A stretch of DNA of 39,655 nucleotides from a virus, in IMG/VR virus record IMGVR_UViG_3300050821_002682, positions 1 through 39,655 of that record; one strand, given 5' to 3'. Of the stretch, positions 1 through 39,655 are shown piece by piece (positions within the stretch are counted from its first letter, which is position 1; each line of letters begins with the position of its first letter). The translations under genes were made by a program, and so were the position numbers. Under the pieces are notes generated by a model. It was not told the origin of the DNA and did not search any database. It was given only the letters and a program-made list of their open reading frames with translations.

Positions 1-95
1 TCGAGTCAACCATTGATATTTCATTTAACATGCTTCCAATATTTATAATTGCGAATGTTACAAATTGTTGGTTGGCGCACACCATATTTATTTGC
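1..95. repeat. 95-bp terminal direct repeat, left copy
   Basis: Bases 1-95 are identical to bases 39561-39655. The repeat holds the stop of the HNH gene (21-23) overlapping the first codon of the holin-like gene (22-24), so the operon runs through the join. This fits a circular or circularly permuted genome closed by assembler overlap. A true short terminal repeat is possible but less likely, because the ends lie inside genes. Confidence 0.95.
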
Positions 96-527
96 GAGAT
101 CAGTATTTGACAGGTCGCTAGCCCTTATCTCTCTAACCAGCCCTTCGTTTAATTTACAAGTATGCACCCTAGTACCATTTCTTTTATTGGCGCGACCCTT
201 TCTAACCATATCAGCCATATTTTCTTTTTGTGTTCCCAGAAAAAGATGATCTGGGTTAACGCATTTTTTGTTGTCGCATTTGTGGCAAACACATAGTCCA
301 ACAGTTATTTCCCCGTGCATAAGCCTCCATGATACACGATGAGCATCCTCAAACTTGGAAGCGCGTCCCCCAAGGCTAATTTTGCCATATCCTGACTTGG
401 TTAGCGAGCCGGTCCATTCCCAACATTTGTCAAGTTTGTTAACCTTTTCCCAAAATCTTTCAGCAAGTGGCCTGCGTAATGGGCCCGGTTTTTTCGTTAC
501 CGTTTGCCGCCAAGGTCCAGAGAACAT
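21..527 (-). CDS. HNH endonuclease with C-terminal HTH
   Basis: 168-residue free-standing homing-type endonuclease. It has the W-E-W-T-G...GYG entry of the phage HNH family, then [25 protein letters not shown] (zinc-binding cysteines plus the HNH histidine/asparagine) and a C-terminal helix-turn-helix-like stretch [17 protein letters not shown] that probably gives DNA specificity. The start is ATG 527, which overlaps the stop of the lipoprotein gene (TGATG); an upstream in-frame ATG at 632 would overlap that gene deeply. Its own stop overlaps the start of the holin-like gene across the genome join. It therefore sits inside the lysis cassette, as homing endonucleases often do. Family call is strong; the target is unknown. 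Confidence 0.9.
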
Positions 528-856
528 CACTTCACCACTTTCTTTGCTGTCGCATGAGCTGCCGAGATCTTGTTGTAAACCGCTGTGACTTGCGCTTGAA
601 CCTGAGCGGAACAGGCGTTTGAGAACGTGCATAGCTTCTCAATATCGGCTTTCCATTCTGCCAGCGTAGAAACCGAAGTCGCCACCTTAGGATCGCTAAG
701 GTCGTCCCAATAAGCAGCAAACTGAGCAAGGGTCATAGTCTCTGTTGCGTTAGTCAAAGTGTGTGAACAATAAGCTCCTTGCGAAGCGAGCGACCCGCAC
801 CACATGCTATCAGTGACAGTAATCCCAGCACAGCTATTTAGGAGTAGACCAACCAT
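527..856 (-). CDS. putative phage lipoprotein (spanin-like candidate)
   Basis: About 109 residues. The N-terminus [11 protein letters not shown] resembles a lipobox with Cys9, so the product may be an outer-membrane-anchored lipoprotein. The body contains several more cysteines and helical segments. The in-frame codons just upstream encode LIRALLVS, which would complete a normal signal peptide with a positive residue, so the real start may be a non-ATG codon before 856. ATG 856 lies inside the end of the preceding gene. The position next to holin-like and lysozyme genes makes a Rz1/o-spanin role attractive, but that is inference; the protein is longer than typical Rz1. Confidence 0.6.
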
Positions 857-1214
857 CGAAACTAATAATGCTCTTATAAGCTCCGGAGAGAGCGGCTGTG
901 GCCGATGTAATTGCAGCCTGGTCTTTCGAAGCAATCGCCAAAGCAAGAGTGGTCCCTGCGTTAAGTACATCTGACTTCTCCCAATTTGTTTGCGCGTCGA
1001 TAACTAATGAATCAACAAACTTCTGCCCCGCTATACTTAATATCTGCCCTATATAGCCAATACCTTCATCAAGAAGCCACTGCATGATAGGGTTACCGAA
1101 CACTTCAGGAGCAAGGCCAGTAACGAATAACTCCGCAGCAGCCTCTCCGCCCGTCATCAAAGCGGAGATAACACCATTTAGGATATCTGCTGTCTCGTTA
1201 TCAACCGTTCCCAC
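834..1214 (-). CDS. hypothetical protein, 126 aa
   Basis: Starts with GTG at 1214, one base overlapping the TAG of the preceding gene (TAGTG). Alanine- and leucine-rich, with amphipathic helices (for example IMQWLLDEGIGYIGQILSIAG) and no clear signal peptide. It follows a 62-residue helical protein and precedes the putative lipoprotein, between the fibre and lysis genes. I do not recognise the family. Minor virion or lysis-accessory protein are both possible. Confidence 0.75.
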   Translation of the reverse strand: MGTVDNETADILNGVISALMTGGEAAAELFVTGLAPEVFGNPIMQWLLDEGIGYIGQILSIAGQKFVDSLVIDAQTNWEKSDVLNAGTTLALAIASKDQAAITSATAALSGAYKSIISFDGWSTPK

Positions 1215-1402
1215 TAGATCTTAGCAATCTCCGCTGCCAACGCTGCATCAATCGCAGGCAAGGCCGCAGTAACGATGATCTGAGCTAACGGCGCATAGGT
1301 GGCCGGCAGCTTAGAAACGAGATCGTTCAAAAGGTTCGGTAGCTCTTCTTTGACGAAAAGGTTTGCTAGGTCCTGTAATGCCGTTACTTCTACTTGATCC
1401 AT
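1214..1402 (-). CDS. hypothetical small helical protein, 62 aa
   Basis: ATG 1402 lies four bases after a strong AGGAGG site. The protein is acidic at the N-terminus, then alanine/leucine-rich (IIVTAALPAIDAALAAEI), consistent with two amphipathic helices. It is translationally coupled to the next gene. Family and function not recognised. Confidence 0.75.
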   Translation of the reverse strand: MDQVEVTALQDLANLFVKEELPNLLNDLVSKLPATYAPLAQIIVTAALPAIDAALAAEIAKI

Positions 1403-1414
1403 AAATCCTCCTTG

Positions 1415-1636
1415 TTAATGAACTCCATAATAAATATACAACACCGAAATCAATGCCGAACTTAATGTACTGACTGCGAGAGATGCTCCTAAGATTAACA
1501 TCTTAAAGTTCCATAGAGAATTAACCTGATACTTAATCTGGGCCAGGTCAGCATCTGTTCTCTCCACGAACTCCTCGAAGCGCTTTTCAAACTGCTGGTC
1601 AATCATAGAGCTATCGTTTTTATCTGCATGTTCCAT
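1415..1636 (-). CDS. small coiled-coil membrane protein (XhlA/holin-accessory-like)
   Basis: 73 residues: a charged N-terminal helix (residues about 12-38, QQFEKRFEEFVERTDADLAQ) followed by one membrane segment (FKMLILGASLAVSTLSSALISV) near the C-terminus. This layout is like the XhlA haemolysin/holin-accessory family, and the gene lies in the lysis region. It overlaps the end of the preceding beta-rich protein gene by 34 bases, with AGG just before ATG 1636. The membrane topology is clear; the lysis role is inference. Confidence 0.7.
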   Translation of the reverse strand: MEHADKNDSSMIDQQFEKRFEEFVERTDADLAQIKYQVNSLWNFKMLILGASLAVSTLSSALISVLYIYYGVH

Positions 1637-1983
1637 AGACCTAAGGCTGCCCCACCAGACAAGTCAGTGAATACGACGCGTGCGTATCCGTAACTCGTCT
1701 CAAACTGAGTGAGCATGAAGCTCTTTGTTGTGGACGTTGCGGAACAGTTAGCAAGCTGGCCTGTGCTTCCGACAGAGTTCCAGTTCGTTGGCTGAAAGGT
1801 GCCAGGTGTTGCGCCTACGGGCTGATCGTTAGAGAACTGAAAGGTAAAGGTACCGTTCATAGTTCCAGACGAGACCACGGCCTGTCCACTGATCTTAACG
1901 GTTGTGTTCAGCCAGAAGGCTGTCGTGGCATATGATGTGCCAGTGCCTGCTACGCCAGATACTGAGAATAGATCCGGTCTCAA
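1603..1983 (-). CDS. beta-rich virion protein, paralogous in style to 3988-4380
   Basis: About 126 residues, beginning at TTG 1983. The TTG lies six bases after GGGAGG, and the fibre gene stops just upstream at 1997. An ATG further upstream (2028) would run inside the fibre frame and lacks such a site. The sequence alternates beta-strands and loops (GTMNGTFTFQFSNDQ...GTFQPTNWNSV...YGYARVVFTDLSGG), like the small receptor-binding or decoration proteins found next to phage fibres. The gene on the other side of the fibre (3988-4380) has the same architecture. Probably a fibre-associated structural protein; the exact role is unknown. Confidence 0.75.
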   Translation of the reverse strand: MRPDLFSVSGVAGTGTSYATTAFWLNTTVKISGQAVVSSGTMNGTFTFQFSNDQPVGATPGTFQPTNWNSVGSTGQLANCSATSTTKSFMLTQFETSYGYARVVFTDLSGGAALGLWNMQIKTIAL

Positions 1984-1996
1984 GATAAACCTCCCA

Positions 1997-3991
1997 TTAA
2001 GATATCCATTCGATGATAATAAGACCATTCGCTCCGGCGCCGCCGCTATAAGGAGTCGATGCACTCGAGCTATTGGCCCCGCCGCCGCCTTGCCCTGGAG
2101 AAGAACCGGGAACACCGTTTACGGAGCTAGGCGCGTTTGTAGTTTGACCAGAAAAATAAGATCCTCCACCAGCCCCGCCAGCGCCATTTACAGAGGCGAA
2201 TGACATTCCTGGACCGCCAGCGCCCCCTCTAACAGACACTACCGTTCCGGCTGTAGTGGTGCTGCCACCAACACCGCCAAAGGTAGGTCCAACTCCGCCC
2301 CCGCTGCTACCAGCGCCCCCAGCGCCACCGCCAGCGACATAGTTCGTACCGCCTAAGCTAAAAGACGTTTGGCTTCCGGATACTCCAGAGGAGCTTGAAC
2401 CAGAACCAACAGGGCCGCCAACGCCAATCGAATAGGTGTAAATGGTGCTCGCAGCGACACCGCTTTGATAAGCGACAATAGTACCTCCGCCACCACCACC
2501 ACCACCACAACCGAATAGACCTATAGCATTCCCACCAGATCCGCCACCACCAACGACGGTTATCTTAAATAAAGTTGAAGTAGTAATGCTCACAGGCGTC
2601 GTCCATGTCGTTGAGCCCAAAGAATTAAGCACTACGCAGTTTAGGTTATAAACACCCCAGCTCATCGTCCCTACGCCATCGATAGACTTAAGACAGGTTC
2701 CATTTCCAACGAAAGAGCTAGGATAAGTTACGCCATAAGCCGTTACAGCCGACGCGACAGAGAAAGTAATCGCGCCGCTCGTCGCTCCTGCATGGTTAAC
2801 GGTTCCATAGAACGTCGAGTTGCCCCCTTGATCCATATCAAGAGCGCGCTGAGCCTTGCCGGTAGCGTTTGAGCGTGTTGCAAAGTGCAGAGACCCATCA
2901 TCATCGCCAGCATTCGCATTATTCTTCGTTGCCCAGATATAGCCATATTCAGTAACTGTCGTCGTGCCTGTAGTCGTAGCGCCAAAAGCGATGCCACCAC
3001 CCGTGCCAGCCGCAATAGCTGACTGCTGAGCGCACAGAAGGTTAAACCTAGCGGCACTTCCAGAGTTAATGGAAGCCGTGACCACGTTTGCTCTGTTGTC
3101 GAAATTGCACTCCGCCGCCTCTTGAGCCGCGACAAAGAACCTAAATGATCCTTGGTTAAAATCATAAACGACAGCAGGAACTCCTGCTGAATTAACGATA
3201 TTAAGACCTAGGGATGTCTGCCCAGATAATCCTTGGATCGTTAAGGAGTTAGTCGCAAGTCCTGAGGAAACAACAAAAAGGCCTGCGTTACCAGACGTGT
3301 TGTTAATACCAACTTGAGTGAAGTTCTTTAAGCCGGTAAATGACTGAGTGGAGGCTACGACAACAAGTCCATTGTTTGCTATAGACGCAGCTTGTAGAAA
3401 TAAGCTGTTTGTGCCAATCACCGCGCCATTGACTGCAGAAGCGTTTGCTCCACCAAGTGCACCAACAAGTAACGGTGTCATGTTAGTGAACGGCAACACA
3501 CCAGAGACTTGAGTTGTAAGACTCACAGAGCCAGCAATGCTACTTAATGGCGGAAGGTTTCCTGCTGGTAAAATGCCAACAACTTGTCCAGTTAGGCTTA
3601 TTGATCCGGTCGTAGCGGTGAGAGAGTTTAAAGGTGTCGGAGTCATATTAGCTAACGGCAAGACGCCAGTAACCTGAGACGTTAAGTTAACGGAACTCAC
3701 CGTCATGTTGCCTGATCCGTCTAGCGATAGCTGAGAATTGGGAGATAGTGAACTGAGATTAGGCGGAGTGTTGAACGTCTTTACGCCGCTGAAAGTCTGA
3801 GATCCAGAGTTAACAAGTCCTGGAAACGTAGGCCCAGCACTTTCTAAGAAGATCGAGTTACTAGATACAGAGGCACCGTTCTGGTTAGGCGTTCCACCAT
3901 CAAGCGTACCAATAGAGAAGGAAACGCTAGAGAGGCCTCCAGAACCACCGCTTCCGCCTGCTGAGGGATATTGGCCGAAAATTCCGCTCAT
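1997..3991 (-). CDS. tail fibre / adhesin with glycine-rich tip
   Basis: 664 residues. The N-terminus is glycine/serine-rich. Residues about 60-180 repeat a V-x-LT-x-QV-x-G-[VI]-LP-x-x-N motif. A beta-rich middle follows, then residues about 480-660 form a glycine-rich domain (VVGGGGSGG, CGGGGGGGG, repeated GGAGG) ending in GLIIIEW. Glycine-rich domains of this kind form polyglycine-helix tips in phage fibres and bind the host surface. The start overlaps the stop of the preceding gene (ATGA at 3988-3991). It is the only long fibre in the genome, so probably the main receptor-binding protein. Confidence 0.88.
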   Translation of the reverse strand: MSGIFGQYPSAGGSGGSGGLSSVSFSIGTLDGGTPNQNGASVSSNSIFLESAGPTFPGLVNSGSQTFSGVKTFNTPPNLSSLSPNSQLSLDGSGNMTVSSVNLTSQVTGVLPLANMTPTPLNSLTATTGSISLTGQVVGILPAGNLPPLSSIAGSVSLTTQVSGVLPFTNMTPLLVGALGGANASAVNGAVIGTNSLFLQAASIANNGLVVVASTQSFTGLKNFTQVGINNTSGNAGLFVVSSGLATNSLTIQGLSGQTSLGLNIVNSAGVPAVVYDFNQGSFRFFVAAQEAAECNFDNRANVVTASINSGSAARFNLLCAQQSAIAAGTGGGIAFGATTTGTTTVTEYGYIWATKNNANAGDDDGSLHFATRSNATGKAQRALDMDQGGNSTFYGTVNHAGATSGAITFSVASAVTAYGVTYPSSFVGNGTCLKSIDGVGTMSWGVYNLNCVVLNSLGSTTWTTPVSITTSTLFKITVVGGGGSGGNAIGLFGCGGGGGGGGTIVAYQSGVAASTIYTYSIGVGGPVGSGSSSSGVSGSQTSFSLGGTNYVAGGGAGGAGSSGGGVGPTFGGVGGSTTTAGTVVSVRGGAGGPGMSFASVNGAGGAGGGSYFSGQTTNAPSSVNGVPGSSPGQGGGGANSSSASTPYSGGAGANGLIIIEWIS

Positions 3992-4380
3992 CCGAAGCTC
4001 TTACAGGAGACCCATGAGCCAAGAACGCCTGACCCAGTGGAGTTAGTGTAGGCAAATCGGACATAAGGAAAGCCAACATCATAAACGTTAGCTAAGGCGT
4101 TCGTTGCGCCACCAGAACCAGTGATTGTAATCACCGGAGATAGAGGTATTGATGTCCATGTGCCATTATTAACTTGGCCACCAGACTGTGGAAGTCCAGG
4201 GTTATAGTCTATTGATCCTTGTACATCGAAGTTACCAGACGGTGTTCCGGTCCATGCCCACTGGTAAGAGAAGGAATCGCGGTAGATAATGCCTGTAACG
4301 GAAGATATAAATACGGATGTGCCTGTCATTGAGGCAGAGGCGCAGATGTTAAACGGTAGAGACACTTCTTTAGAAGACAT
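3988..4380 (-). CDS. beta-rich virion protein upstream of fibre
   Basis: 130 residues. Threonine/serine/glycine-rich with predicted strands and loops (SYQWAWTGTPSGNFDVQGS...NNGTWTSIPLSPVIT...YVRFAYTNSTGSG). It shares pattern and length with 1603-1983: a strand, then NW/GTW with S and V, then VRF/VVF near the end. Probably a small trimeric or decoration-type virion protein that works with the fibre. Coupled to the fibre gene by an ATGA overlap. Confidence 0.75.
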   Translation of the reverse strand: MSSKEVSLPFNICASASMTGTSVFISSVTGIIYRDSFSYQWAWTGTPSGNFDVQGSIDYNPGLPQSGGQVNNGTWTSIPLSPVITITGSGGATNALANVYDVGFPYVRFAYTNSTGSGVLGSWVSCKSFG

Positions 4381-4439
4381 CTAGGCTCCTTGTTGGGCAC
4401 CCTTGTACGGGAAGGCCTATACACTCCATAGGATGACGC

Positions 4440-6947
4440 CTAAGCAGACTCATTGTCTTGTGGATGCAGGCTGACACTACTGGCCTTGTCGATGTCCTTA
4501 AGCCCACTCGCAGGCTTCTTGTTGTTAGCCATCTGCGTGTTCGCACTCTGCATGAACACGGCTTGGTTATTCATAACGTTCTGCGGCAATAGACTTTGCG
4601 TTAGCGGTTGGCCAAGGAATAGGGACACTGACTGCTTCAGTTGGTAGGGAAGATCGTTACCGGCCTTGGCTTGTTTCATGGCTTCGATGTGAACCGCCTG
4701 CCTCATCTGATCAAGGAGCTTGGGATAGACCGCGGTCATTGCCTCCATAGTATCCTGACCTAGCGTTCCTATCTTTATCTGATTAAACGCAGTCATGGGC
4801 TTTTCAATAACGCTATAATACCTATCGAACTTAGCTAGCTCCATTGGACTCGGCTCGTGCTGCTTTTCAAATGGATTATTGTCCGGCTTAACTGGCATCT
4901 TTGTAGATAAAAACTGAACGGCCTTAGAGGTAGCAAGTTGCACGCTCTGAGCTATATTTGGCGCCACCTTCTGCAGCTGCTCAGTGTTCTTTCCAAGCTT
5001 ATCAGCAAACGCACTCGGATCAGATTGAATCTGCGCATAATCATTCTGCAGCTTCTTTGCCGAGTCCGGATCTTTAGAGAACGATCTTCCTATAGGATTT
5101 TTAGCTGAATCCAAAGCTTTATATGAAGCATCGAAAATGGACTTTGCGCCACGACCGATAGATGCCGTGGCTTTGTTAACCATTGATTCAACAGCAGCAA
5201 GCTTGTTAACAGCCTCTAATGGATGAAACACAAGGTTTGCTGCCTCTAAGGCCGCGCCGATAACCGGATTATGAAGTGCAACGCCACCAGAGATCATGTC
5301 AAGGAGTCCAGCTTTTCTGCCGACATTACTTTTAACCGACTGCATGTATTTTTCAGACAGCTGATTTGCAGTCATTTCAGACTTGCCAACAATATCGCTC
5401 ATCCCGCTGAGCCCCGACTTTTCCCACATCTCATTAGGGATATTGGCCGCGGTGTTTTGCATATGCTCTGGCATTTTATTAGCCGTCTCGAACCAAGCGT
5501 CTAGAAGGTCTCTCTTTGCTATAGCCTTAAGCCTAACACTATCATTGGTAGATGTTGTGGCCTTTAGAACTTGAGCCATCTTACCTTCAGACATTATCCA
5601 TCTGTCGCCAGGCCCCTTTTCCATAAAAGCTATGCGAAATGGTGTTCTCTTGCTATTAGGTGGATCGAATTTAAAATACTCGTGCTGTATCTCATCATGA
5701 GCGGCCTGTGCGGACCCGGCTAAGCCAAAGACGTCTGGATTATGTGTTGCCTCACGCATTGGCCCCCAAACGTCAGCGATCAATTGCTTTGTAGCAGGCT
5801 TCTTTCCAGACACAACATCGTATGAGATGCCTTGAAGATTCTGCTTAGACTCAATTAAGTCAGCATGAATCTGCGAAGGATTCATATTTTTAAGATTATC
5901 AACGTATTTATCGCGCTCACGCTCAAGCTGAGCCACAGCTCCCTGATCATAAATATTAGGGTCGGATTTTCCTAACTCAATGGCTTTGTTCCAACGATCT
6001 ATTACGTCTTGTCTTATGCCCGCAAGAACATCTGGTTTTGCCGCCGTATCAATAAGCGCGTCACGTTCTGCAGGAATAAATGATTCATTGAGATTCTTTA
6101 ATGCCGATTTAATATTGCTATGAACATCCGTTAGCGTGCTTGTAATCTTCTTTATTACATCAGTGCGCTCATCCTGATTAAGGTTCACGGCCCTGTTGTC
6201 GATGGCCTCACCTAACCGAAAGGGCAGAGATCCTTCTGTTGTTCCCATAAGAGCCTTTGGGATCACTCCGGTTTCTCCGGTCCCACCACCAGGCCCTATA
6301 AGAAAGTCCCTAGCACTAGCGAGGCCTTCACTTGCTGCCTTTACTGATTCTGGTATGCCAATGCTCATGGCTTTTAATGCGCCACCAAGTGCTCCGCCAA
6401 TAATCGCCCCATGACCAAAGTTAGCCAAGACCTTCTCGCCATTAAGTGATGGGTCACCAAGTGCGTATTCGTTGAGCGTATCTCCAATGCCAGAATATAA
6501 GGCCCCCTCAACCGCACTGCCCGCAGCGTGGGCACCAAGATCACTAACTGCGCCAAGAACTTTCCCGACTTTCGTTGTTTGATCTATGGCCTTAAGCGCA
6601 TCTAGACTTTCTATTCCACCAGTGACGGCTTTACCGGCTTTACCTATCAGGCCAACAGGAGATAGTTCTGGGGCAAGCAAAGCAGAGCCAACGGCTCCCC
6701 CGATCTCTCCAGCCATAGAAGACTTAGGATTCGTTTCCTGATAGGCCTTAAGAGTTTCTGGCTTCATTATGCCAGATTTTGTAGCTAGAACATCAGACAA
6801 ACCAAGCGTAGCTCCACGCGCGGCTCCAAGGCCAGCAGAGATTGCCTCACCACCTGCGCCGCCATACTTGTCCTCGTCCCACTCAACACCAGAAGGCGCT
6901 GCGGATTGAGGAGGAGCAGGATTATCCCAAACAACGTTATCTGCCAA
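4440..6947 (-). CDS. internal virion / DNA-ejection-type protein
   Basis: 835 residues. It starts with TTG 6947 (MADNVVWDNPAPP), six bases after GGTGG and inside the last codons of the preceding gene. Residues 30-115 contain glycine/alanine-rich, amphipathic or membrane-active segments (GLGAARGATLGLSDVL, GEIGGAVGSALLAPEL). The rest is long alpha-helical charged sequence ending in asparagine/serine-rich low complexity. Podoviruses place such ejection proteins between nozzle and fibre genes, and the size matches. No lytic transglycosylase motif is seen. Role by context. Confidence 0.7.
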   Translation of the reverse strand: MADNVVWDNPAPPQSAAPSGVEWDEDKYGGAGGEAISAGLGAARGATLGLSDVLATKSGIMKPETLKAYQETNPKSSMAGEIGGAVGSALLAPELSPVGLIGKAGKAVTGGIESLDALKAIDQTTKVGKVLGAVSDLGAHAAGSAVEGALYSGIGDTLNEYALGDPSLNGEKVLANFGHGAIIGGALGGALKAMSIGIPESVKAASEGLASARDFLIGPGGGTGETGVIPKALMGTTEGSLPFRLGEAIDNRAVNLNQDERTDVIKKITSTLTDVHSNIKSALKNLNESFIPAERDALIDTAAKPDVLAGIRQDVIDRWNKAIELGKSDPNIYDQGAVAQLERERDKYVDNLKNMNPSQIHADLIESKQNLQGISYDVVSGKKPATKQLIADVWGPMREATHNPDVFGLAGSAQAAHDEIQHEYFKFDPPNSKRTPFRIAFMEKGPGDRWIMSEGKMAQVLKATTSTNDSVRLKAIAKRDLLDAWFETANKMPEHMQNTAANIPNEMWEKSGLSGMSDIVGKSEMTANQLSEKYMQSVKSNVGRKAGLLDMISGGVALHNPVIGAALEAANLVFHPLEAVNKLAAVESMVNKATASIGRGAKSIFDASYKALDSAKNPIGRSFSKDPDSAKKLQNDYAQIQSDPSAFADKLGKNTEQLQKVAPNIAQSVQLATSKAVQFLSTKMPVKPDNNPFEKQHEPSPMELAKFDRYYSVIEKPMTAFNQIKIGTLGQDTMEAMTAVYPKLLDQMRQAVHIEAMKQAKAGNDLPYQLKQSVSLFLGQPLTQSLLPQNVMNNQAVFMQSANTQMANNKKPASGLKDIDKASSVSLHPQDNESA

Positions 6948-8589
6948 CGGGAACCACCTGACCGTTTTTCATCATAACCCTTTGACCATTTAACGTGCCC
7001 ATCTGACCTTCTCTAGAATCTTTAACCTGAAATGCCTCTTTGGGAAATCTTGTGGACTCGAATTTACTAAGATCCAGTCCATAGCTTTTAGCCGTTGGAG
7101 CGGCCTCTTTAGAGCGCATATAATTAAGAAGTGTTTTTTGCTTCTCTTCTGGATCAGACACGACACTGTCGCCAAACTTAGGCGTTACACCGTTAAACAC
7201 GTTGTTCATAGAAGCCTCTCTAAGAGACTCGTGCAGGTCGTTAAACGTAGGGCCAAGAAGCGTATGGAGCTGATCTTGGTAAACGTTATTCTTTCCAGGC
7301 ATAATATTAGCCACATGAAAGTTTGCTGCATTTCTCTGTGCTTCTGCCATGCGCCCAGCATTGTTATGAACGTTCTGTGCCGTATCAATTTCTTTTAATA
7401 TCTGTGTCTTTGCCTCGGGAGTAATGTTTGGCAGATAGTTAACAATCTGTGCTGGGTCCATATGGCTTGTGTCCATTTTAGAGAGCATGTCACGCATGTG
7501 CATTTGAGTCTGATACTGCGCAAGCTGCTGCTTAATTGGCATGTCACTCATCTTCATTTGTACGATTCGTTGCTGAGCCTGAGCCTGAAGTATCGGGTCT
7601 CCTGTTTCCATAGCTATCTTAGCTAGTTTTCCTTGAGCCATTGCGCGCATCTGAAGCATTGTTGCCTCCTGAGCTTGCTGGAGATTGCCCTGGACTTTTA
7701 AGTTATTAGAAAGCAGATTCTCTTTCTTTCCTAACTCTGCCTTCTGGGCCTCCATTGACCTGTCAATGCCTTTTTGTATCGCGTCCATAGCTAGGTTCTG
7801 AGTTGAATGCTGAATGCCAGAACCAATACCACTTAAGAGAACTGCAAACGCTGCTCCCATCTTAGAATGGTCATCCCAATATTTATCTGGATCTACTTTC
7901 CCGCTCGCAACGTCATTCATGAGCCTATCGTTTTGCTGTTGGTATCCTTCTAAGACTCTCTGTGAATGAGCCATGTATTCTTGTTCTAAGGCTTGAGAAT
8001 CACGCATGGCCTTTGCCTGCTCGAAGTTCTGCCCAATCTGTCCTTGTGTCTGTTGATTGATAGCCTTGGCGCCCTGGTTTTCTAGGTTATTGAACTCACC
8101 AAGCGTTGGATATCCTTGAGTAGAATTTGGCATCCCTGGTGGCTGTCCTGCGTCCTGTCCTTGTGGTTGGGCCTGTACTTGTTGCTGTGGAGGCGTTGCT
8201 GCTTGGTCTGGAGTCATTTGCGACATCGGGCCTTCTTGTAACTGAGGCTGAGGCGGAGTCTCTGGAGGCACATCAGGTTGATCGTTAGAAGAGTCATGCC
8301 ACAGTCCACGAATAGCACCAGGCACAGCCCTAACCGTATCGGCGACAGCCTTCATTTTATCAGCATCTTCTTGCGTCATTCCCTTGGGCAAGTCACTAGG
8401 CTGAGTACCGTCACTCATTTTCTTAATCTCGCCACCGTCACTGAATTTAGGAAGCCTCATGATCTTAAGCTGGTTGGCGGGGTGGAGTGGTTTTTTTGCC
8501 ACCTGAAAGGCCCGCTTGTCCCTTGCGTCATGGATAAGAAAATGGTCTGATTTTTCATGGACCAAAGAGTAGTGCTTGGGTAGGTTCAT
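6937..8589 (-). CDS. glutamine-rich internal virion protein
   Basis: 550 residues from ATG 8589, which follows GGAGG and overlaps the previous stop (ATGA). Residues about 85-190 are very rich in Q and P, including TPPQQQVQAQPQGQ; residues 190-440 are helical and Q/M-rich. An N-terminal segment RLPKFSDGGEIKKMSDG repeats the short S-x-GG-x-[IV] motif of the neighbouring 517-residue protein. Most likely a second ejection or internal virion protein. No enzymatic motif was seen. Confidence 0.7.
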   Translation of the reverse strand: MNLPKHYSLVHEKSDHFLIHDARDKRAFQVAKKPLHPANQLKIMRLPKFSDGGEIKKMSDGTQPSDLPKGMTQEDADKMKAVADTVRAVPGAIRGLWHDSSNDQPDVPPETPPQPQLQEGPMSQMTPDQAATPPQQQVQAQPQGQDAGQPPGMPNSTQGYPTLGEFNNLENQGAKAINQQTQGQIGQNFEQAKAMRDSQALEQEYMAHSQRVLEGYQQQNDRLMNDVASGKVDPDKYWDDHSKMGAAFAVLLSGIGSGIQHSTQNLAMDAIQKGIDRSMEAQKAELGKKENLLSNNLKVQGNLQQAQEATMLQMRAMAQGKLAKIAMETGDPILQAQAQQRIVQMKMSDMPIKQQLAQYQTQMHMRDMLSKMDTSHMDPAQIVNYLPNITPEAKTQILKEIDTAQNVHNNAGRMAEAQRNAANFHVANIMPGKNNVYQDQLHTLLGPTFNDLHESLREASMNNVFNGVTPKFGDSVVSDPEEKQKTLLNYMRSKEAAPTAKSYGLDLSKFESTRFPKEAFQVKDSREGQMGTLNGQRVMMKNGQVVPVGR

Positions 8590-10139
8590 ATTCTTCCGCC
8601 TCCGCACAGCTTACGTGCTTTAACAACGTCCCCATATCCGCCATGACCTTTACGCTTCTGTGCTTGCAGATGGGCGACAAATTCTTTTGCTTTCTCAGGT
8701 GCATTCTTAGCCATAGTAACTGACCTTGGGAGAACTTCCTCGCCCGGAGATAACAACGTCGGCTGAGTGTCGTTCTTAGTAGAGTTACCTGCCACCTTAG
8801 CTTGCCCGGGTACCGTTCCGCCTTCAAGTAAGGCTTGCGAGAATGGGATTTGACCACCCTTACTGAGAATGCCAGTTAATAGTCCATTCTTAGGAGCCGC
8901 TGCTGGCTGTGTGTAGGCTGCTGGTGTCGCGAAGTTAGCAATACCGATGTCGTCGTTAACAGAGCCACCAGAGTCGTAATGAGCAAGTTTTCTAGCCATT
9001 GGAATCATGCCACCATGAGAAGCAGCAAGAAGTTCTAGTGCGCTATCGCCACCAGCCACGTCTGCACCGGCGCCAGCTTCTGCGCCACCGGCTGTGGCGC
9101 CAGTTGACCCAGCCGCAGAGTTTGCTGCAACGGCACTGGGAACACCTGCACCAGATGGAGCAACAACTCCAGACTCAGACGCCCCACCAGTCGCAGGGAG
9201 TGTTGTTTCTGCGTTATCGACACCAGACACGCCAAGCTGAGAATCTGCGTCTAGATATCCCTCTAGAGCCTCATCATCGGTCTGCAGAGGCTTAGGATCA
9301 AAGTAATTATACAGCTTACTGCCAAGAGACTGAAGTCCCATGCCAACGCCAGCAGAACCTGATTTGTTGTTCTGGACAAGAGTGGGAACGTTAACTCCAT
9401 TAGTCATGCCACCAGCCGACATCTTTCTCGGAACCTCACCGCCTTTGCTAAACGATAGACCACCACCAACACCGTTAAGAAGTCCTCCAAAGAATCCGGC
9501 ATTACCACCACTGTTCTGTGTGGCTATCTGCGCATTCATGCCAGATGCCCCAAGTTGCCCAGTTGTAATTGCTGAATTCTGCGCAGCCTGTCCACCTTGT
9601 TCAATGCTTTCACCCTGTAGTGCCTGGTTGGCCTGTTGACCGTATACGCCAGCCAGCTGCTGTTGGGCTGCGAGCTGTTGTTGGGCACCCATGGTTGCGG
9701 CTTGTCCTACAGCTTGTTGTTGCGTGCTTGCCCCTTGCATTGCAGCCTGTCTTGCCATAAGAGCCGGGTTGCTACTCGCTCCACGCTGCGAAGCCATCAT
9801 TGCGCCTTGATTCTGTACGTTTTGCGCAGTTGTCTGGTTAAGCTGAGCCATGGCGGGATTAGGTCCTTGTCCTTGAGACTGAGCCATAAGCTGGTTAGCT
9901 AGGTTTGATTGCTGACCATATACTTGCGCTTGGTTTGCTTGATTAGTCGCAATTGCTGGTTGAAAATTCTGCGTTGTTATCTGAGGATTAGATGCATTAT
10001 ATGGATTATTGGTCCCGGCCAGATTTCCAAAGAATCCACCAATACCACCACCACTTGCGAAGTGCTTAACGCCTGCACGCATTAGCTCTTCTGCGAGAGA
10101 CCTAGGCATGACTGTATGTTCACCATCAAATTTAGCCAT
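8586..10139 (-). CDS. Q/A-rich virion protein with repeated GG motifs
   Basis: 517 residues from ATG 10139 (AGAGG upstream). Residues 45-200 are almost entirely Q, A, N, G and M (for example QQQLAAQQQLAGVYGQQ). Short motifs recur: ASGGGIGGFFG, FSKGGEVPRKMSAGG, ASHGGMIPMARK, LSKGGQIPFSQALLEGG. Near the C-terminus QPTLLSPGEEVLPRSVT matches the end motif of many phage tail/tape-measure proteins. The 3' end overlaps the next gene (ATGA). Probably a structural or ejection protein. Confidence 0.72.
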   Translation of the reverse strand: MAKFDGEHTVMPRSLAEELMRAGVKHFASGGGIGGFFGNLAGTNNPYNASNPQITTQNFQPAIATNQANQAQVYGQQSNLANQLMAQSQGQGPNPAMAQLNQTTAQNVQNQGAMMASQRGASSNPALMARQAAMQGASTQQQAVGQAATMGAQQQLAAQQQLAGVYGQQANQALQGESIEQGGQAAQNSAITTGQLGASGMNAQIATQNSGGNAGFFGGLLNGVGGGLSFSKGGEVPRKMSAGGMTNGVNVPTLVQNNKSGSAGVGMGLQSLGSKLYNYFDPKPLQTDDEALEGYLDADSQLGVSGVDNAETTLPATGGASESGVVAPSGAGVPSAVAANSAAGSTGATAGGAEAGAGADVAGGDSALELLAASHGGMIPMARKLAHYDSGGSVNDDIGIANFATPAAYTQPAAAPKNGLLTGILSKGGQIPFSQALLEGGTVPGQAKVAGNSTKNDTQPTLLSPGEEVLPRSVTMAKNAPEKAKEFVAHLQAQKRKGHGGYGDVVKARKLCGGGRI

Positions 10140-10146
10140 ATAACCT

Positions 10147-13100
10147 CTAACTGGTTGAGTTTCGTTTATCCATGTTGTTCGGGTAACCCTTCTTGACCCC
10201 ATATAAGAGATCAAGACCTGAGATCGTTAACCCCTGACCTGCAGACTGACTTGCGACTTCAGTAAACGTAAGTTGAAAACTCTGACACTGCTGCTTAATG
10301 AAGTTCATCTCCCATTGCTCGACGGTTGAACCAGAGCCCGTCACGTTTGTTGGGTTAACCGTAATGGTCTGAGTGATTGCCGAGTTATAGTCGTAGCCAA
10401 TGCCAAGCGTGAAGTTATGTGGACTGTAGTAGGTGCCTAGCAAGTAAGCCGCGTAAGCACGCTGATACCCCTGGAGCCCTGCGAGTCCTATCCAACCAGT
10501 AGTAAATGACATGAGCACTGGGTTAGCCCCATCCTGGTAAACGCTAGGCGTCTCTTGGTAGAGAGAACTCGATGCGCTGACATAGGTGTGGAGGTTGTTA
10601 TAAAGGCAGCTTGAAATGCCAGGCTGACCAGAGAACGTGCCCCACTCGTTAACGAAGTAATCATAGAGTAGCGTGATTCCTGTGTTCATCGTGAATCTGA
10701 CTTGGTTCGTGCCAGGGATCGTAATAGCAGACTGCACGACATTCGTATTGGCTATCGCTTCAACGTCTTTACCGATATAGGTAGTGGATAAGTCTCTGCC
10801 CAGTAGCCAGATGCCCTTGTTGGACTGAAACATGAGGCCATTAGGAATAAGAACAATAGAGTTCTGGTTAGAGCACCCAACACCACTTGTTACGAAGATC
10901 GGCTGTGAGTATTGGTTCTGTGCGCCTGTGTTGTCAGGTCCTGCGCCATTGATGTAATAGATTGCCGACTCTTTAAAGATAATTAGCTTATCATCCATGG
11001 GAGCAAGACAGTTCATAACTCCAGTTGGACCTTCGGCCCCTACGTTTGGAGCTACGTAGAACGTGAATAGATCACTCATCTCTACTGGCGTTCCCTCGAT
11101 CACCTGCTTAGAGAACCATAGAAGATTCTGATCTTCTGAATCTATAAGCCATAGTCTTGAGTCGAACGTGGTCATGGCCTTAGTTGGAGGCCCTCCAACA
11201 TCCTCAACAATACCGCCATTAGTGTAGAGGATAACATTTCCGGCTAACGAACTATCTGGGGCAGAACTAATCAGAGTAGCGTAATCTGCATTTGATCCCA
11301 ATATCACCGTGTCCTGTATAAGGCTCACGTCTTGATAATAAATCTGTTGGTTAGTTGACCACCGATAGACGTTGATCTGGACAGGAGTGTTGATGCCACC
11401 ATATGGCCAGTTCTTATAGGAAAGCCTTAAAGACGGGATGCTAACGGTATTAACAGAAGACCCTGAAGCATTCGTCACCTTAACGGGAATGCTTGGAGCC
11501 GATCTAAAGATGTTTCCCTTATTATCTGTCCATTGATACGTGGAGCTATAAAAATAGTCCTGTGGGGCGAGACCGCCACCAGGAGGGTTTGCTCCAGGTG
11601 TGACGGTTACAGCATCAGGATATAGAAAGAAGTCATTTTCTGTGAACTGCTGACCGTCATAAGCACCAAGAAATCCACCACCGATCAGGAGGTTCTTTCC
11701 AATTTCTTTGGTCGGAGATATCGGAGACATGAAGTTAAGGCCCAAGAGGTTTACACCTAAGAAAGCAAATAGTCCTGCCACCTGAGTTGAACTTGTGCCC
11801 TTGCCGACCGATTGCACAGTATCTTGAACTAAATAAGGAAGGTAACAAGAGCTGCCGACAACACTTGCGGTAGGTAATCCTGAATTGTAGTAGCCTTGCG
11901 AAGCATTGCCATAGGCAACCTTGGCCTGAACTTGTCCTGTCGAGTTAATAACGAAATAGGTTGGCTGATAATCAGTGGGAAGTGTTGTTGTGTAAAGGCC
12001 AGTCACATAGCTTGTGGAGTTAAAGATAAATCCCTTGCTGGCTAAGCCAAGACCACGCGCCACAACAGATGGTGTCGTTAGCGCAGAAGAGCCGCTTCCA
12101 GTAACTCCCATGCTGGTTTTAAATAACAAGTTGGTCTTGGCAAGATCATTGTACTTAAAAGAGTTATTTACTTCTATATAGGCAGTTACTGACCCGTTTT
12201 GCGCAGTCATTGCGATATTGTTAATCGAAAACGAGTTAGAGTTTATTGCAATGCTTCCAGAGGCAGTTACAAAATTAGATGCTTGAATGTTACTCGCTAA
12301 AGCATTCGTTGCGGTTATCTTATAAACGCCGGTCTGACTTCCTATTGGAGCATTCCATCTAGCTATCCACACAGTGCTTGATGCCACAGTGCTGTCCTTG
12401 CAGACGCTCACGCCAATAGGTAATCCCAAGGCATCGGTATTAAGAACCGGAGACGCTGTGTTGTTTATTGGATTAATAAGTGAGCTGTTAATGTGATTGC
12501 TGTTTGGTCCCGCTACCCAAGAAAGAAATAGCCCGCTCGTGCTCATGACTACGCCATCAAAAGACTTGCTGTTGAGTAGCGAACAAGCAGAAGAGATGAT
12601 GAAAGGCCCGGACTGTACAAACGGACCAGCAACAGGAATAGTTACGTACTCAATAAATCCAGCAGAAGAAACGTCAAGCGGTGCCTGGGCGTCATAAACG
12701 ATTGTGAACTGGCTACCAACAGCAAACACTTTTGGAGCATATTGCGAAGCGCCACCGCTAGAAACTATGGGCGTAGGACCTGCGAGTATCTGCCCCGTAG
12801 CCTGCTCTAGGATTGTCCAACTAGCTGGAGATGTTGTTATTGGATAAGTGTTTACCTGGCACATTATTCCATTGGTTGCTATGGCCAAGTCTGCATAGTT
12901 AATCCCGAAGTATACGTTATTTATCGGCGTTACAGAGACCTGGACTTGAGGAAACTGCCCCTTGTTAACAAAGGACCCAAGGCCAGCAGAATAGGCTTGT
13001 ATTGTTTGGCCAAGGCCAATGAGGTTATTCTCGAATGTCGTAAGGAAAGAAACGCTTCCAAGTGTGCTTGTTAGTTGTCCAAAACCATTGCGCTTAGTTA

Positions 13101-13230
13101 GCTGACCTAAAACATCAAATATAGTATTATTAAGAGAAAAGAACTTACCAACAGGAATAAGATCAACTGAATCTTTGCGAGCAACTCCGCGACCAAAGTT
13201 AAATACCTGGTTCTGCTTCTGTAAAGCCAT
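10147..13230 (-). CDS. tail nozzle / hub protein (podovirus stabilisation type)
   Basis: 1,027 residues. The N-terminus FNFGRGVARKDSVDLIPVG and the central block SAPSIPVKVT, MTTFDSRLWLID, MDDKLIIFKESAIYYING and NGLMFQSNKGIWLLGRD resemble the beta-propeller-like tail nozzle and stabilisation proteins of podoviruses (T7 gp12 and P22 gp10 type). These close the tail tube and carry the fibres. The ATG overlaps the upstream stop (TAATG). It follows the adaptor gene and precedes the ejection-like genes, the usual podovirus order. Family assignment from motifs only. Confidence 0.8.
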   Translation of the reverse strand: MALQKQNQVFNFGRGVARKDSVDLIPVGKFFSLNNTIFDVLGQLTKRNGFGQLTSTLGSVSFLTTFENNLIGLGQTIQAYSAGLGSFVNKGQFPQVQVSVTPINNVYFGINYADLAIATNGIMCQVNTYPITTSPASWTILEQATGQILAGPTPIVSSGGASQYAPKVFAVGSQFTIVYDAQAPLDVSSAGFIEYVTIPVAGPFVQSGPFIISSACSLLNSKSFDGVVMSTSGLFLSWVAGPNSNHINSSLINPINNTASPVLNTDALGLPIGVSVCKDSTVASSTVWIARWNAPIGSQTGVYKITATNALASNIQASNFVTASGSIAINSNSFSINNIAMTAQNGSVTAYIEVNNSFKYNDLAKTNLLFKTSMGVTGSGSSALTTPSVVARGLGLASKGFIFNSTSYVTGLYTTTLPTDYQPTYFVINSTGQVQAKVAYGNASQGYYNSGLPTASVVGSSCYLPYLVQDTVQSVGKGTSSTQVAGLFAFLGVNLLGLNFMSPISPTKEIGKNLLIGGGFLGAYDGQQFTENDFFLYPDAVTVTPGANPPGGGLAPQDYFYSSTYQWTDNKGNIFRSAPSIPVKVTNASGSSVNTVSIPSLRLSYKNWPYGGINTPVQINVYRWSTNQQIYYQDVSLIQDTVILGSNADYATLISSAPDSSLAGNVILYTNGGIVEDVGGPPTKAMTTFDSRLWLIDSEDQNLLWFSKQVIEGTPVEMSDLFTFYVAPNVGAEGPTGVMNCLAPMDDKLIIFKESAIYYINGAGPDNTGAQNQYSQPIFVTSGVGCSNQNSIVLIPNGLMFQSNKGIWLLGRDLSTTYIGKDVEAIANTNVVQSAITIPGTNQVRFTMNTGITLLYDYFVNEWGTFSGQPGISSCLYNNLHTYVSASSSLYQETPSVYQDGANPVLMSFTTGWIGLAGLQGYQRAYAAYLLGTYYSPHNFTLGIGYDYNSAITQTITVNPTNVTGSGSTVEQWEMNFIKQQCQSFQLTFTEVASQSAGQGLTISGLDLLYGVKKGYPNNMDKRNSTS

Positions 13231-13526
13231 TAGAAAACCCAGAGACTCACAGTAGCAGGTGCGCTTGCCGTGAGAGTTAGCGTTGACTTATTAAATGGCT
13301 TCGATCTGTAGATAGACGCAGCGGCTTGCTGATCCACTATCATCCACCCAACTTGGATTCTGCCAAGAAGATGGTTTATGTTGTTTGATCCAGTAGCTAG
13401 TGACACATTAGAAATTAAGTTCCCGGTAATTAATTGAGTAGCAATTACCGGATCTATTGTGCTTTTCCAAATAGTCAGCGTGTTGACTAGATTGCCAGTG
13501 CTAGAGGGAAGCGGAAGCTGACTCAC
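13230..13526 (-). CDS. small virion-associated protein, 98 aa
   Basis: GTG start at 13526 overlapping the adaptor stop (GTGA), seven bases after GGGAGG. The motif INHLLGRIQVGWMIVDQQA and the ending TVSLWVF match a short domain often seen between adaptor and nozzle genes in podo-like phages (pattern N-x-x-H-x-LGR-x-x-x-GW-x-[IV]-x-DQ). Beta-rich. Function unknown; the place suggests a connector or tail component. Confidence 0.75.
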   Translation of the reverse strand: MSQLPLPSSTGNLVNTLTIWKSTIDPVIATQLITGNLISNVSLATGSNNINHLLGRIQVGWMIVDQQAAASIYRSKPFNKSTLTLTASAPATVSLWVF

Positions 13527-14503
13527 CAGTTATCCTCCCACCCATATCCGCCACCATCACCCATCATCCCGCAGGCGTTGGCACCAAGCACGTCTGATAC
13601 GTGGAAGGCTTGACCCATGTCACGACCCTCTGCAAGGCCCTCGATCTCTGCAACTATATCCATCCTCTGCGCCATAAGCTCTTCGACAGGATTCTCTTGC
13701 TTAACTTGCGCCTTTATTGCTGCGTCTATAACAACGAACTCATCCCATCCGGATACGCCATCAACAGTTACTGAATCTACCCAGAAAGCCACAGTCTGCA
13801 CAGGACTTACGGATAACGTAGGCAGAGATAAAGTAACTTGATTCGTAGGGCTTGTCTGAATAGAGGTAACTGTAGATCCTAGTTGAATCACAGATCCATT
13901 CGTAGGGCCTTGCACAGACATTCCAACACTAAGGTCGGTAACGTCGTTCATCGATAAGCTCATAGACCCTACTGTTGCGCATGTCTCAATGAACTGTAGG
14001 TCTTTTGGTTTTTCAATGTATTCAAGTTGAACAAGCTGCCCAGACATTGGAACAGGAATGAACTTGATGTTCTGGCCCTGAAGCTTGTATTTTAGATTCG
14101 TATATCCGTTCGTATTAATGGCACTGTTGGGCCACGCGTATTTATTCGTTTCAATCTCTTCAAAACGTTTAAGGGTTACAAATCCTGTAGGACTTGCAGA
14201 GTATTGTAGGTCTACGCGTAGTAACTTGAATAATGCTGGCGCAAAGCTTGTTGTCCCTATCGTTGCCAGTGTTCCATTAGGTAGTGGATAGTATTGTGAG
14301 TTAGTGAGGTTAAACTGAAAGAGGGGCGCTACGTTATAGTTATTGCCTGATGCTGCAACAAGCATGTTGAATAATCGCTTACGAGATTGCGAGATGTACT
14401 GATTCCATTCTGGAGTCGATACGGCATCGTTACCCTCCATATCAGCTCGCTGCTGGGCCTGCCAACGTAAAGAGCCAAGGCTTACAGAGTTGCTTATTCC
14501 CAC
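13523..14503 (-). CDS. head-tail adaptor (gatekeeper-like) with inserted beta domain
   Basis: 326 residues from GTG 14503 (GGAGGG upstream, TAGTG overlap). The helical N-terminal part (PEWNQYISQSRKRLFNML) and the C-terminal block WDEFVVIDAAIKAQVKQENP...AQRMDIVAEIE are typical of podovirus adaptor proteins linking portal to nozzle. Between them, residues about 175-245 hold an inserted beta domain (MSLSMNDVTDLSVGMSVQG...VTSIQTSPTNQVTLSLP), which also occurs in the 14733-15422 protein. The C-terminus is glycine-rich. Confidence 0.75.
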   Translation of the reverse strand: MGISNSVSLGSLRWQAQQRADMEGNDAVSTPEWNQYISQSRKRLFNMLVAASGNNYNVAPLFQFNLTNSQYYPLPNGTLATIGTTSFAPALFKLLRVDLQYSASPTGFVTLKRFEEIETNKYAWPNSAINTNGYTNLKYKLQGQNIKFIPVPMSGQLVQLEYIEKPKDLQFIETCATVGSMSLSMNDVTDLSVGMSVQGPTNGSVIQLGSTVTSIQTSPTNQVTLSLPTLSVSPVQTVAFWVDSVTVDGVSGWDEFVVIDAAIKAQVKQENPVEELMAQRMDIVAEIEGLAEGRDMGQAFHVSDVLGANACGMMGDGGGYGWEDNW

Positions 14504-14715
14504 TAGCCCTCCTTAGGTTCTTCACCCTCATCTGCACACGCAGAACAAGCCTTGAACGCACTGACTGCGGCGTCCACGTCACCAGACTTAACAGCTTCGA
14601 TAAACTCCTTCATCACTTCATGAAGATCGGAGCCCTCCTTAGGGCCCCCTTCTTTTCCGCTGTCTTCAGGTCCGAGGATGGACATGATGGAAGGCATGCG
14701 TCTCTTTGAATTCAT
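14503..14715 (-). CDS. hypothetical acidic small protein, 70 aa
   Basis: Two in-frame ATGs occur at 14724 and 14715. The second (MNSKRRMPSIM) is better spaced from GGGGGAAGG. The body is acidic and helical (SDLHEVMKEFIEAVKSGDVDAAVSAF) and ends CSACADEGEEPKEG with two cysteines. It lies between decoration-like and adaptor genes and is coupled to the adaptor by TAGTG. Unknown family. Confidence 0.7.
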   Translation of the reverse strand: MNSKRRMPSIMSILGPEDSGKEGGPKEGSDLHEVMKEFIEAVKSGDVDAAVSAFKACSACADEGEEPKEG

Positions 14716-14732
14716 GATAATCATCCTTCCCC

Positions 14733-15422
14733 CTACGGAGCAGTTGAATTGCCAAGACCTAAATTCACTCTAATGATCTCGCCGTTAGCGGGAGATGCTG
14801 CAACGAAGCTAGTTCCTGCGCCATTACCGAACTGAACTATGATCGTGCAATCTGTAGAACCACTTGTTGTGGTTGCTGGGATTGTTCTGACCTGAGTGTT
14901 GTTCTTGATAACAAACGCGTTCTGAGCTGCTGGAGCTAACTGCAATTGCTGATAAGCGCCAGAGGCAGAGCTAGAATCTTCGTAGAATGAATAGTTAAAG
15001 TCTAAGAGCTTCGCATAAGCATCAAGCCTTACTCCTGCTTGAGTTCCAAGTTGGAAGATATACTGTCCACCAGTAGCCGTGAAGCTAAGTGAGCCAGCTG
15101 CAACAGAAGCCGCTGAACTTAGAACAATCGAGCTTGTCGTTGCCGTCATTGTTCCAATCGTAAGACCTGCCCCAACACCTGATCCAGAGATTGTCATCCC
15201 TGTGAAGAGTCCTTGGAAAGAGCTTACGCTTGTGATCGTTGCACTTCCTGAAGCAATAGATCCTGTAAACACAGGAGTGTTAATCCCTACGTTACAGAAT
15301 CCCTTAGAGTTATTCGTATCTAAGATAGGAATATTGCTAGTGCCAAAGACTACTCGTGCATAGAGCTGCACAACGTTTTTCTCCATCGTGAAGGCGACTG
15401 GAGTCGAGAATCGGTTTGCCAT
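14733..15422 (-). CDS. capsid decoration / minor head protein with Ig-like insert
   Basis: 229 residues; ATG 15422 with AGGA upstream. The N-terminal MEKNVVQLYARVVFG and the pattern SKGFCNVGINTP, then GQYIFQLG, belong to a phage structural family commonly found just after the capsid gene. Residues about 54-115 hold an inserted beta domain (SGSATITSV...GLFTGMTISGSGVGAG...SSIVLSSAASV) of the kind found in many surface-exposed phage proteins. Probably a capsid-surface protein; the precise position is unknown. Confidence 0.7.
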   Translation of the reverse strand: MANRFSTPVAFTMEKNVVQLYARVVFGTSNIPILDTNNSKGFCNVGINTPVFTGSIASGSATITSVSSFQGLFTGMTISGSGVGAGLTIGTMTATTSSIVLSSAASVAAGSLSFTATGGQYIFQLGTQAGVRLDAYAKLLDFNYSFYEDSSSASGAYQQLQLAPAAQNAFVIKNNTQVRTIPATTTSGSTDCTIIVQFGNGAGTSFVAASPANGEIIRVNLGLGNSTAP

Positions 15423-15440
15423 TTTACATCCTTTTGTTAA

Positions 15441-15523
15441 CCAGGTTCTAAGCCTGGAGGGCGGTAAGTTCCTTCTCCATAGCCCCCCTGGAGAAGAGGG
15501 ACTGGGAGAACATCCCCCAGTCC
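15441..15523 (-). terminator. three tandem hairpins after the capsid gene
   Basis: The 117-base gap between capsid and decoration-like gene holds three inverted repeats: CCAGG/CCTGG (15441-15457), CTTCTCC/GGAGAAG (15472-15496) and GGACTGGG/CCCAGTCC (15499-15523). None is followed by a clear U-run in the minus-strand transcript, so they look more like mRNA-stabilising or attenuating structures than full intrinsic terminators. They could lower expression of everything downstream relative to capsid. Confidence 0.6.
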
Positions 15524-15539
15524 TAACTAAACAAATTTA

Positions 15540-16997
15540 CTAGACTGATAATTTTACGAACATCGAGTGACCGGGAGCCGCACAACCAACTTGGCCGTAA
15601 CCAGCTAAGCGGAACTCGAAGGCATCAGCAGAAGTCTGGCGAAGGAAGCTGTTCCCGTCGTCATCAACTACGTGAGGCATCTCTTTAAGACTGTATAGTC
15701 CCCAATCTTCCATGCTCAAAAGATAAGCAGTGAAAGGCGGACACGATCTATCAGCTACAACCGTGAAGTTACTTCCAGCGCCCTGGATCTGGATTCCCTT
15801 GAAGTAGATCATGGCGTCGCCATTCTCACCCGTGGGACCCGGCATCTCTGTTTCAAAGATGTTACGTGCGGCCATAGACTTCTGGAGTGCTGCATAGGCG
15901 TTAGGACCTACGAAACAATGCGATGGATATCCACCCTCCATAAAGAGCTGTGTCGATGCATCGTATAGTGCTTCCTCAACCGATTGACCGTTTTGCGAGC
16001 CATCGTAGAAACCTCCACCCAAACGCCATGTGTCATAAGAGCGGTTCACACCAAAGAACACATCAGATGAACTGATGTTCTGTGAGTTACCGATCCATGC
16101 AGCAAGGCCCGTTAGAGCTACGGGAACAAGGGTCGCGTTAATGGTAGGTCCAGCGAGTGGAGTCGTACCAGAGATCTGGAGGTAATCGCCGGCAGCCCAT
16201 GCCGTCGGACTCTGTGGAGTCGTGGTGGGCGTTGCAGAGGTTGCATCACCAACAGTCACGATACCCTTAGCGCGGTTAAGAGACTGAATATAGGCAACAC
16301 CAGATCGTTGCGTAACGCTCGTTGCGCCCTGGATGGGGTCCGCAGAGGTTGCGTAAAGCACTTGGCCTGCCGTGAAGTAGCGAACATCAGTCGGGTTAAC
16401 CAACTGAATCTGACCATTCACGAGACCAGTGGCCGGAGAACCAGAACCAATGGACTGGATAGAACCGATAGAGCCAGAACCAGAACGATAAATCTGAGTA
16501 GATATAAGGTTAGATACTCCTTGGATCATTGCGTCCATGGTCGCCATCTGTCCGTTAACGAAAGAACCTAAGTTACTCGTTGCAGACAGCATCGCTTGAC
16601 GGTCGATGATATGCACACCGTACACAGATGCACGGGTCAGCATGAACTTAACGAACTTCGCAGGGCCTTGGTTACCCGCAGTGCCAGATCCCGCGTTAGC
16701 CAGTTGGTTAGGTAACTGTGCGTTAGCGAAAAGGTTAGAGATACCTGTAGGCGTCTCTACAATCGTAGGCAGAGGATACACTTCACCATAGAAGTCAGTC
16801 TTCTTCTTAATGGCAGAGAGTAAAGGATTGTTCTTATAGTACAAGACAGCCAATTTCTGGCCATCGTAGATCTGTTTTAATATCCCAGAGATCTCTTGCA
16901 TTCCAAGAGCGCCGGAAGTGTTAGCCGTAAACGGGCCATTGGCTATTGTGCCGTTACCCTCAGAGTACGAACCAACGAATGAAGCAATATTCGACAT
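15540..16997 (-). CDS. major capsid protein
   Basis: 485 residues, preceded by GGCGG. It directly follows scaffold and portal genes and is isolated downstream by hairpins, as expected for the most abundant virion protein. The sequence fits the HK97-fold layout: N-terminal helical arm (GMQEISGILKQIYDGQKLAVLYY), a glycine/serine-rich variable middle (about 190-300), a P-domain-like helix (NAYAALQKSMAARNIFETE) and the C-terminal block FKGIQIQGAGSNFTVVADR. Position plus fold-like features make the call solid, though no direct comparison was run. Confidence 0.88.
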   Translation of the reverse strand: MSNIASFVGSYSEGNGTIANGPFTANTSGALGMQEISGILKQIYDGQKLAVLYYKNNPLLSAIKKKTDFYGEVYPLPTIVETPTGISNLFANAQLPNQLANAGSGTAGNQGPAKFVKFMLTRASVYGVHIIDRQAMLSATSNLGSFVNGQMATMDAMIQGVSNLISTQIYRSGSGSIGSIQSIGSGSPATGLVNGQIQLVNPTDVRYFTAGQVLYATSADPIQGATSVTQRSGVAYIQSLNRAKGIVTVGDATSATPTTTPQSPTAWAAGDYLQISGTTPLAGPTINATLVPVALTGLAAWIGNSQNISSSDVFFGVNRSYDTWRLGGGFYDGSQNGQSVEEALYDASTQLFMEGGYPSHCFVGPNAYAALQKSMAARNIFETEMPGPTGENGDAMIYFKGIQIQGAGSNFTVVADRSCPPFTAYLLSMEDWGLYSLKEMPHVVDDDGNSFLRQTSADAFEFRLAGYGQVGCAAPGHSMFVKLSV

Positions 16998-17009
16998 TTG
17001 AAACCGCCT

Positions 17010-17984
17010 TTATATGGTTTTCGCAGCCCTTGTCGCTGCAAATCGCGCAACAATATCCGCCACACGCTGATCCTCATTCTTTGGACGAGTCGTTGTGGGC
17101 TTTAGATTCTGTGCGCTTGAGTTGTTAGTTAAGGTCTTTGCACTCTGCGGCTTCATGTTCTGTGCTCTTGCTTCACTTACGGCTTTAGCTAACGATTCTT
17201 TAGGTACTGCTCCCCATATTGTTTGGATCTTGGCTAACTTTTTCTTCTCTAGCTCTCTTTTTTCGTAATATTCTTCAATCTTGTCCGCAGCTTCAGCGAT
17301 CTTCATCACTTTGCCGATAGCTTGTGAGGCGTCTTTACCTTCAAGCTCTAGTTCTTCTGCGTGTTTCTTCTGTGTTCTTGTGTAGTGAGCGTCTATAAGC
17401 TCATAAACTTCATCTTCTCTGCCATCAAAGTTGATCAGCTCATAGCGACTGGCATTATCAGAGACGTAAGTCTTGATCTCACCCTTGAAATCATCAACAG
17501 CCTTAGCCTCGTTAGCCTGTGCTTGTAGTTTTAAGCTTTCTTGGTATTTAACTTTCTCAGACTCGCGGTCTTGCTTAAGACCATCGATCTCAGATTGCAG
17601 CTTCTTAAGCCCTACTTCTGGAGGTAGTTCACCATCAGACAGGACAGCCTTAGTCAGCTCATCATAGGTGAGGCCAAGCTCTTCTAGTGCAAGCTTAGGA
17701 TTTGTCTTTATAGAATTGAACCTAGCAATCTTTGCGCGTTCACTCTCAAGTTCTGCTCGAAGTCGGGACGACTCCTGTTCAGAAGCCTTAGCAATGCGCT
17801 CCCTTGCCACCGCTTGTTGCTCTCTACGGATCAGCATCTCTAGACGTGAGGAAACTTTCTCATCCTTAGAAGGCGCGGCCCCATCCGTGGTTCCAACGCC
17901 AATTGATTCTTTCGTTTCAATAGTATCAGACTGGATAGGTGCTTTACTTGGTTCTGCTATGATTGCGTTTACTGCGTCACTCAC
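17010..17984 (-). CDS. scaffolding protein
   Basis: 324 residues from GTG 17984 (AGGAG nine bases upstream). Highly charged and mostly coiled coil: RREQQAVARERIAKASEQE, ESERAKIARF, QSEIDGLKQDRESEKVKYQE. It lies between portal and capsid genes, the standard place for the scaffold that shapes the procapsid and leaves before packaging. The basic C-terminus (ARFAATRAAKTI) could bind the capsid. No protease motif is visible. Confidence 0.85.
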   Translation of the reverse strand: MSDAVNAIIAEPSKAPIQSDTIETKESIGVGTTDGAAPSKDEKVSSRLEMLIRREQQAVARERIAKASEQESSRLRAELESERAKIARFNSIKTNPKLALEELGLTYDELTKAVLSDGELPPEVGLKKLQSEIDGLKQDRESEKVKYQESLKLQAQANEAKAVDDFKGEIKTYVSDNASRYELINFDGREDEVYELIDAHYTRTQKKHAEELELEGKDASQAIGKVMKIAEAADKIEEYYEKRELEKKKLAKIQTIWGAVPKESLAKAVSEARAQNMKPQSAKTLTNNSSAQNLKPTTTRPKNEDQRVADIVARFAATRAAKTI

Positions 17985-17996
17985 TGCTTAATACTC

Positions 17997-19946
17997 CTAA
18001 GATGCTATTGGGCCATTAGTGGCTTGAATTAAATTACTCGTTGGCGGCGGCAATGGATTACCCTGTGGCTGTATCGGTGTTGGTGCTGCACCTGCCCCAC
18101 CTACTGCTGGCATTCCAGGTATAGGCATGGGCGGAGGCTGAGTCAGCGTATCGATCTGACTCATGAACTGCCTTAAGAGCTCAAGCTTATCCTCATCCAT
18201 CTCGTTGAGCTTGCCTTGAGCATAGTATTCTAATGCTAGCTTACGGGCTTGCTGCAGATCATCGAATGGTTCTGGTGCTGTGAACTCACCATCCTCAACC
18301 ATCTTATCTAGAATCTTGTGCAGGTAATCAGATGTTGCATTAGCCAGGTTCTCTTCTGCGTCTAGGTCTGGATAATCAAGTAAACGTCTGCCTGCTTCTG
18401 GAGTGAGTAAGCCACCGGCCATCATCTCTTGTATGGATGCGAGTCTACCTTCTGGATCTTGTGGGAGTTTACTCACTGGATAAATCTGTAGGGAGAACTC
18501 ATCGTTATCTAGGTCTACATCTTTCCAATCAATAGTCTGAATGAATCGTTTACCAGGGACTTTAACCTTGAAGTTACCCTCAGCCTCATAGGTCTTCTTA
18601 GCTACTGATACCGTAATGCGTGCAAGGTCTACAAAGAACTGCTCATAGTTCTGTGAAATGGTCGAGAAGCGCTGGTTCTCGATGTTATCCATGGTCCTTA
18701 AGGCTTTTCCTGAATCAATGCCGGGCTGCTTGAGGTTACTTGCACTCATCTGGCTTACACCTGTTAACTGGTAAGCCTTCTGGATCATGGAATCTAAGTG
18801 GGAATATATCTCGCCCTGTACAAGCTGCGGAGTTACGTACTGTGGCATTGTGTCGCCGGCGTACTCTAGGATTGTGCCAATCATGTTATCGAAATGACTC
18901 TTAATTACTTTCGAGCCAGCTTTGACGAATATCTTGTGGGTTCCTCCGAGATATAGAGAGCGTTGAATGCTGATGAGGGTCCGGTTAATTTCAACCTGGG
19001 CGGGGACCAATTGTTCGGCCATTCCCTGGTTGTAGAAGCCGTAGAGACGGGAGTTGAATCCACTGCAGGCATAGGGGAAGAAGTCGTCTTCGTAATCCTC
19101 CTCGAGGAGGATGGTGTTTTGAGTAACAATGACGTGTCGCCCAGGCTTTGAACCCACAGGGAGTCGATGAGCCTCAACAACTGTAACAGTGTCGGCGATC
19201 GACCTGTTATTAGCCGATATGAAAGTGCTGGTGTTAGACATCTTTGCGATATCTTCAGCATGTTCAGGGAAATCCTCAGCAAGCTGAGTGCGGTCAATAT
19301 TCTTAATTCTGAATATAGATTTTGTACTCTCTGGACCATAATGACTCTCCAGGTAATCAACTAGTAACTCGTAAGGCAACACTCGCTCATACTTAACTCT
19401 ACCGCCCTCAGAGTAAGGGTGAATGAACCCCTCTCCAAACACACAGCCATCTCTGAAGCCCTTTGGAGCCATTGTATAGAGATGGTTCTCGTAGAAGAGG
19501 CCATAGCAGAATGAATCTAGTTTCTTGGCGCGCCTTTGAAGCTTCGAATCACCAGCCGAGGTAAGAAACATAGGCTTTGGCTTATTAGCGATAATGCGAC
19601 TTGTGAGAGTGTCGATACAACTTTGGACGATATTATAAGTAAGACGGTCACGCATAGGAGCAGTAGGCTTCCCACTATTACTAAGCTGATAACCATTCCA
19701 GAAAGTTGGTGTCCAAGTTCCGTATAGTTTCGCATAAGTGTTATACGCATCTATCCTTCCACGGTCGGCCTGGATGATCGTGGCTACTTGTGCCATGACA
19801 GCAGCAGGGAGCAGATCATCTTCCTGTAACCACCATCTCACAGCACTTGCCTTGATATTCACATCTTTATCTTTGCGCTCTGGACGTTGGCCCTTAGGCG
19901 TGAAGTCTCGGTAATCGATGTTCTTAACTTGGTTCTCAGTGGACAT
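17997..19946 (-). CDS. portal protein
   Basis: 649 residues from ATG 19946, which lies inside the end of the newly recognised 56-residue gene; a TTG at 19979 gives an 11-residue longer form. The sequence shows the portal family pattern: RWWLQEDDLLP near the N-terminus, RDRLTYNIVQSCIDTLTSRI, FRDGCVFGEGFIHPY, then TLISIQRSLYLGGTHKIFV in the stem region. The C-terminus is proline/glycine-rich (TQPPPMPIPGMP). The size matches large podovirus portals. It forms the dodecameric DNA channel. Confidence 0.9.
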   Translation of the reverse strand: MSTENQVKNIDYRDFTPKGQRPERKDKDVNIKASAVRWWLQEDDLLPAAVMAQVATIIQADRGRIDAYNTYAKLYGTWTPTFWNGYQLSNSGKPTAPMRDRLTYNIVQSCIDTLTSRIIANKPKPMFLTSAGDSKLQRRAKKLDSFCYGLFYENHLYTMAPKGFRDGCVFGEGFIHPYSEGGRVKYERVLPYELLVDYLESHYGPESTKSIFRIKNIDRTQLAEDFPEHAEDIAKMSNTSTFISANNRSIADTVTVVEAHRLPVGSKPGRHVIVTQNTILLEEDYEDDFFPYACSGFNSRLYGFYNQGMAEQLVPAQVEINRTLISIQRSLYLGGTHKIFVKAGSKVIKSHFDNMIGTILEYAGDTMPQYVTPQLVQGEIYSHLDSMIQKAYQLTGVSQMSASNLKQPGIDSGKALRTMDNIENQRFSTISQNYEQFFVDLARITVSVAKKTYEAEGNFKVKVPGKRFIQTIDWKDVDLDNDEFSLQIYPVSKLPQDPEGRLASIQEMMAGGLLTPEAGRRLLDYPDLDAEENLANATSDYLHKILDKMVEDGEFTAPEPFDDLQQARKLALEYYAQGKLNEMDEDKLELLRQFMSQIDTLTQPPPMPIPGMPAVGGAGAAPTPIQPQGNPLPPPTSNLIQATNGPIAS

Positions 19947-20106
19947 AGTTGTGTCCAGATTCTTGCGCTTGAGCCGCAAGCATCGAGTTATAGGAATCTT
20001 TAATGAACGAGAGCTGAGCTATGGTGAGAGATTCGTACCACTCCGCAAGCTTATTGATCTCTTCGTTAGTTAACTCCTCTTCCCATTGCTTCAGCTCTCT
20101 GTTCAT
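19936..20106 (-). CDS. 56-residue helical protein coupled to portal
   Basis: A short frame that length filters miss. ATG 20106 overlaps the stop of the gene before it (CCACCATGA), and its stop (19936-19938) lies inside the portal start region. The predicted protein begins MNRELKQWEEELTNEEINK and ends ESGHNYVH. It is strongly acidic and helical, with no cysteine. The double overlap and protein-like composition support a real gene. Unknown function; a portal or packaging accessory is possible by position. Confidence 0.75.
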   Translation of the reverse strand: MNRELKQWEEELTNEEINKLAEWYESLTIAQLSFIKDSYNSMLAAQAQESGHNYVH

Positions 20107-20447
20107 GGTGGGTCCGCGGGCATTCGCTCTTGCCTTGGATGTGTCGCGTTATCAGTGAAGGAAGGAATGTCAGTACCAGGGATAGGCAGCTCGCCATCAT
20201 CTCCGGACCCAGACCAGTTCATGATCGTGTCCATGGAGTTGATGTTGTCTGTTCTTAGGTCGGGAGGAAGCTCTGCCTCATTAATAGGCACTTCAATAGT
20301 GTGATCTTGGGTTGGAATAGTTCCACGTGGAACATCGATCTTATAGCCGTTGTTAAAGTATAGCTTTAACCCCTGCTCTTCATACGAAGAGACGCCACCA
20401 GCCTTCAATGTTGAAAGCAACCGCTCAAGATAGGATATATCCACCAT
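20103..20447 (-). CDS. hypothetical protein, 114 aa
   Basis: Begins at ATG 20447 (MVDISYLERLLSTLKAGG). The first 45 residues form a compact helix-plus-strand segment (GLKLYFNNGYKIDVPRG). The rest is proline/aspartate-rich and probably disordered (PIPGTDIPSFTDN). No good Shine-Dalgarno site is visible. Coupled to the 56-residue gene and so to portal. Family not recognised. Confidence 0.7.
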   Translation of the reverse strand: MVDISYLERLLSTLKAGGVSSYEEQGLKLYFNNGYKIDVPRGTIPTQDHTIEVPINEAELPPDLRTDNINSMDTIMNWSGSGDDGELPIPGTDIPSFTDNATHPRQERMPADPP

Positions 20448-20476
20448 GTAAGTGGTAGGGTGACGCTAGGCCTTAG

Positions 20477-20677
20477 CTATGGATCGTAAGGCCCTGGAAT
20501 CCTTATTAATTGATGAAGCGCTACATAGGCCTTACCCCAGCAATCGGCTAAGTAGGCCTCTCTTGCCTGGCAGTAGTCAGCCCAAGCGCCTTCTCTTGGT
20601 TTCATGTACGAAGGGTTAATCTGCGCATAGATACGAAACGCTTGAACCATTTGCTGTCTTAGTTGCTCTCGGTCCAT
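20477..20677 (-). CDS. hypothetical small protein, 66 aa
   Basis: ATG 20677 overlaps the stop of the small membrane-protein gene (TGATG). Helical, rich in A, Y and W (ADYCQAREAYLADCWGKAYVALHQL), with two cysteines. Last gene of the mini-gene chain before the portal block. No family recognised. Confidence 0.7.
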   Translation of the reverse strand: MDREQLRQQMVQAFRIYAQINPSYMKPREGAWADYCQAREAYLADCWGKAYVALHQLIRIPGPYDP

Positions 20678-20805
20678 CACTTCTTACTCTGTAGGAGTAC
20701 CCTTAAAGAAGAATAGACACTCAACCAGAAAAAGATGCTACCGCCGATTAAAAAAGTCCACTGTAGCATTTCAAAAAAACTCGTGCCGTGGATAACAAAG
20801 TTCAT
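20677..20805 (-). CDS. 42-residue single-membrane-segment protein
   Basis: Too short for usual ORF cut-offs. ATG 20805 follows GGGG and abuts the stop of the HTH gene; its TGA overlaps the next ATG (TGATG). One clear membrane segment (WTFLIGGSIFFWLSVYSSL) with a basic tail ending LQSKK, giving an N-out/C-in topology by the positive-inside rule. Function unknown. Confidence 0.7.
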   Translation of the reverse strand: MNFVIHGTSFFEMLQWTFLIGGSIFFWLSVYSSLRVLLQSKK

Positions 20806-21006
20806 TTATATCCCCTTTTTCTTGTTTTTTCTTAAAGATAAATTGTATTTGCGCCATTCAAACTTACCGCTGTGGTGCCATTCGTCAAGTCGATAGGACC
20901 TTATTTTATTGTGAATCGTAGTCCTGGAAAGTCCACTCGCTTGTGCTGCTACAGTAATGCTATGTTTTGTCTCTGTCAGGAGATGTTCGAGCCATTCTCG
21001 CTCCAT
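20806..21006 (-). CDS. Fis-type (HTH_8-like) DNA-binding protein
   Basis: About 66 residues from ATG 21006 (GGAG four bases upstream). A GTG (21027) or TTG (21042) would add 7 or 12 residues. The segment EREWLEHLLTETKHSITVAA followed by QASGLSRTTIHNKIRSYRL matches the C-terminal DNA-binding domain of Fis and NtrC-type activators (A-A-x-x-x-GLSR-[TS]-T-[IL]-x-x-K-[IL]). The tail is very basic (LSLRKNKKKG). A free-standing HTH_8 protein in a phage late operon is probably a transcription or nucleoid-type regulator. Overlaps the preceding gene out of frame. Confidence 0.75.
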   Translation of the reverse strand: MEREWLEHLLTETKHSITVAAQASGLSRTTIHNKIRSYRLDEWHHSGKFEWRKYNLSLRKNKKKGI

Positions 21007-21184
21007 TTGTCTCCAGTTTATTTTCACCGTCCCCCCAGTCAAAATACTCTGCTATAATTGCGAACAATGCTAGGGCAACTTCTGTTTTTCCTGCGTCCAT
21101 AGCCACTAAAGCTTTAAAAACAATAAGCTGCGGTAGACTCAGCCCACTCTCATGCTCTTTGGCATGAGGGGCCTTTGGCTTCAC
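20960..21184 (-). CDS. hypothetical protein, 74 aa
   Basis: GTG 21184 overlaps the stop of a 26-residue gene (GTGA), with GGTGGGGA just upstream. The central hydrophobic helix (LPQLIVFKALVAMDAGKTEVALALFAIIAEYF) could be amphipathic. The C-terminal 24 residues overlap the HTH gene. Unknown family. Confidence 0.6.
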   Translation of the reverse strand: MKPKAPHAKEHESGLSLPQLIVFKALVAMDAGKTEVALALFAIIAEYFDWGDGENKLETNGARMARTSPDRDKT

Positions 21185-21261
21185 TCCCCACCTTCGAGCC
21201 GTTCAATGCGCTTTACGTATATTTCGCAATTATACGCATGAGATATATTCGGCTCACTCAT
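21181..21261 (-). CDS. 26-residue mini-gene
   Basis: ATG 21261 overlaps the preceding stop (ATGAGTGA) and its own TGA overlaps the next GTG (GTGA). The peptide starts MSEPNISHAYNCEIYV and ends LEGGE. Both junctions have the linkage used throughout this operon, which is the main evidence. It could also be a spacer that keeps ribosomes moving between genes. Confidence 0.5.
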   Translation of the reverse strand: MSEPNISHAYNCEIYVKRIERLEGGE

Positions 21262-21535
21262 GTTTCCCCACAATCTCGCGTAAAGCGGCGAGTGCATCTA
21301 GCATGTAATCTCCTTGCGAGGGACTTCCATTACTATCGACATATTCATAGCGACTATCGCCAGTTTCCATTAAGCGCTCAGTAGCCTCCACCACCTTGAG
21401 CAGGCTCTCGTGGATGGGCTTGAGGCGGTTATGTTCAAAGCCAATACCACTTAGGAAGTTAAAATTGTTAGGCGCATCCTCAGTGTCGACTTCCAGCCTC
21501 ACCCGCAACTGCTTGATAAGATCACTTGAACTCAT
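21254..21535 (-). CDS. hypothetical protein, 93 aa
   Basis: ATG 21535 overlaps the stop of the 30-residue membrane gene (ATGA). The product has a helical C-terminal half (HESLLKVVEATERLMETGD...DYMLDALAALREIVGKHE), a layout common in small phage proteins of unknown function. An ATG 18 bases upstream is less well placed. No family recognised. Confidence 0.7.
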   Translation of the reverse strand: MSSSDLIKQLRVRLEVDTEDAPNNFNFLSGIGFEHNRLKPIHESLLKVVEATERLMETGDSRYEYVDSNGSPSQGDYMLDALAALREIVGKHE

Positions 21536-21624
21536 TTTTTCATCCCCAACCACATAGTTATGCCAGCATTAATCAATGCGGCGGTTAATGCTCCCACTAC
21601 AAATCCGATACCAAAGAAGATCAT
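21532..21624 (-). CDS. 30-residue hydrophobic membrane peptide
   Basis: ATG 21624 overlaps the preceding TGA (ATGA), and its own TGA overlaps the next ATG (ATGA). The peptide MIFFGIGFVVGALTAALI continuing to GMKK is one membrane segment with a C-terminal positive charge. The linked starts and stops and clean topology support it. Candidate roles: holin accessory or membrane toxin-like peptide; not determined. Confidence 0.65.
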   Translation of the reverse strand: MIFFGIGFVVGALTAALINAGITMWLGMKK

Positions 21625-21788
21625 TTCACACCTATCGTACGCTCAAGGACGCCTTGAATGGTTTTTACAACAGTTTCAATTCCCTCAACGTTAAAAGCCT
21701 TGGGTGAAGTCCTGATAACTTCTAGAGCCCCCAATGCAAGACCCAAAGTTGCCACTAGTTCTATGATTTTCTTTTGCTGATCGTCCAT
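21621..21788 (-). CDS. 55-residue small helical protein
   Basis: ATG 21788 overlaps the preceding stop (TGATG). The protein starts MDDQQKKIIELVATLGLALG and ends GVLERTIGVK: an amphipathic helix with a hydrophobic stretch (LVATLGLALGALEVI). Coupled to the 30-residue membrane peptide. Unknown function. Confidence 0.7.
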   Translation of the reverse strand: MDDQQKKIIELVATLGLALGALEVIRTSPKAFNVEGIETVVKTIQGVLERTIGVK

Positions 21789-22033
21789 CACCCCTCACCC
21801 CCGCCAAAATAAATAATATACTCATCACGATACACCGCCACAGATACGGTTATGAACAAAAGCGCAACAATCAATCGCACTCCCCGTAAGGTTTTCGTAG
21901 GACCAAGAGCTATTGCCACATCAAACCAATAATCAGAAAGAACATAAAAATGGATATTCAGGTGCCCAAACAAAACTAGCGAGCCAGTCCATGTTTTAGG
22001 GTTAAATACAAATTGTATAAAATGAATTGGCAT
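21788..22033 (-). CDS. small membrane protein, 81 aa
   Basis: ATG 22033 overlaps the preceding TGA (TGATG). Hydrophobic throughout, with membrane segments at about residues 15-45 (SLVLFGHLNIHFYVLSDYW) and 52-70 (GVRLIVALLFITVSVAVY) and a short GGGEG tail. Unrecognised; possibly superinfection exclusion or lysis-related given its membrane nature. Confidence 0.7.
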   Translation of the reverse strand: MPIHFIQFVFNPKTWTGSLVLFGHLNIHFYVLSDYWFDVAIALGPTKTLRGVRLIVALLFITVSVAVYRDEYIIYFGGGEG

Positions 22034-22329
22034 CAAGTCTTTCCCTCACCCCCGCCAAGTAGGCGCTCGAGCTTGTCATGCGCTGTGAATAGAATGTGAA
22101 TGTCTGCCTTCATTTCCTCACATACCGACTTATCTTCGAGCGCTGCTGAAATCCAGGGTCCGACTCTATCTTGTGATGCCCACGCAATAGCGCCCAACCG
22201 ATCAATTAATTCCATAAGACGCTTGTTCTCAGCAATGCGGCCATGCTTGTACTGATTATTGGTCTTACTAATCTCGCACTTCTCAAACTCCGCCCACTTC
22301 ATTATCCTAGCCTTAAGGTCTTGGGTCAT
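22033..22329 (-). CDS. hypothetical protein, 98 aa
   Basis: ATG 22329 overlaps the stop of the XRE regulator (ATGA). Helical and charged (GRIAENKRLMELIDRLGAIAW...KADIHILFTAHDKLERLL) and ends GGGEGKT. The same GGGEG ending occurs in the next gene, probably because the shared 3' sequence GGCGGGGGTGAGGG also serves as its ribosome site. No family recognised. Confidence 0.7.
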   Translation of the reverse strand: MTQDLKARIMKWAEFEKCEISKTNNQYKHGRIAENKRLMELIDRLGAIAWASQDRVGPWISAALEDKSVCEEMKADIHILFTAHDKLERLLGGGEGKT

Positions 22330-22529
22330 ATCTTAACCCCTATCAATTCACGCAATCGTAAGGCATGCCAGAGCATAGTCCTTTGGTGCCCGGCCTCAAT
22401 ATTTGCCAAGGTGGCGCGACTAAACCTCATTTTCTTTGCCAGTTGTTCTTGAGTTAATCCGACCTTACGCCGTTTCTCGGAAACACGAATGCCGAACTCA
22501 CGCTCCAATTTCTTTGGTTTTGTTGCCAT
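22326..22529 (-). CDS. XRE-family transcriptional regulator
   Basis: 67 residues from ATG 22529 (GGGGAG just upstream, TGATG overlap). A single Cro/CI-type HTH covers most of the protein: FGIRVSEKRRKVGLTQEQLA, then KKMRFSRATLANIEAGHQR, with the conserved R-x-x-x-GLTQ-x-x-LA and S-R-x-x-[IL]-x-x-[IL]-E-x-G elements. It lies inside the late operon, not next to a divergent promoter, so it is unlikely to be a lysogeny repressor; no integrase exists. Perhaps a late-gene modulator. Confidence 0.88.
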   Translation of the reverse strand: MATKPKKLEREFGIRVSEKRRKVGLTQEQLAKKMRFSRATLANIEAGHQRTMLWHALRLRELIGVKI

Positions 22530-22954
22530 CACTCCTCCCCGCTCAAAGTTCGCTCGATGGTGGTGAGGGCTGCACAAGCCGCATTCACTTGATTCGGATA
22601 AATCCATTCACAGCATTGCGTGCACCATTGCCGGTCATCTACAACTTTCGGCATCGCTGGATGCCCGCACCATTCGTTATCAATTTTTTCTAGCGCCTCA
22701 ACCGCAGTCTCAATGGCTGAGAGGAGCATTGGAATGTCTTGGCGGGCATGGGCTATGAATTGGCCGTTGTTGCCACAATAGCCCCAGCCTCCAAGTTTTG
22801 CGATATATGCAAAAGGATAGTCTTTCCGCCAACCCGTACTGTCACTAACTTCCATAATAAGCCCGTCGTCATTACATCTTTTTTCACACCATGGGGCAGG
22901 TGTTGCCTTATCCGCACGCTCTTTTATCTCGGCTAGCTTGAATTGGATGGTCAT
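22529..22954 (-). CDS. Ead/Ea22-like phage protein
   Basis: 141 residues. The start ERADKATPAPW and later GQFIAHARQDIPMLLSAIET are the signature of a widespread phage family (A-T-P-[AG]-PW...FIAxAR-x-D-[IV]-P-x-LL), often called Ea22-like, of unknown function. Residues 78-115 add cysteines (WCGHPAMP, QWCTQCCEW) that could bind metal. Two shorter rightward genes (26342 and 26916) carry a similar GPW-start and AP/SP-[ED]-LL pattern. Confidence 0.65.
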   Translation of the reverse strand: MTIQFKLAEIKERADKATPAPWCEKRCNDDGLIMEVSDSTGWRKDYPFAYIAKLGGWGYCGNNGQFIAHARQDIPMLLSAIETAVEALEKIDNEWCGHPAMPKVVDDRQWCTQCCEWIYPNQVNAACAALTTIERTLSGEE

Positions 22955-22972
22955 ACTAATCAGATAGACAAA

Positions 22973-24457
22973 TTACAGCTGGTCATCAAGGCTAAAATCA
23001 AAAATCTGCTCTTCTAACTCTAGGTCCAATGAGAACGGATCAGCCTTACGCTTCTCTGCCTCTATAAGCTTGGCCAGATGTTCACTTTCCCAAACCTCTT
23101 GATGGTCCCTATTGGGCGTAGCTTTGATCTTTTGGAAAAGATAGGTGTGACAGTAACGCCAGTTGTAAAGTGCTGAATCGCATTGATCATTATGGAGCCC
23201 CGGATGTTCTTTCCTTGGCTCAACAACCTTACCGTCTTCAGTCACCCATACAAGTGTCTCGTATTCATCGGCCAGCGAATCAACTTCTGGTTCATGCTTT
23301 TCGTAAGCTCCTGGCAATAAGACAATCTTGCCTTGAACGAACTCGTCATTCATAAGCCTGATGAAATCTTCTTTGCCTGTCTTATCCGCTGGTATCAGCC
23401 CACAGCCGTGACGATTGTTCATCTCAGCAACAGCCATCTTATTGGCACCATCAACAACCTTCACATCAAAATTATAGATAGCATCTAGTCTCTTAACCTC
23501 TAGAGCTGCGTCCGTAACATCCATCTTTAAGTGCTTGCGTGAATAAAGAAAGAACAGCCTTGGGTCTAGTGGATGATAACCAGAGACTACAAAAGATGTA
23601 GAGTCAGGAGAGTGAGCAAGATCAACCCCAAGGACATGATTAAGGTTCCATAGATTTCCTGGTAATGCCGGTAATCTGTTTCTTGACGCACTGTATTTGT
23701 AGACTTTTGCTTCATCGTCAACAACCCATTCGTTTAAGTAGGCCTGCCTAAATCGTGTCGTTTTCATTAATAATGGCTGATGTTTGGCTATGAAATCAAG
23801 CTCTTCCTGCCACTGTTTCGCTACATGTGGGTTATCGTGTGCAGTCCATTGATGAAGTGTCCATCCTGGTTCTTTGCCAGTCGTAATATCATAGAACAGG
23901 CCGCGAGTGATGTTGGAAGCCATACCGGACATGACTATGGTTCCCCGCAGGTCTGTAACTGCGGGCCTCAAGACCACGTAGACAAGATCGTGAAGATCGA
24001 TACCAAATAGCGCAGCCTCATCTATTATAACTAGCTTGTATTTGCGCCCAAAGAGCTTCTTTCGCTCATTTTCATCAACGTCCACGCCAGCCACATAGAT
24101 CACCGACCCATTCGGACTTGTCGCAGTTAAATCAGTCTCATGGAAGCTGTAATTAAGATTATGCTTTGTGTTGATATCTTTAAGAACGTCTTTCCATATG
24201 ATTCCCTTGGCGCTAAGTCGCGTGAGACTAAGGAACAAGACGTTACAGCTTGGCGTCTCTTCAGCTTCTTTAATTAAGTAAATGCCATCAGCGTATGATT
24301 TGGCGCCACGTCTCGTTGTGAATAGACCTTTAAGTCTTGATGGATCATCAATGAACGTTTGTTGCTTGTCGAAGGCAGCTTCCCGCCACCTGAACCTAGA
24401 CTTTTGGCTTTGTTGATACTTAGCCTTAACGTCTTCAAGTCTCTTCGCTAGTGTCAC
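22973..24457 (-). CDS. terL: terminase large subunit
   Basis: 494 residues from GTG 24457, overlapping terS by 23 bases. ATPase: degenerate Walker A TTRRGAKS (residues 47-54), Walker B LVIIDEA (142-148) and coupling motif VMSGMAS (175-181). Nuclease domain: GVDLAHSPDSTS with D279, VVDGAN with D336, and HNDQCD with D424/D427 as likely metal ligands. Both activities needed to package and cut concatemeric DNA are therefore present. Family-typical length. Confidence 0.95.
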   Translation of the reverse strand: MTLAKRLEDVKAKYQQSQKSRFRWREAAFDKQQTFIDDPSRLKGLFTTRRGAKSYADGIYLIKEAEETPSCNVLFLSLTRLSAKGIIWKDVLKDINTKHNLNYSFHETDLTATSPNGSVIYVAGVDVDENERKKLFGRKYKLVIIDEAALFGIDLHDLVYVVLRPAVTDLRGTIVMSGMASNITRGLFYDITTGKEPGWTLHQWTAHDNPHVAKQWQEELDFIAKHQPLLMKTTRFRQAYLNEWVVDDEAKVYKYSASRNRLPALPGNLWNLNHVLGVDLAHSPDSTSFVVSGYHPLDPRLFFLYSRKHLKMDVTDAALEVKRLDAIYNFDVKVVDGANKMAVAEMNNRHGCGLIPADKTGKEDFIRLMNDEFVQGKIVLLPGAYEKHEPEVDSLADEYETLVWVTEDGKVVEPRKEHPGLHNDQCDSALYNWRYCHTYLFQKIKATPNRDHQEVWESEHLAKLIEAEKRKADPFSLDLELEEQIFDFSLDDQL

Positions 24458-24725
24458 TGAGTTTTTTCTCTGCGGTCTCTATCAGTTCTTCAACTGTATG
24501 ATCATCTAGATTAAGAACTTCTTTCTTCTTGGCGTATAGGTATGGAGCCAATTCTCTAAGCTTTGAGAACCTGTCATTAGGTTCAATCGCTAGTGAAGCA
24601 AGGGTTACCATCTCTTTGAAAACGTTAAGTCCAACCTCGTCGCATATCGCAAAAAGATTAGTCTTCTTGTTCGGCGTCCCCTTTTGGCGTCCACCAAGCT
24701 TCGGTGATCCCTTCGGTCTTGCCAT
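24435..24725 (-). CDS. terminase small subunit (putative)
   Basis: 96 residues. The basic start MARPKGSPKLGGRQKGTPNK is a DNA-binding tail seen in small terminase and other phage packaging proteins. Then follow helices (FKEMVTLASLAIEPNDRFSKLRE, read as two segments) and an acidic C-terminus. Directly upstream of and overlapping terL. Shorter than many TerS, so function rests on position and the basic GRxKGTPNK motif. Confidence 0.78.
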   Translation of the reverse strand: MARPKGSPKLGGRQKGTPNKKTNLFAICDEVGLNVFKEMVTLASLAIEPNDRFSKLRELAPYLYAKKKEVLNLDDHTVEELIETAEKKLSDTSEET

Positions 24726-24767
24726 ACTATGTGAATACTACTCTAGTTTGACGCATATCAATATTAT

Positions 24768-24965
24768 CTAACCCTTCTTTTGTCTTAAGCTGTCTTGTCC
24801 AAAGTTAACAACCATTGGATCTTGAGCAGGACGTCTAATCACCTTCTCGTGTCTTGGCTTAGTCTCATCACGCTCAGACTGTTCTTGTGCCTGTAACTTC
24901 TTAATCTGTTCTTTAACAGCTAGACGTTTAGCCATGCGTTCTTCTGTAGTCTTAACTCTGCCCAT
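24768..24965 (-). CDS. hypothetical basic protein, 65 aa
   Basis: ATG 24965 follows GGAG six bases upstream. Charged helix MGRVKTTEERMAKRLAVKEQ followed by KKLQAQEQSERDETKPRH, then a short C-terminal motif. Possibly nucleic-acid binding. It overlaps the preceding gene by 14 bases. Not recognised. Confidence 0.7.
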   Translation of the reverse strand: MGRVKTTEERMAKRLAVKEQIKKLQAQEQSERDETKPRHEKVIRRPAQDPMVVNFGQDSLRQKKG

Positions 24966-25140
24966 TCTCGTCTCCACGCTTAAAAAGCATTTCGATTAAA
25001 AATCCTGATTCTAAATACGCATTATCAATTTTGTAATTGAAATTGCCTTTTCTAAAAACTGTCCAGTCTTTTGCTGTATTGCCTTCTATTGACCATCCAT
25101 CTCGAAGAAGCATTTTAATTATCATTAAAGTTTGATCCAT
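24952..25140 (-). CDS. hypothetical protein, 62 aa
   Basis: ATG 25140 follows GGGGAG. Mixed alpha/beta, small and soluble (IIKMLLRDGWSIEGNTAKDW, then VFRKGNFNYKIDNAYLES). No motif recognised. Part of the small-gene group before terS. Confidence 0.7.
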   Translation of the reverse strand: MDQTLMIIKMLLRDGWSIEGNTAKDWTVFRKGNFNYKIDNAYLESGFLIEMLFKRGDENGQS

Positions 25141-25141
25141 A

Positions 25142-25405
25142 TTAACTCCCCACCGGCCTTCCTGGTTTACGTTTCATCTCGGATTCTGCTTCTGGTTCTA
25201 GCCTGATTGATTGAATGTTAGCGAAAGGAATTAGGTGCTCTGAGCCGGTGAATGTTCCATAAGGCATGACCTTAACGTAAACTCCATGGTCCATAAGCTC
25301 AGCTTCCATGCCCATTGTTGATGGAACAAACGCATTACGAGGCTTTGGTCCAACCATTGGATCGACTTGGCACCTGAACGTATTTACTTTACGACCTGTT
25401 AACAT
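25142..25405 (-). CDS. hypothetical protein, 87 aa
   Basis: ATG 25405 with AGGAGAG two bases upstream; an upstream ATG at 25471 would run into the GNAT gene and is rejected. The N-terminus MLTGRKVNTFRCQVDPMVG is followed by strands, and the C-terminus RKPGRPVGS has an AT-hook-like GRP core. Could be a small DNA-associated protein; unproven. Confidence 0.7.
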   Translation of the reverse strand: MLTGRKVNTFRCQVDPMVGPKPRNAFVPSTMGMEAELMDHGVYVKVMPYGTFTGSEHLIPFANIQSIRLEPEAESEMKRKPGRPVGS

Positions 25406-25413
25406 AACTCTCC

Positions 25414-25875
25414 TTAGACTAAATGCGGACAGAAGAAAAAACGTGAGTAGTCTTCTCGTCCTGATTTCCAATTCTCTTTCATAATTCTGCGGGCCTTAGA
25501 TGTACTATGCGTATAGATCACTGGGCGTATCGGTAAGGCCATCTGCATAAGCCTTGTGGCTATTCCCTCACCCTGGAACGTGGCCTTCGTATAGAGGTAG
25601 TGAAGCCTTATGTAGGGGTCTTGGTTCTTCTCGACCAGTATCCATCCTAGAATCGTTGTGGGGTCTTCCTTAGAAGCGCACACAATAGCCGTGGCGTTCG
25701 GGTTACCCATCACCTTATCCCTAATAGGCCTATGGTAGTGATGGAACTCGTCTGGGGTTAATTGCTTATGGCCGGCAGTCCCTTCCAAGTATGAGATGCC
25801 CCATGAGTTGGTGATGAAATTAACATCGTCTGGGGTATAGGGGCGGAAGATGAATAAGTCTGCGTTTGTGCTCAC
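25414..25875 (-). CDS. GNAT-family N-acetyltransferase
   Basis: 153 residues. GNAT features: N-terminal IFRPYTPDDVNFI, central beta-strands (ATAIVCASKED, ILGWILVEK) and motif A LHYLYTKATFQGEGIATRLM, with the acetyl-CoA phosphate loop QGEGIA at 101-106. It is the first gene of the leftward late operon. GTG 25875 has no visible Shine-Dalgarno site, unlike its neighbours. The substrate is unknown: host protein, small molecule or aminoglycoside-like targets are all possible. Confidence 0.85.
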   Translation of the reverse strand: MSTNADLFIFRPYTPDDVNFITNSWGISYLEGTAGHKQLTPDEFHHYHRPIRDKVMGNPNATAIVCASKEDPTTILGWILVEKNQDPYIRLHYLYTKATFQGEGIATRLMQMALPIRPVIYTHSTSKARRIMKENWKSGREDYSRFFFCPHLV

Positions 25876-25909
25876 ATAGTAGTAAGAATGACGCCTTTTG
25901 TATTTATAT

Positions 25910-25921
25910 CGCCTATTGGCG
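25910..25921. promoter_or_regulatory. short palindrome in divergent control region
   Basis: CGCCTATTGGCG is a perfect 4-base-arm palindrome between the leftward late operon and the rightward operon. It could be an operator half-site pair or a transcript hairpin. It is close to minus-strand start signals (TATAAA at about 25903-25908 read leftwards), but I could not define a -35 box for them. Confidence 0.3.
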
Positions 25922-25955
25922 CTTAGAGGCAGTAGCCGAATATTTAATTATTAAC

Positions 25956-25982
25956 TTGACTATTGCTGTAATGCGTTATACT
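25956..25982 (+). promoter_or_regulatory. putative sigma70-type promoter for rightward operon
   Basis: TTGACT (25956-25961) and TATACT (25977-25982) are each close to consensus and are separated by 15 bases, shorter than the usual 17. It is the only good rightward promoter seen, and lies 105 bases before the first rightward gene. Predicted start around 25989, just before the folded leader. Confidence 0.6.
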
Positions 25983-25990
25983 CTTAGGTT

Positions 25991-26055
25991 GTAGGCAGGT
26001 TTGGCTTCAGACTTCCAGCAAAGCACGGAACTCTAGATCGACTGAGCCTGTCTAC
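25991..26055 (+). promoter_or_regulatory. structured 5' leader of rightward operon
   Basis: GTAGGCAGG (25991-25999) can pair with CCTGTCTAC (26047-26055), eight of nine pairs. Inside it, AGACTTCC (26009-26016) pairs with GGAACTCT (26027-26034), seven of eight. GGCTTCAG (26003-26010) and CTGAGCC (26042-26048) offer an alternative pairing that competes with both helices. The gene's AGGAGG follows at about 26077. This could be a regulatory leader, a small RNA or an mRNA-stabilising element. Confidence 0.5.
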
Positions 26056-26087
26056 ACTAACCCTAATCGCTTCTGTAGGAGGAAGAG

Positions 26088-26339
26088 ATGAACCGAGCAC
26101 AGTTTCGCGAGTATATCGCCAATAAGCAAAAAGCTATAGTTTACGAATCAGATGAGGATGAAGGCGCCATGGACTATTATGGCGAACTCCAGTCTATCAT
26201 TGATGCTATCGATAATGGCACCGACGTTGAGGCGGCCTGCTCATGGGTTGGCGAAACGTGCTTGCTTGAGTCTCAATCTGATCGTGAATTGCGTAATATG
26301 GAAGCCCAGCACAACCACGACATCTCGGGGCGGGACTAG
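26088..26339 (+). CDS. acidic small protein, 83 aa
   Basis: First gene of the rightward operon; ATG five bases after AGGAGG, the best ribosome site in the region. Very acidic (YESDEDEGAMDYYGELQSII) and ending in a histidine/aspartate-rich tail. Acidic first-expressed phage proteins often act as DNA mimics or host-protein inhibitors; here that is only a suggestion. Confidence 0.8.
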   Translation: MNRAQFREYIANKQKAIVYESDEDEGAMDYYGELQSIIDAIDNGTDVEAACSWVGETCLLESQSDRELRNMEAQHNHDISGRD

Positions 26340-26341
26340 CC

Positions 26342-26623
26342 ATGAAAACCACGAAGGGCCCATGGACCTTGAGAGAAAGAGCAGATGGCGGACTTTCCAT
26401 TAAAGCTGGAGATCTTTGCTTAATTGCCAAAGTAGGCACACATGCCGCTGATTACAAAAACAATGCAAAGCTTATGACCAAAGCCCCAGAATTACTCGCG
26501 GCTCTGGTTAATTTAGAAGAAAATGCACGAAATGCCACAGTTTTTTTGCCCCACATTTTGCTTATTGCTGCAGTGGAACAAGCCCAAGAAGTTATCAATT
26601 CATTAATTAATGGTGACCTATGA
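26342..26623 (+). CDS. GPW-family small phage protein, 93 aa
   Basis: Begins MKTTKGPWTLRERADGG. Residues about 38-55 read NAKLMTKAPELLAALVNLEE, the signature of a very common small phage family (GPW near the start, then NA-[RK]-L-x-x-x-AP-E-LL-x-AL) whose function is unknown. Overlaps the next gene (ATGA). Paralogue-like to 26916-27221. Confidence 0.8.
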   Translation: MKTTKGPWTLRERADGGLSIKAGDLCLIAKVGTHAADYKNNAKLMTKAPELLAALVNLEENARNATVFLPHILLIAAVEQAQEVINSLINGDL

Positions 26624-26919
26624 AAACCGAATCAAAGGGCATGATAGATGCCGTTAATCAGTTATACCAAGCAATAGAACAACGTAAAGCAGCCGAGAAG
26701 GTTGAGAAAGAGCTTAAGGGCGTCATTAAAGAGTTCATGGGCAAAGACACGATGCTTTCTGCCGGTGGCTATATCGTTATCGTAGAAGACCGCGTGCGCA
26801 CTGATCTTGACCGCAAGGCCCTGACCATTGAGCTTGGTACCGAGTTCTTAGAGAAGTTCACGAAGACCAGCCATTACGATATTATGTCCGTTAAGCCTGC
26901 AACTAGAGGTACACTATGA
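26620..26919 (+). CDS. coiled-coil phage protein, 99 aa
   Basis: An N-terminal coiled coil (QAIEQRKAAEKVEKELKG) leads to EFMGKDTMLSAGGYIVIVED, then strands and LDRKALTIELG...FTKTSHYDIMSVKP. This arrangement is common in phage proteins found near recombination or replication genes, in which the residues after the coil form a small beta domain. No catalytic motif. Coupled on both sides by ATGA overlaps. Confidence 0.75.
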   Translation: MKTESKGMIDAVNQLYQAIEQRKAAEKVEKELKGVIKEFMGKDTMLSAGGYIVIVEDRVRTDLDRKALTIELGTEFLEKFTKTSHYDIMSVKPATRGTL

Positions 26920-27221
26920 GCTTCACGAAGGGACCATGGACAGAAGCCGAGTATTGCGAAGGCACTATTAAGGGCTTAGATAACATATCCGTAGCCTATA
27001 CTTCTGATAGATTCAGGACGAAGCAAGAGTTTGAGGCTAACATTAGGCTTATCTGCGCAAGCCCTGACTTATTATCCGCAGTCGAACACGCTCTCTCGGA
27101 GTTCAAGAGCCCACATGAGTGTAACTGCGATAGCAGCACAGAGGGAGACTATCCGTGTTATTTTCACCGGATAGAGGGCCAGTTGCGAGCTGCGCTGAAG
27201 AAAGCTACGGGTGGGTTATGA
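26916..27221 (+). CDS. GPW-family small phage protein, 101 aa
   Basis: MSFTKGPWTEAEYCEG, then ANIRLICASPDLLSAVEHAL: the same two-part signature as 26342-26623. The C-terminal part is cysteine/histidine-rich (HECNCDSSTEGDYPCYFH), possibly a metal site. ATGA overlaps on both sides. The duplicated family in one operon suggests paralogues that have diverged. Confidence 0.8.
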   Translation: MSFTKGPWTEAEYCEGTIKGLDNISVAYTSDRFRTKQEFEANIRLICASPDLLSAVEHALSEFKSPHECNCDSSTEGDYPCYFHRIEGQLRAALKKATGGL

Positions 27222-27421
27222 TTCAAGCTATACTCCTAGCCCTTATCTTCTATTCGATAGGCTCTAGGTGCTTCCCGAAGTACATAGGCCCTAGCGAAGC
27301 AAGTGCGTCAACACGTAAGCCAGTGATAAAGCCACCGGACGTAAGGGAGCAATTGCGTTTAAAGAAGCGTGCAAGGCTTGAGGCTCATTACAAGAAGATA
27401 TCTACCCCGAGATGGGATTAG
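27218..27421 (+). CDS. small membrane-anchored basic protein, 67 aa
   Basis: ATG 27218 overlaps the preceding stop (ATGA). The N-terminal membrane segment MIQAILLALIFYSIGSRCF is followed by a linker and a strongly basic helix (QLRLKKRARLEAHYKK). A signal-anchor protein with a cytoplasmic or nucleic-acid-binding tail. Function unknown. Confidence 0.75.
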   Translation: MIQAILLALIFYSIGSRCFPKYIGPSEASASTRKPVIKPPDVREQLRLKKRARLEAHYKKISTPRWD

Positions 27422-27422
27422 G

Positions 27423-27563
27423 TTGTTAGAATATCGCCTTGGGCCGCCTGGAGGCTTTAACACGTTACTCCTACAGCTTGAAGAGGCTGAAGGGTGGCCC
27501 ATCTCTTACCGACTCTTAATCTTACTCGCGATGCGCTTGATCTTTCTCGTCACCCACTGCTGA
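27423..27563 (+). CDS. possible last gene of rightward operon, 46 aa
   Basis: TTG 27423 just after the previous TAG, with GGGAT seven bases upstream. The frame reads MLEYRLGPPGGFNTLLLQLE, then EGWPISYRLLILLAM, and stops at 27563, overlapping the convergent leftward gene by 58 bases. The first 30 codons look protein-like; the rest lies antisense to the regulator gene. Weakly supported. Confidence 0.25.
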   Translation: MLEYRLGPPGGFNTLLLQLEEAEGWPISYRLLILLAMRLIFLVTHC

Positions 27564-27928
27564 GAGAGGCCAACAACAGGAGCTATTTCTCTAGATGTGT
27601 AGCCCTCTGCATTATGTTGCCAGATAAGCCTATCTATCATCGAATCGAATGAGCATGTGGTGAGGCATTCCTGCGCCCATGAATAGTAATCTAGCTTTGC
27701 TTGGTAGGTGATATCGTTCTGGAAGTCTATGCGGAGCCCTAGGTCTGCTGTCGGGGCTATGATGTTAAGCCCTCGCTCGATATCCTCGAAGCCTGTCTTG
27801 TTCAGATACCTATACCACTCTTTGCGCATTTCTCGGCATCTTGGGCAGGACTCCTTGAATATGGAATGCCCTGAAGCGCAGAGGCTATGGCTCTGTAGGT
27901 TGTATTGACTCGGGACTTGGACTGGCAA
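27506..27928 (-). CDS. zinc-finger plus sigma-region-4-like HTH regulator
   Basis: 140 residues from TTG 27928, seven bases after GGAG. N-terminal CASGHSIFKESCPRCREM has the C-x2-H...C-x2-C spacing of a small zinc finger. The C-terminal IWQHNAEGYTSREIAPVVGL continuing SQQWVTRKIKRIASKIKSR matches sigma-70 region 4 or a related HTH (G-Y-[TS]-x-[RK]-E-I-A...[GL]-S-x-x-x-V-x-x-x-x-x-x-I). It lacks a region-2 domain, so it would act as a DNA-binding activator, not a full sigma factor. Last gene of the leftward accessory region and a candidate late-gene switch. Confidence 0.72.
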   Translation of the reverse strand: MPVQVPSQYNLQSHSLCASGHSIFKESCPRCREMRKEWYRYLNKTGFEDIERGLNIIAPTADLGLRIDFQNDITYQAKLDYYSWAQECLTTCSFDSMIDRLIWQHNAEGYTSREIAPVVGLSQQWVTRKIKRIASKIKSR

Positions 27929-28229
27929 CGATGTTCTCCGTTAGTTCCTTGATCTTATCTTCATTTAGCTTATTGAAGTATATCTTCCCATCCCTGGCAA
28001 GTCTGTTTGTCTCTAGGCGTTTCGCTGCGTTCACGTAATGAGCATAGGGTTTTCGTATACTTGTAGCCGATGTCGAAGTCATCTGCCCGCATACCGTGAA
28101 CCACACATCTGGACGATCCTCTAGACCGTAGCCCTTCATAAGTATCTCTTTTAATGCCATGAAGTCTTCTAAAGACCGCGGTAATCTCCGCGGGATATAG
28201 GCCGTTACGTGGTAATAGGCTTTAAGCAA
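27885..28229 (-). CDS. hypothetical protein, 114 aa
   Basis: The most economical start is TTG 28229, just after the stop of the zinc-ribbon gene; frames upstream (to 28331) overlap that gene by 98 bases. Sequence LLKAYYHVTAYIPRRLPRSL, then EDFMALKEILMKGYGLEDRP, then a helical basic C-terminal half with ASPSPESIQP. Unknown family. It overlaps the regulator gene by 44 bases. Confidence 0.6.
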   Translation of the reverse strand: MLKAYYHVTAYIPRRLPRSLEDFMALKEILMKGYGLEDRPDVWFTVCGQMTSTSATSIRKPYAHYVNAAKRLETNRLARDGKIYFNKLNEDKIKELTENIVASPSPESIQPTEP

Positions 28230-28233
28230 TGGC

Positions 28234-28467
28234 CTAGATATGGTGGTCAGGATATCGGTCACGATTAAAGTACTGTCCGCATTTGGGGCACATTCTGTTT
28301 CCTGATCCATGGCTCTCGAACTCCTTTTCACACTTTAAACAACTTCTCATGATTCGCTTTATGTTGGTAAAGCCTATCTTAGCCCTTGCTGTATCAACTA
28401 GGGCCTGGTGCTTCTTTCCCTTGGCCCTTAACCTAACCTCTGGCCTATACTTGGTCGAGATCAGCAT
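28234..28467 (-). CDS. zinc-ribbon protein, 77 aa
   Basis: C-terminal MRSCLKCEKEFESHGSGNRM continuing CPKCGQYFNRDRYPD gives the C-x2-C...C-x2-C pattern of small phage zinc ribbons. The N-terminal half is basic (RPEVRLRAKGKKHQALVD) and may touch nucleic acid. Likely a DNA- or RNA-binding accessory protein. Confidence 0.75.
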   Translation of the reverse strand: MLISTKYRPEVRLRAKGKKHQALVDTARAKIGFTNIKRIMRSCLKCEKEFESHGSGNRMCPKCGQYFNRDRYPDHHI

Positions 28468-28470
28468 GGA

Positions 28471-28728
28471 CTAGGGCGCTACGTCTGCGACGAATGGATG
28501 GGCCTCATCTACGAAGGCATCTGGTGGAACGACAGAAGGCTTAGTCTTAGCTAGTTCCTCTGCTTCCTTGAACTCGTGCTTAAGCATCGTAAGCCTTGCG
28601 TGTAACTCTGCCACCGTTAGCTCGTGTTCATGGATCATGTGCTTCGTGTCGCCAAGCTGTGAGCATAGCGCTGCGTACTCTTGGCCTATCTGTTCTAGTG
28701 GACGCTTAACTTGTTGATCTGAAATCAT
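28471..28728 (-). CDS. coiled-coil protein, 85 aa
   Basis: ATG 28728 after AAGGGA. Long helix with heptad-like spacing (LTVAELHARLTMLKHEFKEAEELAKTKP, read in two parts) and a proline/valine tail. No catalytic motif. First gene after the 28729-28849 gap, so possibly first in a transcript. Confidence 0.72.
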   Translation of the reverse strand: MISDQQVKRPLEQIGQEYAALCSQLGDTKHMIHEHELTVAELHARLTMLKHEFKEAEELAKTKPSVVPPDAFVDEAHPFVADVAP

Positions 28729-28803
28729 CGCAATCCCTTTCCTAAATAAAAACTCGTTGAACCTGTTGACTGATTATAACTCCCACCGCAACCGCCGCTG
28801 CCT

Positions 28804-28831
28804 CCTTTGGTTCCCTGAATGTAACCAAAGG
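28804..28831. other. 9-bp hairpin in intergenic gap 28729-28849
   Basis: CCTTTGGTT (28804-28812) pairs perfectly with AACCAAAGG (28823-28831), with a ten-base loop. There is no T-run on either strand, so it is not a clear terminator. Read leftwards, a TATAAT (28775-28780) lies just beyond it without a good -35 box. A protein-binding site or weak promoter/attenuator is possible. Confidence 0.45.
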
Positions 28832-28849
28832 ACGTGTTCAGTGGGACAA

Positions 28850-29074
28850 TTAAAAAGGGCGGACGAGCACCTCCACGCGCTCTAATCTGTCGTGAAATTC
28901 TACTGGAATCTTAGTCGAGGCAATAGACCTTGCTCGCTCCATATCTAGAGCCAAGATGTTCCTAACCTCACAGACAAGAGTCGTGTTCTCTTCATCTGCT
29001 GGGCCTAATACTACGTTCTTTTGAAATTCTCTCGGGTGGAGTAACACCACCGCTTCAAATACTTGTAGCTTCAT
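28850..29074 (-). CDS. hypothetical protein, 74 aa
   Basis: ATG 29074 overlaps the preceding stop (TAATG). Beta-rich opening MKLQVFEAVVLLHPREFQKN, then DMERARSIASTKIPVEFHDR, and an ending of strands. Similar composition to small phage proteins that cap ring-shaped assemblies, but no family can be named. Confidence 0.7.
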   Translation of the reverse strand: MKLQVFEAVVLLHPREFQKNVVLGPADEENTTLVCEVRNILALDMERARSIASTKIPVEFHDRLERVEVLVRPF

Positions 29075-29268
29075 TATTTATCTCCTAGTTTTTCATCAAT
29101 AAAGGCAAAAGACATAAAACTACAATAGGCCATGGCGCTCCCGACTCCAGTTCCCATTCCCACAGACTGTCCAAACCCCGAGTGGTCTATACCCATGTGA
29201 TTAAGAACAAGGCATCCAAGTGCGCCATATAAGGGAATGCATAATAATTTAAGTATTTCTGCTAACAT
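29074..29268 (-). CDS. small membrane protein, 64 aa
   Basis: Two hydrophobic segments: LAEILKLLCIPLYGALGCLV and GVGSAMAYCSFMSFAFI, joined by a glycine-rich loop. ATG 29268 overlaps the stop of the glycosyltransferase-like gene (TAATG). Could support membrane-linked sugar transfer by its neighbours; inference only. Confidence 0.7.
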   Translation of the reverse strand: MLAEILKLLCIPLYGALGCLVLNHMGIDHSGFGQSVGMGTGVGSAMAYCSFMSFAFIDEKLGDK

Positions 29269-30119
29269 TATTCCCCCCGGAATATCGCTCTGACCATTGA
29301 ATTCATTTGATTGTGGGCCATGTTCCTACAAAAGCCACCAGGCACTGCGTAGTCAAGAAGATTTGGAATGTTACTCTCTGCTTCCGTTGGTTCAATCAGA
29401 AAGCATGCATCACTTGATCCGACATACCGCTGTCTACCTCTTGGCACCAGCACATCGCCTGGCCAACAATGGTCGAGGCTATTGAACGTAGGAGCTGATT
29501 CGAAGTAATCAAGATCCTCTTTAGTGAAGTCGATAAGGTATGGAGCAGGTAGTCTGTGGTTAACGCTATAGAGGTTAGGTCCAAGGCGTTCCCATTCAAC
29601 TCCACCATGATATGAAGTGTTGTGAGGCGCGCCACGCTCTGCGTCCACCCATGATCTGTGGAGATATTTGAATGCAAGGTTAACAAGTTCGGCGTTACTG
29701 GTCGGTCGGGCTATCTCATTCATCGCTTCAGGCAATACTCTCATGTGAGGAACCATGACTACAGACCCCTTGTCTTGTCCTATTGTCAGCATGTTACCCA
29801 CTGTGCCATCCCCTAATATCAGGTCTGCTGGCGCTATCAGTAACTTCTCTTCAAGCTCCAGGCATCTTCGCATCTGCCACATAAACGCCGATTGTGCAGG
29901 GTCTATAAACTCCATCAACTCCGATGTAGGACGAAAAAACATACTAACGTTATTCGGAATTAACTCCGATAATTCGTTAAAAAACTTCTCTTCCGTAAAG
30001 ATGTTCCACGTAGAACCTTTTAGCGCCGCTAAATTATTAGGCCATGTCAAAGACCTAAGCGCCGTGTTCTTGAATATCTCTACATGCTTCTCTCCCCAGA
30101 AGTGCGACAATATCTGCAT
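29268..30119 (-). CDS. glycosyltransferase-like protein A, 283 aa
   Basis: Paralogue of 30119-30997. Shared blocks: WGEKHVEIFKNTALRSLTW, WNIFTEEKFFNEL, SAFMWQMRRCLELE, LLIAPADLILGDGTV and VVMVPHMRVLP. The order (opening strand, IFT/IYT strand, then D-G-T-containing segment) resembles a GT-A-like nucleotide-sugar enzyme family I recall as having an A-DGS-like motif near the middle. The reaction is not established. It is coupled to a membrane protein and a two-domain glycosyltransferase operon, so a role in glycan modification of host or virion is likely. Confidence 0.6.
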   Translation of the reverse strand: MQILSHFWGEKHVEIFKNTALRSLTWPNNLAALKGSTWNIFTEEKFFNELSELIPNNVSMFFRPTSELMEFIDPAQSAFMWQMRRCLELEEKLLIAPADLILGDGTVGNMLTIGQDKGSVVMVPHMRVLPEAMNEIARPTSNAELVNLAFKYLHRSWVDAERGAPHNTSYHGGVEWERLGPNLYSVNHRLPAPYLIDFTKEDLDYFESAPTFNSLDHCWPGDVLVPRGRQRYVGSSDACFLIEPTEAESNIPNLLDYAVPGGFCRNMAHNQMNSMVRAIFRGE

Positions 30120-30997
30120 CAGCTGCCCCTGAATGTGAATACTATTTGCGAATTCGCTTTATTATGTGGATCATTCCTATGAAACCCGGTCTTAGGTTGT
30201 CCATCATAGATCGGTGGCACGTTCTTCTCTGGTGCTGTGATCTCGACAATAAACGCTAGATCACTAGACGCTATGTAGCGCTGGCGCCCTTGAGGAACGA
30301 GCATATCTCCTGGCCATCTCCAATCGAAGTGACCAAACGAACAAGCCTTATCGAAGTATTCCATATCCTCTTCAGTGAAGTGAAGCATGTAGGGGCTTGG
30401 AAGCAGATGCTTACCAGTGATAAGTCCATTGACCTTCTTCCACCATATGCCACCCATCCATGAACTCTGATTAGAATGACCTATCTCTGCATGAATCCAT
30501 GACTCGTGTAGGTGAGCCCACGCAAGGCTAACCAGTGGTGCGTTATCTAGAGATAGGTACATAGGTTCAAGATCATCTAAGATAGATGGTGTCACTCGCG
30601 GGTGAGGAACAACAACCACAGAGCCTGGATCTTCTGCTGCACTTAATAATCCTGCAACAGTTCCATCGCCGAATAGAGTATCTGGTGGGGCGAGTAGGAC
30701 CTTGCAGCCCCAGTCTATCGATCTGCGCATCTGCCACATAATAGCGCTCTGGTTCTCGTCGATGTAGTCTCTAAGCACTTCTCTTGATTGTATGTTGTAG
30801 GTGATCTTGGGGTTTAGGTCATGACAGTGATCAAAAAGCTCCTGAACAAATTCTTTATCAGTATAGATGTTCCAAATTGTCTCTTCTTTAATCAAAGAAG
30901 CCTTGTTCTTATCCCATGAGAGGGATCTTAATGCTGTTTGCTTGAAGGTCTCTAGGTAGGGTCTTCCCCAAACGGTGCTCAAGATTTCTAATGCCAT
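30119..30997 (-). CDS. glycosyltransferase-like protein B, 292 aa
   Basis: ATG 30997 overlaps the stop of the CGC-zinc gene (TAATG). It shares with protein A: TVWGRPYLETFKQTALRSLS, WNIYTDKEFVQEL, SAIMWQMRRSIDWG, PPDTLFGDGTVAG and a C-terminal R-N-x-x-H-N pattern (GFHRNDPHNKANSQ). The conserved positions include MWQMRR and L-x-GDGTV, which probably bind the donor. Tandem duplication followed by divergence. Same caution on the exact reaction. Confidence 0.6.
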   Translation of the reverse strand: MALEILSTVWGRPYLETFKQTALRSLSWDKNKASLIKEETIWNIYTDKEFVQELFDHCHDLNPKITYNIQSREVLRDYIDENQSAIMWQMRRSIDWGCKVLLAPPDTLFGDGTVAGLLSAAEDPGSVVVVPHPRVTPSILDDLEPMYLSLDNAPLVSLAWAHLHESWIHAEIGHSNQSSWMGGIWWKKVNGLITGKHLLPSPYMLHFTEEDMEYFDKACSFGHFDWRWPGDMLVPQGRQRYIASSDLAFIVEITAPEKNVPPIYDGQPKTGFHRNDPHNKANSQIVFTFRGS

Positions 30998-31272
30998 TAG
31001 ACTTTCTCCGAAAGAGGCCATCGATGTTTCATCGCAATTAAGACGTTTCTCTTACGAGTTTCAATCGCGAGACATCCACAGGACATAATCTGCCCCTTAA
31101 TTACTAAATGAAGAAGGGCTGTTCTGCGTTTTCCGCAAACGCATTTAAATAGCCAAATAGCGTGCAGGCTTTTGTTAAGCTCGACAAACTTAACAGCCGT
31201 TAAGCGATTATATTTTACACCCTTAGCATTCAATCGTCTTGGCTTGAAGTTGCCGCTTCCAACGCCGCCCAT
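30997..31272 (-). CDS. CGC zinc-site protein associated with HNH families
   Basis: 91 residues from ATG 31272 (TGATG overlap). Pattern YNRLTAVKFVEL...WLFKCVCGKRRTALLHLVIK, then GQIMSCGCLAIET, gives the W-x-C-x-CG...L...G-x-x-x-SCGCL arrangement common in phage DNA-associated proteins near homing endonucleases. The basic N-terminus (GSGNFKPRRLNAKGVK) may bind DNA. No catalytic histidine pair is seen, so it is probably a binding domain. Confidence 0.68.
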   Translation of the reverse strand: MGGVGSGNFKPRRLNAKGVKYNRLTAVKFVELNKSLHAIWLFKCVCGKRRTALLHLVIKGQIMSCGCLAIETRKRNVLIAMKHRWPLSEKV

Positions 31273-32684
31273 CACATGCCCACTTGGAACGTAAATTGTC
31301 CCATATGAGCTACCTGGCAATTTACGTTAATGTACATCGGTATCTTAAGCTTCTTGGCAAGCGCACAGAATGCCCAGTCCTCGCCCTGGTATTTCCCGTC
31401 TACCGCTCCCATTGCGAATATCTCCTTGTGCTTCACATCGTTGTTGTTATCAAAGGCGTAATACTCTGGCACAAGAGGCATCATGAGTTCAATGACTGAA
31501 CGGTCAATCATAATGAAACCAAACCCAGCCTTATCGACTTCTACCTCACCCTTCTTATCCATCGTGGCCTTAGCATATTCCGCATACTCGGCGCTGGACT
31601 TGTTGGAGTGATCTTTAAAGTAATGCCAATGCTTTTCCAAAGGATTGAAGTTTAGATTAATAGGGAAGCGCTTGTGAGGAATAACTCCTGCAATGATTCT
31701 GCGGTTAGACTGGAAGAGCATGAGTGCTGCTTCCTTGCTCCAAATTTGATCCGCATCTACAAACAAAAGACGCTGACATTTAGACTTCATAAACATGTCT
31801 ATGAGGGAGTTCCTGGCATGTGGAATGAGTGATGAGCCAACAACTCTCGCCATTTCGAAGTGCACGTTATTCTTGTTAAGGAATAGGGCCAGGTCAGTAA
31901 GGCCTAGGGCATAGCCGAATGCTACTTGGCCATCGTGTGAGGCTGTCGCGATCATCATGCCTTGGCGCGGTTGTGTAGATATCAATCTTTCAAGCGCCTT
32001 CGGTCCTTCTTTGGCTTTCCAATCATTAAACGCCCTTGTTTCCCCACCGTTAGGAGATGTGGGGTCTTGCCATCCATCTGGATAAACCTTATCGGACGTT
32101 GAATCTTTACCGCGCCCCTTGAATACATGATTATGGTGCACGCAAACATTCATAAGAATCTGAATCGCGCCAGCTTGTCCGCCTAAATATTCCCAAGCGT
32201 CATCTATATAAAGTTGGTTTAGTCCTTCGGGGAACAAATATCCAACCGTTCTCAAGACGTGCCCCGCCCATATTGTGATGCCTGCTAATTTCTGAGGCGC
32301 CATCCATGGACGGGATGGTTCTGGGCCATCGTTACAACCCATTATCATATGATTTCTAAGAGATGCGAGCATGGTCTTGTCGCCGCCCTTAGTGATGATT
32401 CGGTGATCATCATTTATCAAAGCAACATAGTCTAGGTCCTTGTAGTCATTCCATAGCTCACGGCACTTCTCGCCCATCGTTACGCCATTGGTTTGGACTA
32501 TCTTCCAGTTTTTGGGCAGTTCAAGAGCCAGGTAGTCTGCTTCTTTGGAGGCATAATCAGACTTGTCTAGAAGAAGCCAGCCAGGCATCTCCCATTCAGC
32601 TTCCTTGTAGCATTTAAAAAACTCTTTAAGCAGTTCAACGCGGTTGAGTGATGGTAAGAGACAGATTCCTTTATCTATTTTCAC
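31272..32684 (-). CDS. two-domain GT-A glycosyltransferase
   Basis: 470 residues from GTG 32684 (GGAG nine bases upstream); the TTG at 32723 lacks a site and overlaps the HNH gene further. The N-terminal GT2-like domain opens KGICLLPSLNRVELLKEFF, and carries YVALINDDHRI with a DDH metal motif near 92-94, then W-AGH. The second domain starts around residue 240 (GMMIATASHDGQVAFGYALG), with RLLFVDADQIW (DAD near 310-312) and EDWAFCALAKKL near the C-terminus. Both DxD-type motifs suggest two active sites, so it may add two sugars to a phage or host glycan. Confidence 0.85.
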   Translation of the reverse strand: MKIDKGICLLPSLNRVELLKEFFKCYKEAEWEMPGWLLLDKSDYASKEADYLALELPKNWKIVQTNGVTMGEKCRELWNDYKDLDYVALINDDHRIITKGGDKTMLASLRNHMIMGCNDGPEPSRPWMAPQKLAGITIWAGHVLRTVGYLFPEGLNQLYIDDAWEYLGGQAGAIQILMNVCVHHNHVFKGRGKDSTSDKVYPDGWQDPTSPNGGETRAFNDWKAKEGPKALERLISTQPRQGMMIATASHDGQVAFGYALGLTDLALFLNKNNVHFEMARVVGSSLIPHARNSLIDMFMKSKCQRLLFVDADQIWSKEAALMLFQSNRRIIAGVIPHKRFPINLNFNPLEKHWHYFKDHSNKSSAEYAEYAKATMDKKGEVEVDKAGFGFIMIDRSVIELMMPLVPEYYAFDNNNDVKHKEIFAMGAVDGKYQGEDWAFCALAKKLKIPMYINVNCQVAHMGQFTFQVGM

Positions 32685-33159
32685 GCGATTGTTCTCCAAA
32701 GTTTGTGCAGGCGAATTCGCCAAAATGTTTTAATGCGGCCCTATCGTAAGCTTTTGCTGCTTCTTTTTTACAGGTAAAAACACCAAGGTGTACGTGCCTG
32801 CCCTTTAGACATATCTGCGCAACCCAGTTCTTATTATTTTTTATCCATGTTACACCCTTAAGGCCATGAGGATTATCTTTCCTAAGGCGAGTGTTAGCTC
32901 TTTGCTGCGAACCAGTAGCTTTCCTTAGGTTTTCTTTTCTATTGTCAACCTTGTTGCCGTTCTTATGATCAACCTGATATCCGTGTGGGTCACCTATAAC
33001 AAGTCTGTGTAGATAGACCGTCTTATGTTTTCCGTTGACGCGGATGTTTCTTCTCACATAACCAACGCCATCGCACTTCCACCTAAGTTTTCCGTAAACT
33101 TCAAAATCATCATCATCTACGATAGTTTTAACGCCATTAGAGGTAATTATGGTTTTCAA
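32671..33159 (-). CDS. HNH homing endonuclease with AP2 domain
   Basis: 162 residues, preferred start TTG 33159 overlapping the upstream stop (TTGA); an ATG at 33195 also exists. Typical layout: TIVDDDDFEVYGKLRW, GYVRRNIRVNGKHKTVYLHR, then LVIGDPHGYQVDHKNGNKVD and NRKENLRKATGSQQRAN (HNH_3), followed by an AP2-like DNA-binding domain (GLKGVTWIKNNKNWVAQIC...HLGVFTCKKEAAKAYDRAA). A mobile, self-spreading gene lodged between a membrane protein and the glycosyltransferase. Confidence 0.92.
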   Translation of the reverse strand: MKTIITSNGVKTIVDDDDFEVYGKLRWKCDGVGYVRRNIRVNGKHKTVYLHRLVIGDPHGYQVDHKNGNKVDNRKENLRKATGSQQRANTRLRKDNPHGLKGVTWIKNNKNWVAQICLKGRHVHLGVFTCKKEAAKAYDRAALKHFGEFACTNFGEQSRENR

Positions 33160-33317
33160 GGGAAAAGCTTTCGAATGGTTACTATCGGCCCGCATAGAAG
33201 CATGAAAGGAAGTAGGATTATGAAATCAAGAGGGTTTCGCATCTCATTATAGCGCAACATGTAATCCATGAAGTGGAACAATCCAAAGAAGAACCAAACG
33301 CCTAAGAATAAACTCAT
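33156..33317 (-). CDS. 53-residue membrane protein
   Basis: Short gene with an ATGA overlap at 33314-33317 with the VRR-NUC stop. Two hydrophobic segments: MSLFLGVWFFFGLFHFMDYM and DFIILLPFMLLCGPIVTI, joined by a charged loop (LRYNEMRNP), then RKLFP. Good start linkage, clean topology, and the stop overlaps the HNH-AP2 TTG. Function unknown. Confidence 0.7.
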   Translation of the reverse strand: MSLFLGVWFFFGLFHFMDYMLRYNEMRNPLDFIILLPFMLLCGPIVTIRKLFP

Positions 33318-33649
33318 GCCACCCACCCCAATTGTTTAAAATATTTCTCAAGCTGTTCTACGCTTCTAATCACAAGAGCCACGCCACCACGAGACCTAAC
33401 GTCATCTAGGAACAAGACCTGTTCGGGCGATAGCTTACCCTTGGCACTCTTGATTTCGAGTGCAAAAAACCGGCCTTCGTGAAGGCCAAGAATATCTGAA
33501 ACGCCTTTACGGTAGAGTGGAGATGGCTTACGGAACTTACCCAGGCGTTGATCGTAAGTGCCGATAGTTTTTATCTTTACGCCAAGGATGGATTTAAACT
33601 TGAGCCATGTGAGAACATGGTTCTCAATCTGCTTTTCTAGAACTCCCAT
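33314..33649 (-). CDS. VRR-NUC domain nuclease
   Basis: 111 residues from ATG 33649 after GGGGGAG. The stand-alone VRR-NUC domain has E5/E9 (MGVLEKQIENHVLTWLK), G49-V-S-D52, E65-I-K67 (FFALEIKSAKGK), then SPEQ with Q77. This is the GxxD...E-x-K...Q core of PD-(D/E)xK nucleases that cut branched or nicked DNA, likely used for Holliday-junction or recombination-intermediate processing in place of a phage resolvase. Confidence 0.9.
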   Translation of the reverse strand: MGVLEKQIENHVLTWLKFKSILGVKIKTIGTYDQRLGKFRKPSPLYRKGVSDILGLHEGRFFALEIKSAKGKLSPEQVLFLDDVRSRGGVALVIRSVEQLEKYFKQLGWVA

Positions 33650-33671
33650 TTGGTCTCCCCCCGGAGAAAAA

Positions 33672-34121
33672 CTACACAATCTCTTCTAGAGAAGAGTATT
33701 GGAATGACGCGCAGCGCTTGTTTTTAACTGTCCACCTATCAAGAGCCAAGAGCCTAATCCGTATGTCGTTAGTTGTTTTTATGGCGGATTCCCTGTCCCT
33801 GGTCAAAATAACTGTCTCTAGATACGGAGTTGGAGTATCTCTATAGTCAAGCCAAAGGCGAACTCTCGCTTCCTTGTAATATGCCCCATATCCATCGTCT
33901 CTGATATTACGAACCGACCCATCCTTATTCATGTCTACGCCAATAGATGTTTTAATGTTCTCTGTAAAATCAACGATAGGATCAATTTCGTATTCTTCAG
34001 CGGAGTAGTCTTCGCCAGCCCTCTCACCAATCCACCTATCCGCCAGTTCTCTAGTGGAGAAGACATGGTTAATGCGGTAGTCTGAGTAACATCCAGACGT
34101 TACGATATATATCTTAGCCAC
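33672..34121 (-). CDS. DUF7336-like protein
   Basis: 149 residues from GTG 34121 (MAKIYIVTSGCYSDYRINHV, then FSTRELADRWI); GGAG seven bases upstream. The opening [KM]-x-Y-[IV]-V-T-[ST]-G-x-YSDY is the signature of a phage family of unknown function. It is overlapped by the preceding gene by 8 bases. The rest is mixed alpha/beta with several arginines (KEARVRLWLDYRD). Confidence 0.8.
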   Translation of the reverse strand: MAKIYIVTSGCYSDYRINHVFSTRELADRWIGERAGEDYSAEEYEIDPIVDFTENIKTSIGVDMNKDGSVRNIRDDGYGAYYKEARVRLWLDYRDTPTPYLETVILTRDRESAIKTTNDIRIRLLALDRWTVKNKRCASFQYSSLEEIV

Positions 34122-34500
34122 CACGCCGCTCCATGATCTTCTTAATCTCAGCCTTCCAACAATCGCGCCATAACAAGGCTTCGGCAATAGAGTTGATCGG
34201 CATTTCGTTTAATCTCTTCCGAGTTTCTTCATCTACAGACCACGTGTCAAACCCATTATGAATAAAATGCTCCACTGTTCTTATTGACTCACGCAGCGCA
34301 AGGTATCGATCTAGCTCTGACTCCTTAACGCTTACTTCCGTGGGAGTTACATTCGGTTGAACAGGTTGTTTGCTAGATAAGGCTCTGGACAATGCCTCTA
34401 ATACAGACTTGCAACCAGGATAATCGCGTATAAGTGAGCGCTCAAGGGCGCCGTCCGGCCAATGCTCTTTCTGCTTCTTTCGCCATTCAGAGTTATCCAT
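34114..34500 (-). CDS. hypothetical protein, 128 aa
   Basis: ATG 34500 lies seven bases after GGAGG; an upstream ATG at 34581 has no such site. Helical with two cysteines: MDNSEWRKKQKEHWPDGALE, YLALRESIRTVEHFIHNGFD, ETRKRLNEMPINSIAEAL. No family recognised. It leads into the DUF7336-like gene. Confidence 0.75.
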   Translation of the reverse strand: MDNSEWRKKQKEHWPDGALERSLIRDYPGCKSVLEALSRALSSKQPVQPNVTPTEVSVKESELDRYLALRESIRTVEHFIHNGFDTWSVDEETRKRLNEMPINSIAEALLWRDCWKAEIKKIMERRGG

Positions 34501-34596
34501 TTGAAATCCTCCATAGGAGAAGAAACAAGTCCTACCTACCCTCAAGCGGTAACCCGCTCTCCTGTAAGCATCCTGTTTCATTTATTCGGTTAGGTT

Positions 34597-34710
34597 TCAA
34601 ACTTCTGGGTTTACAAGTAATTGCGAATCACCGCTGATCCGCCGTAAGTGGTACTTAAAGGCTGTAGTCCCTAGCGACCCGTTCCTTTGCCTATCTCTTT
34701 TGTTCGGCAT
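34597..34710 (-). CDS. possible small basic protein, 37 aa
   Basis: Frame MPNKRDRQRNGSLGTTAFKY ending SGDSQLLVNPEV, in a stretch without a longer gene. It has no clear Shine-Dalgarno site; an out-of-frame 17-codon ATG at 34719 is closer to GGGGG. Very basic N-terminus. Weakly supported but it fills the gap between the CTG frame and the next gene. Confidence 0.3.
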   Translation of the reverse strand: MPNKRDRQRNGSLGTTAFKYHLRRISGDSQLLVNPEV

Positions 34711-34739
34711 ACTTGTCTAACCATGCATCCCCCTAACAA

Positions 34740-34898
34740 TCAGTCACCATCATCCACACTATTTAGTCCGCAGCGCAGCTCTCTTCTCTGCTTAGGTCCT
34801 ACTGTCGCTCTACCCGTACGCTGGTTATGTCTCCAGACGTAGCCGACCTCACGTGTAATTAATGGTTTTGTAGTTTTCGTTTCTACAAAATCGCCCAG
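34740..34898 (-). CDS. protein-like frame without ordinary start
   Basis: Open frame of about 52 codons (from CTG 34898) just after the promoter at 35.0 kb. Reads LGDFVETKTTKPLITREVGY, VWRHNQRTGRATVGPKQRRE and ends NSVDDGD. No in-frame ATG, GTG or TTG exists between the upstream stop and the frame. GGGGAG (34915-34920) is followed seven bases later by CTC and then GTT in the same frame. Either an unusual initiation codon or a sequence change has removed a start. Confidence 0.4.
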   Translation of the reverse strand: MGDFVETKTTKPLITREVGYVWRHNQRTGRATVGPKQRRELRCGLNSVDDGD

Positions 34899-34990
34899 TT
34901 TAACGAGTTTTTGTCTCCCCGCCCTCGACTCCGCTAGACAATTGTTTTTGGGTGATTTACCCTAGATGCAATTGTTGCTTAGTACCTACA

Positions 34991-35020
34991 ATTAAAAGGG
35001 CTCCAGCTAGGGATTGTCAA
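34991..35020 (-). promoter_or_regulatory. consensus-like sigma70 promoter, leftward
   Basis: Read leftwards: TTGACA (35015-35020, perfect -35), 18-base spacer, TTTAAT (34991-34996, five of six to TATAAT). It sits in the gap between the gene ending at 35027 and the next frames, so it would drive the block from 34.9 kb leftwards, including the nuclease and glycosyltransferase genes. Confidence 0.75.
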
Positions 35021-35026
35021 CGCGCT

Positions 35027-35245
35027 CTACTGGGGCCTTTCCTTTTTAGCTTCTGCGTCACTCATCTTCTTAACCACACGACCCATCTCCTCATAGCCAG
35101 AGAGCAGCGTAATCATCTTATCCATCCAGCCTAAGAGACTATCTGTCGCCTCGCGTCCTAGAACTAGCTCACCCGTTATCTTGTCTCTTTTATTACGCAG
35201 TAAGTCGATTATCTCTCTGCGTAGGGGGTCGTTTGGTGGGGTCAT
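35027..35245 (-). CDS. hypothetical protein, 72 aa
   Basis: ATG overlaps the preceding stop (ATGA at 35242-35245). Charged and helical: NDPLRREIIDLLRNKRDKIT, then SLLGWMDKMITLLSGYEEMG, then a basic tail. No family recognised. Last gene before the internal promoter. Confidence 0.72.
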   Translation of the reverse strand: MTPPNDPLRREIIDLLRNKRDKITGELVLGREATDSLLGWMDKMITLLSGYEEMGRVVKKMSDAEAKKERPQ

Positions 35246-35562
35246 GATTTCCTTATTGTCTCTGAATCGAGTTTAAGTGTGAAGTAAACGGCTTGATACT
35301 CGCGCTCTAGAATAGAAAACTTCAGCCGTTCAAACTCGAAGTCACTCTCTAGGCTTGCTATTGCCACAGCCTGCTTCCTCCAGGACTCCGTAGCTTGCGC
35401 ATTCACTAGCTTCTCGGCATTGCTCTTACCTAAGGCAATCGCAATCATACGGGCCTCGTAGTGCTTTCTACAGGCCTCTGCTGCGAGATACTTAGACCGC
35501 ACGATTTTAAGCAGATCGTTCTGTTCCGATAGCTTGGATAGGATTTCTTCTAGTTGGTTCAT
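35242..35562 (-). CDS. coiled-coil small protein, 106 aa
   Basis: Helical, with NAEKLVNAQATESWRKQAVA, EFERLKFSILEREYQAVYF and an opening MNQLEEILSKLSEQNDLL. The spacing of K/E residues and A-x-x-S-x-x-[WY] resembles a small phage protein often found beside recombination genes, but I cannot name it confidently. ATG 35562 abuts the SSB-like gene stop. Confidence 0.7.
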   Translation of the reverse strand: MNQLEEILSKLSEQNDLLKIVRSKYLAAEACRKHYEARMIAIALGKSNAEKLVNAQATESWRKQAVAIASLESDFEFERLKFSILEREYQAVYFTLKLDSETIRKS

Positions 35563-35952
35563 CTAAAAAGGAATTTCATCAGCATTAAACCCAGGATCTC
35601 CACTTTCGTAGAGACTTGGGGCTGGCTCAAGCTGATCATACTTGGAGCCAGGAGATTGTCTGGTGTGATCTACATAGTCCTGTCTCTGTTGCTGATCCCT
35701 TGGGATAATCCGTGGGCGCTCTGCAGTCTGAGGCTGCGGCCTTGGAGTTATCTTAGGTGCCCGCGTGGCTTGTGCCTGTGGCTTCGCAGGATAGCCTGTG
35801 GCAGGTCTTGCCTCACGCTCGCAGTAACTAACCTCGATATTGCCCTCAGAGTCCTGGAAGGCCAACAGATCGACGTTACCGTATGGTGCGACCCAATATT
35901 GTTTCCCCTGCTTTGATGTTTTGATTCTTAGTGTAAAAGCCTTTATCTTCAT
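35563..35952 (-). CDS. SSB-like protein with acidic C-terminal tip
   Basis: 129 residues; AGGAG five bases upstream of ATG 35952. N-terminal strand-rich part KAFTLRIKTSKQGKQYWVAP, then GNVDLLAFQDSEGNIEVSY, followed by a proline/glutamine-rich disordered linker, and the C-terminal tip GFNADEIPF. A disordered linker ending in D/E-I-P-F is the hallmark of single-stranded DNA-binding proteins that recruit partners. The N-terminal part is too short for a classical SSB OB-fold, so it may be a specialised or reduced SSB. Confidence 0.6.
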   Translation of the reverse strand: MKIKAFTLRIKTSKQGKQYWVAPYGNVDLLAFQDSEGNIEVSYCEREARPATGYPAKPQAQATRAPKITPRPQPQTAERPRIIPRDQQQRQDYVDHTRQSPGSKYDQLEPAPSLYESGDPGFNADEIPF

Positions 35953-35965
35953 TTCTGCTCCTTGT

Positions 35966-36133
35966 TTATTTCCCTAGTCCATTCTTAATGCGATATGCGT
36001 CAAGCTGTAGCCTCATTAACGATTGTATCTGCTTTGCAACATCGCAAGCTGTTAACACCTCACTTGGATTCTTTGGATCTAACCCTGTCATCAAGCCGTA
36101 TAAGTGCTTTGTTGATGCGTTTATTAAGTTCAT
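35966..36133 (-). CDS. small helical protein, 55 aa
   Basis: ATG 36133 follows GGGA four bases upstream. Reads MNLINASTKHLYGLMTGLDP, then NPSEVLTACDVAKQIQSLMR and LQLDAYRIKNGLGK. A common small phage pattern. Its 5' end overlaps the basic protein gene by 74 bases in another frame. The longer upstream frame to 36322 is rejected for lack of a start site. Confidence 0.65.
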   Translation of the reverse strand: MNLINASTKHLYGLMTGLDPKNPSEVLTACDVAKQIQSLMRLQLDAYRIKNGLGK

Positions 36134-36452
36134 CGAGTCCCATTGTACCGTCTCTGATTCTTGCAAGGGCGTGCTTGATGGTCGTTGCACGATTGCGCTT
36201 GTCCTGTTGTCTGGCAAGGTCGGGATGGTCTCTCCTGAATATCCTTCTTTCTTCATTAATACGCTCCCTGTTCTTATTCTTCCATTCGACTTGAGCCCTG
36301 CGATACTTTTCCTTATTCGCATGGTATCTAGCTAAGACATCAGCCCTCTCCTTAGCCCTAAACTCTGGATCTAGACGCTGCTTACGCCTATGAGACCTAC
36401 ACCTCTCCTTATAGGCCTCTAGTTCAGCAGGCGTTCTTTTTCTTCTACCCAA
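36060..36452 (-). CDS. very basic phage protein, 130 aa
   Basis: TTG 36452 with GGTG four bases upstream. Arg/Lys/Glu-rich repeats: KRTPAELEAYKERCRSHRRK, ARYHANKEKYRRAQVEWKNK, NRERINEERRIFRRDHPDLA. This composition occurs at the N-terminus of phage HNH proteins, but no HNH centre follows, so it may be a truncated homing protein or an independent DNA-coating protein. Confidence 0.65.
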   Translation of the reverse strand: MGRRKRTPAELEAYKERCRSHRRKQRLDPEFRAKERADVLARYHANKEKYRRAQVEWKNKNRERINEERRIFRRDHPDLARQQDKRNRATTIKHALARIRDGTMGLDELNKRINKALIRLDDRVRSKESK

Positions 36453-36455
36453 GGT

Positions 36456-36749
36456 TCACCAAAGTGTCCGATAACCGCTTTTAGTACAAAGCAGTAAGTG
36501 TTGCGCCATTGGCTCAATCAAAACATAACCAGATGGCATTTCAATTGCTATAAAATCATCACATCTACGGTTCTTTTCCACAGGCTTACATTGAACTGAA
36601 TTCCTTTTAGTTATTTGGCATTTCTTAACCTCAAAAGAATAAGCGCGAGACCCTTTCGTAGCCCATATGTCCGGCCCGTTAGCGTTCGACTTTCCTGGTG
36701 CAAGAGGCTTAAATCCATTAAGCCGAATGGCGCGCAGGACATTTTTCAT
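36456..36749 (-). CDS. PD-(D/E)xK-like protein, 97 aa
   Basis: ATG 36749 overlaps the preceding stop (TAATG). Core: NGFKPLAPGKSNANGPDIWA with D27, then RAYSFEVKKCQ with E40 and K42, Q53, and a strand FIAIEMPSGYVLI. The GPD...E-x-K spacing fits a minimal PD-(D/E)xK fold, seen in small resolvase- or restriction-like proteins. A third nuclease of this fold in the genome, but the shortest and least certain. Confidence 0.6.
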   Translation of the reverse strand: MKNVLRAIRLNGFKPLAPGKSNANGPDIWATKGSRAYSFEVKKCQITKRNSVQCKPVEKNRRCDDFIAIEMPSGYVLIEPMAQHLLLCTKSGYRTLW

Positions 36750-36988
36750 TACAATAGCCCTGCGCATATCTCGATCTTGTCCGCCGTATTCATGTTCGAG
36801 TTAAGAACACTCTGAATCAGAGGATTCTCTTTATAGGCGCGTGCAACCTTCGCCGATTTATAATCGCTGACATATTCATAATAACTATTCGCTCCAACCT
36901 TGGCCTTCTTTAAAGCGAAGGCTAGGGTCTTACCTTCATCAACCAGTAGTTTTGCATATTCGCATTTCTCAATTGTGCTGCTTCTCAT
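36749..36988 (-). CDS. HTH-like protein, paralogue 1, 79 aa
   Basis: MRSSTIEKCEYAKLLVDEGK, then TLAFALKKAKVGANSYYEYV, ending in IEICAGLL. It aligns by eye with 37305-37571: [ER]-C-x...[LD]-x-EG...A-[FY]-x-KAK-[VL]-[GS]-x-[SN]-x-YY-x-Y. Both end AGLL. A helix-turn-helix DNA-binding role is likely. ATGA overlap with the IS66-Orf2-like gene. Confidence 0.7.
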   Translation of the reverse strand: MRSSTIEKCEYAKLLVDEGKTLAFALKKAKVGANSYYEYVSDYKSAKVARAYKENPLIQSVLNSNMNTADKIEICAGLL

Positions 36989-37308
36989 TTGCTCTTCTCC
37001 TTTGTTGTTGTTCCTAACTTCTGCTCTAGAGACTTTCTAATGGCCTCATTCATTTCTGTAGGACTTCCACCAAACACCTGTGGTAAATACTTTAACGCGT
37101 CTAGTGGTATAGGCCCATGATCACTCTTATAAAACACCATGTACTTATCGGCTAGCATTTTAAATGCTGTCCTTTTTCGGTTAATAAACAGGATTACGGT
37201 AGTCGGTGAGCTGTTACCGATTGCTACCTTAGCACTCGCCATAACTTTATTCAGACCATCGAAGTTCTGTCTCATGTCAACGTCTAGGTAAACTCTAGTT
37301 ATCCTCAC
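36985..37308 (-). CDS. IS66-Orf2-like (TnpB-like) protein, 107 aa
   Basis: GTG 37308 overlaps the preceding stop (GTGA). RVYLDVDMRQNFDGLNKVMA, then TTVILFINRKRTAFKMLADK, follows the IS66 family second-ORF pattern: [RK]-[VI]-[YW]-L-x...DMR-x-x-F-[DN]-GL...G-x-[LV]-F-x-F-x-x-[RK]-[RK]-x-x-x-[KI]-K-x-L-x-x-D. Family length is about 115. IS66 transposase (Orf3) is absent and no inverted repeats flank the gene, so this is likely a domesticated or phage-native relative. Confidence 0.65.
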   Translation of the reverse strand: MRITRVYLDVDMRQNFDGLNKVMASAKVAIGNSSPTTVILFINRKRTAFKMLADKYMVFYKSDHGPIPLDALKYLPQVFGGSPTEMNEAIRKSLEQKLGTTTKEKSK

Positions 37309-37571
37309 AGGAGACCTGCAAGCACAGACTTAATACTTTCTGCAGAACACACGATAACTGCGATGTTATTAGGCTTAGATGGCTGAACAAGGTCAACGAA
37401 CTTAGGCTTAACCGTCTTCTTTACCTTCTTTGATTTACCCTGGTCTTGAAGATAGGTGTAATATAACGAGCCTGATAGCTTAGCCTTCTTGTAGGCATCT
37501 TTCTTACTCATACCCTCCGATAGATATCCATCTACCAGCTTACATCTCTCTATTACTGATTCCGATTGCAT
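37305..37571 (-). CDS. HTH-like protein, paralogue 2, 88 aa
   Basis: ATG 37571 after AGGAG (seven-base spacing), inside the end of the Cas4-like gene. MQSESVIERCKLVDGYLSEG, then MSKKDAYKKAKLSGSLYYTY, a basic linker, and the end SIKSVLAGLL. Same fold and ending as 36749-36988. The two paralogues bracket the IS66-Orf2-like gene. Confidence 0.7.
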   Translation of the reverse strand: MQSESVIERCKLVDGYLSEGMSKKDAYKKAKLSGSLYYTYLQDQGKSKKVKKTVKPKFVDLVQPSKPNNIAVIVCSAESIKSVLAGLL

Positions 37572-38427
37572 TGGACTGCTCCTTGATTGTTTGTTGATAA
37601 ACGCTACAAAACTTGTTTACAGGACAATATGACGTACAGCGCCTAGCCTCACCGCGCCTTGCCTCGATTCGGTCCCCTGCTCCGTTAGCCAAATAATCTT
37701 GTGCCTCGATGAGAGAATCGACCAGCTTAACAGCTCTCTTGTTACTCCCCTTCATGACTGCGAACTTGCTAGGCGAAGACCACTTCTCTTCATCCGAACA
37801 ATAGGGAAGATTAACTTCTGCAGATAAGTGAAGCCTAATGCGATCTTCGATAAACGCCGTCGTTTCTTCTCTAGACCACATAACGATATCAGCCGTAGCC
37901 ACCTGGAACTTAGGGTAATTAGGATTGTTCTTAGACTCTCTTAAGTTAAAGTCCCTCAATATCCCAACGATCTTAAGCTCTCTAGCGTCAAGACCATTCA
38001 TGCGAAGAAGCATAAGCTGCATGTTTAACTGCTGCACCCACTCAGGCTTTGGCGGGTTATCCTTAAGGAAACCCCAAGCTGTGGTCACTTTATAATCGGA
38101 CAGCACACCGCTATCTAGGTCTAGGGAATCGATCTGAGCCGATACCGTATATTTGCCGAACTTACCGAAATACCGCTTTTCAGCTATGGCCCTCTTATCG
38201 TCGTTCGCTCTCTCTAATATGGTGTGCACACTTTGCCCCAGCAGTGACCAAACACGGTCCCCTACGTCTTCCTCTATTTCCTCTGCGTGTTTTAACTTTA
38301 AAGCCCTGATCCGTGGAGGCTGAAGAAGTTCGGTCACACTAAAGTCCGACTTACCCTTGGTGTACGGATCTGAGCTGATGGCCCTGAAGAGAGCGTTAGG
38401 CAACTGCATTTTATTGGTCAGTTTCAT
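37540..38427 (-). CDS. RecB/Cas4-like PD-(D/E)xK exonuclease with Fe-S cysteines
   Basis: 295 residues. Nuclease core: GQSVHTILER with H68, VSAQIDSLD with D100, GVLSDYKVTT with D111-Y-K113, and QQLNMQLMLLR with Q133/Q137. Four cysteines fit a 4Fe-4S cluster: NLPYCSDEEKW and, near the C-terminus, RRCTSYCPVNKFC (C-x3-C-x5-C). This is the Cas4/AddB-type arrangement in stand-alone phage exonucleases used in recombination or to make 3' tails. First well-identified enzyme of the leftward accessory region. ATGA overlap with the preceding start-less frame. Confidence 0.88.
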   Translation of the reverse strand: MKLTNKMQLPNALFRAISSDPYTKGKSDFSVTELLQPPRIRALKLKHAEEIEEDVGDRVWSLLGQSVHTILERANDDKRAIAEKRYFGKFGKYTVSAQIDSLDLDSGVLSDYKVTTAWGFLKDNPPKPEWVQQLNMQLMLLRMNGLDARELKIVGILRDFNLRESKNNPNYPKFQVATADIVMWSREETTAFIEDRIRLHLSAEVNLPYCSDEEKWSSPSKFAVMKGSNKRAVKLVDSLIEAQDYLANGAGDRIEARRGEARRCTSYCPVNKFCSVYQQTIKEQSNAIGISNREM

Positions 38428-38663
38428 TTGGCCCAGTTCTCCACAGCTTCCCTGAAGAAGAAATGCGTGTCGATTTTATCTACTATTTCCTTTTGAATAT
38501 CCTCAGAAAGAGAGAAGAAATCAAGAATAACACCTTCTTTAAAGAGATAGAAGGTGCCGCTATTTTCAGCTTCTACCGTTATCTTGTCATTATCTAATTG
38601 GTATTCGAAACTATATGGTTTTACGATAACCTCTCCAATTGTTGGAATAATTAGAGAGATATA
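38424..38663 (-). CDS. protein-like frame lacking ordinary start, up to 79 aa
   Basis: Open frame ending with TGA (38424-38426) that overlaps the nuclease ATG (ATGA), the linkage used by real genes here. It reads VKPYSFEYQLDNDKITVEAE, NSGTFYLFKEGVILDFFSLS and ends FREAVENWAK, convincing protein. No in-frame ATG, GTG or TTG is present. A GGAG (around 38633-38636) lies eight bases before GTA 38624. The bounds given are the open frame; the initiator may be ATT, ATC or GTA, or the start was lost. Confidence 0.5.
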   Translation of the reverse strand, partial: YISLIIPTIGEVIVKPYSFEYQLDNDKITVEAENSGTFYLFKEGVILDFFSLSEDIQKEIVDKIDTHFFFREAVENWAK

Positions 38664-38703
38664 TCAGAAAAATATTAAGTCAAATCAAAAGAATCGAGAA
38701 TGC

Positions 38704-39330
38704 TTAGAAACTACTCAATTGCGAAAGATTTCCGTTGAATATGTTTAAATCAACGTCACCTGTTATTCCTGGACACTTCCCATTACTCGCCTTTTGCCAC
38801 ATCTTCCAATTACTCCATGGCTTTGGAACACTAGGGGCCGTTACCTCGTAATTCGCCACCCAAAGAGGAAAACGAGAGAATGCAGGAGGATTACCAATAT
38901 CGTTAATAAAACCAGGAGAACAATAGATAATAGGTGTCTGGTTTGTTGCTACTTCTACCTGATTTAAAAAGGATAAAGCAGAGACAATCTGTTGGTTTGG
39001 ATTAACCCCACCATGATTCTCGAAATCAAGAATAAGAGGAAAATCAGCTATACTAATTGGAAGAACAAGGCCTAAGAAGTGCTTCGCTTGCGCAATAGGG
39101 TCTTGATCTGGATGAAAGAAATGATAGGCGCCACGCTTAATCTTCCATTGATCACACGCGGCCCAGTTGGACTTGAAACTAGGGTCTACACCTATAGATC
39201 CATCACTTGCTTTCATGATTACGAAGCCAATGCCTGTAGCCTTCACCTCTTGCCAACTAGTGACGGGCGTCCAATGGGATATATCTATTCCGTTAACAGT
39301 CTCAGGGCCTGGTGGAACTCTTAAAGTCAT
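38704..39330 (-). CDS. GH25 lysozyme (endolysin)
   Basis: 208 residues from ATG 39330, six bases after GGAG. Muramidase of glycoside hydrolase family 25: GIDISHWTPV with D16, GFVIMKASDG, RGAYHFFHPDQDP, then LILDFEN with D102 and E104 as the catalytic pair, PIIYCSPGFI and PLWVANYEV. No signal peptide and no extra wall-binding domain, so export relies on the upstream holin-like protein. GH25 endolysins are found in phages of both Gram types. Confidence 0.93.
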   Translation of the reverse strand: MTLRVPPGPETVNGIDISHWTPVTSWQEVKATGIGFVIMKASDGSIGVDPSFKSNWAACDQWKIKRGAYHFFHPDQDPIAQAKHFLGLVLPISIADFPLILDFENHGGVNPNQQIVSALSFLNQVEVATNQTPIIYCSPGFINDIGNPPAFSRFPLWVANYEVTAPSVPKPWSNWKMWQKASNGKCPGITGDVDLNIFNGNLSQLSSF

Positions 39331-39353
39331 GTTATTCTCCATAAACGATTCGA

Positions 39354-39584
39354 TCATTTCTTAGGTTCAGTAGGATAGGCTGTCGGCTCATGCATCTGGA
39401 AGAAAAAATGTCCTGCCAAAACACCAGCCAAGAAGGCAATACCAGGAGCTTGTACCGAGTAACGGAAGATAGTCGCTGACTCGGTTGATGGGTTACCGTT
39501 ATAATAGTAGGTCCATAAGTCATAGATTATCCAAATGATCGGTGTTCCAAGCACGACAAGTCGAGTCAACCATTGATATTTCAT
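39354..39584 (-). CDS. holin-like membrane protein
   Basis: 76 residues. Two membrane segments: WLTRLVVLGTPIIWIIYDLW (about 5-24) and IFRYSVQAPGIAFLAGVLAG (about 39-60), with a short polar C-terminus (HEPTAYPTEPKK). It immediately precedes the lysozyme gene, the typical class II holin place. ATG 39584 lies in the terminal repeat and overlaps the HNH stop, so the gene is continuous with position 1-95 of the window. Confidence 0.78.
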   Translation of the reverse strand: MKYQWLTRLVVLGTPIIWIIYDLWTYYYNGNPSTESATIFRYSVQAPGIAFLAGVLAGHFFFQMHEPTAYPTEPKK

Positions 39585-39655
39585 TTAACATGCTTCCAAT
39601 ATTTATAATTGCGAATGTTACAAATTGTTGGTTGGCGCACACCATATTTATTTGC
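39561..39655. repeat. 95-bp terminal direct repeat, right copy
   Basis: Exact copy of bases 1-95. It contains the first eight codons of the holin-like gene and a partial 3' end of the HNH endonuclease gene. The unique genome length is therefore 39,560 bp. Confidence 0.95.

Follow-up and report, generated by a model that had tools for sequence, protein, structure and literature searches.

A diverged IS66 TnpA–TnpB-like gene pair conserved without a transposase in phage records

The locus and its gene row

The window is a linear virus record of 39,655 bases that encodes a terminase, a portal protein, a major capsid protein and an endolysin. On its minus strand, downstream of an exonuclease gene, lie three small overlapping genes in the order A, B, C, at the coordinates that the original prediction had given. 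Gene A (37305..37571, 88 aa) is an open reading frame for an HTH protein, the putative partner resembling IS66 TnpA, and is laid out as an N-terminal three-helix HTH followed by a C-terminal segment, NNIAVIVCSAESIKSVLAGLL. Gene B (36985..37308, 107 aa, with a GTG start) encodes a protein resembling the TnpB (Orf2) of IS66, and gene C (36749..36988, 79 aa) encodes a window-specific paralogue of A that lacks the strand-like AVIVC segment. The upstream gene (37540..38427, minus strand) belongs to a phage exonuclease family (phrog_2139, E 1e-47), and the downstream gene (36456..36767, minus strand) is weakly similar to Holliday-junction resolvases (Hjc, E 0.085; phrog_6591, E 0.02).

The overlap between A and B is 4 nt (GTGA), as is that between B and C (ATGA); in addition, A shares 32 nt with the exonuclease ORF, and C runs into the ORF that follows it. 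Clear Shine–Dalgarno sequences (AAGGAG) precede A and C, and the start of B is preceded by GCAGG within the 3' end of A. Translational coupling of the three genes had been proposed; the overlaps are present, and coupling may be expected from them. The AGLL tail common to A and C is encoded over GCAGG (GCAGGTCTCCTGTGA and GCAGGGCTATTGTAATG), so that it doubles as a Shine–Dalgarno-like stretch for the next gene and by itself is weak evidence of kinship. Counts of promoter and terminator consensus sequences are at chance level.

Several other genes of the window were noted. A 129-aa protein without family matches (35563–35952) ends in NADEIPF, similar to the acidic tip of single-stranded DNA-binding proteins, and a protein with a VRR-NUC nuclease domain is encoded at 33314–33679 (Pfam 4e-5, just over its cut-off; phrog_93, 1e-16). 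Phage glycosyltransferase families match both halves of a 483-aa protein at 31272–32723 (phrog_14945 and phrog_34859; also phrog_1574), and two neighbouring proteins (29268–30119, 283 aa, and 30119–31021, 300 aa), evidently alike, have no Pfam match. A holin candidate is the 76-aa membrane-type protein (39354–39584) encoded before a GH25 endolysin; the related record G001 contains a weak relative of it (27%).

Gene B and the IS66 TnpB family

IS66 elements use three proteins, TnpA, TnpB and TnpC; what TnpA and TnpB contribute to transposition is, to our knowledge, unexplained. An IS66-Orf2 pattern had been read from the 107-residue product of 36985–37308, and alignment bears this out: the motifs VDMRQNFDGL and LFINRKRTAFKML of B align to VDMRKQFDGL and VFINRKRTMMKIL of Vibrio cholerae IS66 TnpB. 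The pairwise score with this protein is 79, against a shuffled maximum of 50 (p ~2e-8), and four plasmid IS66 TnpB proteins score 72–83 points against a maximum of 50 among 2000 shuffles each, with pairwise p values for the window protein of ~1e-7 to 2e-8 overall. A tblastn search of plasmids with B returned several annotated IS66 TnpB genes with weak E-values.

The profile check suggested with the original prediction gave an E-value of 0.0012 for B against Pfam TnpB_IS66 (PF05717), its 19.1 bits not reaching the gathering cut-off of 26.6, and an E-value of 0.0018, under the curated cut-off, against NCBIfam IS66_TnpB (NF033819); each is the sole family listed for B in its library. The phage relatives of B described below score higher with the Pfam profile, two remaining below the cut-off (L002, 8.8e-5, 22.8 bits; L004, 1.5e-4, 22.1 bits) and L042 alone of the four proteins exceeding it (1.6e-6, 28.4 bits). 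Comparison of the B family as a profile with nine genuine IS66 TnpB sequences produced E-values of 5.4e-10 with three phage sequences and 1.2e-10 with four (hhalign), the three-sequence profile scoring 57.1, whereas the highest of 100 column-shuffled controls reached 19.3. The significant part of this match covers residues 9–61.

B thus shares with IS66 TnpB (PF05717, NF033819) the DMRxxFxGL and FxNRxxTxxK blocks, a length of ~100 aa and a place after an HTH gene. However, the KRLExGR block of the C-terminal half, whose K, R and E are invariant in the genuine IS66 TnpB sequences aligned, is absent from all four phage proteins, which share a C-terminal block of their own, IPLxAxxYLPxxFGGxxxxMxEAIR, and are not linked to a transposase. 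An AlphaFold2 model of B is of the alpha/beta type (mean pLDDT 77.6). Searches with this model of the PDB and of viral models returned nothing beyond weak rows (best Z 3.9; all Foldseek E-values 0.001 or above), a result compatible with a known fold as well as with a new one, and a profile search revealed no convincing solved relative of TnpB. Sequence comparison identifies B as a true, though diverged, homologue of TnpB_IS66, and this homology is well supported.

Conservation of the A–B pair

Pattern scans, which reach fairly close sequences only, identified relatives of B in three distinct lineages (L002, L004 and L042) in five IMG/VR records, at 37–47% identity; with the window phage, the lineages total four. 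The first three share a common locus and hence represent one phage group. In all three, an HTH gene lies immediately 5' of the B homologue, in the order of IS66 tnpA–tnpB. The A and B ORFs are intact in four lineages, and the two genes overlap in three of the four, by 4 nt in the window and L002. None of L002, L004 and L042 encodes a counterpart of C, which is a window-specific addition outside the conserved core, so that of the HTH–Orf2–HTH module originally proposed the pair is conserved and the trio is not.

Other searches yielded no further relatives. A near-identity search of phage records with 20 kb of the window and a tblastn search of phages with B gave no match, and two pattern routes through bacterial and archaeal genomes found no relative of B, the three hits there being unrelated proteins. 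The pattern IPLDA..YLP led to seven new contigs and FGG....MNEA to four, all encoding unrelated proteins. A search with A alone was also empty, so that relatives of A were reached only via the neighbouring B.

In L002, L004 and L042 the pair heads an operon divergent from the terminase genes, whereas in the window it is internal to a gene row, between the exonuclease gene (phrog_2139) and the weakly resolvase-like gene. The pair keeps its own order in these two unrelated settings, as would be expected of a functional unit. A palindrome, ATTGCAAT (within TATTGCAATnnGA), is conserved in the three lineages in the region separating the HTH–TnpB pair from the terminase operon (L002, 4679–4686; L004, about 1706; L042, in the intergenic region 3590–3717) and is possibly a promoter element or an operator; no site of this type was found upstream of the window operon. 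A small CxxC-rich (zinc-ribbon-like) protein overlaps the TnpB-like gene at its end in L002 (5260–5469) and L004 (2288–2503), with 71% identity between the two, and is missing beside the pair in L042 and the window.

The kinship of A and C, also part of the original prediction, holds at 35% identity (BLASTP E 6e-8, with 0/2000 shuffles as high) and survives removal of the AGLL tail (p ~6e-7). AlphaFold2 places helices of A at residues 4–18, 23–29 and 34–43, with pLDDT values of 87–92 in the blocks spanning residues 11–40, and A is accordingly predicted to fold as a three-helix HTH. The Mu transpososome was the top Foldseek row for A, at an E-value of 1.5 too weak to be used as evidence. A resembles IS66 TnpA (Orf1; NF047593, HTH_Tnp_1 PF01527) in its small size, its N-terminal HTH and the place of its gene immediately before that for TnpB. 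Window A itself had no match to NF047593 in the NCBIfam search, and the HTH partners in the other three lineages match HTH_Tnp_1 (0.0016–0.014) and IS66_ISAeme5_TnpA (0.0007–0.015) under the cut-offs, the scores for the latter being 16.0 (L002), 15.7 (L004) and 20.0 bits (L042) against a cut-off of 28; IS66 TnpA is among the top two NCBIfam matches for these partners. A profile of the A family matches IS66 TnpA with an E-value of 7e-6 over the HTH only, a comparison that covered this one HTH family, so that it indicates a 'transposon-type HTH' and not uniquely TnpA. A common C-terminal pattern of the A family, D[IL]-x(n)-hydrophobic strand-C-x(n)-helix, looks by eye like the end of IS66 TnpA. 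Given the gene order before a TnpB-like gene, TnpA is the natural reading of A, which weakly resembles it via its relatives.

The IS66 transposase domain (PF03050, DDE_Tnp_IS66) is absent from the window record and five related records (G000–G005); control genomes were positive in the same search. The records are linear and may not be complete, so that a transposase could lie on sequence that they do not contain. As noted in the original prediction, the transposase is missing: PF03050 is present in 0/6 records of the pair, against 6/6 phage records with an ordinary IS66 TnpB. Complete IS66 elements in phages (for example, Pseudomonas phage Marin and Escherichia phage 4A7) have the same tnpA–tnpB order and 4-nt overlap but carry tnpC (6/6 records) and a high-scoring TnpB, in contrast to the strongly diverged A–B pair without tnpC. 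No inverted repeats of at least 12 nt closely bracket the module within 36300–38800; the inverted-repeat pairs found there either have one arm inside A or at the start of A, or are located in the exonuclease gene. The A–B element is therefore not an IS66 insertion sequence, its transposase and ends being missing from the records, and conservation of the pair without a transposase is supported.

Gene-by-gene comparison of the window phage with G001 and G003, the latter only a 15.4-kb fragment, shows B to be by far the best-conserved protein (45–47% identity, E 1e-29 to 1e-33). The only other BLAST matches, both weak and both in G001, are the portal and a small membrane protein; the terminase and capsid gave no BLAST match. 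For B, pN is 0.16–0.43 and pS 0.75–0.96, with synonymous sites near or past saturation; pN far below a saturated pS indicates that purifying selection acts on B. The evolution of A is faster. Either horizontal transfer of the pair or exceptionally strong constraint could account for this pattern of conservation.

A possible role as an early DNA-binding complex

The reading we favour, with a probability of roughly 0.6, is that A and B are a diverged, transposase-free IS66 TnpA–TnpB pair, either domesticated from IS66 or ancestral to it, maintained for a phage function as an early DNA-binding complex. Homology, pairing, the lack of the transposase in the records and purifying selection acting on B come from the analysis directly; the DNA binding by A, the A–B complex and its role are added by inference. 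A would recognise DNA through its HTH and hold B via the conserved C-terminal strand–helix; B, as the TnpB-like protein of predicted alpha/beta fold, would complete the early-expressed complex. This complex may regulate or organise phage DNA without cutting or joining it, acting in early transcription or on replication or recombination intermediates. C, as a second copy of A without the putative B-docking strand, would perhaps act as a modulator that pairs with A but does not recruit B. The neighbouring exonuclease favours a role in DNA metabolism in the window phage and the operon-head position favours regulation in the other lineages; a regulator and an architectural or recombination accessory factor are both compatible with the data, and we do not rank them. 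Points against the favoured reading are the scores of window B below the curated cut-offs, the lack of KRLExGR in the B family, the restriction of the A–TnpA match to the HTH, a widespread motif, the lack of a structural match for B and the linear, possibly incomplete records.

An alternative that overlaps with this reading, and that we regard as unlikely, is that the pair forms a conventional phage repressor or transcription switch that regulates its own expression: A would bind DNA as the regulator, with B as a co-regulator or as a partner that senses a ligand, and the IS66 link would be ancient and irrelevant to function. The position of the pair in L002, L004 and L042 at the head of an operon divergent from the terminase, with the palindrome in all three promoter regions, fits such a switch; however, the palindrome may be a mere part of the promoter, it is not found upstream of the window operon and the window pair is internal to a gene row. 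Less probable again is a host take-over or anti-defence module of small early proteins that bind host targets, with the HTH as a protein-binding relic. The early position, the small overlapping genes and the conservation of B across otherwise unrelated phages, as can occur for mobile counter-defence genes, would suit it, whereas Pfam, NCBIfam and PHROGs, general libraries of which none is dedicated to anti-defence, gave no pointer to it and the HTH helices of A are predicted with good confidence. That the pair is a decaying, now functionless relic of an IS66 insertion whose tnpC and ends have been lost is very improbable: IS66 elements do insert in phages and the genes stand in the order of IS66 orf1–orf2, but the ORFs are intact in four lineages, three of them with a common locus, B is the best-conserved protein against the two relatives compared, with non-synonymous change strongly constrained, and no inverted repeats like IS ends flank the module.

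The literature search, which most subscription papers lay outside, returned no description of phages that carry IS66 accessory genes but lack the transposase. The favoured reading, a transposase-free TnpA–TnpB pair retained for a phage function, would make A–B an example of phages recruiting accessory proteins from a transposon. A further, speculative possibility that we consider doubtful is that the TnpA–TnpB pair is an autonomous two-protein DNA-binding system with a phage function of its own and that IS66 arose by, or still depends on, joining it to a DDE transposase; if the pair is autonomous, as ancestor or partner of IS66, the phage branch shows what it does alone. The transposase-free phage branch offers a clean system for TnpA and TnpB activity (DNA recognition, mutual binding and regulation) apart from transposition. 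The pair seems to perform an independent task and could shed light on the function of the unexplained IS66 proteins.
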